Shown here piece after piece: positions 1-64,000 of a DNA stretch of 64,000 bases. The position numbers and the translations under genes were made by a program. Numbering within the stretch: the first letter of the stretch is position 1; every line of letters starts with the position of its first letter. The stretch covers positions 496,001-560,000 of the forward strand of contig NZ_JAEANY010000002.1 in assembly GCF_016019885.1 (NCBI RefSeq), given 5' to 3'. The stretch is from Aurantiacibacter sediminis (GTDB lineage: Bacteria; Pseudomonadota; Alphaproteobacteria; Sphingomonadales; Sphingomonadaceae). Under the pieces are notes generated by a model. It did no database searches. It was not told where the DNA came from and saw only the letters and a program-made list of their open reading frames with translations.

Positions 1-556
1 TTACTAGAATGCCGAATGTCGTCAGGATCGCGACGAGCGAAGCAATAAGCAGACCTGCGAGCACCAAGCGCTCAACCTTGGTGCGCGCTGCGAAATCGGG
101 CTTAAGGCGCAGGAACGCCCAGGCTGCGCCTGCGCCGCCTATGAGCAAGCCGACGACGAGGCCAATCAGGCTGTAGCGCTGCATCGCTTCACGGAAGGGT
201 TCCGCAAGCGCCGCCGCTTCATCATTCATGCCGAGGCCCGCATTGCCTTCTGCAATATTGCGCGCTTCAATCAGGATGGAGTCGCGACGAAGCCCGAATT
301 CGGGAAGCGATTGCGCTTCGGGGCTGGCGAGCACGTAATTGAGGACAAGCTGCCCGGAAATCCCGTTCCAGATAAGGAACCAGAGTATCAGGGGAACGAC
401 GATCCACAGCGCGGCATACCACGCGTGATAACTAGGAAGGGCGGCTATCCGCCCGTCGGGCGCGGCGCGTTTGAACGTCCACGCGCGCGCACGGGCCACC
501 AGCCACCCGGCAAGCCCAAGCCCGATGGCGAGGAGAAGCGGTATGGCTGGTGACAT
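1..556 (-). CDS. pstC: phosphate ABC transporter permease PstC, N-terminal part
   Basis: Membrane permease of the high-affinity phosphate importer, truncated by the left edge. The frame is open from an ATG at 556 to base 1, about 185 residues. A first membrane segment lies at residues 4-20, a second around 48-65 (ending LWFLIWNGISG), and two more near 128-148 and 165-185. The long N-terminal region before the core permease domain fits the extended PstC of alphaproteobacteria (family knowledge). It starts 17 bases after the pstS stop, so the two are surely cotranscribed. pstA, pstB, phoU and phoB would be expected to the left. The core permease domain itself is outside the window, so the name rests on context plus the N-terminus. 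Confidence 0.8.
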   Translation of the reverse strand, partial: MSPAIPLLLAIGLGLAGWLVARARAWTFKRAAPDGRIAALPSYHAWYAALWIVVPLILWFLIWNGISGQLVLNYVLASPEAQSLPEFGLRRDSILIEARNIAEGNAGLGMNDEAAALAEPFREAMQRYSLIGLVVGLLIGGAGAAWAFLRLKPDFAARTKVERLVLAGLLIASLVAILTTFGILV

Positions 557-573
557 AGTGTGCGATTATACCC

Positions 574-1611
574 TTACTGAAGGTCTTCTGCGGTCAGGAC
601 CGGGAATTCGGTCGTCGCAGCGGTCATGGCTTCGCGGACTTCGCCACGATTCGTGACCAGGCCGATTTCTGCCAGTGGACCGTCTTCACCCCAGTTTGCA
701 ACCCAAGTTGCGAGGAATTCCTCAATACCGGGGATCACGCCGACGTGTTCCTTCTTCAGGTAGATGTAGAGCGGTCGCGCGCCGGGGTAATCGAAGCTGG
801 AGATATTGTCGTAAGTCGGCTCGACACCGTTCATGGGCAAGCCCTGCACACGATCAGAGTTCGCTTCGAGGTAGGAATAGCCAAAAACGCCAACAGCATT
901 CGGATTGGTTTCGATCTTGGAGACGATCAGATTGTCCTGCTCTCCCTGATCGACATAGGCACCGTCCGAACGCACTTCAGTGCAGATGCGGTCCTGCTCG
1001 TCTTCTTCCAGACCTTCGGGCAGCGGGCCGGCTTCGCAGCCGACTTCAAGGATCAGCTCAGCCAGCGCATCGCGCGTACCGGACGTGCTGGGAGGGCCGT
1101 AAACGAGGATCGGCAGATCAGGCAGCGACGGATCGATATCCGACCAGGTCTCGTTGGTCTGCTCTTCGCCATAGGGATTTGCGGCAATCGCGCGGTACAC
1201 GATTTCCGGCGTCAGGTTCATATCGATGCCGCCCTGTGCCGAAGCAAAGGCGATGCCATCCATGCCGACCTGAATTTCGACGATTTCGGTCACGCCATTT
1301 TCCTGGCAGGTTTCGAACTCACCCGGCTTGATACGGCGCGATGCCTGGGCGAAATCGGGCGTGTCGTAGCCGACGCCCGAACAGAATGCCGAAAAGCCGC
1401 CGCCGGTACCAATCGATTCGATGTTCGCGGCAGGAAAATCGGGGTGCTCACGGCTGAAAATTTCCGAAATGCGGGTTGCAAACGGATATACGGTGGAGGA
1501 GCCGACAGCGTGGATGGCGTTGCGGCTGTCACCGCTGGCACCATCCTGCGAACCGCAGGCAGTAAGGCCAGTTGCAGCGAGTGCTGCGATGGCGATGGAA
1601 AGCTTCTTCAT
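574..1611 (-). CDS. pstS: phosphate-binding lipoprotein PstS
   Basis: Periplasmic phosphate receptor that feeds PstCAB. The chosen ATG at 1611 follows a GAGG-type ribosome site and gives a lipoprotein signal with lipobox LTAC (Cys19); a longer in-frame start at 1701 would bury this signal and is rejected. The mature protein has the SBP fold signatures AVGSSTVYPF (near residue 31), GTGGGFSAFC and STSGTRDAL, as expected for phosphate-contacting loops. It is 345 residues long, normal for the family. It lies between a phosphate-type porin gene and pstC, which agrees with a phosphate-starvation operon. A Pho-box-like site sits about 55 bases upstream. Confidence 0.95.
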   Translation of the reverse strand: MKKLSIAIAALAATGLTACGSQDGASGDSRNAIHAVGSSTVYPFATRISEIFSREHPDFPAANIESIGTGGGFSAFCSGVGYDTPDFAQASRRIKPGEFETCQENGVTEIVEIQVGMDGIAFASAQGGIDMNLTPEIVYRAIAANPYGEEQTNETWSDIDPSLPDLPILVYGPPSTSGTRDALAELILEVGCEAGPLPEGLEEDEQDRICTEVRSDGAYVDQGEQDNLIVSKIETNPNAVGVFGYSYLEANSDRVQGLPMNGVEPTYDNISSFDYPGARPLYIYLKKEHVGVIPGIEEFLATWVANWGEDGPLAEIGLVTNRGEVREAMTAATTEFPVLTAEDLQ

Positions 1612-1664
1612 GGTCTGTGACCTCATCTTCTGGAGTTGATTTAGAGGCCCCTTATTGCGGTCAT

Positions 1665-1682
1665 GCGACAGATTTGTGTCGC
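1665..1682 (-). promoter_or_regulatory. Pho-box-like site before pstS
   Basis: On the minus strand the sequence reads GCGACAC-AAAT-CTGTCGC, two 7-bp half-sites spaced by 4 bp as in PhoB boxes (consensus CTGTCAT-N4-CTGTCAT). The first half is weak and the second is good. The same bases also form a perfect 8-bp inverted repeat, ATGCGACA/TGTCGCAT (1663-1684), so another regulator, or a weak hairpin between the porin and pstS, is possible. Confidence 0.5.
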
Positions 1683-1727
1683 ATTGCGGACTTATTCGCA
1701 TTCCGGGGCCGATTGGTTTCGCTTGCT

Positions 1728-3131
1728 TTAAAAATCGAATTCCGCGCGTACACCGACGACATCGACACTGTAATCCTGCTCGCCGGAGGGCAGCGGATTG
1801 GGGGCATCGTCATATGCTAGGTGGCCATAATTAATCTGGAGGCGGGTATAATCGGTCATCGTCCAGATCACCGAGCTGAAAAGCCCGTTCTGCGTGCCGC
1901 CGATAATGCCCGCATCGCCATCGTTCAATTCGAGGAAGTCGTAGCGCAGGTTGAGCTGCACAGCGCCGATACCGCCTTCGTCGATCGTGCGGGCAGGGCG
2001 GGTGCGATTGAAGCGGCCACCGCGATAGGTGCGGCTGTCACCCGGCGTCAGGAACAGGCCGGCTTCTGCGAATGCGCCATGAAATACCGCGTCCTCCATG
2101 CTGATCAGGCCGCCGACTTCGCGGCGATAACCTTCTGCATGGAAATGCAGCGGACCGCGAACGGCGGCGAATTCAAGGCCGATGTCGAATTCGCTTTCGG
2201 CATCGAAGCGATCGGTGTTGATCAGGCGCTCTGACGTAAAGGATACGAGCGGACGCTGGCGGTAACGGACCTGCCCGTCATCGCCAAGATCGGCATAATG
2301 GATCGAGCCGCCGAAGTGCAGCTGCGTATCGCCCAGTTCCGGGAAAAATGCAGCGCGCGCGTCGACGCTCATCCGGTCGCTGCCCGGCAGGTCATCGATA
2401 TTGTCCGAGAACAAGCCGCCCTGAAGCAAAACATTGCCCGCGCCATATTCGACAGAGATACCGGTGCGGCGGCTGAAACCGAACGCATCCGTGAAGGCTG
2501 CACGTTCGATGAAAGAGGTGAAACGGCTGCTCGTCAGCTCTTCCATCGACTGGAAGTTGTTGAACTGTCCGACGGTCAGCGTGACGTCGCCAGTCTCATA
2601 TTCGAGAAGCGCGTCGGTAATTTCGAGGTCGTTGCCGCCGAATTCGAATTCCATCTTGTAGCCGAAGCCACCCGGAATATCGCCTTGGACGCCAAGGCGA
2701 ACGCGGCGTGCGCGCACATCGAAGCCGTCTTCGAGGCCTGTCCCCTCGGGAATGGCAGTAAAGCCAGCGTCCAGCATCAGACGACCGAATGGCTTGAAAG
2801 AGAAGCCGTCATCATTTTCGATCTCTGCAGCCGCACCCATGCTGATTTCAGTTCCGGTGCTTGCGGTGACGATTGGTGTGTTCGAGTCGGCAAGAGCAGC
2901 CGTCTCAGTTTCGATCACGGCGATGTCTGCAGCGGTCTCTGCCTGCTCGCTTTCGATCTCATCAAGGCGCTCGGTCACGGCAGCCAGTTGCGCGGTAAGC
3001 GCGGCAACCTGCGCGCGCAGCTCTTCGACTTCCGCATGGTGCTCCTGATGGTTAGCATGCGCATCCTGTGCATATGCGGGCGATGCCACCACGGCGATCG
3101 CCAGCAGCGGGAGTGTGGGAAAAATACGCAT
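1728..3131 (-). CDS. phosphate-selective type porin (OprO/OprP family)
   Basis: Outer-membrane porin of about 467 residues, probably admitting phosphate or polyphosphate. The start at 3131 gives a clean signal peptide ending SPAYAQ; two in-frame ATGs just upstream (3155 and 3146) would add residues before it. After the signal comes a coiled coil of about 40 residues (heptads in VEELRAQVAALTAQL and on) followed by an acidic linker and a 16-strand-type beta barrel ending in the aromatic-terminated strand GVRAEFDF. The N-terminal coiled coil plus barrel is the usual OprO/P plan. The neighbours phoR and pstS and a near-perfect Pho box upstream support a phosphate role. Exact substrate is inferred. 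Confidence 0.85.
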   Translation of the reverse strand: MRIFPTLPLLAIAVVASPAYAQDAHANHQEHHAEVEELRAQVAALTAQLAAVTERLDEIESEQAETAADIAVIETETAALADSNTPIVTASTGTEISMGAAAEIENDDGFSFKPFGRLMLDAGFTAIPEGTGLEDGFDVRARRVRLGVQGDIPGGFGYKMEFEFGGNDLEITDALLEYETGDVTLTVGQFNNFQSMEELTSSRFTSFIERAAFTDAFGFSRRTGISVEYGAGNVLLQGGLFSDNIDDLPGSDRMSVDARAAFFPELGDTQLHFGGSIHYADLGDDGQVRYRQRPLVSFTSERLINTDRFDAESEFDIGLEFAAVRGPLHFHAEGYRREVGGLISMEDAVFHGAFAEAGLFLTPGDSRTYRGGRFNRTRPARTIDEGGIGAVQLNLRYDFLELNDGDAGIIGGTQNGLFSSVIWTMTDYTRLQINYGHLAYDDAPNPLPSGEQDYSVDVVGVRAEFDF

Positions 3132-3150
3132 TTTGCCGTGTCTCATTCTT

Positions 3151-3171
3151 GTCACATGTCCGAAATGTGAC
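3151..3171. promoter_or_regulatory. inverted repeat between Pho box and porin start
   Basis: GTCACAT and ATGTGAC are arranged as a 7-bp inverted repeat with a 7-bp spacer, 20 bases before the porin start and 20 bases inside the Pho box. It may be a second operator or a hairpin in the 5' leader. No further support is visible. Confidence 0.35.
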
Positions 3172-3190
3172 CGCGCCCTAGGCGGGCTTG

Positions 3191-3208
3191 ATGACAGTTA
3201 TGTGACAG
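3191..3208 (-). promoter_or_regulatory. Pho box before the porin gene
   Basis: The minus strand reads CTGTCACATAACTGTCAT: two near-consensus 7-bp halves (CTGTCAC, CTGTCAT) with a 4-bp A+T spacer, the standard PhoB binding pattern. It ends 60 bases before the porin start, the right distance to replace a -35 element. It is the best of three such sites in this block. Confidence 0.8.
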
Positions 3209-3259
3209 TTTCATTTCAGCTGTGGATAGCTTGATGAGAGCGGCGAGGGGAAAGAGGTG

Positions 3260-4444
3260 TCAATTCGCCGAGATAGAAGGCAGTCGAACAGTGACTGTCG
3301 TCCCTTCGCCAAGCGTACTTTTGATGTCCAAGCGTCCCCGATGGCGTTCGACGATGTGCTTCACGATGGCAAGGCCGAGGCCAGTCCCACCGCCAGCCCG
3401 GCTGCGGCCCGGATCGGTGCGGTAAAAGCGGCGAGTGAGGTATGGCAGGTGCTCTGCCGCAATGCCTTCGCCCTTATCGGCGATCGTAAGAACGCACATG
3501 TCGGAGTTGCCGGGAGTAAGCTTCACTTTCACCGGCTTGTCCTCGGCTCCATATTTCAGGGCATTGTCGACCAGATTGCGCACAAGTTGCTCAAGCTGTT
3601 TGGGATCGCCTCGCACTTGCAGCTTTTCGTCCGGCACTTTCATGGACACACGGTCGACGCGTTCGCTGCCAGCACCATCACGAGCCGCCTGCCGGACAAG
3701 CAACCCCAGATCGACCAATTCGCGCGGCTGATCGTGCTTTTCTGCTTCGACGCGGCTGAGGCTCATCAAATCATTGATGAGATTTTGCAAGCGGCGTGCT
3801 TCGCGCAAGACCGTGCCATGAAATTTATCGGCTTTTTCCCGCGGCAGATCATCGCCTGCATCCTGCAGCGTTTCCATATAGCCGATGATCGAAGCCAGCG
3901 GCGTACGCAACTCATGGCTGGCATTGGCGACGAAATCGGTGTGCGCCCGACTTACATCGGCTTCCGCCGTACGGTTGATGAGCTCCACCAGGCTGTAGCG
4001 CGAATCGATGCGTTGGAGCGTGAGCTGCCAATTGCTGCGTGGTCCGGTGAGACCTTGCACATTCGCGCTGCCGCCTTCATCGCGGGTCAGCAGATCGATC
4101 GCTGCGGGATGGCGCAGGGCAATGCGGGCATCCTGGCCCAAAACATGGGCGCCAATCGCTTCACGCGCCTGCGCATTCACCACGATTATGCGATTGGAAT
4201 CGATCAGGAGCATGGGCAGGCCTGAATTCTCGATGAGCTCTCCCATGCCCGATTGAGAGATCGTCAGTCCATCGTTCTGTTCCTGCCGGACTGTAGGCGG
4301 GGGCGGGGCGGCGATCCAGAAGGAGGCGACCCAGACGACCATCGTGCCCGCAACCAGCAGCAGGTCGACGCCAGCTGCCAGCAGGACAATTCCGCAAATC
4401 GCCGCGAGAACGATACCTGCCACAGGGATATAACGCGCATCCAT
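3260..4444 (-). CDS. phoR: phosphate-regulon sensor histidine kinase PhoR
   Basis: Membrane sensor kinase that would phosphorylate PhoB under low phosphate. From the start at 4444 (394 residues) there are two closely spaced membrane segments (about 5-22 and 26-46), a PAS-like region (70-155), then the HisKA motif ASHELRTPL with His177 as the phospho-acceptor. The ATPase domain shows an N box (LVRNLVDNALKYG), GEGI and GGTGLGLAIV. Loss of a large periplasmic loop is usual in PhoR. An ATG 14 codons upstream is in frame but would overlap the Pho-box-like site. The downstream porin and pst genes confirm the assignment. phoB is not in the window. Confidence 0.92.
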   Translation of the reverse strand: MDARYIPVAGIVLAAICGIVLLAAGVDLLLVAGTMVVWVASFWIAAPPPPTVRQEQNDGLTISQSGMGELIENSGLPMLLIDSNRIIVVNAQAREAIGAHVLGQDARIALRHPAAIDLLTRDEGGSANVQGLTGPRSNWQLTLQRIDSRYSLVELINRTAEADVSRAHTDFVANASHELRTPLASIIGYMETLQDAGDDLPREKADKFHGTVLREARRLQNLINDLMSLSRVEAEKHDQPRELVDLGLLVRQAARDGAGSERVDRVSMKVPDEKLQVRGDPKQLEQLVRNLVDNALKYGAEDKPVKVKLTPGNSDMCVLTIADKGEGIAAEHLPYLTRRFYRTDPGRSRAGGGTGLGLAIVKHIVERHRGRLDIKSTLGEGTTVTVRLPSISAN

Positions 4445-4458
4445 TGCGCAACGGCATA

Positions 4459-4476
4459 GGCACAGTTTTGTGACAT
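4459..4476 (-). promoter_or_regulatory. Pho-box-like site before phoR
   Basis: The minus strand reads ATGTCAC-AAAA-CTGTGCC, with 7-4-7 spacing as in PhoB sites. The first half is near consensus and the second keeps CTGT only. It ends 14 bases before the chosen phoR start, which suggests autoregulation and argues against the longer phoR reading. Confidence 0.5.
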
Positions 4477-4596
4477 TTGCCAGCACCGGCGCGTAAATTT
4501 CCCGCGCCCGCGCAAACGGGTGAGCCTTGCCCGCCGCTGGCGTCGAACAACTTCATGCTGAAATGTGGGAAGAAGCGGTGAAATCCGCGCCATCGC

Positions 4597-4671
4597 TGGT
4601 GACCCCTACGGGAATCGAACCCGTGTTTCAGCCGTGAAAGGGCCGCGTCCTAACCGCTAGACGAAGGGGCC
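4597..4671 (-). tRNA. tRNA-Glu (TTC anticodon)
   Basis: A full cloverleaf reads on the minus strand. The acceptor GGCCCCT pairs with AGGGGTC (one G-U). The anticodon loop CTTTCAC carries TTC. The T arm is ACGGGTTCGATTCCCGT. The 3' CCA is encoded (4597-4599). It stands alone between phoR and recJ. Confidence 0.97.
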
Positions 4672-4751
4672 ACATGCGATGGAGCGGCGCAATTAGGTGG
4701 GTGAGCCGCGCGCGTCAAGCCTTGTTCTGCACCAATTTGCAAAGAAAGCGA

Positions 4752-6533
4752 TTAATCCGCCCAGGCGGCGTCTTCCAGATGCAATTCCGCGGCTGGCTTG
4801 CTGCCCCAATCGTCGATCTTCACGCGCCCGGCCAGCCACAGGCGCCGACCGCGTGAACCGCTCAATATGGCCTGTCCCATATCGGTTTCGGCGGCGCGGA
4901 AAGCGATGGCTTTGAACCGCCCGCCATCCTGCCCAGCAGCGATCACGCGCAAATGGTCCGCTCCGACGATATCGGCTTTGACCAATTGGACGGGACCCAC
5001 AGCGACGCGCGGACCCGGCCAGCCCACGCCATAAGGCCCCGCGCTATCGAGCGTTTCCACAAGTTCCGGCGTCAGCCCACGTGGGGCGAGGGCGAGATCG
5101 AGCGTGATATGCTGCTCTGCCGATGCAGCAGCCACAGGCCCGGCCAAGCGTTGATCCATCCACTGTGTAAAGGCATCGAGTTTGTCGGCTCCAATTGTGA
5201 GCCCAGCTGCCATGGCATGACCGCCGCCTTTCACCAGCAAGCCTGTATCCGTCGCACCGATGATCGCGGCGCCCAGATCAACGCCTGGGATTGAACGGCC
5301 CGATCCTTTGCCTTCACCGGTTTCGCTGTCGAGTGCGATGACGATGGCAGGGCGTCCCGCCTTTTCCTTGATACGCCCGGCGACAATGCCGATCACGCCC
5401 GGATGCCAGCCTTTGCCGGCACAGATCACGACCGCGCGATTGTGTTGTGCGGTCAGCTGCTCCTCGGCCGCTTCTTGCACAGCAGCCTCGATCGCGCGGC
5501 GTTCTTCATTCAGGCGGGACAATTGCTCGGCAATGGTGCGCGCTTCGTCCGGGTCCGGTGTGGTGAGAAGGCGAACGCCAAGCGTTGCTTCACCCACGCG
5601 CCCCCCTGCATTGATGCGCGGACCCAGCGCGAAACCGCAATCGCTCGCCGCGGGCGCGGCTTTTAGGCGGCTCGCGTCGATTAGGGCGGCCATGCCGGTA
5701 TTCTCGCGCCGCGCCATGACTTTGAGGCCCTGAGCGACGAATGCCCGGTTAAGCCCCCTGATCGCTGCGACATCCGCCACGGTTCCCAGCGCCACCAGAT
5801 CGAGCAGCGACATCAGGTTTGGCTCTTTCCGGCTCTCGAAATAATTCCGCTCGCGCAAAGTGCGCACCACGGCGACGGCCAGCAGGAAAGCCACACCTAC
5901 TGCCGCGAGGTGACCATGCTGGGCGGCCTCGTCCCGCTCATCGAGCCGGTTGGGATTGACCAGCGCATAGGTGCGCGGAAGGTCCGCGGAGCATTTGTGA
6001 TGGTCGACCACGATCACGTCGATACCGGCGTCATACGCCATTCCCAGCGCCTCATGCGCCATGGCACCGCAATCGACCGTAACGATAAGGCTGGAGCCGT
6101 CTTCTCCGATTTTGAGCAGCGCTTCGCCGCTTGGACCGTATCCCTCGAGTAGGCGATCGGGGATATAATGCTGCGCGTCGTGGCCCAGCATGCGGATGAG
6201 GCGAATTAGCAGCGCCGAGCTGGTGGCGCCGTCGACATCATAATCGCCATAAACAGTCATGCTCTCGCGCGCGATTACCGCTTCGGCAATGCGTTCTGCA
6301 GCGCGGTCCATATCGGCGAAGATGGATGGATCGGGCAGGAATGACCGCAAGCTTGGCTGGCGGTGCTTTTCCAGCTCTTCCCGCTCCACCCCGCGCGAAA
6401 GCAACAATTGGGTGGCAATGTCCTGCTCGAGCCCATGGATGCCGGATGCCAGTTCCATATTGCCGCCACGCCAGCGCCACGCCTTGCCGGACAGCGATTG
6501 TTCGACCCCCAATACGAAAGCTCTGGTATCCAT
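4752..6533 (-). CDS. recJ: single-stranded-DNA exonuclease RecJ
   Basis: 5'-3' single-strand exonuclease of recombination and mismatch repair. The start at 6533 has GGAGG 13 bases upstream and gives 593 residues, the normal RecJ length; an in-frame ATG at 6620 only adds a non-conserved stretch. DHH-family motifs are intact: GDYDVDGATS (residues 96-105), VTVDCGA and VVDHHK (175-180), then a DHHA1 domain with the GGGHAMAAG motif, and the C-terminal OB-like domain. It is transcribed toward tRNA-Glu with no partner gene. Confidence 0.95.
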   Translation of the reverse strand: MDTRAFVLGVEQSLSGKAWRWRGGNMELASGIHGLEQDIATQLLLSRGVEREELEKHRQPSLRSFLPDPSIFADMDRAAERIAEAVIARESMTVYGDYDVDGATSSALLIRLIRMLGHDAQHYIPDRLLEGYGPSGEALLKIGEDGSSLIVTVDCGAMAHEALGMAYDAGIDVIVVDHHKCSADLPRTYALVNPNRLDERDEAAQHGHLAAVGVAFLLAVAVVRTLRERNYFESRKEPNLMSLLDLVALGTVADVAAIRGLNRAFVAQGLKVMARRENTGMAALIDASRLKAAPAASDCGFALGPRINAGGRVGEATLGVRLLTTPDPDEARTIAEQLSRLNEERRAIEAAVQEAAEEQLTAQHNRAVVICAGKGWHPGVIGIVAGRIKEKAGRPAIVIALDSETGEGKGSGRSIPGVDLGAAIIGATDTGLLVKGGGHAMAAGLTIGADKLDAFTQWMDQRLAGPVAAASAEQHITLDLALAPRGLTPELVETLDSAGPYGVGWPGPRVAVGPVQLVKADIVGADHLRVIAAGQDGGRFKAIAFRAAETDMGQAILSGSRGRRLWLAGRVKIDDWGSKPAAELHLEDAAWAD

Positions 6534-6805
6534 ATCGCGACCATACCTCCGCTGATCGAACGAAGAAAGTTGCGTTTTGCTTCCGTCACCAGCTGGGTTC
6601 CCCTCACGAATTGGGTCCATTTTGGTAAAGATTCTGCGCTAGGGGCGCCTCAAGGACTCGACGTGGAGTTCTATTGCCGACAATATTCGCGGCGCTGTGA
6701 AGAGGGGATGGATCGATCGCAAGCGCGCAACGCCTTGATACCGATAGGTTCGTCGCGACAGTATCCCTCCTGTTCGAAGCAGGAGCGCGCCCTAATGCCG
6801 CCGAT

Positions 6806-7486
6806 GTGAGGGCGCTTGCCAAAACCGATGCTTCTTTCTCCATCAGCATCGATCCATCGTTGGATGGCCATGCCGATGAGGGCTGGATGGAATTACTCGT
6901 CAACGGCCTCACTTTCGACCTGACAGGGCTTGCACCGTTTCCTTCGGCGGAAATCCAGCACGCCGATCATTATTACGGCTTGTCAGAAAATTTTGCTCAA
7001 TTGGCTCTGGAGGCAATCACCCTCATGCCCGGCCCGCACCTGACGGCTGGAGGCGTCATGTTCCCGGTCGTACGCGGTCTTGCTGCGCTGGCCGCGGAAT
7101 TGGTCGATTTGCCGAATGTTCAGGGCGTGGTGTGGCATCCTGCCGGTGCTGCCAGCCATCCCGAATATTTCCAGCGCGGTGTGACCAGCTGGATCGAAGG
7201 CGGGCCATTTCCAGGCCTAGGTCTGACTGCGCTTGTCACCAATGCCGATGGAAGCATGCAGAGCGATGGGCTCTCGCTATTCACCGGCCAGGAACTGCAT
7301 CTGCCTGCCGATCTGGCGGGGGAGGGTGCGGAGAGCGCAAAGCTTGCACTGCGAATCCTCAACTGGCTCGTTGAGCACGGAAAAATCGAGGAGAATGTGA
7401 GCTTTACCGGTCCTTCCGGAGAACCGATGGGGGTTGAACCTGTGGAAAAGTCCGGCATGCTGCGCGTGTGGCGCGGAACTCCCTAG
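6806..7486 (+). CDS. uncharacterised protein, possibly DUF4261-like
   Basis: Soluble protein of at least 226 residues that I do not recognise with certainty. It has alternating strand-rich and small-residue stretches (MELLVNGLTFDL, VVWHPAGAASHPEY, GLGLTALVTN), without signal peptide or membrane segment. The first usual start codon in frame is GTG at 6806, but the frame is open back to 6701 and that part (for example RFVATVSLLFEAGARP) also reads like protein, without an ATG, GTG or TTG. The real start may be a rare CTG at 6770, or the N-terminus may be broken by a frameshift. Its end overlaps the AHH gene by 19 bases, so the two are coupled. Confidence 0.65.
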   Translation: MRALAKTDASFSISIDPSLDGHADEGWMELLVNGLTFDLTGLAPFPSAEIQHADHYYGLSENFAQLALEAITLMPGPHLTAGGVMFPVVRGLAALAAELVDLPNVQGVVWHPAGAASHPEYFQRGVTSWIEGGPFPGLGLTALVTNADGSMQSDGLSLFTGQELHLPADLAGEGAESAKLALRILNWLVEHGKIEENVSFTGPSGEPMGVEPVEKSGMLRVWRGTP

Positions 7487-8043
7487 CATCGAAGGTCCAA
7501 GGCCAGATTGCTGACGGCAATCGGGATATTCGATCATCTTTGCCTTTTCGTCAGGTCAATCATCCTGGCAGCCCCAGTTATCAGCCGGATATGCAGCGCC
7601 ATCACCTGCTCCCACGGGAAGTAGTTATCTCGCGCTGTTTCAGGCGTATGTCGGAAGTCCTAGGACGCGCCGAGGTGGGTTACAGCGACTTCCGCCGCAA
7701 CGGACTGCTCCTGCCTGCCACTGTTGCGGCAGCCATGCGCACCACTCTGCCACTGCATCGCGGTCCGCATCGACGCTACAATGAGATGGTTGCCACTCGC
7801 GTCGGTCAAATCGAGGCGAGCTGGTCTCGCTATCGTAGGCAGAACGACGCCAGAGCGGGTGGCGAAGCGCTGACGCGGCTGCGCTTGCTCCAACGCGCCT
7901 TGCGGCGCGGATTGATGCAGCGTGAGCATTTCTCAATGCGGCTGAACCGCAAGGACCCTTTTCGCGCCGGCGTCGATTTCGCCGAACTTGATGGCATGGC
8001 TGAGCAGCTATGGGCGGCGAGCGCCATCGCCACCGAAACCTAA
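7468..8043 (+). CDS. AHH-domain nuclease-like protein
   Basis: About 191 residues from a GTG at 7468; a later start is possible because the first 30 residues are less typical. The body matches the AHH group of HNH/EndoVII-type nuclease folds: LQ-type QRHHLLPR with His45-His46, then NGLLLPA, and LPLHRGPHRRYNEMV with His97 and His101 and the YN pair. Known AHH domains are mostly toxin tips; here the domain stands alone without secretion, RHS or immunity signatures, so a cytoplasmic role is as likely. It overlaps the preceding unknown gene and ends 4 bases before the convergent kinase gene. Confidence 0.75.
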   Translation: MARNSLASKVQGQIADGNRDIRSSLPFRQVNHPGSPSYQPDMQRHHLLPREVVISRCFRRMSEVLGRAEVGYSDFRRNGLLLPATVAAAMRTTLPLHRGPHRRYNEMVATRVGQIEASWSRYRRQNDARAGGEALTRLRLLQRALRRGLMQREHFSMRLNRKDPFRAGVDFAELDGMAEQLWAASAIATET

Positions 8044-8046
8044 TTG

Positions 8047-10068
8047 CTAAGCCGCTTTTTCGAAATTCGGCCACTCGCGTTTCAAGGCCTCTATCATCTG
8101 GTCCGGCCTGTTGGACGTTTTCAGCCATCGCTCCAGCCTGCGCGATGCTTCTCCCAGCTCCGGCTCACCGAAATTCGCCGCGACGCCTGCCAGCTTGTGT
8201 AGTTCGTCAGCGAGATGTTCCCAATCCGTTTCGGCAGGGGATTGCGCCATGGTTTGACGCAGTGTGTGGACAATCGTGTCGCGCCTGTTGCGATAACGAT
8301 CTTCCAACCCGCTCAGGCTGGGCGGGGGTGACGCCACAAGCGTGGCTGCGTTTGCTTCAATCATCGCAGGCGGGGCGATGCCGTCCGCAATCGCACCGCC
8401 GTGAGTCAGCCAGCGTGAGAGTTCACGCGCAAGCGCAACGGTGGTGACCGGCTTGCCGAGATGCGATTGCATTCCCGCTTTCTGACATGCTGCGACGTCA
8501 TCCGGATAGCAATTGGCGGTAAGGGCGATGATCGGCAGTACTTTCGCATCGAAGCCCAACGCGCGAAGGCGCCGTGTCGCTTCCAAGCCGTCCACATCGG
8601 GCATTTGCATATCCATGAGCACGGCGGCGAAGGGCTTTCCGGCAGCTTCCGCAGCGAGCACCGCCTCAATTGCTTCCTCGCCATTCTCGACCAGCTTAAC
8701 ATCGAGTTCGAGCGAAGTGGCCATGGCCAACACCAGTTGCTGGTTGATCGCATGATCTTCGGCTATGAGGATCCGCGTTCCGGCAAGCCGCGAACTGCCA
8801 TCTGGCATGTCATCGCTTGCGTCGCGATCATGAGCGCGGCGTTCAGCAGCTTTTTTCATCGGCAAGCGAACGGTGAACTGGGTGCCGACATTACGCTTCG
8901 AATGCACAGTGATGTGTCCATCCATCATTTCGACAAGCTGGCTGCAGATAGCGAGGCCCAGGCCCGTGCCGCCATATCGGCGCGCGACTGAACCATCTTC
9001 CTGCGTGAAAGGCGTGAAGATATCTTCGAGCCGATCATCCTCGATCCCGATACCGGTGTCGATCACGGCGATAAGAAGGGACCGGCCTTCGCTCGAATTT
9101 TCCACTCGCGCTTCGATATCGATCCCGCCGGTCTGTGTGAATTTGACGGCATTACCGACCAGATTGAGCACGACCTGACGCACACGCAACGGATCAAGCT
9201 CAAGCAGCTGAGGCACTGCATCATCGAGCCAGAGCCCGACCGAGAGGCCTTTTGCCCTCGCCATCGGCTCGATCAATTTGGCGCAATGCTGCAACTTGTG
9301 TCGTAAGTCCGTGGCTTCGGTAGAGATCTCGAGTTGGCCTGCCTCAATCCGCGAATGATCGAGAATATCGTTCAGCAATTGCATCATTGCGCGACCGGAT
9401 TCGGCGATGAGATTGACCTGCGACATCTGTTGTTCGGTCAGGTCGCTTTCGAGCAGAAGCTCGGTGAAACCGATCACCCCGTTCATTGGGGTGCGGATTT
9501 CGTGGCTCATATTGGCGAGAAAGGTCGATTTGATCTTGGCCTCGTTTTCCGCCCTTTCGCGCGCAGCCTGCAATTCGTCTTCGAGATCTTTCGACCGCTG
9601 GATATCGATATTGATCCCAACATAACCGACGAGCGTGCCGGCATCGTCATATTCGGGTGCGCCAAGACCTTTGACCCAGATCGGCGTTCCATCGGGCCGC
9701 AACCAGCGCCATTCATCCTCGAAATGCTCATGCTCCGCGACGCTTTTCATGAGATTGGCGAATACACGGTCCCGGTCGTCAGGATGGAGCGCTTCCGACC
9801 AGCCAGTCCCTTCCCAATTCTCTTTTCCGAAAATGCCCGTCGCCTGTTCCCAATTGTGATTGACGAACAGGCAATTACCGGCAGGATCTGTGCGCCAGAT
9901 GCCGGCAGGTGCGACTTGGGTAAGGGTGTTGAAGCTCAGCGCGTCCTGCTCATCCTCGCTCTGCTCAGTCCGCAGGCGGCGGTGTGACCAGGCGAGGATT
10001 GCAACAGCTGCAATTGCCAAACAGGCCAGAATATATCCGAACATCGGTCCATCCATCAGATCAGTCAT
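8047..10068 (-). CDS. hybrid sensor histidine kinase (PAS-HisKA-ATPase-REC-Hpt)
   Basis: A 673-residue phosphorelay protein. In order: one membrane segment (about 9-27), a PAS/PAC sensor (45-165), HisKA with MSHEIRTPMNG (His189), an ATPase domain (NLVGNAVKFT, GGTGLGLAIC), a receiver domain (ILIAEDHAINQQ, phospho-Asp in LMDMQMPD near residue 483) and a C-terminal Hpt with ELHKLAG (His near 623). The complete relay is in one chain, so its output goes to a separate response regulator that is not encoded nearby. No periplasmic domain is evident; the PAS should sense an internal signal. The ligand cannot be predicted. Confidence 0.93.
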   Translation of the reverse strand: MTDLMDGPMFGYILACLAIAAVAILAWSHRRLRTEQSEDEQDALSFNTLTQVAPAGIWRTDPAGNCLFVNHNWEQATGIFGKENWEGTGWSEALHPDDRDRVFANLMKSVAEHEHFEDEWRWLRPDGTPIWVKGLGAPEYDDAGTLVGYVGINIDIQRSKDLEDELQAARERAENEAKIKSTFLANMSHEIRTPMNGVIGFTELLLESDLTEQQMSQVNLIAESGRAMMQLLNDILDHSRIEAGQLEISTEATDLRHKLQHCAKLIEPMARAKGLSVGLWLDDAVPQLLELDPLRVRQVVLNLVGNAVKFTQTGGIDIEARVENSSEGRSLLIAVIDTGIGIEDDRLEDIFTPFTQEDGSVARRYGGTGLGLAICSQLVEMMDGHITVHSKRNVGTQFTVRLPMKKAAERRAHDRDASDDMPDGSSRLAGTRILIAEDHAINQQLVLAMATSLELDVKLVENGEEAIEAVLAAEAAGKPFAAVLMDMQMPDVDGLEATRRLRALGFDAKVLPIIALTANCYPDDVAACQKAGMQSHLGKPVTTVALARELSRWLTHGGAIADGIAPPAMIEANAATLVASPPPSLSGLEDRYRNRRDTIVHTLRQTMAQSPAETDWEHLADELHKLAGVAANFGEPELGEASRRLERWLKTSNRPDQMIEALKREWPNFEKAA

Positions 10069-10160
10069 GGACGCGACGTATAGGCAGGCTTCATCAGTAT
10101 TGGCCGAGCAGGTCCCTCCGCCTTCGCGCCTAGTCGCGCGCTAGGAAAGCTTTAACGCAA

Positions 10161-11849
10161 TTATCTCCCCGGCCCGTGCGATGCGGCATTGGCCGCGCTC
10201 AACAAAGCGCGGACGCTGGCGGTCGCCACGTCATCGTCCATGCCGACACCCCAGCCGCTGGTGCCGTCGGGCAGGGCCCACTCGATATAGGCCGCAGCGC
10301 GGGAATCGACGCCGGTCTGCAAGGCATGCTCCGAATAGTCGGTGACTTCGAAATCGAGATCGAAGCTTTCGCGCAATGTGGCGAGGATGGAGGAGATCAA
10401 GCCCTTGCCGCGACCCGAAACTCGCTGTGCCTCGCCATCGACTTCGACTGTGCCTGTGAAAATACGCGTGCCATCGCTGGCGCGGCTTTCATCATAATCG
10501 ACGAGGGCGAAGCGGCGCTTATCGACTTGCAGGTAATAGGTCCGGCGGAAGCAATCCCATATATCGGCAACATTGAGCTCGCGGCCCATTTCGTCCGCCA
10601 TATCTTGTACGTGACGGCTGAAATCAGCCTGCATACGCTTTGGCAACTTGAGGCCCTGATCCTGTTGCAGCACCCATGCAAAGCCGCCTTTGCCGCTTTG
10701 CGAATTGACGCGGATCACCGCTTCGTAATTGCGGCCGAGATCGGCAGGATCGATAGGCAAATACGGCACCCGCCAATGCGTGTCGTTCTGCGTTTCGTGC
10801 GCTTCGAAGCCCTTCTTGATCGCATCCTGATGGCTGCCGGAGAATGCCGTGAACACGAGATCGCCGCCATAGGGATGGCGTTCATGCACCGGCAGCTCGT
10901 TGCAATATTCGACCGTCTCGATGACCTTGTCGATATCGGAGAAATCGAGGCCGGGATCGACGCCCTGCGTGTACATGTTAAGCGCGACCGTCACCAGGCA
11001 ACAATTGCCCGTCCGCTCTCCATTACCGAACAGACAGCCTTCGACCCGGTCCGCGCCAGCCATTATGCCCAGCTCTGCCGCGGCAACGCCGGTTCCGCGA
11101 TCGTTGTGGGTGTGCAGGCTGATCACCGCAGCCTCGCGACGCGGCAGATTGCGGCAAAAATATTCGATCTGGTCGGCGTAGGTATTGGGGGTCGCCGCTT
11201 CTACAGTAGCGGGCAGGTTGAGGATGATCGGCCGGTCCTTGCTCGGCCCCACGACATCCATCACCGCCTCGCATACCTCCAGACTGAAATCCAATTCGGC
11301 CGTGGAGAAAGTTTCCGGCGAATATTCGAATTGCCATTCCGTGCCGGGGCGCTTGGCGGCTTCATCGACCAACATCTGCGCGCCTTTGACGGCGATGGCT
11401 TTCACTTCGTCCCGGCTCATCTTGAACACAATTTCGCGCCACGCGGGGCTGACGGCATTGTAGAGATGCACGATGGCCGAATGCGCACCTTCCAAGCTTT
11501 CAAAGCTGCGCTTGATTAGGTCTTCACGCGATTGGGTGAGAACCTGCACCACGACATCGTCCGGCACTTTGCCCGACTGCACGAGCCAGCTGATGAAATC
11601 GAATTCGGTTTGCCCCGCTGCTGGAAAGCCGACCTCGATCTCCTTAACGCCCACTTCCACCAGCAGGTCGAAGAAGCGCGTCTTCTTCGCCCGGTCCATC
11701 GGATCGATAATCGACTGATTCCCATCGCGAAGATCGGTGCTGAGCCAGCGCGGCGGGGCAGAGATGGTACGGCTCGGCCATTGCCGGTCGGGCAAATCGA
11801 CCTGCGGGAACGGGCGGTATTTCGTGCTGGGATCACGCAGCATGGACAT
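10161..11849 (-). CDS. leuA: 2-isopropylmalate synthase LeuA
   Basis: First committed step of leucine synthesis: acetyl-CoA plus 2-ketoisovalerate to 2-isopropylmalate. 562 residues, the long LeuA form. The HMGL-like barrel begins with LSTDLRDGNQ (about 37-46) with the metal-binding RDGNQ, continues with SLHTHNDRGTG (metal His pair) and GNGERTGN, and ends with the C-terminal allosteric dimer domain (from about 430) that normally binds leucine. Start is ATG at 11849 or 11843; neither has a strong ribosome site. A leucine-rich leader peptide and alternative hairpins lie directly upstream, so expression is likely set by leucyl-tRNA supply. Confidence 0.96.
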   Translation of the reverse strand: MSMLRDPSTKYRPFPQVDLPDRQWPSRTISAPPRWLSTDLRDGNQSIIDPMDRAKKTRFFDLLVEVGVKEIEVGFPAAGQTEFDFISWLVQSGKVPDDVVVQVLTQSREDLIKRSFESLEGAHSAIVHLYNAVSPAWREIVFKMSRDEVKAIAVKGAQMLVDEAAKRPGTEWQFEYSPETFSTAELDFSLEVCEAVMDVVGPSKDRPIILNLPATVEAATPNTYADQIEYFCRNLPRREAAVISLHTHNDRGTGVAAAELGIMAGADRVEGCLFGNGERTGNCCLVTVALNMYTQGVDPGLDFSDIDKVIETVEYCNELPVHERHPYGGDLVFTAFSGSHQDAIKKGFEAHETQNDTHWRVPYLPIDPADLGRNYEAVIRVNSQSGKGGFAWVLQQDQGLKLPKRMQADFSRHVQDMADEMGRELNVADIWDCFRRTYYLQVDKRRFALVDYDESRASDGTRIFTGTVEVDGEAQRVSGRGKGLISSILATLRESFDLDFEVTDYSEHALQTGVDSRAAAYIEWALPDGTSGWGVGMDDDVATASVRALLSAANAASHGPGR

Positions 11850-11861
11850 AGAACTGGCTTT

Positions 11862-11954
11862 CTTCGACTTGGGGAGGGTGTTTGCAGCCCTTAGGCGGGG
11901 GCCCGGCGACAGCGCGCAGGGCAGGGGACACGCCTAAGGGCGTGTAAGTCGAAG
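11862..11954 (-). promoter_or_regulatory. attenuator-like leader of leuA
   Basis: Three helices can form in the minus-strand transcript. (a) CTTCGACTT (11946-11954, inside the leader peptide codons) with AAGTCGAAG (11862-11870, just before leuA), 9 perfect pairs. (b) ACACGCC/GGCGTGT local hairpin, 11928-11945, 7 pairs with a 4-base loop. (c) GCCCTTAGGCG (11931-11941) with CGCCTAAGGGC (11887-11897), 11 perfect pairs. Helices b and c use the same bases and exclude each other. No U-run follows helix c, so control may act on translation or through Rho rather than by an intrinsic terminator. Confidence 0.65.
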
Positions 11955-11981
11955 CAGGGATAGAAGCAGGTTCTTCCGCAT
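11934..11981 (-). CDS. leuL: leucine-rich leader peptide of leuA
   Basis: A 15-residue open reading frame, MRKNLLLSLLRLTRP, with six leucines (positions 5, 6, 7, 9, 10, 12), ends in TAG at 11934 and lies 85 bases before leuA. Its Leu codons 10 and 12 and its stop codon are part of the alternative stems described for the attenuator. This is the classic design of amino-acid attenuation: ribosomes stall on Leu codons when charged leucyl-tRNA is scarce. No strong ribosome site is visible before its ATG. The name is by analogy with other leu leaders. Confidence 0.7.
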   Translation of the reverse strand: MRKNLLLSLLRLTRP

Positions 11982-12045
11982 AGCCGTATTGCTATCGCCA
12001 ATCGCGAAAGGGGTAAACCACGAATTTAGTTGCATTTGGAACCAT

Positions 12046-12082
12046 GATCGGGGCTGCGACCCATGGGCGGCAGCCCCCGATC
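12046..12082 (-). terminator. hairpin after the yceI-family gene
   Basis: GATCGGGG-CTGC pairs with GCAG-CCCC-GATC (one bulged base), loop of about 12 bases, starting 9 bases after the stop at 12092. No T-run follows, so it is a possible but not typical terminator. Confidence 0.4.
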
Positions 12083-12091
12083 GGGTCCGGG

Positions 12092-12739
12092 TCAGTCCTT
12101 CTCGAAGGCGACAGTAATATCGAGCTCAACTTCATCGCCGATAGCAGGAAGCGCATATTCCATGCCGAAGTCGGAGCGATTGATGCTCGTCGTACCGTGG
12201 AAGCCGACAGTTTCCGCCTCGCTCATGGGGTTGGAACCCATGCCGGAAAGTTCAGCTTCGATCATGACCTGATTGGTCTGGCCGTTCAGCGTCAGATCGC
12301 CGACGATATGCGCAGTGGTCGCACCGGTCTGGTGGACTGCGGTGGAGACGAAGCGCGCGTCATGGGCATCGGGGCCGAAGAAATCGGGCTCAGCGCCATC
12401 TTCGCCCGGGCGCAGCATATGTTCGCGCAGGCCATCGCTCACCACGGCAAGCGAGTTGATCGGGATGCGCACATCGACAGAAGAATTGGCGAGGTTTTCG
12501 GTGTCCAATTCCAGCGTCCCCTCTGCATCGCCGAACAGGCCGAAATAGTCGTTGAAGCCGAAATGGCTGACGCGCCATTCAACCAGCGTGTGCGCCGGAT
12601 CGGTAGAATAGCTTCCCGAGGTGATGGAGCTCGTATCCATCGCTTCTTCTTGCGCATTGTGGTCATCAGCCAGCGCGGCGCTTGCTGAAAAGGCGGCGAC
12701 AGTACCGGCGGCGGTGAGGGCAAGCAGGGATTTACGCAT
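12092..12739 (-). CDS. YceI family periplasmic protein
   Basis: 215 residues with a signal peptide (MRKSLLALTAAGTVAAFSA, cleaved near ALADD). The body is a YceI lipocalin-like barrel: GSYSTDPAHTLVEWRVSHFGF near residue 42, the middle RIPINSL and VVGDLTLNGQT-type strands, and a C-terminal VELDITVAFEKD strand. YceI proteins bind long isoprenoid or similar amphipathic molecules in the periplasm; the ligand here is unknown. It is monocistronic, with a possible hairpin terminator beyond its stop. Confidence 0.9.
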   Translation of the reverse strand: MRKSLLALTAAGTVAAFSASAALADDHNAQEEAMDTSSITSGSYSTDPAHTLVEWRVSHFGFNDYFGLFGDAEGTLELDTENLANSSVDVRIPINSLAVVSDGLREHMLRPGEDGAEPDFFGPDAHDARFVSTAVHQTGATTAHIVGDLTLNGQTNQVMIEAELSGMGSNPMSEAETVGFHGTTSINRSDFGMEYALPAIGDEVELDITVAFEKD

Positions 12740-12841
12740 GGGTCAGGCTCCTTGAATTGGTGATTTCACCGACATGGGCTCACCTGCTTCAATGTCCAAG
12801 TAGCAATCCTTGTTCCGCCTAAGGCGAGGCTTCGCGCTGGC

Positions 12842-13441
12842 TTAGCAGTCATAGTATTGGATCATATCGCGCGCTTGCAGGCCGGAGATCGTGTAATTCG
12901 GCTCAGGCGGCGGCGCGCTGCACGGATCGTAGGCCGGGTCCTGCGTCAGGCATTTAGCACCACAAATCTGCTCTGCAATCCCGGTGCGGGCATCGATCCG
13001 CCAGAAGCGGCCACCCGGCGTGGAGAGATAACCGTCGAGCGGATAATCCACCGCAGTATTGATATCAGTCTCAGATGGGACTTCGCTGTCATAGCGCGGA
13101 TTGAAAGAGCCATGCGTGTGGTAAATGGCACGCGGCAGCAGCGAACGGGCATCGAAATAGGCGGCGGAACAGCTGTGCTCATCGCCGACCCGGACGGTGC
13201 GGGATACAAGCTCTCCCGCCGCGTTCTCCGCTATCAGCCCGCACAGTTCGGTGCGATCGTCGAAGGACCGTTGCTGCAACTCGCTGAGCTGCTGCCTTGC
13301 GAATTCGGTCACCTCTGCGGTTGGAACAGTCGCCTCATAAACCTCATTCAACAGCGTCTCATTCGACCGATTGAGAACTACGCCTGCCCAAAGAGCAGCG
13401 CAGACTGCGAGAATGATAATGGTGGTGCGGCCTTCGTTCAT
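12842..13441 (-). CDS. exported DUF4329 protein with JAMM-like motif
   Basis: 199 residues from the ATG at 13441 (an upstream in-frame ATG at 13468 is less likely because the membrane segment should be near the N-terminus). One N-terminal membrane anchor (TTIIILAVCAALWAGVVL) is followed by a periplasmic domain with ELCG, then YHTHGS, then SETD and GYLSTPGGRFWRID. E...HTH...SxxD spacing resembles JAB/JAMM metalloproteases, and the GYLSTPGG region is typical for DUF4329. Five or more cysteines lie near the C-terminus and may form disulfides in the periplasm. The substrate is unknown. It is 34 bases after ilvC in the same direction. Confidence 0.7.
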   Translation of the reverse strand: MNEGRTTIIILAVCAALWAGVVLNRSNETLLNEVYEATVPTAEVTEFARQQLSELQQRSFDDRTELCGLIAENAAGELVSRTVRVGDEHSCSAAYFDARSLLPRAIYHTHGSFNPRYDSEVPSETDINTAVDYPLDGYLSTPGGRFWRIDARTGIAEQICGAKCLTQDPAYDPCSAPPPEPNYTISGLQARDMIQYYDC

Positions 13442-13475
13442 GCATTCGGCACCATAGCGCCGCACCATTTAAAGA

Positions 13476-14519
<1,044 letters not shown>

Positions 14520-14921
14520 TCAGGTCGTGATGGTGGAGGTGGTGACGTAATAGGCGAGGGTCGCCAGCACGCCGATAAGGGTGATGAGCGGCCATCCCAT
14601 GTGCTGGCCCCTGGTCATGACAGCGTCGGCTACGCCTGCAACGAGGTGCGCGATGCCGATGCCGAGAATGAGCCATGGCGCATCGATATCACCATAGGCG
14701 GCAAGGACCAGCACAGCTGCAACACAGAACCACAGCACCGTCGTCCAGTGCCACGCAAAACGAGTGACGTTGCGCGCCAGCGGGCTTTCCATCAGTGGCA
14801 TTCCGCTCGCCAAGATCGGGCCGATCAGGCGGTGCTCGCCCAGGACCGAGTGGATCAGCGCCGTAATCGCGCACAGGGCAGCCGCCATCAGCAGCATGAA
14901 TGTAGGGTTGAGATATTCCAT
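14520..14921 (-). CDS. small membrane protein in the ilv operon
   Basis: 133 residues, with four predicted membrane segments (about 6-24, 57-77, 82-98, 107-127) and little outside them. No family I can name with confidence. It lies 7 bases after ilvN and 24 bases before ilvC, all in the same direction, so it is cotranscribed with valine/isoleucine genes. Whether it has any role there is unknown; operon position alone is not proof. Confidence 0.8.
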   Translation of the reverse strand: MEYLNPTFMLLMAAALCAITALIHSVLGEHRLIGPILASGMPLMESPLARNVTRFAWHWTTVLWFCVAAVLVLAAYGDIDAPWLILGIGIAHLVAGVADAVMTRGQHMGWPLITLIGVLATLAYYVTTSTITT

Positions 14922-14928
14922 AATCGGC

Positions 14929-15444
14929 TCAGGCTCCTTCGGCGCCGCGCATCATACCGACGATGCCCGTGCGTCCGACTTCGACAAGCCCGATTTCGCG
15001 CATCAATGCAATGAAGCTGTCGATCTTGTCCGGAGGCCCGGTGAGCTCGAAGATGAAACTTTCGGTAGTCGTGTCGACAGGTCGGGCGCGGAACACATCG
15101 GCAAGGCGCAGAGCTTCAACCCGGTCATCGCCTTTGCCGCGGACCTTGATCAGGGCCAGTTCGCGCTCGACATGCGGGCCTTCTTCGGTGAGGTCAGTGA
15201 CGCGGTGGACGGGAACCAGCCGTTCCAGCTGCGCCTGGATCTGGTCGATCACGGATGGCGGTCCGCCTGTCACGATGGTGATGCGGCTGATGGCGTGGTC
15301 TTCGGAAATATCGGCGACGGTCAGGCTGTCGATGTTATATCCGCGCGCAGTGAAGAGGCCGGTGATCTTGGCGAGGATACCCGGTTCATTATCCACGACC
15401 ACGGTCAGCACGTGCCGTTCAGAAGCGCGATGTTCGATTTTCAT
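14929..15444 (-). CDS. ilvN: acetolactate synthase small subunit IlvN/IlvH
   Basis: Regulatory subunit of acetohydroxyacid synthase; it binds valine and stabilises IlvB. 171 residues, the IlvH-type length. An ACT domain opens the protein (LTVVVDNEPGILAKITGLF, GYNIDSLTV), followed by a second ACT-like C-terminal domain (from about 85). Its start overlaps the stop of the preceding small membrane-protein gene by 4 bases (translational coupling). Confidence 0.95.
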   Translation of the reverse strand: MKIEHRASERHVLTVVVDNEPGILAKITGLFTARGYNIDSLTVADISEDHAISRITIVTGGPPSVIDQIQAQLERLVPVHRVTDLTEEGPHVERELALIKVRGKGDDRVEALRLADVFRARPVDTTTESFIFELTGPPDKIDSFIALMREIGLVEVGRTGIVGMMRGAEGA

Positions 15445-15827
15445 GTCATTGGCCTACTGTAATACAGAAAGCCAAGCGCCCATAGAAAGTCTGCCGCGCC
15501 TACGGCAAGTCCTAGCAGGTTCATCGATCCATTCGCCCAGTAGGTCACTATGAAGGCGGTGGCTCCCAGTTTTCCGATCGCGAAGAGAGTGATGAGCGAT
15601 CTTGGCGTGGTAGGACTGGTCGCTGTCACAAAATAGAGTGCGCCGAAAACGAGGATCATCCATCCGACTATCCGCGTCTCGAACAGTCGATCGGGTTCCT
15701 GAAGCGCAGTGAGTAGATAAAAGACTTGCGGTATAGCGAGCAACAAGAAGCCCACCGATCCATTGAAGATCGCTGCCGTAGAAAAAAACGCTCGCCTTCC
15801 GACCGACATCATTTTTGCTGTCATCAC
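15441..15827 (-). CDS. small membrane protein between ilvB and ilvN
   Basis: 128 residues with four likely membrane segments (about 12-38, 49-67, 78-97, 101-122). I do not recognise the family. Its start overlaps the ilvB stop by 4 bases and its stop overlaps the ilvN start by 4 bases, so it is locked into the operon between two subunits of one enzyme. The insertion at this point is unusual; ilvB and ilvN are normally adjacent. GC content looks slightly lower than that of its neighbours. Confidence 0.8.
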
Positions 15828-17566
15828 ACCAGCGCCTTGGCTTCATCTGCCATGATGCCGTAGACCTCATCGCCATACATCAGCATTTCGGTGTGCGCCG
15901 CGCCGGACGGGATCATCGGATAGCAATTGGCTTCCTTTGCCACGTGGCAATCGACCATCACCGGTCCGTCATGATCGAGCATCGCCTGGATACCGGCATC
16001 CAGTCCCGCTTCCTCGGTAATGCGAATACCTTTCCAGCCATAGCTTTCGGCGAGCTTCACGAAATCGGGCAGGCTGTCCGAATAGCTGTTCGAATACCGG
16101 CTCTCATAGGTCAGCTCCTGCCACTGGCGGACCATGCCCATATATTCATTGTTGAGGATGAAGACCTTCACCGGCAGGCGGAACTGGCTGGCGGTGCCGA
16201 GTTCCTGGATGTTCATCTGGATGCTGGCTTCACCGGCAATATCGATCACCAGGCTGTCCGGATTGCCCAGCTGCGCACCGATCGCGGCAGGCAGGCCATA
16301 GCCCATCGTGCCAAGCCCGCCGCTGGTGAGCCATTTATTCGGCCCCATGAAACCAAAATACTGCGCCGCCCACATCTGGTGCTGGCCGACTTCGGTAGTA
16401 ATGACAGGGTCGCGGTCTTTCGTCAGAACGAATAGGCGTTCCACCGCCAGTTGCGGCATGATGGCATCCTTGCGCTCCGGATAGGCGAGGCTGTCGCGCG
16501 CCTTCCAGCCGGTAATCCGCGCTTTCCATTCGCCGAGGTCACGCGGTTTGCGGTCCCCCCAGCATGAAACCATCTGTTCGAGCACGGTTGCACAATCGCC
16601 GACAATCCCAAGCTCCACCGGCACGATCTTGTTGATGCTTGAGCGATCGATATCCACGTGGATCTTCTTGCTGCCGGGCGAAAATGCATCGAGCCGGCCG
16701 GTCACCCGGTCATCGAAGCGCGCGCCGACGCACACCATCACATCGCACTGGTTCATCGCCATATTTGCTTCGAATGTGCCATGCATGCCGAGCATGCCGA
16801 GCCAATCGGGATGGTCGGCAGGAAACGCGCCAAGGCCCATGAGCGTCGAGGTGAGGGGAGCGCCCGTCACTTGCTGGAGCTGGCGAAGGAATTCGCTGGC
16901 CTTCGGACCGGAGTTTATCACCCCGCCGCCAGTGTAGAGCACCGGACGCTTGGCATTGGCGATCATCTCGATCGCTTCGGCAATCTCGTCCGCTGCAGCC
17001 ACCGTGCGCGGCTGGTAGCGCTTCTTGCGCTCTGCCGAGCCTTCAGCCTGCATGGCGGTGGCGATCTGCACGTTCTTCGGAATGTCCACAACCACTGGGC
17101 CTGGTCTGCCGGTCGTCGCAATTTCGAAGGCTTCTTCGATAGTTGCGGCGAGGTCTTCAGGGTCTTTTACAAGGTAATTGTGCTTGGAGCAGTGGCGCGT
17201 CAGGCCAACTGTGTCGGCTTCCTGAAAAGCGTCCGTGCCGATCAGATTGGTCGGCACCTGCCCGGTGATGACCACCATCGGGATGGAATCGAGAAAGGCA
17301 TCGGCGATGCCGGTAATCGCATTGGTCGCGCCGGGGCCAGACGTCACAAGGACAACGCCGGGTTTGCCGGTCGAACGCGCGTAGCCTTCCGCCGCGTGGG
17401 CAGCGCCCGCTTCATGCCGGACAAGAATGTGGCGGATGCGCGTGTCGGAGAACAGTTCGTCATAGATCGGCAGCACTGCGCCGCCGGGATAACCGAACAC
17501 GAATTCGACCCCCTGCCGCACCAGGCATTCCACCAATATCGCAGCGCCGCTGCGTTCCTGTGACAC
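15824..17566 (-). CDS. ilvB: acetolactate synthase large subunit IlvB
   Basis: Catalytic ThDP/FAD subunit that condenses two pyruvates, or pyruvate with 2-ketobutyrate. The GTG at 17566 has AGGAG six bases upstream and yields 580 residues that begin directly with the conserved start of the enzyme ([18 protein letters not shown]). An in-frame ATG at 17650, also behind GGAG, would add 28 non-conserved residues encoded by a strong hairpin. ThDP Glu lies in [15 protein letters not shown], and the ThDP-Mg motif is near GEASIQMN. A promoter is visible upstream. First gene of the ilvB-ilvN-ilvC run. Confidence 0.96.
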
Positions 17567-17615
17567 GTTACGCTCCTGTCGTTTCGCGGACTTTGGTCCC
17601 GTCGGTTGAGAGACA

Positions 17616-17647
17616 GTGGCCCGACAAGATCTCTCTTGCCGGGCCAC
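17616..17647 (-). promoter_or_regulatory. strong hairpin in the ilvB leader
   Basis: A 13-bp stem (one G-U) with loop AGAGAT, made of GTGGCCCGGCAAG and CTTGTCGGGCCAC on the minus strand, lies 50 bases before the ilvB GTG and right after an in-frame ATG with its own GGAG site. No run of T follows. No valine-, leucine- or isoleucine-rich leader is found. A control element seems likely but its mechanism is unclear. Confidence 0.55.
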
Positions 17648-17672
17648 CATTCGTTTCTCCACTGTGTGCACC

Positions 17673-17701
17673 GCAATATGGATGCAAAATTATCCTGTCA
17701 A
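17673..17701 (-). promoter_or_regulatory. sigma-70 type promoter of ilvB
   Basis: TTGACA (17696-17701) and TATTGC (17673-17678) with a 17-base spacer on the minus strand. Transcription would start near 17666, which excludes the ATG at 17671 as a start of ilvB. Confidence 0.65.
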
Positions 17702-17710
17702 CCGTAGTTA

Positions 17711-18631
17711 TTAGAACAATATTTCAAACGCCGCCTCGAGAGAGACATTTTTAGGTACGACGCGTTGCCATTTTTCCGGAGGCTGATGCCGCAGCCAGGT
17801 GTATTGTCGCTTGGCGTAATTACGGGTGGATTGCGCTCCGAGAGAAATGGCGTCTTCGCGCGGATAGTCGCCGCGCAGCCAGCCCGCGATCTCGGGAACG
17901 CCGATGGCGCGCATGACGGGAAGATCCGGCAACAGGTCTCGCTCAAGCAGCGCCTCCACCTCTTCGACCGCGCCTCCATCCATCATGCGCGCAAACCGCG
18001 CATCACAGCGGGCGTAGAGCTCCTCGCGATCGGGGAGCAGGATCAGCGGGGCGAGGGTGACTGTGTCCCCGATCCCGCCGGTTTTGTTCTGCTGCCAGTA
18101 TGCCAGAGGCTTGCCTGTCGATCGCACCACTTCGAGCGCACGCGTGATCCGCTGGCTGTCGGCTGGCGCCAGCTTCTCGGCCCGTTCGGGGTCTTCAGCC
18201 TGCAAGGCGGCATAGGCGCTGGCGGTTTCCATCTGCCGCACCTCGTCGCGCACCTCCTCGCTGATGGACGGGATGGGAGCAATTCCTTCCAACAAGGTGC
18301 GGATATACAGGCCCGTGCCACCGACGAAGATGGGAACTGCGGACCGCGCATGCGCTTCCGTGATCTCAAGCTTGGCAGCATTCGCCCAATCGGCGGCCGA
18401 ACAGGCCTGCGCCCCGTCCCAAGTGCCGAACAGGCGATGCGGAACGCCGCGCATCTCTTCCGCGCTGGGGCGGGCAGAAAGGACTCGCAAATCGGCATAA
18501 ACCTGCGCGCTATCGGCATTGATGATGACGGCGCTTTGGCCACACCCTTCCAGAGCCAGAGCCAATTGGACCGCAAGATCGCTCTTGCCGCTGGCGGTTG
18601 GCCCTGCAATGAGCGCCAGCTTACCGTGCAT
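17711..18631 (-). CDS. miaA: tRNA dimethylallyltransferase MiaA
   Basis: Transfers a dimethylallyl group to A37 of tRNAs reading UNN codons. 306 residues. P-loop GPTASGKS at 10-17, then NADSAQVY, GGTGLYI and the QITRALEVV-like SQRITRALEV stretch, all standard. It is divergent from serB with only 14 bases between the two start codons, so each promoter must lie in or over the other's start region. The gene ends 145 bases before the ilvB GTG. Confidence 0.96.
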   Translation of the reverse strand: MHGKLALIAGPTASGKSDLAVQLALALEGCGQSAVIINADSAQVYADLRVLSARPSAEEMRGVPHRLFGTWDGAQACSAADWANAAKLEITEAHARSAVPIFVGGTGLYIRTLLEGIAPIPSISEEVRDEVRQMETASAYAALQAEDPERAEKLAPADSQRITRALEVVRSTGKPLAYWQQNKTGGIGDTVTLAPLILLPDREELYARCDARFARMMDGGAVEEVEALLERDLLPDLPVMRAIGVPEIAGWLRGDYPREDAISLGAQSTRNYAKRQYTWLRHQPPEKWQRVVPKNVSLEAAFEILF

Positions 18632-18645
18632 CAGGAGAATTCCAC

Positions 18646-19527
18646 TTGCTCATCACCCGGCTGATAGCAGACCCCGCCACACTGGAAACCCGGCTCGACG
18701 CAATGACCGCGCAGCTGGCGAGCACTTCGGCGCCTGTCGCTCATGCGGCGATGCTCGATTTCTGCGGGGACGTGTTGCAGATCGAGTCCCCGGGAGATGA
18801 CATGGCGGCCTTTCGTGAGGCGCTTCTTGCGCATTTCCCGCATAGCGATGCGATCATTGCCCGCGAACCGATCCGCGTGCCGCATCTTTTCGTGTCCGAC
18901 ATGGATTCAACCATGATCGGGCAGGAATGCATCGACGAGCTGGCAGACTATGCCGGGCTGAAAGAGAAAATCGCCGAGATTACAGAGCGCGCGATGCAGG
19001 GCGAGCTCGACTTTGAAAGCGCGCTGCGCGAGCGGGTAGGGCTGCTTGAGGGACTTGAGGAAAGCGCGATCACCCGCTGCCTTCAGGAGCGCATTTCACC
19101 GAATGAAGGCGCACGCGTGCTTGTCGAAACCCTCAAGACACGCGGATGCCGCACGGTGCTGGTAACCGGCGGCTTCCATCATTTCGCCGATGTGGTTGCC
19201 GAGCAGCTCGGTTTCGAGCGCGTTGTAGGTAATCGCCTCGAAGTGGCTGACAGCAAGCTGACTGGCGGGCTGGTCGGCGGCATCACTGACAGTTCGACCA
19301 AGAAATCGGTGCTGGAGGAAGAACTCGGCATTCTCGGCGACAATGCGGTGAGCATGGCGGCGGGCGACGGTGCGAACGATATTCCGATGCTGGAAGCCTC
19401 GACCTACGGTATCGCCTATCGCGCCAAGCCGAAGGCGCGCTCGGCAGCCAATGGCTGGGTTGATCGCGGCGATCTGACCAGCCTGCTGAAGCTGCTGGAA
19501 ATTCCTGAGAAGGATTGGGTGGCTTAG
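18646..19527 (+). CDS. serB: phosphoserine phosphatase SerB
   Basis: Last step of serine synthesis, in the cytoplasm. The start is TTG at 18646, chosen because AGGAG lies 8 bases upstream and no ATG fits. 293 residues. HAD motif DMDST (Asp85, Asp87), then a helical cap, TGGFHHFADVVA and GDGANDIPML for motif III. An N-terminal ACT-like region (1-75) agrees with SerB of proteobacteria. The stop overlaps the convergent nitroreductase gene by 4 bases. Confidence 0.95.
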   Translation: MLITRLIADPATLETRLDAMTAQLASTSAPVAHAAMLDFCGDVLQIESPGDDMAAFREALLAHFPHSDAIIAREPIRVPHLFVSDMDSTMIGQECIDELADYAGLKEKIAEITERAMQGELDFESALRERVGLLEGLEESAITRCLQERISPNEGARVLVETLKTRGCRTVLVTGGFHHFADVVAEQLGFERVVGNRLEVADSKLTGGLVGGITDSSTKKSVLEEELGILGDNAVSMAAGDGANDIPMLEASTYGIAYRAKPKARSAANGWVDRGDLTSLLKLLEIPEKDWVA

Positions 19528-20210
19528 AGCCAGCTCGCAATCTGGCTGAGCGGCTTCTTGCGGATCGCATGATCGGGCACGGTCGCATTCTCACCCGGCA
19601 GGCCGGCAACAATGATCATCAGCGGCTTTTCATTCTTCGGCCTCCCACACAAATCGCGCAGAAAGCCCATTGGTGAAGGCGTATGCGTGAGTGTCGCGAG
19701 ACCCGCCGCATGCAAAGCTGTAATAAGCATCCCGCAGGCGATGCCGACGCTTTCATTCACATAATAATTCTGCGTTTCGCCATCTTCTTCAATCCCGCCC
19801 GTACGTTGGGCAAAGCAGGCAATCAGCCAAGGCGCGGTCTCGAGATAGGGCTTGCTCGCATCGGTGCCGATTGGCGCGAGGGCATTCAGCCATTCTTCCG
19901 ACGCTTTCGGCTTGTCGCCATCCTCGCCATAAAATTTGCGCTCTTCAGCTTCGGCCGCCTCGCGGATCGCGCGCTTCTTCTCTGGCGACGAAATGACCGC
20001 GAAATGCCAAGGCTGGTGGTTGGCGCCATTGGGGGCCGTCCCCGCCGCCAGAATGGCGTTCTCAATCACTTCGCGCGGCACCGGCGTATCGGCAAAATCA
20101 CGGCAGGAATGGCGTGTTCTCAGATGCTCGTATGTCTGCTCGGCCCGAGCGATGCGCTCCGCATCGGACAGTTCCGGCAATGTGGGGAACGGATGGTGCT
20201 TCTCGCTCAC
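19524..20210 (-). CDS. nitroreductase family protein
   Basis: FMN-dependent reductase fold of 228 residues. [14 protein letters not shown] (near 32) is the N-terminal FMN-phosphate region, [15 protein letters not shown] (about 56-70) is the FMN loop, and [19 protein letters not shown] is the helix before the C-terminal FMN contacts. The [14 protein letters not shown] pattern resembles the branch that includes iodotyrosine-deiodinase-like proteins; the substrate is not predictable. It overlaps purL by 4 bases, hence cotranslation with purine synthesis is likely. Confidence 0.88.
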
Positions 20211-22444
20211 CCCTCCATCCAGTCCTTGAAGAAGCTGTGATGGGCGGTGCGCATGTCTTCGACTGATTTGCCGAAAAGCGTTTCGCCGCCTGTCGTACCG
20301 ATCCGGGTAAAGCCGACCGCGGCCGTCTCGTCATTCTCCGTGCCTTTCGCGAGTGCTTCGTTGAGCGCCTGCGTGTCCGGGACGGTGATGACGTAGCGGC
20401 CCTGGTCTTCGCCGAACCACCACTGCGCGTCGGTGTACTCGGAATGGCCTTTCTGCATCTCCGCGCCGATCCCGCCGGACATCGCCATTTCGGCGAGAGC
20501 CACGGCAAGTCCGCCATCGGAAATGTCATGCACGGCGCTGACAAGCCCGTCCGCGATGAGCTCGAGAACGATGCGGCCAGCGGCCTTTTCGTAGGTCAGA
20601 TCGACCGGAGGAGCGCGGCCTTCGTCGCGGCCATGGACCACGTCCAGCCACAGCGACTTTCCGAGATGCGAGCGTTCGGGATCGGCGGTCGCCCAGGCTT
20701 CGGGATGGATCAGATAGATCGCTTCGCCCTCTGCCTTGAACGGCATGGTCATCATCTGATCGTAATCGTCGATGATGCCAACGCCGCCGATGGCGGGCGT
20801 TGGTAGGATCGCACTCCCGCCGCCGGTCGCCTTGCTTTCATTGTAAAGCGAGACATTGCCCGACACGATTGGGAAATCGAGGTACTTGCAAGCCTTGCCC
20901 ATGCCTTCGAGAGCGTGGACGAATTGCGCCATGATTTCGGGCCGCTGCGGGTTGGCGAAGTTGAGGCAGTTCGTCACGGCGAGAGGGCGAGAACCCACGG
21001 CGCAGAGATTGCGATAGGCCTCGGCAATCGCCTGTTTGCCCCCTTCGTAGGGGTTTGCATGGACATAGCGCGGGGTGCAATCGGTGCTGATGGCGAGCGC
21101 CTTCTTCGTACCGTGAACGCGCACAACGCCCGCATCGCCGCCGGTTTGCAGCGTATCGGCGCCGACCTGGCTGTCATATTGCTGGCTGATCCAGCTGCGC
21201 GAGGCGAGATTGGGGCTGGCCAGCAGCTTGATGAGATCGCCACCGACATCAGTCGTGTCCGGGCGATCGGTCATAGGCTTGATACCTGCCCATGCGATGT
21301 AATCGTCCATCGAGAGGTAGGGGCGGTCGTACTCGGGCGCATCTGCCGCCAGTGGCCCAAGCGGGATGTCGCAAACGACTTCGCCGCCGAATTCGAGCAC
21401 CATGTGCCGTGTATCGGTGACTTCGCCGATGACTGCGAAATCCAATTCCCACTTCTCGAAGATGGCCTGCGCCATGGCTTCCTTGCCGGGCTTCAGCACC
21501 ATGAGCATGCGCTCCTGGCTTTCGCTCAGCATCATTTCGTAGGGCGTCATGCCCTCTTCGCGGCAGGGGACCTTGTCCATGTCGAGACGGATGCCCGCCT
21601 TGCCATTCGTCGCCATTTCGACGCTGGAGCTGGTGAGGCCCGCCGCACCCATATCCTGAATCGCGACTATGGCATCGGTCGCCATCAGTTCGAGGCAGGC
21701 TTCGATCAGCAGCTTCTCGGTGAAGGGGTCGCCCACCTGCACTGTCGGACGTTTCGCATCGGCATCTTCTTCGAAATCGGCAGAGGCCATGGTCGCCCCG
21801 TGAATACCGTCACGCCCCGTCTTGGAGCCGACATAGACGATCGGATTGCCGACGCCGGTGGCCGCCGAATAGAAGATCTTGTCAGCATCCGCGACGCCCA
21901 CCGTCATCGCATTGACGAGGATGTTTCCATCATAGGCCGGGTGGAAATTCGTCTCGCCCGCGACAGTCGGTACGCCCACACAGTTGCCGTAGCCGCCGAT
22001 GCCTGCAACCACGCCTTTGACAAGGTGCTGCATTTTCGGGTGGTCGGGGCGCCCGAACCGTAAAGCGTTGGCATTCGCCACCGGGCGCGCGCCCATGGTG
22101 AAGACGTCGCGCAATATGCCGCCAACGCCCGTCGCTGCGCCCTGGTAGGGCTCGATATAGGAAGGGTGGTTGTGGCTCTCCATCTTGAAGATGGCAGCCT
22201 GTCCGTCACCGATATCGATCACGCCGGCATTCTCGCCTGGGCCGCAGATGACCCACGGCGCTTCGGTAGGAAGCTTCTTCAGGTGCAGGCGGCTGGACTT
22301 GTAGGAGCAATGCTCCGACCACATGACCGAGAAGATGCCGAGCTCGACAAGATTGGGCTCGCGACCAAGCGCGTTCAGGACGCGGTCGTATTCTTCTTCG
22401 GATAGCCCGTGCTGGGCGACGACTTCGGGAGTGATTTCTGACAT
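20207..22444 (-). CDS. purL: FGAM synthase large subunit PurL
   Basis: Phosphoribosylformylglycinamidine synthase, fourth step of purine synthesis, ATP- and glutamine-dependent together with PurS and PurQ. 745 residues, the small PurL type. The start ATG at 22444 matches the family N-terminus ([18 protein letters not shown]); a longer in-frame reading to 22738 passes through a repeat and is rejected. AIR-synthase-like halves show [28 protein letters not shown] and GDGGA-type loops. purS and purQ are not adjacent here. Confidence 0.96.
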
Positions 22445-22508
22445 GGCTCGCGCATTTAGCGGCGCGCTTCGCGAACCGCCAGCCCCCTTGAGTTTGAAAT
22501 TCCCACCT

Positions 22509-22587
22509 CCGTTCGTCCTGAGCCTGTCGAAGGGCGCTCTCCATGGCGTCAGCTCTTTTCTCCCTTCGACAGGCTCAGGACGAACGG
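22509..22587. repeat. intergenic 26-bp inverted repeat
   Basis: Two perfectly inverted 26-bp arms (22509-22534 and 22562-22587; core CCTGAGCCTGTCGAAGGG) separated by 27 bases. The arm sequence is familiar to me as a common dispersed repeat of sphingomonad and other bacterial intergenic regions. It lies between purL and the DUF2177 gene and can form a long stem in the RNA of either strand. Confidence 0.75.
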
Positions 22588-22590
22588 CTG

Positions 22591-22995
22591 TCAGCCAGCA
22601 ACACGCAATGTCACCCAGCAGGCTGTGGCGCTCGCCACACCGGTAGCAAAAGTGCCCCAGGCAATATCGGCAATCGAGATATGCGTGGCCCACACTTTCA
22701 TCACCGCCTGATTGGTAAGATCGAAAGTCGCATAGCAAAGGCCGCCAACCAGCGCGCCATTCAGCAGGGCGAGCCAGACATTGCCGCTTTCAAGACCGGG
22801 GCGCACGCCGAAATAAACCATGCCTGCGATGTAGATGCCATAAAAGGCGAGGGCTGGGCCCATGCGGAAACTGTCGGCGAGGATTTCTCCGATAACGGGA
22901 CGGTACAGATTCGGTCCCGCCCACCGCAACCAGAAGGAGTCGAGCACTCCGAAAGCCACAGCAGCGGCGACATAAGCAATAATCCACTTCAACAT
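22591..22995 (-). CDS. DUF2177 family membrane protein
   Basis: 134 residues from ATG 22995 (AGGAG 7 bases upstream; a GTG two codons earlier is in frame). Four membrane segments. The N-terminal [22 protein letters not shown] with Asp and Trp, and [16 protein letters not shown], are typical for DUF2177. The function of the family is not known. It is divergent from xseB, 60 bases away. Confidence 0.85.
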
Positions 22996-23055
22996 GGGCA
23001 CTCTCCTTATGCGCCAGCTTGACCCTTGGGCCTGTCAGCGTCAATGGTCGCGCGC

Positions 23056-23304
23056 ATGGCAGAAAACGCCCCCGATATCGCAAATATGAGCTTCGAAGAC
23101 GCGCTGCGCGCGCTGGAAGATGTTGTCCGCAAGCTGGAAAGCGGCGAGGCGAAGCTGGACGAAAGCATAGACCTCTATGAACGCGGTGAGAAATTGCGCC
23201 AGCATTGCCAGGCGCGGCTCGATGCAGCGCAGGAGCGGATCGAGAAGATCGTTGCCGGACCGGACGGCACCGCCAAGGGCACGCAGCCCTTCGATGCGGG
23301 CTGA
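23056..23304 (+). CDS. xseB: exodeoxyribonuclease VII small subunit XseB
   Basis: Small subunit of the single-strand exonuclease VII. From the ATG at 23056 the protein is 82 residues, close to the usual 80. Conserved helices: MSFEDALRALEDVVRKLESG and LDESIDLYERGEKLR. Two earlier in-frame starts (23026, 23044) exist. It sits 6 bases before ispA, the usual xseB-ispA pair. xseA is elsewhere. Confidence 0.93.
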   Translation: MAENAPDIANMSFEDALRALEDVVRKLESGEAKLDESIDLYERGEKLRQHCQARLDAAQERIEKIVAGPDGTAKGTQPFDAG

Positions 23305-23310
23305 TCAGGC

Positions 23311-24225
23311 ATGGGTTTGAAACTCGCCGGGGATTCGATCCTTTCACAAGGGCTTCAGCGCATCCAGCGCGAGATCGACGATGCCTTCGACAGCCTGCTG
23401 CCAGTGCCCGAAGACAATTCCGCGCGGCTGGTCGAGGCCATGCGCTATGCAGCGATCGGCGGCGGGAAACGGGTGCGCCCGATGCTCGTCGCAACCGTCG
23501 CCGAGATGTATGGCGCGAGCCGCGCGTCAGCGGTGTATGCCGGATGCGCGCTTGAGGCGATCCACGTCTATTCGCTGATCCATGACGATCTGCCTTGTAT
23601 GGACGATGACGATCTGCGCCACGGCAAGGCGACGCTGCACAAGGAATTCGATGAAGCGACTGCCGTGTTGGCGGGTGACTCGCTGCACGACCTCGCTTTC
23701 GAGATCCTCGGCGGACGCAAGGTGAGTGAAGATCCTTTCGTACGGGCCGAACTCGTCCACGCGCTTGCTTCGGCCAGCGGCCATAAGGGCATGGCGGGCG
23801 GTCAGATGATGGACATCGTCGCCGAGACCGAAGGCAAGGACTTCGACCTTCACACCATCACTCGCCTTCAACAGCTCAAAACCGGCGCGCTGCTCGGCGC
23901 TGCTGTCGAAATGGGCGCAATCATCGGCAAAGTGCCCGAAGAAGGTCGCGGTCATCTGCGCGCTTACGCCCGGGACATCGGCCTCGCTTTCCAGATCGCC
24001 GACGATCTGCTCGATGAGGAAGGCGACGAAGAGAAGGCCGGCAAGGCGCTGCGCAAGGATGCCGACATGGGCAAGGCGACGTTCGTCAGCCTGATGGGCG
24101 TCGAAGATGCCCGCGCACAGGCGCATGCACTGGCTCAGCAGGCCATCGGCCACTTGGCACAGCACGGCAAGGAAGCTGACCTGCTGCGGGCGCTGGCGAC
24201 CTTTATCGTGGAGCGGGATCGGTGA
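23311..24225 (+). CDS. ispA: farnesyl diphosphate synthase IspA
   Basis: Makes C15 farnesyl diphosphate from IPP and DMAPP for quinones, undecaprenol and carotenoids. 304 residues. First Asp-rich motif DDLPCMDDDD at 92-101, lysine/arginine GGGKRVRP (50-57), second motif DDLLD at 231-235. The bulky residues before the first motif indicate a short product. It follows xseB; a lipoprotein gene overlaps its stop by 4 bases. Confidence 0.95.
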   Translation: MGLKLAGDSILSQGLQRIQREIDDAFDSLLPVPEDNSARLVEAMRYAAIGGGKRVRPMLVATVAEMYGASRASAVYAGCALEAIHVYSLIHDDLPCMDDDDLRHGKATLHKEFDEATAVLAGDSLHDLAFEILGGRKVSEDPFVRAELVHALASASGHKGMAGGQMMDIVAETEGKDFDLHTITRLQQLKTGALLGAAVEMGAIIGKVPEEGRGHLRAYARDIGLAFQIADDLLDEEGDEEKAGKALRKDADMGKATFVSLMGVEDARAQAHALAQQAIGHLAQHGKEADLLRALATFIVERDR

Positions 24226-24665
24226 ATAGTTGGGTTGCAGTGGCCTGTTTTTCTGTCCTTGCAGGATGCAGTGCGCAATCTTCGGAGGGACTAGTTTCAA
24301 GCGAGGCTAAAATCGAATTGATCGAACTGGCGCGGACGACGGCCCATATGCCAGAGTGTGAGGTGTCTCGCATTACCGATGCTCTGCAAACGAGATTGTC
24401 AGAAGCTGACGATGGTATGGCGCCTGATCTAGCCGTCCGGTTTGATGTCGACCAGCGGTGTGCTGATGCTTGGTATGACAACGCAGACTCAGCAGGATGG
24501 CTACGGCTGGATCATGGCGGATTTGAATCGGTCGACGGTTCAATGGTTACGATAGGTTACCGAACTAGCGAACCGGCGGGAATGGGTGTCGCTTGGTGGG
24601 AAAGGGGTCATGTCGATGGGCTGCCAGTTTGGACGCCACCCTCTGTAGAGGTCGATCATGACTGA
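24222..24665 (+). CDS. small predicted lipoprotein
   Basis: 147 residues from a GTG that overlaps the ispA stop. Signal with lipobox LAGC (Cys16), then a soluble domain of mixed helices and strands, rich in acidic residues, ending WTPPSVEVDHD. No family recognised. Codon use and base composition are visibly more A+T-rich than ispA and coaD, so it looks like an acquired gene set into the operon. It overlaps coaD by 8 bases. Confidence 0.75.
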   Translation: MNSWVAVACFSVLAGCSAQSSEGLVSSEAKIELIELARTTAHMPECEVSRITDALQTRLSEADDGMAPDLAVRFDVDQRCADAWYDNADSAGWLRLDHGGFESVDGSMVTIGYRTSEPAGMGVAWWERGHVDGLPVWTPPSVEVDHD

Positions 24666-25170
24666 CCGCATTGGCATCTACCCCGGCACCTTTGACCCAG
24701 TAACCCTCGGCCATGCAGATATCATTCGGCGGGGCGCGAAGCTCGTCGACAAGCTGATCGTCGGTGTCACCACCAATCCCAGCAAGACCGCCATGTTCAC
24801 TACGGACGAGCGGATGGACATGATGCGCGCGGAGATAGACCGGCTCGGGCTCGACAATGTCGAGATCCAGGGTTTTGACGCTCTGCTGATGAAATTCGCC
24901 GAGCATGTGGGCGCAAGCGTGATCGTGCGCGGCCTGCGCGCTGTGGCTGATTTCGAATATGAATATCAAATGGCGGGAATGAACCAGCAGCTCGATGATT
25001 CTATTGAGACGGTGTTCCTCATGGCCGACATCTCGCTGCAGCCGATCGCCAGCCGGTTGGTGAAGGAAATTGCGCTCTACGGCGGCGACATCGCGCCTTT
25101 CGTTGCGCCGCAGGTGAAGGAACTGGTGGACGCGCGGGTCGCCAAAATCGGTCGCAAGGGCGATCTTTAG
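24658..25170 (+). CDS. coaD: phosphopantetheine adenylyltransferase CoaD
   Basis: Penultimate step of coenzyme A synthesis (ATP plus 4'-phosphopantetheine). 170 residues. Nucleotidyltransferase signature YPGTFDPVTLGHADI near residue 7 (TxGH), TTNPSK, RGLRAVADFEYEYQMAGMN and the terminal ISSTAVRE-equivalent ASRLVKE. The start overlaps the lipoprotein gene, as expected for coupled translation. Confidence 0.95.
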   Translation: MTDRIGIYPGTFDPVTLGHADIIRRGAKLVDKLIVGVTTNPSKTAMFTTDERMDMMRAEIDRLGLDNVEIQGFDALLMKFAEHVGASVIVRGLRAVADFEYEYQMAGMNQQLDDSIETVFLMADISLQPIASRLVKEIALYGGDIAPFVAPQVKELVDARVAKIGRKGDL

Positions 25171-25271
25171 CCGGGCTTCTCTCCACCGCCGCGCCGAACA
25201 TGTTCATTGAACTGTCAGTCTCGCCGCTCTAAACCGCCGCCATATCCAATTTTGCTATCCGGACGGGATCT

Positions 25272-25958
25272 ATGTTTCGCACATTCGCGCTGACGGCTGC
25301 TGCCGCACTTGTTTTCACTTCATCGCCGGCAATGGCGCAGGAAGAATTGCAACCGGCAAACCAGGCTGCCGAAGCTGCGAATGAGCAAGCGATGCAAATG
25401 CCGTTGCAGGTCAATTTCGATATGAACCAAGATCGGCAAAACATCCTGTTTCTCGATCTTTCGACCGGAGAGCGCGTGGGCATTCGCCTCGTCCCGCAAT
25501 GGGCGCCCAACCATGTCGAGCGGATCAAGACGCTGGCGCGCCAGGGCTTTTACAATGGCGTGCCGTTTCACCGCGTGATCGATGGTTTGATGGCGCAGAC
25601 CGGGCGCGGCGAGACCTCGCTTCCCAATCTGGAAGAGGAATTCAACTTCCTTCCGCACATTCGCGGCACCGTTTCCATGGCGCGCCTGCCGAACGATAAT
25701 GACAGCGCGAACAGCCAGTTCTTTATCGTGTTCTACCCCCATTTCGCGTGGGATCGGCAGTACACCAATTTCGGCCGCGTCATCCACAACATGCCCGCAG
25801 TCGATGCCATCCAGCGCGGCGAGCCGCCTGCGAACCCGACGCGCATTCTCCAGGCCTCGATCGCAGCGGACAACATCCCGCAGATGATGCCGGGCGCGGA
25901 CGCTGCGGAAGAGGATGAGGGCGAAATCACGCTCGACATGCTCAACGGCGAATTCTGA
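25272..25958 (+). CDS. periplasmic cyclophilin-type peptidyl-prolyl isomerase
   Basis: 228 residues with a signal peptide cleaved near SPAMAQ. The cyclophilin domain (about 45-190) shows FHRVIDGLMAQTG, RGTVSMARLPNDNDSANSQFFIVF and NFGRVI; Arg of FHRV and QFF are the catalytic-site residues. The usual MIQGGD is replaced by LMAQTG, so activity may be reduced. An acidic C-terminal tail follows. It probably assists folding in the periplasm. 20 bases before queA. Confidence 0.9.
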   Translation: MFRTFALTAAAALVFTSSPAMAQEELQPANQAAEAANEQAMQMPLQVNFDMNQDRQNILFLDLSTGERVGIRLVPQWAPNHVERIKTLARQGFYNGVPFHRVIDGLMAQTGRGETSLPNLEEEFNFLPHIRGTVSMARLPNDNDSANSQFFIVFYPHFAWDRQYTNFGRVIHNMPAVDAIQRGEPPANPTRILQASIAADNIPQMMPGADAAEEDEGEITLDMLNGEF

Positions 25959-25978
25959 TTTTCTGAGCAGCAGCGCAA

Positions 25979-27007
25979 ATGCGCGTTGATCTCTTCGATT
26001 TTGAGCTGCCGCAGGAGCTGATCGCTCTGCGGCCCGTGCAGCCGCGTGATTCTGCGCGAATGCTGGTGGCCAAAGGTGATGCGCCGTTCGACGATCACAC
26101 GGTGCGCGACCTGCCGCAGCTGCTCGAACCCGGCGACGTTCTGGTGTTCAACGATACGCGCGTTATTCCCGCCCAGCTTGAGGGGCGCAGGGGTGACGCC
26201 AGGATCGGGGCGACGCTGCACAAACGGATCGATCTGCGGCGCTGGCAGGCCTTCATCCGCAATGCGAAACGCGTTCGCGAAGGCGATCAGCTTGTTTTCG
26301 GAGGCGGTGTCACGGCGATTGCCGAAGAGCGGCACTCGGATGGCTCCATCACGCTTGCGTTCGAAGGCGAGGAGCCGGTCGAGGTGTTGCTCGACCGGGC
26401 AGGCACTATGCCACTGCCGCCCTACATCGCCGGAAAACGCCCGACGGATGAGCGCGATTATTCCGATTACCAGACCATGTTTGCCGTGGAGGACGGTGCT
26501 GTAGCTGCGCCCACGGCCGCTCTGCACTTTACACCGGAATTGATTGCGGCGCTCGATGAGCGGGGCATCCAGCGCGAAACCATCACGCTGCATGTCGGAG
26601 CGGGCACTTTCCTGCCGGTAAAAGCGGATGATACGGACGATCACCAGATGCACAGCGAATGGGGCCGCATCACTGCTGATGTCGCAGAGCGGCTGAACGC
26701 GGCGCGTGCTGCGGGCGGACGGATTATCGCGGTCGGGACGACGAGCCTGCGCACGCTGGAAAGTGCGGCTTGGGAAGACGGCACGATCCAGCCCTTCGAA
26801 GCCGACACCAATATCTTCATTACGCCCGGCTACAATTTCCGCGCGGTTGATGGCCTCATGACCAATTTTCACCTGCCCAAATCGACCCTGATGATGCTGG
26901 TGAGCGCGTTGATGGGGCGTGACCGCATGATGGCCGCCTACGCCCATGCCATTGCCGCAAAATACCGCTTCTACAGCTACGGCGATTCGAGCCTTCTCAT
27001 CCCCTAA
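25979..27007 (+). CDS. queA: QueA, epoxyqueuosine precursor synthase (ribosyltransferase-isomerase)
   Basis: Transfers and isomerises the ribosyl group of S-adenosylmethionine onto preQ1 in tRNA. 342 residues. Family marks: [19 protein letters not shown] at the start, [37 protein letters not shown]-type [21 protein letters not shown] and [10 protein letters not shown]. The tgt gene, same pathway, is 3.6 kb downstream on the same strand, but not adjacent. Confidence 0.96.
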
Positions 27008-27010
27008 ATT

Positions 27011-27094
27011 GCCCACCCCGCTGTGACTAAGCCTCGCCTGCGGCTCGGCAAGTCTCGCTCCCCTCCCGCTTGCGGCAGGGGTTTGAGGGTGGGC
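27011..27094. repeat. structured intergenic repeat
   Basis: Outer arms GCCCACCC (27011) and GGGTGGGC (27087) are inverted, enclosing CCTCGCCTGCGGCTCGGC and a CCCCTCCC/GGCAGGGG palindrome. This combination resembles G+C-rich dispersed palindromic units seen in sphingomonad genomes. It lies between queA and the ABC transporter genes and may stop or protect transcripts. Confidence 0.5.
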
Positions 27095-27125
27095 CCTTGC
27101 CATTTGAGTTGCAGAACGCCACCTC

Positions 27126-28085
27126 ATGGCGATGTCTGACGTCATTCTCGATATTCGCGGTCTCGACAAGACCTATGCGGGCGGCGTCAAGGCGCTCACG
27201 AACGTCGATTTGCAAATCCGCAAGGGAGAGATTTTCGCGCTCCTCGGGCCCAATGGTGCGGGCAAGACGACGCTGATCGGTTCTGTCTGCGGCATGGTGC
27301 GGCCGACGGGAGGCTCGATCGAGGTCTTCGGAAAGGATCTCTCCAAGAGCTGGAAAGCCATTCGCCAGCGTGTGGGCCTGGTTCCGCAGGAACTCAGCTT
27401 CGACATGTTCGACAAGGTGATCCGGCAGGTCCGCTATTCGCGCGGCATGTTCGGCTTCCCGCCTGATGAGGCGCGCGTCGAGGAGGTGCTGAAGAGCCTC
27501 AGCCTGTGGGATAAGCGCGATGTATCGATCCGCGAACTGTCAGGCGGAATGAAGCGCCGCGTGATGATCGCCAAGGCGCTGGCGCATGAGCCCGAACTGC
27601 TTTTTCTTGATGAACCGACCGCCGGTGTCGATGTGGAGCTTCGCCGCGATATGTGGCGGCAGATCGACGCGCTGCGCGAACGCGGGGTCACCATCATCCT
27701 CACCACTCATTACATCGAAGAAGCCGAGGAAATGGCCGACCGGGTCGGTGTAATCAACAAGGGCCAGATCCTTCTGGTCGACGACAAGGATTCGATCATG
27801 GCGCGGCTTGGTCGGACGGAGGCGCATTTCACCCTCGAAAAGCCGCTGGCAGAGGTACCCGCAACACTCACGAAGTATCCGCTGCATCTTGAAGGCGAGG
27901 GCACCTGCCTGGTCTATCGAGGCGGTGACGGAACAGGGAAAGGCAAGCGCGAAATCGCCGATCTGGCGCAGCAACTCGTCCGCGAAGGCCTCACCTATAC
28001 CGGCCTCGAAACCCGCGACAGCACGCTGGAGGATATTTTCGTCGACCTGGTCGAAGACAACCAGGCGAAGGAGACTGTGCAATGA
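27126..28085 (+). CDS. ABC-2 type exporter ATP-binding protein
   Basis: 319 residues. Walker A GPNGAGKTT (near 40), signature LSGGMKRR, Walker B LLFLDEPTAGVD, H-loop TTHY. The C-terminal tail after about 235 is the regulatory part common to DrrA/YadG-like exporters. Its stop overlaps the next gene by 4 bases, which encodes the permease; together they make an exporter of unknown substrate (drug, polysaccharide or lipid-type). Confidence 0.93.
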   Translation: MAMSDVILDIRGLDKTYAGGVKALTNVDLQIRKGEIFALLGPNGAGKTTLIGSVCGMVRPTGGSIEVFGKDLSKSWKAIRQRVGLVPQELSFDMFDKVIRQVRYSRGMFGFPPDEARVEEVLKSLSLWDKRDVSIRELSGGMKRRVMIAKALAHEPELLFLDEPTAGVDVELRRDMWRQIDALRERGVTIILTTHYIEEAEEMADRVGVINKGQILLVDDKDSIMARLGRTEAHFTLEKPLAEVPATLTKYPLHLEGEGTCLVYRGGDGTGKGKREIADLAQQLVREGLTYTGLETRDSTLEDIFVDLVEDNQAKETVQ

Positions 28086-28849
28086 CGCTTAATCTGCGCG
28101 GGGCCTACGCCATCTGGAAGAACGAAGTGATGCGGATGTTCCGTACGGCCTTCGGATCGATCCTCTCGCCTGTCATCACCACGTCGCTTTATCTTGTCGT
28201 TTTCGGCGCGGCGATCGGCAGCCGCATGGAGCTTCCGGGCGGGGTTGAGTACGGCAGCTTCATCGTTCCCGGTCTGCTGATGCTGACGCTGCTGACCGAA
28301 AGCACCAGCAATGCGAGCTTCGGCATCTATATGCCCAAATTCACCGGCGCGATTTACGAGTTGCTCTCGGCTCCCGTGGGCGTGGTCGAGACTTTGGTTG
28401 GGTTCGTCGGAGCGGCAGCAGCGAAATCGCTGATTCTCGCAGCGGTGATCTTGGGTACGGCGGCGCTGATTATCGATTATGAGATCGCGCATCCGGTGCT
28501 GGCATTCTTCTATATCCTGCTCGTCGCGGCGACATTTTCGCTGCTGGGCTTCATCATCGGGCTGTGGGCGAATAGCTTCGAAAAGCTGCAGATCGTGCCG
28601 CTGCTGATCCTGATGCCACTCACATTCCTTGGCGGGACATTCTATTCGATCGACATTTTGCCGGAGCCGTGGCGCTCCGTTTCGCTCATCAATCCGGTGG
28701 TCTATCTGGTGAACGGCCTGCGCTGGACGTTCCTCGGCCAGTCGGACTTCCCGATTGCGGTTTCACTCGGCGCAACTGTCGCGTTTTTGCTGATCTGCGT
28801 CGGTATCATTGCCTGGATCTTCAAAACCGGATGGCGCCTTCGCGAATGA
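28082..28849 (+). CDS. ABC-2 type exporter permease
   Basis: 255 residues and six membrane segments. ABC-2 features: N-terminal helix NEVMRMFRTAFGSILSPVITT, the central FIVPGLLMLTLL segment, and LMPLTFLGGTFYSIDILPEPW near 190. It resembles YadH/DrrB permeases. Translationally coupled to the ATPase gene. No dedicated periplasmic adapter or outer-membrane channel is next to it. Confidence 0.92.
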   Translation: MTLNLRGAYAIWKNEVMRMFRTAFGSILSPVITTSLYLVVFGAAIGSRMELPGGVEYGSFIVPGLLMLTLLTESTSNASFGIYMPKFTGAIYELLSAPVGVVETLVGFVGAAAAKSLILAAVILGTAALIIDYEIAHPVLAFFYILLVAATFSLLGFIIGLWANSFEKLQIVPLLILMPLTFLGGTFYSIDILPEPWRSVSLINPVVYLVNGLRWTFLGQSDFPIAVSLGATVAFLLICVGIIAWIFKTGWRLRE

Positions 28850-28975
28850 CGCTTGTCGGACTGAAACATCGTTTCATCGACCTGTAAGTTTCATTCAGAA
28901 TCGAGCAAGCATCGCGGGAGCAATGCGCGGTCAGTCCGATATTTCCGGACTGCACAATTTGCAGGGAAACAGAAC

Positions 28976-29539
28976 ATGAAAAAGACCGTATTTGCTCTTG
29001 CCGCTTCAGCAGCGGCGCTCGCCATTCCCGCCGCCGCTCACGCGCAGCAGGCAGAGCCCTTCATCGGCGTTTCGGGTGGCTATCACGACCTGAGCGTTGA
29101 AGGCGAAGTGGAAGATGAATTCCCGGGCGTCGAAATCAATGACGGCAGCGCAATCGTCGGCGGCTTCGCTGGCGTCGATTTCCTCGCTGGCGGCAATTTC
29201 TTCATCGGCGCAGAAGCCAATTTCCACATCGGCACCGACGCTGTCGATTCCGAATATGGCGCATCGGCCCGTATCGGTATCCGTGATGCAGGCGGCGCGA
29301 AATATTACCTTCGCGGTGGCTACCAGGAAGTGAACCTCGACTTCGCCAACATCATCGAGATTCCCGGCGTTGAAGTGACCGACGATGATTTTGTCGGCAT
29401 CGACGATACCGCTGGCGACTACCTGGTTGGTGCGGGTGCGGAATTCCCGCTTGGTGAGACCACTTTCCTGCGCGTCAATGTCGACACTATTGGTTTCGAC
29501 TCCGCGCGTGCAACCGCTGGTTTTGGCCTGCGCTTCTAA
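28976..29539 (+). CDS. outer-membrane beta-barrel protein (Omp25/OmpA-like fold)
   Basis: 187 residues with a signal peptide ending AAAHAQ. The body is an eight-strand barrel: alternating aromatic/glycine strands (FIGVSGGYHDLSV, GGFAGVDFLAGGNFFIGAEA, YLVGAGAEFPL) ending with GFGLRF, whose last Phe is the BAM signal. Acidic surface loops. Its function is probably structural. It is monocistronic, closed by a good terminator. Confidence 0.85.
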   Translation: MKKTVFALAASAAALAIPAAAHAQQAEPFIGVSGGYHDLSVEGEVEDEFPGVEINDGSAIVGGFAGVDFLAGGNFFIGAEANFHIGTDAVDSEYGASARIGIRDAGGAKYYLRGGYQEVNLDFANIIEIPGVEVTDDDFVGIDDTAGDYLVGAGAEFPLGETTFLRVNVDTIGFDSARATAGFGLRF

Positions 29540-29561
29540 TCGTTTGAGCTAAACAGTTTAA

Positions 29562-29601
29562 GGGCCGGTCTCGCTATTCGCGGGGCCGGCCTTTCGCTTT
29601 T
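29562..29601 (+). terminator. intrinsic terminator after the beta-barrel gene
   Basis: A 13-bp stem (29562-29574 with 29580-29592, three G-U pairs, 5-base loop) rich in GGCCGG/CCGGCC, followed by TTCGCTTTT. It is 23 bases after the stop codon. Confidence 0.75.
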
Positions 29602-29642
29602 GGGGCTGGCGAAGCGGGAGACGAGACGCTAGCGAGCGGCTC

Positions 29643-31728
<2,086 letters not shown>

Positions 31729-31760
31729 TTCGCTACGATTCCCTTCAAGAGGGGAATTCT

Positions 31761-33740
31761 ATGACACTGAAAGCCTTGGGGGCTGCCGCCTCCATTTTAG
31801 CGCTAGCGCACACTCCGCCTGCGATTGCACAGACGAGTGAAGCAGAGGATCTGGCCGCCCGTTTCGGTGCGCGGCCGACAGTGCTCGATATCAGCCTGTC
31901 GCCATCCGGCGCGCAGATTGCCTACATCACATCCGATAACGGCACGGCAGAGCTGCTTTATACAATCGACCTGAACGGAACGGCGGAGCCGCGCCTGCTG
32001 AGCACGTTGAATGAGCCTGACGCAGAGCTGACCGAATGCAATTGGGCAAATGAGCAGTGGCTCGTTTGCGAAATCATCGGTTTTGCGCGCGTCGATGGCA
32101 GCACGCCGATCTACTATTCGCGCATGCTTTCCATTCCTGCTGTCGAAGGCGAAGACCCGCAGCTTTTGACCTCTCGCCGCTCGTCAAGATCTTACGGCAT
32201 CATGCAAGATGGCGGCTCGGTCGTCTCGCTCGATGTGGAGGGTGAGGAAAACCGCATCCTGATGACACGCCAATTCCTTGAAGAGGATACGCGCGGTACG
32301 CGTCTGGCGAATACAGATCCAGGACTTGGCGTGGAAATGGTGGATGTTAGCCGCAACCGTCGGCGCACAGTGGAAAGCCCGGACGAATTCGCCTCTGCCT
32401 ATATCGCCGACGACAATGGGGAAATCCGCCTGAAAATCCGCAGGTTGCGGAACAATGTCGGCCGGCTGACTGGAGAGACCGAATATTACTATCGCGAAGC
32501 TGGCTCGAATCGCTGGAACGCGTTTGAGGGCGACCTGTCAGGCTTCCGCCCCATCGCGGTCGACGCGGCCAGCAATTCGGCCTTCGGTTTCCAAAGCCGA
32601 AATGGCTTCGACGCGCTTTACCGCGTGCCACTCGATGGCAGCGCAACGCCGGAGCTTGTCCTGGCGCGGGACGATGTCGATGTCGACGGCCTGATCCGGA
32701 TCGGTCGCCAGCAGCGCGTGGTCGGTGTGACCTATGCGACCGAAAAGCGGCAGGTGGAGTATTTCGATCCCGATCTGGAGAGGCTGGCTGGCCAGTTGCA
32801 GGACGCGTTGCCAGGCAACCCGCTCATCGGGATCGCCGATGCCTCTGCCGATGAGAATACGCTGCTCGTGGTCGCTTCCAGCGATGTCGATCCGGGCATG
32901 ACATATCTGCTTGAGCTCGACTCAATGTCGATGTCTCCCGTGTTGCCGTTTCGCGATCATGTCTCCGAATTGCCGATGGCGCCCATGCGCGCGATCACTT
33001 TTCCCGCTGCAGACGGCACGGAGATTCCCGGTTATCTGACTATGCCAACCGGTGCAGAAGGTCCGATCGGCGCTGTTGTAATGCCGCATGGCGGCCCGGG
33101 AGCCCGCGATGAGTGGGGTTTCGACTGGATGGTCCAGTTCCTCGCTGCGCGTGGCTATGCGGTTCTGCAGCCCAACTTTCGCGGCTCAGCCGGATATGGT
33201 GAAGACTGGTTTGGTCGCAATGGCTTCCAGGCATGGGAAACGGCCGTCGGTGACGTGAACGATGCGGGTCGCTGGCTGGTGAGCGAAGGTATCGCCGATC
33301 CCGAACGCCTCGGCGTGGTGGGCTGGTCCTATGGCGGCTACGCAGCGCTGCAATCGCAGGTGCTGAACCCTGATCTGTATCAGGCTGTGGTCGGCATCGC
33401 GCCGGTAACCGATCTCGACTTGCTGGTCGAGCAGGCGCGCGCCTACACCAATTTCCAGGTCGTTCGCCGCTTCGTGGGTGATGGCCCCCATGTCGATGAA
33501 GGCAGCCCGGCTGAGAATGCCGAAAGCTTCCAGTCCCCGGTCCTTCTTTTTCACGGCACGGATGACATCAATGTCGATCACGAACAGTCGCGGCGGATGG
33601 AAAACCGGCTGCAAAATGCCGGTGCCGATGTGACCTATGTCGAGTTCGATGGTTACGATCATTATCTTGATCACGGGGAAGTGCGCCGGGACATGTTGCT
33701 GGCGATTGACAGCTTCCTTGCAGAGCATCTAGGCGACTAG
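31761..33740 (+). CDS. S9-family prolyl oligopeptidase-like peptidase
   Basis: 659 residues with a signal peptide (MTLKALGAAASILALAHTPP, cleaved near AIAQ), so probably periplasmic. An N-terminal beta-propeller (about 35-400) precedes an alpha/beta hydrolase domain: HGGPGARDEWGFDW, GSAGYGEDWF, nucleophile GWSYGG (Ser523), acid in HGTDDINV (Asp601 or 602), and His634 in YDHYLDH. This is the acylaminoacyl-peptidase/dipeptidyl-peptidase type. Peptide scavenging is the likely role. Confidence 0.92.
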   Translation: MTLKALGAAASILALAHTPPAIAQTSEAEDLAARFGARPTVLDISLSPSGAQIAYITSDNGTAELLYTIDLNGTAEPRLLSTLNEPDAELTECNWANEQWLVCEIIGFARVDGSTPIYYSRMLSIPAVEGEDPQLLTSRRSSRSYGIMQDGGSVVSLDVEGEENRILMTRQFLEEDTRGTRLANTDPGLGVEMVDVSRNRRRTVESPDEFASAYIADDNGEIRLKIRRLRNNVGRLTGETEYYYREAGSNRWNAFEGDLSGFRPIAVDAASNSAFGFQSRNGFDALYRVPLDGSATPELVLARDDVDVDGLIRIGRQQRVVGVTYATEKRQVEYFDPDLERLAGQLQDALPGNPLIGIADASADENTLLVVASSDVDPGMTYLLELDSMSMSPVLPFRDHVSELPMAPMRAITFPAADGTEIPGYLTMPTGAEGPIGAVVMPHGGPGARDEWGFDWMVQFLAARGYAVLQPNFRGSAGYGEDWFGRNGFQAWETAVGDVNDAGRWLVSEGIADPERLGVVGWSYGGYAALQSQVLNPDLYQAVVGIAPVTDLDLLVEQARAYTNFQVVRRFVGDGPHVDEGSPAENAESFQSPVLLFHGTDDINVDHEQSRRMENRLQNAGADVTYVEFDGYDHYLDHGEVRRDMLLAIDSFLAEHLGD

Positions 33741-33800
33741 TCCCAATCGAAACCGATAAGGCTTTTCTCCTTGCCCCTTGCTCCGGAAAAATGCGCCACG

Positions 33801-34073
33801 ATGACGGACGTGCGCGAAGGTGTCGACGCGCTTGATCGCGAGCTTGTTTCGCTGCTGGCCACGCGCTTTGGCTATATGCGCGCAGCTGCACGCATCAAGC
33901 CGAGCCGCGACACGGTTCGTGATGAGGATCGCAAGGCGTCGGTCATCGCTGCGGCGGTGGAAGAGGCGCGCAAGGCGGGCATTCCCGAACAGGTGATAGC
34001 GGATATCTGGGAAACTCTCGTCGAAGGCTCGATCGCCTATGAATTCGACGAGTGGGATCGGACGCGCGACTAA
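33801..34073 (+). CDS. chorismate mutase, AroQ type
   Basis: 90 residues from ATG 33801; an in-frame TTG 30 bases upstream is less likely. A single AroQ helical domain: VREGVDALDRELVSLLATRFGYMRAAARIK, RDTVRDEDR and VIADIWETLVEGSIAYE. It isomerises chorismate to prephenate; the PchB (isochorismate pyruvate-lyase) branch has the same fold and cannot be fully excluded. The free-standing enzyme lies just after the peptidase gene. Confidence 0.88.
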   Translation: MTDVREGVDALDRELVSLLATRFGYMRAAARIKPSRDTVRDEDRKASVIAAAVEEARKAGIPEQVIADIWETLVEGSIAYEFDEWDRTRD

Positions 34074-34079
34074 GCCTGC

Positions 34080-34253
34080 TCAAGCAGTCAGCGGTTTCTC
34101 CCGCTTCTCCAAAATCGTCCCACGATAGGCAACGAAACGACCTTTCGCATCGAGAAAACCTGCGCCGATACGCTCGGCATAGGCCTGCGCCTGACTGAGG
34201 CGGTCGTACCACTTGCCTTGGCGCTTTTCGGTGACGAAGCGATATTGGGTCAT
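34080..34253 (-). CDS. 57-residue basic protein
   Basis: A short gene from ATG 34253 to TGA 34080: MTQYRFVTEKRQGKWYDRL, QAQAYAERIGAGFLDAKGRF, VAYRGTILEKREKPLTA in three consecutive pieces. Protein-like features are the many aromatic and charged residues in a pattern of short strands, and conserved-looking WYD and GRFVAYRG. I recall similar short proteins in sphingomonads but no family name. It lies convergent to chorismate mutase, downstream of the rpsD terminator region. Confidence 0.65.
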   Translation of the reverse strand: MTQYRFVTEKRQGKWYDRLSQAQAYAERIGAGFLDAKGRFVAYRGTILEKREKPLTA

Positions 34254-34311
34254 AGCGATACGTAAATACCTAAAAAGCCGGGAAAGTTCCCGAATTTGCG
34301 ACAGGCCGAAA

Positions 34312-34345
34312 CGAAAAAGGGCGGCCCCGAAGGACCGCCCCTTTT
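34312..34345 (-). terminator. intrinsic terminator of rpsD
   Basis: On the minus strand GGGCGGTCC-TTCG-GGGCCGCCC (9-bp stem with one G-U, stable UUCG loop) is followed by TTTTT, 25 bases after the rpsD stop. A-rich bases on the other side could make it act in both directions. Confidence 0.85.
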
Positions 34346-34365
34346 TGTCGCTCGGTTGGCTCCGA

Positions 34366-34980
34366 CTAGCGCGAGTAGAACTCGACCACGAGGTTCGGTT
34401 CCATCTGCACCGGGTAGGGCACTTCGTCGAGCGACGGGACGCGGCTGAATGTAACCTTGTCGTTGCCGTCCACGACTACATAGTCAGGAATTTCACGCTC
34501 GGGCAGGCTCTGCGCTTCGATGACCAGTGCCATTTCCTTGGCCTTGTCACCCAGCGAGATCACGTCGCCCACGTCGCAGCGACGCGAGGCGATGTTGCAC
34601 TTCACACCGTTCACCTTGATGTGGCCGTGCGAAACGAGCTGGCGCGCGGCGAAGATCGTCGGCGCATACTTGGCGCGGTATACGATCATGTCGAGACGAC
34701 GCTCGAGCAGGCCGATCAGGTTCATGCCTGTGTCGCCCTTCATGCGGCTCGCATCCTTGTAGGTTGCCTTGAACTGCTTTTCAGTTACGTCGCCGTAATA
34801 GCCCTTCAGCTTCTGCTTGGCGCGCAGCTGCAGGCCGAAGTCGGACATCTTGCCCTTGCGGCGCTGACCGTGCTGGCCAGGACCGTAGGAACGCTTGTTG
34901 ACCGGGGAATTCGGGCGACCCCAGATGTTTTCACCCATCCGGCGGTCAAGTTTGTGCTTCGCACGTGTACGCTTCGACAT
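34366..34980 (-). CDS. rpsD: 30S ribosomal protein S4
   Basis: Primary 16S rRNA-binding protein of the small subunit. 204 residues, typical length. N-terminal basic part ([18 protein letters not shown]), S4 RNA-binding domain around 93-155 with [31 protein letters not shown]. It stands apart from other ribosomal genes, as in many alphaproteobacteria, with its own promoter and terminator. Confidence 0.98.
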
Positions 34981-35111
34981 AAGTCGATTCCTTTCAATTC
35001 ACTGGATCGTCCACATGACGACCATTCAACCCGGCATCGCACCATCATGGCGAAATCCATGATGCGGCCACCGCTTCACCGGGGTGCGGGGCCAATTTCA
35101 GCGAAGGCGCG

Positions 35112-35139
35112 CATTTAGCTACGCGAGGCGTAAAGTCAA
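35112..35139 (-). promoter_or_regulatory. candidate promoter of rpsD
   Basis: TTGACT (35134-35139) and TAAATG (35112-35117) with a 16-base spacer on the minus strand, giving a leader of about 125 bases before rpsD. It lies just past the trmJ stop at 35153. Confidence 0.5.
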
Positions 35140-35152
35140 GGGTTCTTGGGCC

Positions 35153-35884
35153 TCAATCGACCTTGCGTGGCGGCTTTTCGAGAGCTGACAGCACGCCGCG
35201 CAAGGTGCGCACTTCGAGATGGTTCCAGCCCGGCTTGGTTATGACTCCGCGCAGCGTGCGCCTTGTGGCTTCGGCGCGATCCTTCGGAAAAAAGTAGCCT
35301 TTTGGCTTCAGCATTGTTTCCAGATGGGTGATGAGCCCCTCCAGCTCTTCCTGCGGGGCTGGGGGAAGCAATTCTTCTTCGGTGGGAATGTGGAGATCAG
35401 CGGTCTTGGACAGTTCGTAAGCGACAAGGATCACCGCCTGCGCGAGGTTGAGCGAGCCAAACTCCGGGTTGATCGGCGCGGTGACGATCGTGCGGGCGAG
35501 GGCGACATCATCGGTTTCCAGGCCAGACCGCTCCGGCCCGAACAGGAAGGCGCTCTTGCCCTCCTGCTGCCCCACTTCGCGTGCGGCCCTTTCCGGTGTG
35601 AGAACAGGCTTGGTCACACCGCGCTTTCGCACCGTGGTCGCGTAGACATGCGCGCAATCCGCCACCGCCTCTGCCGTGGTATCGAAAACCCTGGCATTCT
35701 CAAGCACGATATCGGCACCCGATGCAGAGGGGCCTGCGGACGGATTGGGCCACCCATCGCGCGGTGCGACAAGGCGCATTTCGGCAAAACCGAAGTTCAG
35801 CATAGCCCGCGCCGCCTTGCCGATATTCTCGCCCAGCTGCGGGCGGACGAGCACGATGACCGGAGTGTTACTCAGCCCCGACAT
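35153..35884 (-). CDS. trmJ: tRNA 2'-O-methyltransferase TrmJ-type (SpoU/TrmH family)
   Basis: Methylates the 2'-OH of ribose 32 in tRNAs. From ATG 35884 243 residues (an in-frame start at 35902 is possible). SPOUT knot motifs: [21 protein letters not shown] (near 12-32), [17 protein letters not shown] and the terminal [16 protein letters not shown]-terminal helical extension of about 80 residues fits TrmJ. The start lies inside the 3' end of nrdR (17-base overlap). Confidence 0.9.
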
Positions 35885-36344
35885 CGCGAACCGTGCTGGC
35901 AAATTCCTGGAAATCCTTTGCCTCGCTGAAATCGCGATAGACGCTGGCGAAGCGGATATAGGCGACGCTGTCGAGCTGGCGCAGGCCGTCCATTACCATT
36001 TCGCCGATGCGGCTTGCGGGGATTTCACTTTCGCCGGCGGTCTCCACTTGGCGCTGGATGCCGGACACGAGCTGGTCGATCCGTTCCTGTTCGATATCGC
36101 GCTTGCGGCAGGCGAGGGCGACTGACTGCTCGATCTTGGAACGATCGAACGGCTCGCGGCGGGGCTCACCGCCTTTCTCGCCCGATTTGACGACGGTCAC
36201 GTCGCGTAGCTGGACGCGCTCGAACGTCGTGAAGCGCGCGCCGCAGCCTTCGCACTGGCGACGGCGGCGGATCGCCGTGTTGTCTTCTGTAGGGCGCGAG
36301 TCTTTGACCTGACTGTCTTCATGCGCGCAGAATGGGCATCGCAT
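35868..36344 (-). CDS. nrdR: transcriptional repressor NrdR
   Basis: Repressor of ribonucleotide reductase genes that senses (d)ATP. 158 residues. Zinc ribbon CPFC...CEGC (Cys3, Cys6, Cys31, Cys34), then an ATP-cone (about 50-140: [33 protein letters not shown]). Part of the glyA-nrdR-trmJ run, a widely conserved neighbourhood in alphaproteobacteria. Confidence 0.97.
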
Positions 36345-36350
36345 CGGGCG

Positions 36351-36581
36351 TTACGGTCTCACGCGCTTGTAGAGCATGAAGCCTGCACCAGCAGCGAGGC
36401 CAATTGGCCACGCGCCGAGCAGTAGCCCGCCTGCTACAGCTCCGACGCCTGCGCCGATCAGCACTGGCTTTGTCGAAGGATGCTGCATCCCTTCGCGGCC
36501 CATTGCTTTCGCCTCTTCGACAGCATCCTTCAGGATATAGCGGTCGATATCGTCATCTGACTTTCGCGGATCATTCGCCAT
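36351..36581 (-). CDS. small glycine-zipper membrane protein
   Basis: 76 residues from ATG 36581 (an upstream in-frame start at 36617 lies inside glyA). A polar N-terminal half (DDDIDRYILKDAVEEAKAMG) is followed by two membrane passes with Gly/Ala spacing (VLIGAGVGAVAGGLLLG and PIGLAAGAGFML) and a basic end. No known function. It is squeezed between glyA (3 bases) and nrdR (6 bases) in the same operon. Confidence 0.8.
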   Translation of the reverse strand: MANDPRKSDDDIDRYILKDAVEEAKAMGREGMQHPSTKPVLIGAGVGAVAGGLLLGAWPIGLAAGAGFMLYKRVRP

Positions 36582-36583
36582 GA

Positions 36584-37891
36584 TTACATTCCTGGATAAA
36601 CGGGGAAGCCTGCGCACAGCTCGCCGACTTCGCGGCGAATGCGCTCTTCCACCTCAGCATCGCCATCATCGCCATTGCGACTCAGGCCTTCTACAACCTG
36701 CACGATCATAGCACCGATCTTGCGAAATTCTTCAGGCCCGAATCCGCGCGTGGTGCCCGCGGGCGTGCCGAGGCGAATGCCTGACGTCACGAAGGGGCTG
36801 CGCGTGTCAAACGGAATGCCGTTCTTGTTGCAGGTGAGGTAGGCGCGATCGAGGCCTTTCTCCGCCGCCTTGCCGGTGACATCCATCGGGGTAAGATCGA
36901 CGAGCATGGAGTGATTGTCGGTTCCGCCCGATACGATGCGCAGGCCGTTGTCCTCGATGCTCGCAGCAAGTGCGCGGGCATTCTCGACCACGGCATGCGC
37001 GTAATCCTTGAAATCGGGGCGAAGCGCTTCGCGGAATGCAACAGCCTTGGCCGCGACGATATGCATCAGCGGGCCGCCCTGCATGCCGGGGAAAACCGCC
37101 ATGTTGATCGGCTTGGTATACTTCTCGTCATTCCACAGGATAATGCCTGAACGTGGGCCGCGCAGGCTCTTATGCGTGGTGGAAGTCACCACATCGGCAT
37201 GCGGGAAAGGCGAGGGATGCGCGCCGCCTGCGACAAGGCCGGAAATGTGGCTCATATCGACCATCAGGTACGCACCGACTTCATCGGCAACCTTGCGGAA
37301 CGCTTCCCAGTCCCAGATGCGCGAATAGGCGGTGCCGCCCGCGATGATCAGCTTGGGCTTGTGCTCCTTCGCGATCGCCATGACTTCGTCCATGTCGATC
37401 TCTTCGCTGTCCTTGCGAACACCGTAGGCGACGGGATTGAACCACTTGCCCGACATGTTGACGGGAGAGCCGTGCGTCAGGTGACCGCCCGAATTTAGGT
37501 CCAGACCCATGAAAGTATCGCCCGGCTGCAGCAGAGCGAGGAACACGGCCTGGTTCATCTGGCTGCCCGAATTCGGCTGCACATTGGCGAAATTGCAATC
37601 GAACAATTCGCATGCCCGCTCAATCGCAAGGTTTTCAACCACATCGGCATAGTCGCAGCCGCCGTAGTATCGCTTGCCCGGATAGCCTTCGGCATATTTG
37701 TTGGTGAAGACGCTGCCTGCCGCTTCGAGCACGGCTTTCGAGGCGATATTCTCGCTCGCAATCAGCTCGATCTTGTCGCGCTGGCGCGCGAGTTCCTTGT
37801 CGATCGCCGCAGCGATATCGGGATCGGCAGCCGCCAGATCGTCATTCCAGAAGCGATCCATATTGGGCGCGGTGATTTCCTGGGTAGCCAT
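36584..37891 (-). CDS. glyA: serine hydroxymethyltransferase GlyA
   Basis: PLP enzyme that interconverts serine and glycine and charges tetrahydrofolate with C1. 435 residues. [17 protein letters not shown] near the N-terminus, PLP-Lys in [30 protein letters not shown]. It follows rpiB by 11 bases and precedes the small membrane protein and nrdR. Confidence 0.98.
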
Positions 37892-37902
37892 GATGTCAGC
37901 CT

Positions 37903-38334
37903 TTATGAATTGGCGAGCTTGTCCACGCGGCGCTGATGGCGGCCGCCGGCGAACTCGGTTTCGAGAAATGCGGTGACGCAGGCTTTCGCCATTTCAACAC
38001 CCGTCAGGCGCGCGCCCATGGCGATGCAATTCGCATCATTGTGCTCGCGCGAAAGGGCTGCCGAAAGCGGCTCTGACACGAGCGCACAGCGCACTGCCGG
38101 ATTGCGATTGACCGCCATGGAAATGCCGATCCCGCTGCCGCAGAGCGCGATACCGCGTTCTGCCGTGCCGTCCGCGACGACGTCCGCCAGCTTGAAGCCG
38201 CAATCCGGATAGTCGACGCTTTCGCCCGGATCCGTTCCAAGATCGGCCACTTCGTGACCCTGTTCGATAAGCCAGTCGCGCAATTCGGCTTTCAGCTCGG
38301 TTGCGGCATGGTCTGAGGCGATGGCGATACGCAT
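37903..38334 (-). CDS. rpiB: ribose-5-phosphate isomerase B
   Basis: Interconverts ribose-5-P and ribulose-5-P. 143 residues from ATG 38334 ([15 protein letters not shown]); the in-frame ATG at 38370 adds residues not seen in the family. Catalytic Cys lies in [15 protein letters not shown]; also [16 protein letters not shown]. First gene of the rpiB-glyA-nrdR-trmJ operon. Confidence 0.96.
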
Positions 38335-38448
38335 GCGAAGGGCATAGGGAAGGCAAGCGATTCTCTCCACCCTTTTGGCGTTGATTTTGCACCGCCAAAG
38401 GTCGGTGGTGCATCGATCGCCGCCGCGAAAGCGCGTTTATCGGTGGCG

Positions 38449-38991
38449 TCAGGCTTCCCGCCACTCGCCCGGAGCAAGGCCGTCGAGCGAGTGTTCGCCA
38501 ATGCTCCAGCGCACAAGCCTTAGGGTCGGGTGACCGACAGCTGCGGTCATCCGGCGCACCTGCCGGTTTTTGCCTTCGCGGATTGTGAGGCGCAGCCAGC
38601 TATCGGCCACATTCTTGCGGAACCGCACCGGAGGGTCGCGCGGCCAAAGCTGCGGGTCGGCGATGCGCTCGGCGCGGGCAGGGCGGGTGCGGCCCTCTTT
38701 TAGCTCCACGCCATCGCAAAGCTTGCGGATCGCGACGTTGTCGGGCTCGCCCTCCACCTGCACGAGGTAGGTCTTCTCCAGCTTGAACTTCGGATCGGCA
38801 ATCCGCGCCTGCAACCGCCCGTCATCCGTGAGAAGCAGCAGCCCCTCGCTATCGCGGTCGAGCCTGCCTGCGGGGTAGACACCCGGCACATCGATAAAGT
38901 CGGAGAGTGTCGCACGCGCGGTCGGGCTGCCACGGTCGGTGAACTGCGACAGCACGTTCATCGGTTTGTTGAAAAGGATCAGGCGGGACAT
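38449..38991 (-). CDS. 23S rRNA pseudouridine synthase RluE-type
   Basis: 180 residues. RsuA-family core without S4 domain: FNKPMNVLSQF at the start, YPAGRLDRDSEGLLLLTDDG with catalytic Asp near residue 45, KTYLVQVEG and GKNRQVRRMTAAVGHPTLRLVR. This length and lack of an S4 domain fit RluE (23S position 2457), by family knowledge. 114 bases upstream of rpiB, probably a separate unit. Confidence 0.9.
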   Translation of the reverse strand: MSRLILFNKPMNVLSQFTDRGSPTARATLSDFIDVPGVYPAGRLDRDSEGLLLLTDDGRLQARIADPKFKLEKTYLVQVEGEPDNVAIRKLCDGVELKEGRTRPARAERIADPQLWPRDPPVRFRKNVADSWLRLTIREGKNRQVRRMTAAVGHPTLRLVRWSIGEHSLDGLAPGEWREA

Positions 38992-39011
38992 GGCATTTTG
39001 GCCCGCACTCC

Positions 39012-39569
39012 CTAATCCGTCTCGCTAGCTGCAACCAAGCCCTGGATCAGATCCGGCATGCGTTCCAGCATAAGGGCCATAGTCTCATTAATGTAGGCCT
39101 GATTGGCTGTCGCGAACGCGGGATCGGAGATTACATCGTTCGTCTTCAGCATGAAACTGGCACCGCTATCGGTCTGCACGAATGCGAGGATGTCGCGCAA
39201 TTCCTCCTCGCTGAAAATACTTGCATAAGATACGGCCCATGCCTGCATTAGCGAGGGAATATGGCGGCGAAGGATTTCGCGCTGTTCGCTTGTAACAGAA
39301 TCCTGCCACTCGCGTATCACTGCGCGAGCCCCGGCGGGTGCATCCCCGACCTGTTGCATAACTGAAGCCATGACCTGCTGCTCCATTTGTTCGCTGACAG
39401 CCATGAACATCGGCTCGCGGACATCCTCAGGATAGGCGGTGCCGAGGATCTGATGCGCGAGCTGCATCTCTATCGTTTCGCTGGCGGCAGAGGGAGCTTC
39501 TTGCGACTGCGCAGCCGAAGGCAGGGCCACGGCGAACGCCGCGGCGGCGAGAGCGGAAACGATTTTCAT
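39012..39569 (-). CDS. exported DUF2059 family protein
   Basis: 185 residues from ATG 39569. Signal peptide MKIVSALAAAAFAVALPSAA cleaved near AQSQ. All-helical remainder, with the DUF2059 part in the second half (SYASIFSEEELRDILAFVQTDSGASFM and the terminal MALMLERMPDLIQ). Unknown function, periplasmic. It follows the rpoD stop by 31 bases in the same direction. Confidence 0.82.
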   Translation of the reverse strand: MKIVSALAAAAFAVALPSAAQSQEAPSAASETIEMQLAHQILGTAYPEDVREPMFMAVSEQMEQQVMASVMQQVGDAPAGARAVIREWQDSVTSEQREILRRHIPSLMQAWAVSYASIFSEEELRDILAFVQTDSGASFMLKTNDVISDPAFATANQAYINETMALMLERMPDLIQGLVAASETD

Positions 39570-39600
39570 GGTGATCCCCTTGGAAATCAACTGCCGATGT

Positions 39601-41622
39601 CTATTGATCCAGGAAAGACCGCATCTTCCGTGACCGGCTCGGATGCTTGAGCTTGCGCAGTGCCTTCGCTTCGATCTGGCGGATACGTTCGCGCGTCACC
39701 GAGAACTGCTGTCCGACTTCTTCTAGCGTGTGATCGGTGTTCATGCCGATGCCGAAGCGCATGCGCAGCACGCGCTCTTCACGCGGGGTGAGCGATGCGA
39801 GGACGCGGGTGACGGTTTCCTTGAGGTTTGCCTGAATCGCCGCATCCACGGGGATAATGGCGTTCTTGTCCTCGATGAAATCGCCGAGGTGTGAATCTTC
39901 CTCGTCGCCGATCGGCGTTTCGAGCGAAATCGGCTCCTTGGCGATTTTCATCACCTTGCGCACTTTTTCGAGCGGCATGGACAGGCGTTCTGCCATTTCT
40001 TCCGGCGTTGGTTCGCGGCCCTGCTCGTGCAGGAACTGGCGGCTCGTTCGTACTAGCTTGTTGATCGTCTCGATCATGTGGACCGGGATACGGATCGTGC
40101 GCGCCTGGTCGGCAATCGAGCGGGTGATCGCCTGCCGGATCCACCACGTGGCATAAGTGCTGAATTTGTAGCCGCGGCGGTATTCGAACTTATCGACCGC
40201 CTTCATCAGGCCGATATTGCCTTCCTGGATCAAGTCGAGGAATTGCAGGCCGCGATTGGTGTATTTCTTGGCGATCGAGATCACGAGGCGCAGGTTCGCC
40301 TCGACCATTTCCTTCTTGGCAATACGTGCCTCACGCTCGCCCTTTTGCACCATGTTCACGATGCGGCGGAATTCGGTGAGGCTCATGCCGGTCTGGCTGG
40401 CGATATCGGCGATCTCGGCACGAATGCGCTCGACTGCGTCGGCCTCTTTCTCGGCGAAAGCGGCCCACTTTTTGTCCTTCTTCGCCTTTTCCTTCATCCA
40501 GCCTTCGTCAAGCTCATTGCCGACATAGGACTGCAGGAAGTCGATGCGCTTCACCTTGTGGCGTTCTGCGAGGCGCAGCATCTGGCCACCGAGCGCGGTA
40601 AGGCGGCGGTTGAAGGCGTAAAGATTGTCGACGAGATATTCGATCTTGGTCGCATGGAACTGCACGCTTTCGACTTCGGCGGTCAGCTCTTCGCGCAGGC
40701 TTTCATACTTGTTTTCCTTGGCCTTCGGGAAAGCTTCTCCAGCGCCGAGCACGTCGACGCGTTCGGCCTGCAGCTTTTCGAACTTCTTGAACAGGCTGGT
40801 GATGCGGGCAAAGCGTTCGATGGCGTCCGGCTTCAGCGCCGCTTCCATCTGAGCGAGGGACATGGTGTTGTCCTCGTCCTCGTCATCATCCTTCTTGGAC
40901 GAGCCTTCGCCGTCCTCATCATCACCATCTTCATCTTCGCTGTCATCATCGTCATCGTCGCGGATGGTGGGACCGGCGGTTTCTTCCGAAATCTCGCCAT
41001 CGTCGTCGTCTTCGGCGCCTTCCTCCATCTTGTCGACGGGAGGCTCCTTGGACAGCATGGCATCGAGATCGAGGATCTCGCGCAGCTGCATTTCTTCATT
41101 GTTGAGCGCTTCGGACCACATGATGATGGCGTGGAAGGTGATCGGGCTTTCGCACAGACCCATGATCATGGTGTCACGGCCAGCCTCGATACGCTTGGCA
41201 ATGGCGATTTCGCCTTCGCGGCTGAGAAGTTCCACTTGTCCCATTTCGCGCAGATACATGCGCACAGGATCATCGGTGCGGCCTTCGCTCGCAGTCGATT
41301 TCTTCTTTTCAGGGACGTTCTTCTTGGCGGCGGCATCGGTTGATTCCGAACCGGTCGGAGCGATCTCCTCCGGACCATCGTCATCATCCTCGGCATCTTC
41401 CGCGCTTTCGACGATCTGCACACCCATATCGGACAGGGCCGTCTGGATGTCCTCGATCTGGTCGGCGCTCATCTGGTCGCTGGGTAGCGCTTCATTCAGC
41501 TCATCATAGGTGATGTAGCCCTTGCGCTTTGCCTTCGCGATCATCTTCTTGAGCGAAGACTCGTTCAAATCGATCAGCGGAGCGTCTTCGGTCTGCTTTT
41601 TCTTTTTCGCGGTGGAAGCCAT
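39601..41622 (-). CDS. rpoD: primary sigma factor RpoD
   Basis: Housekeeping sigma-70, 673 residues from ATG 41622. Region 1.1 (1-90), region 1.2 ([19 protein letters not shown]), a long non-conserved insert with an Asp/Glu-rich run (about 200-275), region 2 (about 440-505, [20 protein letters not shown] and YATWWIRQA), region 3, and the region 4 helix-turn-helix ([17 protein letters not shown]). Preceded by dnaG with 10 bases between, the dnaG-rpoD operon. Confidence 0.98.
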
Positions 41623-41632
41623 ATTCAGATCG

Positions 41633-43522
41633 TCAATCCGTTTCCTGTTCGCCTGCGGTGGAAACACTTTCACCCGGCGATAAATTTGCCTCTGCCTGCG
41701 CGGCAGCACGTTTCCTTGCCATGTGCCCCAGACGCGTTTCGATTTCCAGCTTTCGTTTGCGAAGCCGTTGCTGCTCCGCAAATGCCCCTTCGGGGTCTGT
41801 GTCGAACCGTTTGGTGGCTGCAGCAATAGCCGCATCGATTGCCGGTTTCTCAACCAGCAGCGAAACGGCTTCAGCCAGTTCCTCCCTCGCGACGCCTGGA
41901 TCGGAACCTTCGCTGAGGAAGGAGAAACGGGCTTTATCCGGCGGCGGCGGCAGGACCTTTGAAGGTGATATGGGCAATTCGCGCCCAGCTTCAAGCGCTT
42001 GTGCGTTATCGAGAAGGAAATCCACAGTTTCGGCCAGACGCTTATCGCTCTTGCTGAGACTTAAAAGAGCGTCGGCGTGGCGATGGATCTCGCGCGGGTA
42101 GCGCAGGAAACCGTGCAGAACCGCTTGCGTCAGCTGGTCGCGAAAGGCGCCGCCGGCCGCGCGGCGCAACTGTCCGACAACTTCGGGAGATGCGCGCTCT
42201 ATCTGCGGTCTGCCAAAGGCTGCGCCGCGCTGGAAGCCGCCGCGCTTGAACTCCTTGGGCGGGAAAGCGAAAGCGCCGTAGCGATCAAGCAGCTCTCGGC
42301 GATAGAGCGATTTGATGTCGGGATGCTCGATCGTATCAACGTGATCCATCAAACGCGCTTTGAGCCCCGCCTTGTCCTCCGGCGAATTGAGCGGCTGTGC
42401 GTCTTTCTCATGCTCCCAGATCAGATCGAGCAGCGATTTCGTATTGCCGAGCAATTGCTCCATCGCCTCTGCGCCCTGCTGCTTGATCAGATCGTCGGGA
42501 TCGAGTCCGGCGGGCAATTGCACGATCTGCAGGGAGTAGCCGGGGCGAAGCAGGGGCAGGGTGCGGCTTGCAGCGCGCATCGCGGCACGTTTGCCCGCAG
42601 CATCGCCATCGAAGCACAGCACTGGCTTATCCGCCATGCGCCAGAGCAATTCGACCTGATGCTCGGTGAGGGCGGTGCCCATGGGCGCGACGGCATCTTC
42701 GAAGCCTGCCTGCGCGAGAGCAACCACGTCCATATAGCCCTCGACCGCAATCACGCGTTCGCTTTTGCGGCTAGCAGGCCCTGCACGGTGAAGATTGTAG
42801 AGATTGCGTCCCTTGTCGAAGAGCGGCGTGTCCGGGCTGTTTAGGTATTTCGCGACACCATCGCGGTCTTCGAGGATGCGTCCGCCAAAGGCGATGACGC
42901 GCGCGCGGGCATCCTGAATGGGGAGCATCACCCGGCCACGAAAGCGGGAATAGGGGATCTTGTCCTCGACCTCGATCAGCAGGCCCGCCTCGACCAGCAT
43001 TGTCTCGTCAAACTGGCTGAGTGCTTTTTTGAGCGAGGTCTTGTCATCGGGTGCATAGCCGAAGCCGAAGTGCTCGATCATGCGCTGGGACAGGCCGCGC
43101 CGCTCCAGATATTGCCGCGCGCCAACACCTTCGTCGGATGCCAGCCGCGCGACAAACCAGTTCTGCGCTGCCTCCATGACGTCATGAAGGCTCGCCCGCT
43201 TCTCCGCGCGTTCGGCGGCGCGGGGATCGGGGGCGGGGACATCCATCCCCGCCTCTGCCGCTAGCTCCTTCACCGCATCTATGAATTGCAGGCCGCGCTG
43301 CTCGATCATCCAGTCGATGGCGCTGCCATGTGCCTGGCAGCCGAAGCAGTGGTAGAAGCCCTTTTGGTCGTTCACGTAAAAGCTGGGCGTCGCCTCATTG
43401 TGGAATGGGCAACACGCTTTCCACTCACGCCCCGCGCGCTGCAATTTAACATCGCGCTGGATGAGCGTGGAGAGGGTAATCCTGCTCTTGAGTTCATCCA
43501 GCCATTGCGGGGAAAGCGCCAT
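41633..43522 (-). CDS. dnaG: DNA primase DnaG
   Basis: Makes RNA primers for replication. 629 residues. CHC2 zinc site Cys38, His41, Cys59, Cys62 ([11 protein letters not shown]...YHCFGC), TOPRIM core with [15 protein letters not shown] and [11 protein letters not shown], and a C-terminal helicase-binding part. First gene of the pair with rpoD. Normal length. Confidence 0.97.
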
Positions 43523-43553
43523 GGCCCATCCTTGGGCGCATGGCGCGATTCCT

Positions 43554-44288
43554 TCAACCCACGGCGCAGGCGTTTGTCACGGTTTCATCCGCTGCCGGAT
43601 AGGGGCCGGGGCCCTGTGCGGCGGTGTAATTGGCGAAGACTTCATACGCCTCGGACGGGCCGGCCGGGGGCAGGGTGCTTTGCCAGAAGAAGGTGATTGG
43701 CTCTGCCTGTTCCCACTGATCGCCGCCATCGCCTTCCTCTACGGTCCAGGCGATGCCGCCTTCATGACAGGAGACGACGATCGTGCCGATTTCGCCAAGA
43801 GCGGCCTGCGCCTCGGCAATGGAGTAACCCGCCACGCCGGTGAAGCCGTGGCTGGGCATGGTCATGCGGAAGGCTTCCATTGTCTCGACATCGCTGCTGT
43901 CATTGCCATCGCCGCTGCCTGTGGTGGGATCATTGTCCTCGCCCGGATAGACGATGTGGACATAGGTGAAAATCGTGCCTTCGGGCGCGGTGGCCGGATC
44001 GCACGGGTCCATGCCGAGCGGGCAGGCGACGTAGGAGGTGATATCTGCAAAGGCGGCCTCTGCATTCACCATGCGCGATTTCACTTCGGGGCCTTGGGGA
44101 CCGACGATCTTCGCGCCAAGCTCCAGATCGGCGAAGTCCGTCACATCGCGCGACTGGGCGGCGACTTCCACATCCTCGTCTTCTGCGGCGAGTTCGGTCG
44201 TCTCATCGAGTTCAGGCTCATCACCGCAGGCGGCGAGGGCGAGTGTCAGGGCAGAGACGGCGGCAGGCAGAGCAAAACGGCGTTTCAT
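43554..44288 (-). CDS. acidic lipoprotein of unknown function
   Basis: 244 residues. The ATG at 44288 has GAGG 8 bases upstream. Lipobox LAAC (Cys about 21), then a very acidic linker (ELDETTELAAEDEDVEV), followed by a domain with several Cys (CPLGMDPCDPA, VVSCHEGG, TNACAVG) and a Gly/Asp-rich loop. I know no family for it. Acidic linker proteins of this type are frequent in marine bacteria. It ends 31 bases before the dnaG start in the same direction. Confidence 0.8.
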   Translation of the reverse strand: MKRRFALPAAVSALTLALAACGDEPELDETTELAAEDEDVEVAAQSRDVTDFADLELGAKIVGPQGPEVKSRMVNAEAAFADITSYVACPLGMDPCDPATAPEGTIFTYVHIVYPGEDNDPTTGSGDGNDSSDVETMEAFRMTMPSHGFTGVAGYSIAEAQAALGEIGTIVVSCHEGGIAWTVEEGDGGDQWEQAEPITFFWQSTLPPAGPSEAYEVFANYTAAQGPGPYPAADETVTNACAVG

Positions 44289-44368
44289 TTGCATTTCCTC
44301 ATGATCATCGCGCCTTTCGGGCGCTGGTATTGATCACGAAAACCCGCGGCTATGATCGCCGGTTCCCC

Positions 44369-44391
44369 TTAACCATCACTTTGATGGTTAA
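44369..44391. promoter_or_regulatory. perfect inverted repeat before the lipoprotein gene
   Basis: TTAACCATCA-CTT-TGATGGTTAA, a perfect 10-bp stem with a 3-base loop, 80 bases before the lipoprotein start and 30 bases after the yqeY stop. It can be an operator or a terminator of yqeY, but no T-run follows. Confidence 0.5.
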
Positions 44392-44420
44392 TCCGCCAGT
44401 AGCTTTTCGGAAGCGCGAGC

Positions 44421-44870
44421 TTAGCTAAGCGATTCCTTCACCCAGCCGCTGGCTCGGCCCATGTCGAGCTCGGTGCCGTGGCGCTTTTTCAACTCGCCCA
44501 TCACGCGGCCCATGTCCTTCATGCCCTCGGCGCCCAGCTCGGCCTTGATCTCTTCGATCTTGGCCTTGGTTTCCGCCTCGCTCATCTGCTGGGGCAGGAA
44601 TTCCTCGATCACGGCGAGTTCCTGCTTTTCCTGCGCGGCGAGTTCGGTGCGGCCGCCGTCTTCATACATCTGGATGCTTTCGCGGCGCTGCTTGGCCATT
44701 TTCTGCAGCACGTCGATCACCATCGCATCGTCATCCGGCACATCCTTGCCGCGCATTTCGATATCGCGATCTTTGATCTTGGCCGAGATGAGGCGCAGCG
44801 CGGCGGTGCGTTCCTTGTCCTTGGCCTTCATGGCGGTGACGGTTTCGGTCTTGATCGTGTCGCGCAGCAT
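44421..44870 (-). CDS. GatB/YqeY domain protein
   Basis: 149 residues from ATG 44870 (upstream in-frame ATG at 44939 rejected as non-conserved). YqeY helical domain: AMKAKDKERTAALRLISAKIKDRDI, GRTELAAQEKQELAVIEEFLPQQMS, MGRVMGELKKRHGTELDMG. It resembles the C-terminal tRNA-binding part of GatB; its role is unclear. Divergent from carA. Confidence 0.92.
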   Translation of the reverse strand: MLRDTIKTETVTAMKAKDKERTAALRLISAKIKDRDIEMRGKDVPDDDAMVIDVLQKMAKQRRESIQMYEDGGRTELAAQEKQELAVIEEFLPQQMSEAETKAKIEEIKAELGAEGMKDMGRVMGELKKRHGTELDMGRASGWVKESLS

Positions 44871-45025
44871 CGTTTCGTTTCCCAATGCGAATCTGTGGAT
44901 GTTTCGCGCTCCATGTAGGCTGCCTGCCAAATAAGCCAAGTGTTGCGCTTGACGGGAGGGGCACGGGCGCTTAGCCGCTGGGACTTAGCACACATTGCCG
45001 GTCCAACTGATTCACGGGAGCCACC

Positions 45026-46204
45026 ATGGCCTTTCTCGCCTCTTCGCCTGCGCCTAAGGGAGCAACGGGTGTTCTGGTCCTTGCTGACGGCACGATTGTC
45101 TGGGGCAGGGGCTTCGGCGCGACCGGCTCTGCCGTGGGTGAAGTCTGCTTCAACACCGCGATGACGGGCTATCAGGAAGTGATGACCGATCCTTCCTATG
45201 CCGCGCAGATCGTGACCTTCACTTTCCCGCATATCGGCAATGTCGGTACGAATGACGAAGATATCGAAAGCGTCGTCGAAAGCGCGGTCGGCTGCATCGT
45301 GCGCGAGGATGTGACGGTGCAGAGCAATTTCCGCTCCGAAGCCGAATTCGTCGAATGGATGGCGAAGCTGAGCAAGATTGGCCTCGCAGGAGTCGATACC
45401 CGCGCGCTCACCCGCCGCATCCGCAATACAGGCGCGCCCAATGCGGTGATCGCGCATGATCCGAATGGCAATTTCGATCTCGACGCTTTGCTCCAGCGCG
45501 CGCAGGAATGGCCGGGTCTGGAAGGCATGGACCTTTCCGTGCGCGTTAGCCGCGAGAAGCAGGAGAATTGGGAAGGCGGTTACTGGACGCTGGGCAAGGG
45601 CTATGGCCGCGCCCCGCGTAAGGAGAAACCGCATGTTGTCGCGATCGACTATGGCTCGAAAGACAACATCTTCCGAAACCTTGTGAAGGCGGGCGCGCGG
45701 GTGACCGTTGTCCCGGCGAAAACCTCTCTCGAAGACATCATGGGGCTCGATCCCGATGGTGTGTTCCTCTCCAACGGCCCCGGCGATCCGGCGGCGACTG
45801 GGGAATATGCCGTTCCGGTGATCAAGGCGCTGCTGGACAAGGATGTGCCGCTGTTCGGCATCTGTCTTGGCCACCAGATGCTCGCGCTGGCGGTTGGCGC
45901 GAAGACCGCCAAGATGCACCAGGGCCACCGCGGCGCGAACCATCCGGTCCAGCGTGTGGGCGAGGGCTGGGGCGACAGCACCGGCCTCGTCGAGATTACC
46001 AGCATGAACCACGGCTTTGCAGTGGATGCGGATACCTTGCCCGAGGGCGTGGAGCAGACGCATGTGTCGCTGTTCGATGGCTCGAATTGCGGGATTTCGA
46101 TTAGCGGCAAGAAGGCTTTCGGCGTGCAGTATCATCCCGAAGCGAGCCCCGGCCCCCATGACAGCTTCTACTTGTTCGAGAAGTTTGTGGGGATGTTGAG
46201 GTGA
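45026..46204 (+). CDS. carA: carbamoyl-phosphate synthase small subunit CarA
   Basis: Glutaminase subunit. 392 residues: N-terminal CPSase domain (LADGTIVWGRGFG, NTAMTGYQEVMTDPSY), C-terminal class I amidotransferase with nucleophile Cys280 in GICLGHQM and the His-Glu pair in VQYHPEASP. It feeds arginine and pyrimidine synthesis. The stop overlaps the next small gene; carB is 1.2 kb further down in the same transcript. Confidence 0.97.
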   Translation: MAFLASSPAPKGATGVLVLADGTIVWGRGFGATGSAVGEVCFNTAMTGYQEVMTDPSYAAQIVTFTFPHIGNVGTNDEDIESVVESAVGCIVREDVTVQSNFRSEAEFVEWMAKLSKIGLAGVDTRALTRRIRNTGAPNAVIAHDPNGNFDLDALLQRAQEWPGLEGMDLSVRVSREKQENWEGGYWTLGKGYGRAPRKEKPHVVAIDYGSKDNIFRNLVKAGARVTVVPAKTSLEDIMGLDPDGVFLSNGPGDPAATGEYAVPVIKALLDKDVPLFGICLGHQMLALAVGAKTAKMHQGHRGANHPVQRVGEGWGDSTGLVEITSMNHGFAVDADTLPEGVEQTHVSLFDGSNCGISISGKKAFGVQYHPEASPGPHDSFYLFEKFVGMLR

Positions 46205-46572
46205 TGTCCCTCTCAAGCTTTTTGCAAAATTCGTCACGCCGGACGACCTTTCTTTCAGAAGGGATAAAGCTTTGCGCGATAATTACGGTGGTCTGCGCGG
46301 CGCCTCTGCCATTTGTTGAGCTTTGGATCGCTATTTGGCTGCTGGTAATCTTGTCAGCGGTCGCATTGGGCACCTTTGGTGTATGGGCGTACAATGCTGT
46401 AAAAAACCAGCACCTGTTTCCTTCGGAAGAGCATCGCGAACAGATGGCTGCGGTGAGCTTGCTCGGTCGCAATCGCGATGATCAGCCCCCGTTACTTACT
46501 CCAGTCGAACTAACCGACTTGGGACAAAACCCGGAATCACCGACATCGTCGCAGGAGAGCGATGATGCATAA
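46204..46572 (+). CDS. small membrane protein between carA and carB
   Basis: 122 residues from ATG 46204 (its A is the last base of the carA stop). Two membrane segments (about 21-39 and 41-65) with a polar C-terminal half. No known family. Base composition is visibly lower in G+C than carA. The stop lies 11 bases inside the next gene. I infer that it came in together with that gene. Confidence 0.7.
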   Translation: MSLSSFLQNSSRRTTFLSEGIKLCAIITVVCAAPLPFVELWIAIWLLVILSAVALGTFGVWAYNAVKNQHLFPSEEHREQMAAVSLLGRNRDDQPPLLTPVELTDLGQNPESPTSSQESDDA

Positions 46573-46867
46573 ATACAATTATCTTCTGAATTATAATCCC
46601 AACCCAACTGCCTTTACGTTAAGCCAATTGCACGTTTTCATCACTCAGAATCGCAACATTTTCGAGTGGTACGTGCCATCGGCTGGGACATATCTATTCA
46701 AAAGTCCTCTCTCACTTGCAGCCTTAAATGACCAGTTTCATCAATTCTTCTCGAAAGATCCATATATGCTGACCTGGCTTGCGCCGGGACACACAGCTGG
46801 AAGTCTACCTCCTGCGATTTGGGATTGGTTGAATGGGACTGGAAACCCTTTGCTTCCGGATAGCTAA
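46562..46867 (+). CDS. small protein, possible Cas2/SinR-like fold
   Basis: 101 residues. Strongly A+T-rich compared with all neighbours. The segment order looks like a ferredoxin fold: strand YNYLLNYNPN, helix LSQLHVFITQNRN, strands IFEWYVP and GTYLFKSP, helix LAALNDQFHQFF, strand YMLTWLAP, then IWDWLNG. That is the pattern of Cas2, VapD and SinR-type small proteins; this is my fold inference, not a sequence match. No cas1 or CRISPR repeat is near. Start ATG 46562 or 46565 (GGAG just upstream). Confidence 0.65.
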   Translation: MMHKYNYLLNYNPNPTAFTLSQLHVFITQNRNIFEWYVPSAGTYLFKSPLSLAALNDQFHQFFSKDPYMLTWLAPGHTAGSLPPAIWDWLNGTGNPLLPDS

Positions 46868-47444
46868 TGCGCAAACTCACCAACACCTCGGTCTTCACTC
46901 TCACCTCAGCACTCGCCCTTACGGCGTGCAGCGAGAGCAGCCCGTCGCCCGAGCCCACAAGCTCGTCGACTGCCTCCTCCGAGGAATCCACCTTCTTCGC
47001 GGAAGAACCGGTGAATGTGGTTGAGGAATGCCTGCAGGGCTTCTCCGAAGGGCGAGAGGTCTGGGGAGACAACCCTGTTCGCTCCGAATTCTCCTACGAT
47101 CTCGGCGGGCTGTCCGATGAACAGGTCGATGCGGTAATTGCCGATCTGCGCCAGCGGGACGGCAGCACCCAGTTGATTTTCAACGAGGGCAGCAGCGCGC
47201 CCGCCGCATCCGAAGAATTCCTTGCTTCCGAGCAGCGCTGGGACGCGGAATTCTTCCAGGCTGGTGCCATTCGCATCCTCCGCATGCGCAGCGCGGAAGC
47301 CCTGCCATTCGATGATGCCCTGCGTGCCGGCTGCGAGGGTGCTCCCGAAGGCGCGACCATCCGCCAGGTCACTTTCAGCCAGAGCGCAATCGAACAAACC
47401 GACGACGAAGACGACAACTCCACCGAGGGTGAGACCGAAGAATA

Positions 47445-47445
<1 letters not shown>
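46867..47445 (+). CDS. acidic lipoprotein between carA and carB
   Basis: 192 residues starting in the TAATG overlap with the preceding gene. Lipobox LTAC (Cys21), Ser/Glu-rich linker (about 22-45), a mixed domain ([36 protein letters not shown]) and a very acidic tail. Unknown function. Base composition is again as in the rest of the chromosome. Its stop overlaps the carB start (TAATG). It resembles the lipoprotein upstream of dnaG in style only. Confidence 0.78.
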
Positions 47446-50774
<3,329 letters not shown>

Positions 50775-50870
50775 AGATAGATTTTCCCATCATAACCGGC
50801 TGCATCCAACCGCCTGACGGGCGGGGCAGGGTCGTTTTGACGGGTGACACAGACAAGACAGGATTTTGAG

Positions 50871-51338
50871 ATGCAAAAAGTGCCGATGCTGGCCGAAGGC
50901 TATGAAAAGCTGACCGCTGATCTGAAGGCATTGCGGGCAGAGCGCCCCAAGATCGTCGACGCGATCGAGGAAGCGCGTGCGCATGGCGACCTTTCGGAAA
51001 ATGCCGAATACCACGCCGCAAAGGAGCGCCAGGGCCAAGTCGAAGCGCAGATTGCCGATCTCGAAGACAAGACCAGCCGGGCGCAGATCATCGATCCGAA
51101 GACGCTTTCGGGCGACCGTGTCGTGTTCGGCGCGACCGTTACGGTGCTCGATGAGGACGACAAGCCGCTGAAGTACCAGATCGTCGGCCAAGCGGAGAGC
51201 GACGCCAAACAGGGTCGTATCTCCTACGAAAGCCCGCTGGCGCGCGCACTGATCGGCAAAAGCCTTGGCGACGAGGTCGAAGTGACCGTGCCGAGCGGTG
51301 ACAAGTTTTACCTGATCGAGAAGATCGAGTTTATCTGA
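50871..51338 (+). CDS. greA: transcription elongation factor GreA
   Basis: Rescues backtracked RNA polymerase. 155 residues from ATG 50871 with AGGA 8 bases upstream; a GTG at 50844 is in frame but weaker. Coiled-coil hairpin with the acidic tip ([30 protein letters not shown] contains the catalytic Asp-Glu pair) and the C-terminal FKBP-like domain ([23 protein letters not shown]). Carried after carB. Confidence 0.96.
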
Positions 51339-51352
51339 GAGAGTAGTGAGTG

Positions 51353-51366
51353 GGCAGTAGGCAGTA
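51353..51366 (+). repeat. 7-bp tandem repeat, two units
   Basis: GGCAGTA twice, directly followed by GGGGG and the GTG at 51371 of the four-helix-bundle gene. Inverted copies (TACTGCC) follow the same gene. Confidence 0.8.
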
Positions 51367-51370
51367 GGGG

Positions 51371-51755
51371 GTGAGCGGAGAAATCCGATCTTACCGTGAC
51401 CTACTGGTCTGGCAGCCGGGGGATGGATCTCGCTACGGCTGCCTACGAACTCTCGAAAACGTGGCCTCGTGAAGAGGCCTACTGGCTGACATCGCAGGTC
51501 TGCAGAGCGGCGTCTTCAGCTCCAGCCAATATAGCCGAAGGTTACGGGCGACAGTCGCCTGCAAGCTATTCGCATCTCCTGAAGATTGCGCGGGGCTCTC
51601 TTAAAGAGCTAAAGACTCATCTGCTTTTGGCAGAGCGCGTTGGCGTATCGGGCCCCGGCACCACCGATGATATTTTGGAAATGGCGGACGAAATCGGACG
51701 TATGCTCGGGGGTCTGATCCGATCAGATCAGTTGACGCAAAACGCTAGCCAGTAA
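51371..51755 (+). CDS. four helix bundle protein (S23-like), N-terminal frameshift
   Basis: Family of 110-130-residue helical bundles (S23/bAvd type). From GTG 51371 the frame reads IRSYRDLLVWQPG, the usual beginning of the family; the remainder MDLATAAYELSK, LTSQVCRAASSAPANIAEGYGR, LLKIARGSLKELKTHLLLAERVG is in the next frame. Restoring the family needs removal of one base in a G5 run (51418-51422). Without it translation can begin at GTG 51396 or ATG 51423 and lacks the first helix part. Whether the shift is real or an assembly error cannot be told here. Inverted 7-bp repeats flank it. Confidence 0.8.
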
Positions 51756-51756
51756 T

Positions 51757-51793
<37 letters not shown>

Positions 51794-51800
51794 TAAAGCC

Positions 51801-52034
51801 TTACGTGAGATCCGGCTCAAACAGCTTGTGCAGGTGCACGATTACATACTTCATCTCGGCATCGTCGACGGTGCGCTGCGCCCAACCGCGCCATGCGGTT
51901 TCGGCTTCATCGTAGCTTCCGAAAAAGCCGACGACATGGATATCTTTCAAATCCTGGAATTCGGCGCCGCGCGGATCGGTGACGCGGCCACCCATGACCA
52001 TGTGGAGGAGCTGGTTTTCGTGATTTTCCGACAT
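51801..52034 (-). CDS. DUF4170 family protein
   Basis: 77 residues. Pattern of the small alphaproteobacterial DUF4170 family: HMVMGGRVTDP, FQDLKDIHVVGFFGSYDEAETAWRGWAQRTVDDAEMKYVIVHLHKL. It is a small soluble alpha/beta protein of unknown function. Monocistronic, convergent with the four-helix-bundle gene; the repeat array lies in between. Confidence 0.88.
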   Translation of the reverse strand: MSENHENQLLHMVMGGRVTDPRGAEFQDLKDIHVVGFFGSYDEAETAWRGWAQRTVDDAEMKYVIVHLHKLFEPDLT

Positions 52035-52124
52035 CGTCGATATTCCTGCTGTTGAAATGAATTGCGCGCCCTATCGGCAATGCCGACAGGACGCGCAAGA
52101 GTGTTTAGCTGATTTGCTGAGAGA

Positions 52125-52628
52125 TCAGCGGCGGCCAAGCGCGCGTGCCATCGCTTTGCCGGTTTCGCGGCGAGCGATGCGCGCAGCATCCGTCGCATCG
52201 CCAGCTTTGTGCGATGCCCTGCGACCGACCGAGCGAGCAGTGTCGCCGGCGCTATCGATAGCGTCTTCCGCGCGCCGCTTACCTTCGCGGCCGAGCAGTT
52301 GCGCGTCTTCCATCAGCTGGTTGGCGAAGCCGCTGGCAAGCTCTGCGCCCATGGTCGCTAGCCCAACTGCTTTTGCGCCGCCACGTGCTGCCGCGCGGCG
52401 TGGGCCGCGGAACATGCTCGCAATCAAGACGCCTACAGCAACTCCGCCAGCAGCGGCTGCGATCGGGTGCTTCTTGACGAAGCTGGTAAAGGCATCAGCC
52501 GCATCGGTTGCGCTTTCAGTTGCCTTTTCAGTCAAGCTCTGGCCGTGGCGCTCTTCTTCGCGTGCATGTGCAGCGGCGATGCGGGCTTTGATCTCTTCTC
52601 TTTTCGTTTCGGTTTTCGTATCGCTCAT
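52125..52628 (-). CDS. membrane-anchored helical protein, last gene of the cluster
   Basis: 167 residues: polar, charged N-terminus (KTETKREEIKARIAAAHAREEERHGQS), one glycine-rich membrane segment (HPIAAAAGGVAVGVLIASMF, about 54-73), then amphipathic helical repeats with basic C-terminus (RRETGKAMARALGRR). It resembles ElaB/YqjD-like or DUF3618-type stress proteins in style, but no firm family. Its start overlaps the upstream gene by 4 bases. Confidence 0.75.
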   Translation of the reverse strand: MSDTKTETKREEIKARIAAAHAREEERHGQSLTEKATESATDAADAFTSFVKKHPIAAAAGGVAVGVLIASMFRGPRRAAARGGAKAVGLATMGAELASGFANQLMEDAQLLGREGKRRAEDAIDSAGDTARSVGRRASHKAGDATDAARIARRETGKAMARALGRR

Positions 52629-53038
52629 ACCGTTTCTCCAATATCCAGTTTTTCTGCAAAGGCGGATGCATGCTCATCCAATGCATCTGCCAGTTCTTCC
52701 CCCCGCGTTTTTGAGCTGCCCGGTGCGAGTTCTTCCAGATTGAGCTTTTTGAATAGTTCTCCGAAAAATTCAGACAGAGGCTCGCGGAAAATCCATGCGA
52801 TCAGTAGGACAATACCAAGGCCAGCCACGCTGCCGACGCGGCCCGGATTGTCTTTTACGAAATCCCGACTTTCATCGAGCGCGCCCTCGGCACCTTCCTT
52901 CATGCGATCGGCAAAGCGGGAGGCGAGGCCTTTTTGCTCAACGTCACCTTTGATGTACTCAACATCTCGTTTGACGAGATGCTTGGCGAGGTCGCGCAAG
53001 GCGAGATCTTCCTCAAGCTGTCGCTTAAGATCAGCCAT
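52625..53038 (-). CDS. membrane protein of the same cluster
   Basis: 137 residues. Helical N-terminal half (LKRQLEEDLALRDLAKHLVKRDVEYIKGDVEQKG), then FVKDNPGRVGSVAGLGIVLLIAWIF as one membrane segment (about 61-85), then an acidic amphipathic C-terminus. No named family. Start overlaps the end of the holin-like gene by 8 bases, stop overlaps the next gene by 4; all four genes of the cluster are probably one transcript. Confidence 0.75.
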   Translation of the reverse strand: MADLKRQLEEDLALRDLAKHLVKRDVEYIKGDVEQKGLASRFADRMKEGAEGALDESRDFVKDNPGRVGSVAGLGIVLLIAWIFREPLSEFFGELFKKLNLEELAPGSSKTRGEELADALDEHASAFAEKLDIGETV

Positions 53039-53498
53039 TAATCTTCTCCTCGCTGGGCGAGCTCATGGCCGTCGATGCTTCGCCCCAAGCATTGCCAGCC
53101 TTGCGAGCGAGCAAATATGCGACAAGCAGCCAAGCCAGCACGACGATGGCCGTGGCGCCCCACGCAGTCACGAGAGGTGTCAGCGCAATTATCAGCCCGA
53201 CGGTCAGACCGATGGTGGCGAGCACCGCAAAAAACGCTGCGACAATTCCGAAGGCAATGGTCTTTTTGACCCGATTGCCAACGAAACTCGCACGCGTTTT
53301 CTGATATGATAATTCCGCATCCACATAGGTGCGGGCGTCGTCTATAAGTGCCTCGACATCATCGAATAGAGAGCCGCGTGCCGCAGCTACATCATCAGAT
53401 GCGGCTGCGGGCGACGTTTCGTCCCCAGTGAGTTCCGACGCGAGCTTTGTGTCCTGCGCCGGGGGCGGGACTGTCAGGTCCTCGTCCCGTACTTGCAC
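53031..53498 (-). CDS. phage-holin-family (DUF1469-like) membrane protein
   Basis: 155 residues. After a 60-residue acidic start come two membrane segments in the PF07332-type arrangement (TIAFGIVAAFFAVLATIGLTVGLIIALTPLV split as about 84-110 and 115-134 with WGATAIVVLAWLLVAYLLA). These proteins are named after holins but are chromosomal and of unknown role, often next to DUF883- or DUF3618-type genes. No prophage is seen. Confidence 0.8.
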   Translation of the reverse strand: MQVRDEDLTVPPPAQDTKLASELTGDETSPAAASDDVAAARGSLFDDVEALIDDARTYVDAELSYQKTRASFVGNRVKKTIAFGIVAAFFAVLATIGLTVGLIIALTPLVTAWGATAIVVLAWLLVAYLLARKAGNAWGEASTAMSSPSEEKING

Positions 53499-53504
53499 CG
53501 CGAA

Positions 53505-55493
<1,989 letters not shown>

Positions 55494-55578
55494 TCGGGGG
55501 CTTCAGGGTCTCAACCGGACCCTTGCTGTCCCCTTCAGGGCCGTTGCCGTCCCTCCAAGTCCTTGGCGAATTCCAAGA

Positions 55579-55600
55579 GCGTCGCACTTCGGTGTGACGC
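55579..55600. terminator. hairpin between eno and ribH
   Basis: GCGTCGCAC-TTCG-GTGTGACGC, 9 pairs with one G-U and a UUCG loop, between the convergent eno and ribH genes. A second small stem CTTGG/CCAAG (55562-55577) is adjacent. No T-run, so termination is only likely. Confidence 0.45.
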
Positions 55601-55612
55601 GATGTGCTAGGA

Positions 55613-56032
55613 TCAATCAAACTGATCGCGCAGCTCGAGCAGCCGGACAGCGGCCATGGCCGCTTCACCGCCCTTGTTTTTCTGCGCGGGATCGGCGCGG
55701 ACAATTGCCTGCTCTTCATTCTCGGTGGTGAGAATGCCATTGCCGATCGCGATGCCGTCCATCGTCAGCGCCATGATCGCGCGCGCGCTTTCCCCGGCGA
55801 CGATTTCGAAGTGGTAGGTTTCCCCGCGGATGACCACACCAATGGCGACGAAGCCGTCATAGCGCCCGCTTTCCGCGGCCATGGCGATGGCTCCCGGCAC
55901 TTCGAGCGCCCCGGGCACCGTGATGAGTTCGGCGGAATGGCCTGCCGCTTCGAGAGCACCTTTCGCGCCTTCGATCAGCATGTCATTGAGGTGACTGTAA
56001 AAACGCGCTTCGACGATGAGAAAATGGGCCAT
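55613..56032 (-). CDS. ribH: 6,7-dimethyl-8-ribityllumazine synthase RibH
   Basis: Penultimate step of riboflavin synthesis. 139 residues. [19 protein letters not shown] (substrate loop), [34 protein letters not shown] with the catalytic His (GETYH). Start is 6 bases after the ribB stop, same operon. Confidence 0.96.
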
Positions 56033-56038
56033 GGGTGA

Positions 56039-57289
56039 TTACTCCGGAATGGGGTGGTGGCCGACAATGTTGAGGCCATAGCCCTCGATCGCGACGACAT
56101 TGGGTTGGGAATTGGTGAGCAGGATCATGTCGTGTACGCCAAGGTCGGCAAGGATCTGCGAGCCGATGCCGACATTGCGCAGCTCGTCTTCCGAGGTCCA
56201 ATTGGTGCTTGAACCCACGCGGCCGGTGAGGATCACGATCACGCCAGATCCATGTTCGCCGACCGCCTGCATGGCGCGTTGCAAAGTGCGTTTCCGTGGT
56301 CCGGGCTCACCCAGCACGTCGTCGAAAACCGAGATCGGATGGACGCGGGCGAGGGTAGGCTCGTCCGGCGCTACGTGGCCTTTCTGGAGAACATAGGCCT
56401 CATTATTGGATACGGTGTTGCGATAGGTAATCATTCGCCACTGCCCGCCATAGTCGCTTTCGAACGCGCGTTCATCGCCGCGCTCGACAAGGTGATCATT
56501 ACGCATGCGATAGGCGATCAAATCGCGGATGGTCCCGATCTTGAGGCCATGTTTGCGGGCGAATGTGATCAGGTCGTCAAGACGCGCCATCGAGCCGTCT
56601 TCATTCATGATCTCGCAGATTACGCCGGAAGGATTGAGGCCAGCGAGGCGCGAGATATCGACCGCCGCTTCGGTATGGCCTGCGCGCACGAGCACGCCGC
56701 CATCGCGCGCGGTGAGCGGGAAAACATGACCCGGCGTCACGATATCGTCAGGCCCCTTGGTGCTGTCGATCGCGACTGAAACTGTGCGTGCGCGGTCCGC
56801 GGCGGAAATGCCGGTTGTTACGCCTTCCTTCGCCTCGATCGAAATGGTGAAAGCCGTCTGCATGCTCTCGCGATTATTCCGGCTCATCGGCTCAAGGCCG
56901 AGCGCATCGACACGAGCACGGTCGAGCGACAGGCAGATCAATCCGCGACCATGCGTCGCCATAAAGTTGATCGCGGCCGGGGTGGCCATTTGCGCAGGGA
57001 TAATCAGGTCGCCTTCATTCTCGCGATCTTCATCGTCGACAAGGATGTACATGCGGCCATTGCGCGCTTCGTCGATGATTTCTTCGATCCCGACGAGCAC
57101 GGGAGTGTCATCATTTTCTTCGAGAAACCGGTCTAGCTTGCCGAGAGTGTCGCTTGTAGGGTTCCACCCAACTTCGGCGCAATCGCGCAGAGTATTGGCG
57201 TGAAGTCCAGCAGCCCGGGCAAGGCCCGCGCGGGTCATTTTGCCACCGGCAATAATCTGGCGGACTTTTTCGATTGTTTGGTCGCTCAT
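56039..57289 (-). CDS. ribB: HTH-fused 3,4-dihydroxy-2-butanone-4-phosphate synthase (RibBX type)
   Basis: Makes the four-carbon precursor of riboflavin. 416 residues in three parts. Residues 1-60 are a Cro/XRE-like helix-turn-helix (MTRAGLARAAGLHANTLRDC, then a second helix pair). Residues 65-270 are complete RibB with VDDEDRENEGDL, HGRGLICLSL and GHTEAAVDI. Residues 275-416 are a GTP cyclohydrolase II fold without any cysteine, so the zinc site is lost; proteobacterial RibBX enzymes of this kind are known. A perfect palindrome lies 12 bases upstream. ribH follows after 6 bases. Confidence 0.9.
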   Translation of the reverse strand: MSDQTIEKVRQIIAGGKMTRAGLARAAGLHANTLRDCAEVGWNPTSDTLGKLDRFLEENDDTPVLVGIEEIIDEARNGRMYILVDDEDRENEGDLIIPAQMATPAAINFMATHGRGLICLSLDRARVDALGLEPMSRNNRESMQTAFTISIEAKEGVTTGISAADRARTVSVAIDSTKGPDDIVTPGHVFPLTARDGGVLVRAGHTEAAVDISRLAGLNPSGVICEIMNEDGSMARLDDLITFARKHGLKIGTIRDLIAYRMRNDHLVERGDERAFESDYGGQWRMITYRNTVSNNEAYVLQKGHVAPDEPTLARVHPISVFDDVLGEPGPRKRTLQRAMQAVGEHGSGVIVILTGRVGSSTNWTSEDELRNVGIGSQILADLGVHDMILLTNSQPNVVAIEGYGLNIVGHHPIPE

Positions 57290-57300
57290 GCGGCGCCCCT

Positions 57301-57340
57301 ATCACATTAAAATGTGATTGCAAGCACCGCGCATCACATT
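57301..57340. promoter_or_regulatory. palindromic operator before ribB
   Basis: ATCACATTAAAATGTGAT (57301-57318) is a perfect 18-bp palindrome; a third half-site, ATCACATT, is at 57333-57340. They sit between the divergent ribB and flavin reductase genes, 12 bases from the ribB start and next to its AGGGG ribosome site. No FMN riboswitch is present. The regulator may be the HTH domain of RibB itself (inference). Confidence 0.65.
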
Positions 57341-57393
57341 TGGCTTTGGAATTGATCCTTGCGCCAAGCGAAAACCCCCGCCACTAAGCGGGC

Positions 57394-57912
57394 ATGGATG
57401 CTATAGAAAAGAGCGAAATGGCGTTGACCGATTCATTTCGCGAGGCGATGCGGCATGTCGCGGCCACAGTATACGCGGTCACCACGATCCATGACGGCCA
57501 ACCCTATGGCATTCTCGCAACAGCGGTCAGTTCGCTCAGTTTTGCGCCGCCATCGCTGCTCGCCTGCATCAATCGCGGCGCTTCTCTGCATGAGCCGATC
57601 ACCCACGCGCAGCGCTTTTGCGTCAATGTGCTGGGACTTTCCAATCGCGATGTGGCGGAGCATTTCATGATCCCCGAAGCAGACCGATTTTCGGTAGGCG
57701 ATTGGCAGGAGCAGCATGGCGTCCCGGTGCTCACAAGCGCGCAATCGAGCCTGATTTGCACGGTCGCGGATCGTCATGTTTTCGGGACTCACACGATCTT
57801 CGTCGGAGAATTGATTGCGGCGAGCCACCGCGAGGATGCGACGCCGCTGACTTATTTCGATCGCCATTACATCGATATCAGCGAAGCGCCGGAAAAGGCT
57901 CGCAAGATCTAG
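57394..57912 (+). CDS. flavin reductase family protein
   Basis: 172 residues, FMN-binding split barrel of the HpaC/RutF type: FREAMRHVAATVYAVTT, GILATAVSSLSFAPPSLLACINRGAS, FCVNVLGLSNRDVAEHF, and the terminal HTIFVGELIAAS, LTYFDRHY. It supplies reduced flavin to a partner monooxygenase, which is not adjacent. Divergent from ribB across the palindrome, hence possibly coregulated with flavin supply. Start ATG 57394 or 57418. Confidence 0.88.
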   Translation: MDAIEKSEMALTDSFREAMRHVAATVYAVTTIHDGQPYGILATAVSSLSFAPPSLLACINRGASLHEPITHAQRFCVNVLGLSNRDVAEHFMIPEADRFSVGDWQEQHGVPVLTSAQSSLICTVADRHVFGTHTIFVGELIAASHREDATPLTYFDRHYIDISEAPEKARKI

Positions 57913-57918
57913 GCAGGA

Positions 57919-58908
57919 TCAATCCCGGCTGAAGTTGCGATCGCGCAGGGCAAGCAAATGTCCCGGCCAGCTCGGTCCGCGGCGATTGGGCAGGTACATG
58001 ACGATCTCCCGCTCGATCAGATCCGCCCTCGCGCCTGCAGAGGGGTAAATCCAGCTGCCCATGATACCGCCGCTCAATCGGCCTCCTATGCCGGTGCGCC
58101 AAAGAACAGGGGAGATTGCAGGATCATAGCCGGCATTTGACAGGAGATGGACCGAAAGCCTGTCTGCTTCCACCTCTGCCTCCCGATTGGCCTGCTGGTT
58201 GCGGCCAAATTCTCCCAGCGCGCCGACGGAAATTCCGGCTTCTTCTTTTCTTCGCCGATGTTCGAGGACCGTGTGCGCGAGCTCGTGTGCGAAGACCGCC
58301 GCCATTTCGTCATCGCTCATTTGCAGAGCTAGGTCGTAACGGACCTGGATGACCCGCCCATCGCTGCGTGCCCGGGGCCCATCGCCCAATCGGATTTCCA
58401 CCAAGCTCCGGCATCCGGCTACCGGCTGCACAATCATATCTTCGCTCGCCCCGCCACGGACGATGCGAAGGTTGAGCGGGGACGAGGGATCTTGGCGGGC
58501 CAGTAAATCGAAGCCGGCCTCGCGCAAATTGCCTATCTCAGGCGGAGGCAAATCCGCGATGCGAGTGCCGTTAATCGTCATGATAGCATCGTTCGTTTGG
58601 AGGCCAGCCTCTGCCGCGGGAGAATTCGGCAAAATGCCGGCAATCGCCAGCGGCCCATTCGCGAAGCGGGTGCCAACCTCAGCGCCATCGGAATATTGAT
58701 CCGCGCTGTGCAGGATCATCCCCGTAATTGGCATTTGCGCCCGGCAAAGCCGCGCATTTGCCGTCATGATGCGGTCCGCAATCCTGGCGAGGCGCAAATC
58801 CTGTGCTTGCAGCATCTCCCAATCGGACTGTTCTTGGGCCTGAAGCGATGCGGGCGCTGCGACCGCAAGCAAAGCCGTTATGGCGAAAGCGAAGAGATAC
58901 CGGGTCAT
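57919..58908 (-). CDS. M48-type metallopeptidase with PDZ domain
   Basis: 329 residues from ATG 58908; upstream in-frame ATGs are rejected because the signal peptide (MTRYLFAFAITALLAVAAPA) starts here. PDZ-like domain (about 85-170: ANGPLAIAGILPNSPAAEAGLQTNDAIMTINGT) precedes the peptidase core with VFAHELAHTVLEH (HExxH zinc site) and ANREAEVEADRL carrying the third ligand Glu. No membrane segment after the signal, so it is periplasmic. Role: quality control of envelope proteins. Confidence 0.9.
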   Translation of the reverse strand: MTRYLFAFAITALLAVAAPASLQAQEQSDWEMLQAQDLRLARIADRIMTANARLCRAQMPITGMILHSADQYSDGAEVGTRFANGPLAIAGILPNSPAAEAGLQTNDAIMTINGTRIADLPPPEIGNLREAGFDLLARQDPSSPLNLRIVRGGASEDMIVQPVAGCRSLVEIRLGDGPRARSDGRVIQVRYDLALQMSDDEMAAVFAHELAHTVLEHRRRKEEAGISVGALGEFGRNQQANREAEVEADRLSVHLLSNAGYDPAISPVLWRTGIGGRLSGGIMGSWIYPSAGARADLIEREIVMYLPNRRGPSWPGHLLALRDRNFSRD

Positions 58909-59041
58909 CGTTTCGACATGCACCAGAGAGTCGGCGCAGTCGAGCCTCTGCTTTTCGCGATGAACTACGCAAAGATACCGGCGATTAAACGGAAGACCCT
59001 TCACGCCTTCCTGCCACTTCCCCTCAATGAAGGACACCCTC

Positions 59042-60319
59042 ATGACGGGCACCGACATTCAGGCAGATTTCGACCCCTTAAGCGGTAAAATCATCAAGAC
59101 GATCCGAATAGCGATGCAAATTGGCCTATTGCTGGCTGTGCTCGGCACGATCCTCGAAGCATTCGTCGCGCCGCAGCAGCGTTTCCTTTTGATGGGAATG
59201 ACACTTGCCTGCCTGACCGTCAGCATCGTGAGCGGCATATTGCTGGCTCGCTTTCGCAAGGCTGAGACGCGGGAAAAGTCGCGCATGCTTCAGCAGCAGC
59301 TTGAGGCACAAGAGCAGATCGAGGAGCTCTTCGGCCTTACCGACACGCTGCAAAGCGCAGACGGCAATGAGGATGCCGCGCAAGTGTTGGCCGCGAGCGG
59401 TCGACGCCTCCTGCCCGGATGCGGCGGCGCACTCTATGTGTTCAACAATTCGCGCGACCGGCTCGATCTGGTTAACGAGTGGGATATGCCGGACGGTTAC
59501 AGTCCGGTCGCATCGCTCACACCGTCAAATTGCTGGGCGCTCAAGCGCGGCAAGGACCATCTGAACGAAGTGCACGAGGATTGCCTGCAATGCTCCCACT
59601 ATGTCGGTGAAGTCGCGAGCATCGAAGTGCCGATGATCGCGCGCGGCAAAGTCTACGGCCTCCTGATCCTGGCCGATCGCGGCGGGGATGGTGCGAATGT
59701 CGATAGGGCGCGGCGCGTCGCTCGCGCTCTGGCGGACTCGACCTCACTGGCGCTGTCGAACATTTCCTTGCGCGAGCAATTGCGCACGCAGACTCTGCGC
59801 GATCCCATGACCGGGCTCTACAATCGTCGTTATATGGAGGACGCACTTGAGCGCTTTATCGCGACGGCGCGGAGGAAGGATCAGTCGACGGCCGCTCTGA
59901 TGATCGACCTCGATAATTTCAAGAAATTGAACGACGAGCACGGCCACGCAAAAGGCGATGCAGTGCTGAAGGAAGTCGCAGCACAGCTGGTTGCAGCCGT
60001 ACGCCCTTCCGACATTGTCTGCCGGTATGGGGGTGAGGAATTGCTGGTCCTCCTGCCGGATTGCAATTTGCAAGAAGCTGCCGAACGGGCTGAACAAATG
60101 CGCAGCCGTGTAGCGTCGCTTTCGCAAACGATGGACTGCCCGGTCTCCGCATCTTTCGGTGTGTCCGCCATGCCCGAGTGCTCGCACTCAGCTTCCGAAT
60201 TGCTGTCGAGCGCGGACGCTGCGCTTTACGTTGCCAAGGATGCTGGAAAAGACCAGGTGCGGATTGCGCCGAAGGCGGTGACGACAGAACGCACGCCGAA
60301 GCTGGTGGCATCATCTTGA
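59042..60319 (+). CDS. diguanylate cyclase (GAF-GGDEF)
   Basis: 425 residues from ATG 59042 (AAGGA 8 bases upstream). Two membrane helices (about 20-40 and 47-66), a short coiled coil, a GAF domain (about 85-235, with a Cys-rich part CWAL, CLQCSH that might bind a ligand), and GGDEF. Active-site GGEEL at 330-334 is intact, and the inhibitory I-site RPSD (321-324) precedes it by five residues. It makes cyclic-di-GMP with product inhibition. The 5' end is convergent-free and overlaps no real gene except the M48 leader region. Confidence 0.93.
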   Translation: MTGTDIQADFDPLSGKIIKTIRIAMQIGLLLAVLGTILEAFVAPQQRFLLMGMTLACLTVSIVSGILLARFRKAETREKSRMLQQQLEAQEQIEELFGLTDTLQSADGNEDAAQVLAASGRRLLPGCGGALYVFNNSRDRLDLVNEWDMPDGYSPVASLTPSNCWALKRGKDHLNEVHEDCLQCSHYVGEVASIEVPMIARGKVYGLLILADRGGDGANVDRARRVARALADSTSLALSNISLREQLRTQTLRDPMTGLYNRRYMEDALERFIATARRKDQSTAALMIDLDNFKKLNDEHGHAKGDAVLKEVAAQLVAAVRPSDIVCRYGGEELLVLLPDCNLQEAAERAEQMRSRVASLSQTMDCPVSASFGVSAMPECSHSASELLSSADAALYVAKDAGKDQVRIAPKAVTTERTPKLVASS

Positions 60320-60336
60320 TATCGCGTGGGAGGGGA

Positions 60337-60412
<76 letters not shown>

Positions 60413-60533
60413 ATTCCTGCCTGGTTTCTCAAGCGAATGATCTCAGCGAGTGACAACAGGTCGAATCGCTGGGAGGCGCTCATATAGCTAGTTTTTCCCG
60501 GCTGAAAAGAGGTAGTTTGAACGCAGCGGCCTT

Positions 60534-61646
60534 TCAGGTCTTGATAGACCGCCGGTTCCAACGCTCGACCATCATCAAACCGCCGACGCAGAGCATGTTC
60601 GTCATCATGGATGAGCCGCCATGGCTCATGAAGGGCAGTGGGATGCCCACGACAGGTGCAAGGCCCATCACCATCATCAAGTTTACGGCCACGTAGAAGA
60701 AGATCGTCGCTGTCAGACCTCCCGCGAGCAGACGAGAGAAGCGATCCTGCGCGTCGCGTGCGACGATCAAGCCCCAACGCAGGATAATGCCGAATATGAC
60801 GAGCACGAACAGGCCGCCGATCAGGCCCCACTCTTCTGCCATTGTCGCAAAGACGAAATCGGTATGCGGCTCGGGCAAGTAGTCCAGCTGGCTTTGGGAT
60901 CCTTCGCCAAACCCTTTGCCGGAAATGCCGCCCGAACCGATGGCGATTTGCGATTGGATAATGTGGTAGCCGCTGCCTTGCGGATCGCTCGCCGGATCGA
61001 GGAAAGTCAGCACGCGCTGCTGCTGATAGGGTTTGAGGCCGAAAGTATAGGCGAGTGGGATCGCGAAGATAGCCGCCACACCGCCGCCGATGAACCATTT
61101 CTGCGGAATACCAGCAAGAAACATCACTACCACGCCGCCAAAGGCGATGGCGAGCGAGGTACCTAGATCGGGCTGGAGCAGAACAAGCGCCATCGGCAGT
61201 GCGATGAGTCCCAAAGGAACGGCAATCGCGCGCCACGTTCCGATCATCGCCGCAGGGAGTGAATGGTAATAGGCAGCAAGCAAGAGCACGATGCCTGGTT
61301 TCATCACTTCGGATGGCTGCAATCGCATGAAGCCAAGCTCGAGCCAGCGCTGACTGCCGCCGCCAAGCTGACCCATCGCTTCCACCGCGACGAGGAGGAC
61401 GAGGACGGCGATGTAGGCCGGGATCGCGACATAGCTCGCCCATTCACGCGGGAAGTAGGAAATCGTCAAGGCCACTACGAGAAACACGCCGAAACGGATC
61501 AGGTGCGATGACGCATACGGATCCATCGATCCTCCGGCCGCGGAATGCAGCACCGCCGCGCCGAATGCGACAAGCATGATGAGAGGTATCACGACCCGCC
61601 AGGGGAATTCGGCGAGCGGCGTTGGAAGGGTGACCGAGCCCCTCAC
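60534..61646 (-). CDS. rodA: rod-shape-determining protein RodA (SEDS glycosyltransferase)
   Basis: Membrane peptidoglycan polymerase of the elongasome. 370 residues and about ten membrane segments. FtsW/RodA signatures: RWLELGFMRLQPSEVMKP, LVLLQPDLGTS, ESQ-type GFGEGSQSQLDYLPEPHTDFVFATMAEEWGL. GTG start overlaps the mrdA stop by 4 bases. Confidence 0.96.
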   Translation of the reverse strand: MRGSVTLPTPLAEFPWRVVIPLIMLVAFGAAVLHSAAGGSMDPYASSHLIRFGVFLVVALTISYFPREWASYVAIPAYIAVLVLLVAVEAMGQLGGGSQRWLELGFMRLQPSEVMKPGIVLLLAAYYHSLPAAMIGTWRAIAVPLGLIALPMALVLLQPDLGTSLAIAFGGVVVMFLAGIPQKWFIGGGVAAIFAIPLAYTFGLKPYQQQRVLTFLDPASDPQGSGYHIIQSQIAIGSGGISGKGFGEGSQSQLDYLPEPHTDFVFATMAEEWGLIGGLFVLVIFGIILRWGLIVARDAQDRFSRLLAGGLTATIFFYVAVNLMMVMGLAPVVGIPLPFMSHGGSSMMTNMLCVGGLMMVERWNRRSIKT

Positions 61647-63670
61647 GTTATTGTCTCATCCGAACGTGGATTGGCTTCTTCACGCGGCACGAAAGCATCC
61701 GTCGCCGGCGCTTCCGGCTCTGCTGCTGCGGCGCGCGCTTCTGCATCGACTTGCCGCGCAAGAGTGACCGGCGGCGGGGCAGGGGGCAAATCTACGCCTT
61801 GGGAGGCAGCATATTGCGCATATTGCCGATCGAGCCGTTCCTGCGCCGTGCCGCCCCATTGCTCTTCCAGCGCGTGCAGCGCCTCGAGCCCCTGATTGGG
61901 ATCAAACATGAAAGTCATTACATCCCGCGCGACAGGATAGGCCGCGCCTGAGCCTCCGCCATGCTCGATGACGACCGCGCCCGCATAGCGAGGATTATCG
62001 AAGGGTGCGAAGAAGATAAAAAGGCCGTGATCCCGGAAACGCCATGGACCAGAACGACCGTCCGAGAAATTGAGGCCAACCACCTGAGCGGTTCCCGTCT
62101 TTCCCGCCATAAGCACTTCTTCCATCGGCAGTCGCGCGCGTCCTGCGGTGCCTGGCCCGTTCACAACATCGCTCATCGCCTGACGGATGTAAGCCTTGTA
62201 CTCGGCGCTTACCCCCATGTCCTCAAATTGCGGCACGGTGGAATTGAGAGCCAGGCGCGGCGTCACTTTTTCCGAAGTCGCAAGACGCGCAGCCATGACC
62301 GCAAGTTGCAGTGGAGAAGCGAGCATGTAACCTTGGCCAATGGTGGCGTTTACGGTGTCGAATGCCTGCCATTCACGGCCGTATTTCTCCATCTTCCATT
62401 CGGGATTTGGCACGGTGCCGTAGAATTGGTTGGCAACCGGCAGCTCGAATTGCTGCTGCATGCCGTAATCCATGCAGGCATTGGCGATGGGCCACATGCC
62501 GGTGCGCTGCGCCATCGCATAGAAATAAACGTCGCAGCTTTGATAGATAGCCTTGGCAAGATCTGTGCTGCCATGACCGCTGCGGTTCCAGCATCGGAAA
62601 ACGCGATTGCCGACGCGCAGCCCGCCGCCGCAGAAGACGGTCTCATCGGGATCGATACCTTCGCCGAGCAGTGCCATGCCCACGGTCGGCTTCACCGTCG
62701 AGCCCGGCGGATAGAGCCCCTGAAGAACCTTGTTGCGCAAAGGAACGCGATCGTTTTCCCTGAGCATCGAATATTCCAGCCTGCCGATACCGTCAGAGAA
62801 ACTGTTCGGATCGAAGCTCGGCATACTCGCCATGCAGAGCAGGTCGCCGGTCAGGCAATCCATGACGACTACCGAACCGGATTCCAGCCCGAGCCGCCGT
62901 GCAGCGTAATCCTGCAGAGGCCCATCGATGGTCAGGCGAACAGGATCACCCTGAACATCATCGCGTGTTTCCAGATCGCGTACGATCCGACCCGAAGCTG
63001 TCACTTCTACCCGGCGAGCGCCGGGCACTCCGCGCAAATCCATCTCAAATTGCTGCTCAACTCCATCCTTTCCGATCTTGAAGCCAGGCGTCATGAGAAG
63101 CGGCTGCGGCTCTTCCTCATATTCCTCACGGCTTGGAGCACCCACATAGCCGAGGAGGTGACCCACGGCTGGACCGGTCGGGTAATAACGCGAATATCCG
63201 CGCTGGGGTACCACGCCGGGAAGCTCTGGTAGGCGCACGCTGACAGCGGCGAAATCTTCGAAGCCGAGATTGTTGGCGACCGGGACGGCTGCAAAGCCCC
63301 GGCTCTCTTCAAGCCTGAAGCGAAGATCTTCGCGTTCCGCTGGAGTGAAGTTCAGCAATTCGCTGAGCAGGTTTACCGTCTGATCGGGGTCGTTGACCCG
63401 CTCCGGAATGATATCGACGCGGAAATCGGCCCGGTTGGACGCGAGTGGCGAGCCGTTACGATCGAGGATCCAGCCTCGGCGCGGGGGAATGAGTGAGAGG
63501 TTTACGCGGTTGCTCTCCGCTTCCATCTCGTATTTCTCATTCTCGGCTACGGCGATATAGCCCATGCGCGCTGCGAGCAGGCAGCCAATACCGCCTTGTA
63601 TGGCTCCGATGAGAAAACTCCGGCGGGCGAAACGTTCCTTGAGAGTATTGGAAGTGATCTTGCGGTCCAT
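61643..63670 (-). CDS. mrdA: penicillin-binding protein 2 (MrdA)
   Basis: Transpeptidase partner of RodA. 675 residues from ATG 63670 (GGTGAG site before it; a TTG at 63682 is also in frame). Membrane anchor near 15-35, dimer/PBP pedestal domain, transpeptidase motifs SxxK in PPGSTVKP, SxD in YQSCDVYFY, KTGTAQV. A Pro/Ala-rich C-terminal tail of about 60 residues (PPAPPPVTL) follows. Overlaps mreD by none but is close (stop/start interlock). Confidence 0.96.
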   Translation of the reverse strand: MDRKITSNTLKERFARRSFLIGAIQGGIGCLLAARMGYIAVAENEKYEMEAESNRVNLSLIPPRRGWILDRNGSPLASNRADFRVDIIPERVNDPDQTVNLLSELLNFTPAEREDLRFRLEESRGFAAVPVANNLGFEDFAAVSVRLPELPGVVPQRGYSRYYPTGPAVGHLLGYVGAPSREEYEEEPQPLLMTPGFKIGKDGVEQQFEMDLRGVPGARRVEVTASGRIVRDLETRDDVQGDPVRLTIDGPLQDYAARRLGLESGSVVVMDCLTGDLLCMASMPSFDPNSFSDGIGRLEYSMLRENDRVPLRNKVLQGLYPPGSTVKPTVGMALLGEGIDPDETVFCGGGLRVGNRVFRCWNRSGHGSTDLAKAIYQSCDVYFYAMAQRTGMWPIANACMDYGMQQQFELPVANQFYGTVPNPEWKMEKYGREWQAFDTVNATIGQGYMLASPLQLAVMAARLATSEKVTPRLALNSTVPQFEDMGVSAEYKAYIRQAMSDVVNGPGTAGRARLPMEEVLMAGKTGTAQVVGLNFSDGRSGPWRFRDHGLFIFFAPFDNPRYAGAVVIEHGGGSGAAYPVARDVMTFMFDPNQGLEALHALEEQWGGTAQERLDRQYAQYAASQGVDLPPAPPPVTLARQVDAEARAAAAEPEAPATDAFVPREEANPRSDETIT

Positions 63671-63674
63671 CAGC

Positions 63675-64000
63675 TCACCCAATGCGCCGCACGCGCGTCA
63701 GACGGACGCGGTCAAGAAGAGACACGATTTGCGCAACCACGGGGAACAGCATGATGGTGATCAATATCTGTGGCAAGATGAGGGAAAGCTGAATCCAGTT
63801 CAGCGACACGCCCGAGAAAATGGCGGAGAAAAAAAGATAAAGCGTGCTGAAGACTGCGGCCACGCCCCAGTCCTGCCAGAAACCGCGCCATGGAAAGCGG
63901 ACTTCGATCAGGTCGAGTGCAATCATGGTGAGGGAGAATAGCAGGATCCCCGATCCCAGCGGCTGGCCGGAATAGAGGTCATGAAAAAATCCCAGCGGCA
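63675..64000 (-). CDS. mreD: rod-shape-determining protein MreD, C-terminal part
   Basis: Membrane protein of the elongasome, cut by the right edge; at least 108 residues are visible. LGFFHDLYSGQPLGSGILLF is the typical MreD segment, followed by membrane stretches (WGVAAVFSTLYLFFSAIF and LILPQILITIMLFPVVAQIV) and the basic end RVRLTRVRRIG. mreC and mreB are expected further right. Confidence 0.93.
   Translation of the reverse strand, partial: PLGFFHDLYSGQPLGSGILLFSLTMIALDLIEVRFPWRGFWQDWGVAAVFSTLYLFFSAIFSGVSLNWIQLSLILPQILITIMLFPVVAQIVSLLDRVRLTRVRRIG

Follow-up and report, generated by a model that had tools for sequence, protein, structure and literature searches.

The region directly upstream of leuA in the window, the whole 64,000-nt stretch of Aurantiacibacter sediminis DNA analyzed here, probably contains a cis-acting leucine attenuator that operates on translation, in which the Leu codons of a short leader open reading frame (ORF) would mask the start region of leuA. 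Comparison with related leaders, together with modeled folds, points to this reading through a conserved leader ORF, a long-range stem that covaries, a base stem whose two strands are matched species by species, and the lack of a U-run in most copies. The features of the locus are as follows.

10161 to 11849, minus strand: leuA, leuA_yeast type, starting at 11849 or at the conserved ATG 11843.
11858 to 11865, minus strand: purine stretch GAAGAAAG, the best candidate for what may be a weak leuA ribosome-binding site.
11862 to 11870, minus strand: 3' strand of the base stem, AAGTCGAAG, directly before leuA and complementary to CTTCGACTT.
11887 to 11897, minus strand: 3' arm of the 11-bp long-range stem, CGCCTAAGGGC, with no U-run after the arm.
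11928 to 11945, minus strand: local 7-bp hairpin ACACGCC-CTTA-GGCGTGT spanning the stop codon of the leader, formed with a probability of 0.007 in free RNA.
11931 to 11941, minus strand: 5' arm of the 11-bp long-range stem, GCCCTTAGGCG, identified by exact pairing with the 3' arm and by covariation.
11934 to 11981, minus strand: leader ORF MRKNLLLSLLRLTRP, from ATG 11981 to TAG 11934, with six Leu among 15 residues.
11946 to 11951, minus strand: codon pair CGA CTT; CGA is found in 147 of 147 leaders, followed by CTT in 138 or CTA in 9.
11946 to 11954, minus strand: 5' strand of the 9-bp base stem, CTTCGACTT, within the Leu codons.
11991 to 12018, minus strand: promoter-like pair GTTTAC - 16 nt - GATAGC, recognized from the sequence and from letters conserved in relatives.

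The order of events and the response to leucine that we infer are the following. The promoter directly upstream would start an mRNA at or near the AUG of the 15-codon leader ORF, and the long-range stem would set the leader Leu codons beside leuA. With ample leucine, ribosomes would clear the Leu codons and be released at the stop, the Leu codons would pair with the bases before the leuA start, and leuA initiation would be poor. With scarce leucine, a ribosome would wait on the Leu codons of the segment CTG CTT CGA CTT; the occupied codons could not pair, and the leuA start region would open.

The leuA gene of the window encodes a 2-isopropylmalate synthase of 562 aa on the minus strand, with its first ATG at 11849. 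The true start is uncertain, since relatives without this first ATG retain an ATG at the third leuA codon (11843 in the window). Upstream and on the same strand lies a gene for a YceI-domain protein that ends at 12092, leaving a gap of 242 nt in which the promoter-like pair, the leader ORF, the stop-codon hairpin, the 3' arm of the long-range stem, and AAGTCGAAG follow one another in this order. A long inverted repeat, GATCGGGGGCTGC...GCAGCCCCGATC (12081-12045, minus strand), follows the YceI-domain gene and is perhaps its terminator, setting that gene apart from the leuA leader. For comparison, 118 leuA loci (the window's own, 80 named, 29 of the same genus, and eight more) were inspected for a core motif, and a leader set was assembled of 147 distinct sphingomonad leaders after thirteen identical ones had been dropped (ten before the shuffled-partner duplex test described below); locus L113, whose upstream letters read N, was left out of the set.

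The original prediction paired 11887-11897 with 11931-11941 in an 11-bp stem and proposed a search for covariation in relatives; the pairing is exact, and it covaries. The best structure of the window leader, at -53.3 kcal/mol (z = -2.9 relative to dinucleotide shuffles, of which 2 in 200 fold as well), contains both the 11-bp and the 9-bp long-range stems, and the partner of the long-range arm in the window (L001) was matched by none of 200 single-letter shuffles of the downstream region. In the alignment used for RNAalifold and the covariation tests, which comprises 83 leaders made non-redundant at 90%, RNAalifold picks the long-range stem unprompted. In this alignment, 94.4% of the cells of the stem are paired, five of its pairs show double changes, and none of 500 shuffles equals the observed value of even one of the five measures. 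At column pair 47-111, 46 leaders have GC, 36 have AU, and one has GU, and the outermost pair, 41-117, does not form in 36 of the 83; when the partner is slid by 1-3 columns, long-range pairing drops to 23-63%. The upstream and downstream arms change together, with CTTAGG:CCTAAG in some leaders versus CTTGGG:CCCAAG in those whose peptide ends in RPWA. In L002-L118, the spacing between the 3' arm and leuA is mostly either approximately 35-55 or approximately 65-80 nt; in the longer-distance class within the window's genus, an extra GC-rich hairpin is often present, and AAGTCGAA still adjoins leuA.

The local hairpin was located correctly by the original prediction, at 11928-11945, and was held to compete with the long-range stem. 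The two structures do use common letters, and both show covariation: in the 83 leaders, 81.8% of the hairpin cells are paired and 20 cells carry double changes, with two of the five covariation measures failing to beat shuffles. The role of main competitor is less well supported, as the hairpin is nearly absent at equilibrium, at a probability of 0.007 in the window versus 0.99 for the long-range stem and of 0.058 on average over the 147 leaders. Because the equilibrium fold so strongly favors the long-range stem, the local hairpin can only be transient.

The base stem, placed between the Leu codons and the bases just before leuA, likewise has the coordinates originally given to it. In the window, the duplex of Leu codons and start region reaches z = -3.0 against shuffled partners; the effect is modest overall, with a mean z of -1.06 over 107 leaders, of which 34 lie below -1.5. 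The paired letters themselves differ among leaders. The CTTCGACTT:AAGTCGAAG pairing is found in the window and in several leaders of the same genus, Novosphingobium-type leaders pair by CTCGG:CCGAG, CTTGG:CCAAG, or CTGGA:TCCAG, and one further leader (L165) pairs by CTTCTTCTGCG:CGCAGAAGAAG. In a swap test, the pairing of each leader with its own partner was compared with its pairing with the partners of other species inside each of four sphingomonad classes. The own partner is favored in the P* class (n = 58, z = -4.8, 0 of 5000), in WA_CTG (n = 40, z = -5.4, 0 of 5000), and in WA_other (n = 36, z = -5.2, 0 of 5000); in the Erythrobacter-like class (n = 13), the result is not significant (519 of 5000). 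Six of the eight control comparisons have z above -1.5, and the control taken from the 5' peptide region drifts, to z = -2.75 in WA_other and -2.08 in the Erythrobacter-like class. Since kinship inside the classes inflates these tests, more weight is carried by a swap test across the class Alphaproteobacteria, in which 22 leaders from 21 families give -18.75 kcal/mol with their own partners versus -15.28 kcal/mol with those of others (z = -4.8, 0 of 10,000); the upstream control for this test, on 21 leaders, gives z = -1.2. The base stem is thus conserved in relatives as a species-matched pairing, in three of the four sphingomonad classes as well as class-wide.

The effect of a ribosome on these pairings was modeled by mask folding of the 147 leaders, in which pairing was forbidden for the 27 nt that a ribosome would cover. 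Without a ribosome, the mean unpaired fraction of the zone before leuA is 0.41. Placing the A site on one or the other of the two codons that precede CGA raises the predicted fraction to 0.543 and 0.535; the zone is more open in 105 and 104 leaders and less open in 21 and 19. An A site at the stop position gives 0.456. The corresponding values for the window are 0.22 in the free RNA, 0.65 and 0.68 with the ribosome stalled, and 0.33 with the ribosome at the stop. The zone around the start codon barely shifts under the mask, from 0.496 to 0.514 and 0.517. Mask folding therefore predicts, as was originally proposed, that stalling at the Leu codons frees the zone before leuA. The long-range stem persists in these folds, at 0.85-0.92, with a ribosome on the Leu codons before CGA, and for this reason it looks like a scaffold that keeps the Leu codons near leuA.

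The masked site itself is weak in sphingomonads, in that a Shine-Dalgarno (SD) word such as AGGA, GGAG, or GAGG precedes leuA in only two of the 147 leaders, which counts against a simple picture of SD masking. The remark in the original prediction that leuA has no clear ribosome site thus applies to the relatives also. In several leaders from elsewhere in the class, the paired letters resemble an SD word, as do CGAAGGAC in L200 and GAGAAGGAT in L222.

In place of translation, the leader could control transcription: the long-range stem would act as an intrinsic terminator, or Rho would act on the emptied leader, and stalled ribosomes would prevent termination. The stem is indeed strong and sits between the leader and leuA, and the RNA that follows its 3' arm in the window is C-rich and unpaired. 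A scan with the E. coli consensus, however, found no terminator-like site in window positions 11400-12400, so that the defining feature of classical transcription attenuation is lacking there. Seven of the 147 leaders have at least five T among the 8 nt following the 3' arm, which would suit termination in those copies, whereas the other 140 have no T-run; the window copy has no U-run, as noted at the outset by the original prediction. Furthermore, transcription attenuation has no need of a species-matched pairing with the leuA start region, and on balance it is an unlikely account of the element. The suggestion that the switch acts on translation, as a variant of the usual terminator, fits both the lack of T-runs and the mask folding.

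The leader ORF shows signs of coding. The codons of the window leader are ATG CGG AAG AAC CTG CTT CTA TCC CTG CTT CGA CTT ACA CGC CCT TAG, and the 15-residue frame with six Leu runs from 11981 to 11934 on the minus strand, where it was first described. A search for the core motif, which required the letters CG, CT, and CG.CC and left the third codon letters free, found it in 117 of the 118 leuA loci; L113 reads N at that place, and L052 has no ATG start. A Leu-rich frame conserved in relatives, for which the original prediction had suggested looking, is present: the frame opened by the ATG reaches the core in 146 of the 147 leaders, compared with seven and two for the other two frames. Lack of conservation of the peptide and stems in relatives, which would have refuted the original prediction, is not observed. 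Leu makes up 41% of the eight codons before CGA in the 147 leaders and stands at the last two positions ahead of CGA in 139 and 112 leaders. Variability in the last six codons is greatest at position 3 (1.80 bits versus 1.31 and 1.32) and, farther upstream in the ORF, at position 2. The rare codon CTA accounts for 80 of the 465 leader Leu codons versus 2.8% in the window ORFs, and CTG and CTC together make up 68% of the Leu codons in the long ORFs of the window, unlike the CGA-CTT/CTA of the leader.

The invariance of CGA, always followed by CTT or CTA, and the conserved peptide ending would also suit a ribosome-arrest peptide, in which the terminal RL.RP or the CGA-CUU pair stalls the ribosome on a signal besides shortage of leucyl-tRNA. 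The ending in the 118 loci is ...LLRLTRP or ...RL[T/I/M]RPWA, each followed by the stop, with some further variants. Against arrest, the stop of the RPWA form lies two codons later than that of the RP form, several leaders elsewhere in the class have no CGA before CTTA, the two positions preceding CGA are mostly Leu, and the downstream gene is leuA; such a peptide is very improbable here. Comparably improbable is an RNA that binds a protein or ligand and works independently of any translation of the ORF, a reading in keeping with the very strong letter-level conservation of the core and with the protein proposed for the actinobacterial LEU element by its authors, in the part of their 2005 report that concerns it (PMC1262725), but opposed by the frame, the start codon, and the third-position variability, which point to coding.

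The attenuator on translation would be read from an mRNA with almost no 5' untranslated region. In 146 leaders, letters are conserved approximately 33-36 and 12 nt ahead of the leader ATG, and a -10-like word, in the 87 leaders in which one is found, lies 12-15 nt upstream of this ATG in 78. Only four of 146 leaders have an SD word before this ATG. From these positions, the mRNA made from the promoter-like pair would begin at the leader ATG or a few nt upstream of it and would be leaderless or nearly so. A scan with the E. coli promoter consensus found no promoter ahead of the leader.

Several known systems share parts of this arrangement. The classical attenuator of the enterobacterial leu operon has a Leu-rich leader ORF and alternative stems, and transcription ends at a U-run terminator. 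The window element is similar in its Leu-rich leader ORF and its putative alternative stems ahead of leucine genes and differs in having no U-run terminator. Translational attenuators of the erm type respond to antibiotics, and a ribosome stalled in the leader opens the start region of the next gene. By the folding model, a ribosome stalled in the leuA leader would likewise open the start of the next gene; here, however, the element would sense uncharged leucyl-tRNA, and the masking strand would consist of the very codons at which the ribosome stalls.

The closest resemblance in plan is to the LEU element predicted upstream of leuA in Actinobacteria (Seliverstov et al. 2005, PMC1262725). In the sections of that report that treat the element, its base stem lies between the Leu run and the leuA Shine-Dalgarno box with no obvious terminator; the authors describe a pseudoknot and an alternative hairpin, leave the mechanism open, and propose a binding protein. 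Mutations of the Streptomyces leuA leader are reported there to be inconsistent with classical attenuation. Similar to the LEU element, the window element has a leader peptide with a Leu run ahead of leuA and Leu codons that pair with the leuA ribosome-binding region, the SD word itself being weak in sphingomonads. It differs in belonging to another phylum; it was modeled here with nested stems, and the LEU element is presented as a pseudoknot. The resemblance established here is one of plan. Within Alphaproteobacteria, the tryptophan attenuator trpL / rnTrpL of Sinorhizobium meliloti has an mRNA that starts at the leader AUG, according to the part of the report devoted to it (PMC10117765); the leuA leader is, as described there for trpL, an alphaproteobacterial amino-acid leader ORF, and its own leaderless start is presumed from the promoter positions. 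No alphaproteobacterial leuA translational attenuator was found in the literature searched, and an earlier description in Vitreschak 2004 or Lopatovskaya 2010 is possible.

A wider claim is slightly more likely than not, namely that the element belongs to leuA across Alphaproteobacteria, with the sensing codons of a nearly leaderless micro-ORF as the species-matched masking strand, and that it has outlived replacement of the leuA type. A covariance model, R1, built from the 83 relatives and tuned to sphingomonads, matches one site in the window's genome, at leuA, besides its own antisense echo at 25.6 bits. Across the order, it matches in 295 of 397 genomes and 49 of 81 genera, with three of the 295 outside the window's family. 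In each of the best 29 R1 loci (L121-L149), leuA is the next gene, and conversely, all 16 loci fetched by their window-type leuA (L150-L165, mostly from genomes with weak R1 scores) have an R1 match upstream. Of seven R1-negative genomes of the family that were examined (G122, G124, G129, G143, G149, G154, and G187), six have no leuA match and one has a partial match of 28%; these seven are possibly leucine auxotrophs. The leader of Sphingomonas parapaucimobilis scores 45.6 bits with R1.

In the class as a whole, R1 matches in 45 of 387 genomes, six of which are in the window's family, and a LeuA-like frame lies downstream of the match in 13 of 14 class loci judged by eye (L191 was not used). 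A match to E. coli-type leuA is present in 97 of 114 class genomes. Among the 30 best of these loci, which span 27 families, 23 have the core CT[T/A]A..CCC with at least seven contiguous pairs to a downstream arm, typically in the form CTTCGACTTAnnnGCCCCTGAGCG...CGTTCAGGGG, compared with 0.175 per 30 loci for single-letter shuffles under the same rule. This count depends on the scoring rule, as a stricter rule with a fixed 9-letter arm, which penalized end mismatches, gives 11 of 30. Inspection by eye also found the leader in Phaeobacter inhibens, Paracoccus denitrificans, and P. pantotrophus, as well as in Methylobacterium bullatum, with the peptide MRGHARPRALLVGLLLLIRP, and the Shinella leader retains the Leu frame at an R1 score of only 14.7 bits. 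The betaproteobacterial leuA of Caballeronia, taken as an outside control and judged by eye, has no such core and only a chance Leu-containing frame. Rfam 15 gave tRNAs only on the window, no family on 20 related loci, and, with the E limit for the leader relaxed to 10, two lncRNA matches of chance level (E of 3.2 and 7.8) far under their gathering scores.

The leader precedes LeuA proteins of two types. The LeuA of the window passes the TIGR00970 leuA_yeast model with 822.7 bits against a cut-off of 697.4, as does that of L189, whereas the LeuA behind the leader in L186, L166, and L170 passes TIGR00973 leuA_bact; L166 and L170 belong to the window's own family, in which the leader is followed by leuA_bact in some genera and by leuA_yeast in others. 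L167 and L171 are grouped with L166 and L170 by their 28% identity to the LeuA of the window. Because one leader precedes both leuA_bact and leuA_yeast, the gene type appears to have been exchanged while the leader stayed, and the direction of this exchange is suggested by how widely leuA_bact occurs in the class. Transfer of the leader together with leuA from Actinobacteria was considered and is not favored, as the leader also precedes leuA_bact and R1 is negative in actinobacterial loci, namely two plasmid leuA loci, which are not typical chromosomal copies.

If the wider claim holds, much of Alphaproteobacteria would control leucine synthesis by a single compact RNA switch, absent from Rfam 15, in which the codons that sense leucine also mask the gene for its synthesis. 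Regulation would have outlasted its gene, with two leuA subfamilies behind one leader, and the element would offer a comparative handle on the actinobacterial LEU element, the mechanism of which was left open in the part of the 2005 report describing it. Elsewhere in the window, a strong hairpin, GTGGCCCGGCAAGA...TCTTGTCGGGCCAC (17647-17616, minus strand), separates a promoter-like TTGACA site from the likely start of ilvB, and from this placement, ilvB may have a leader of its own.
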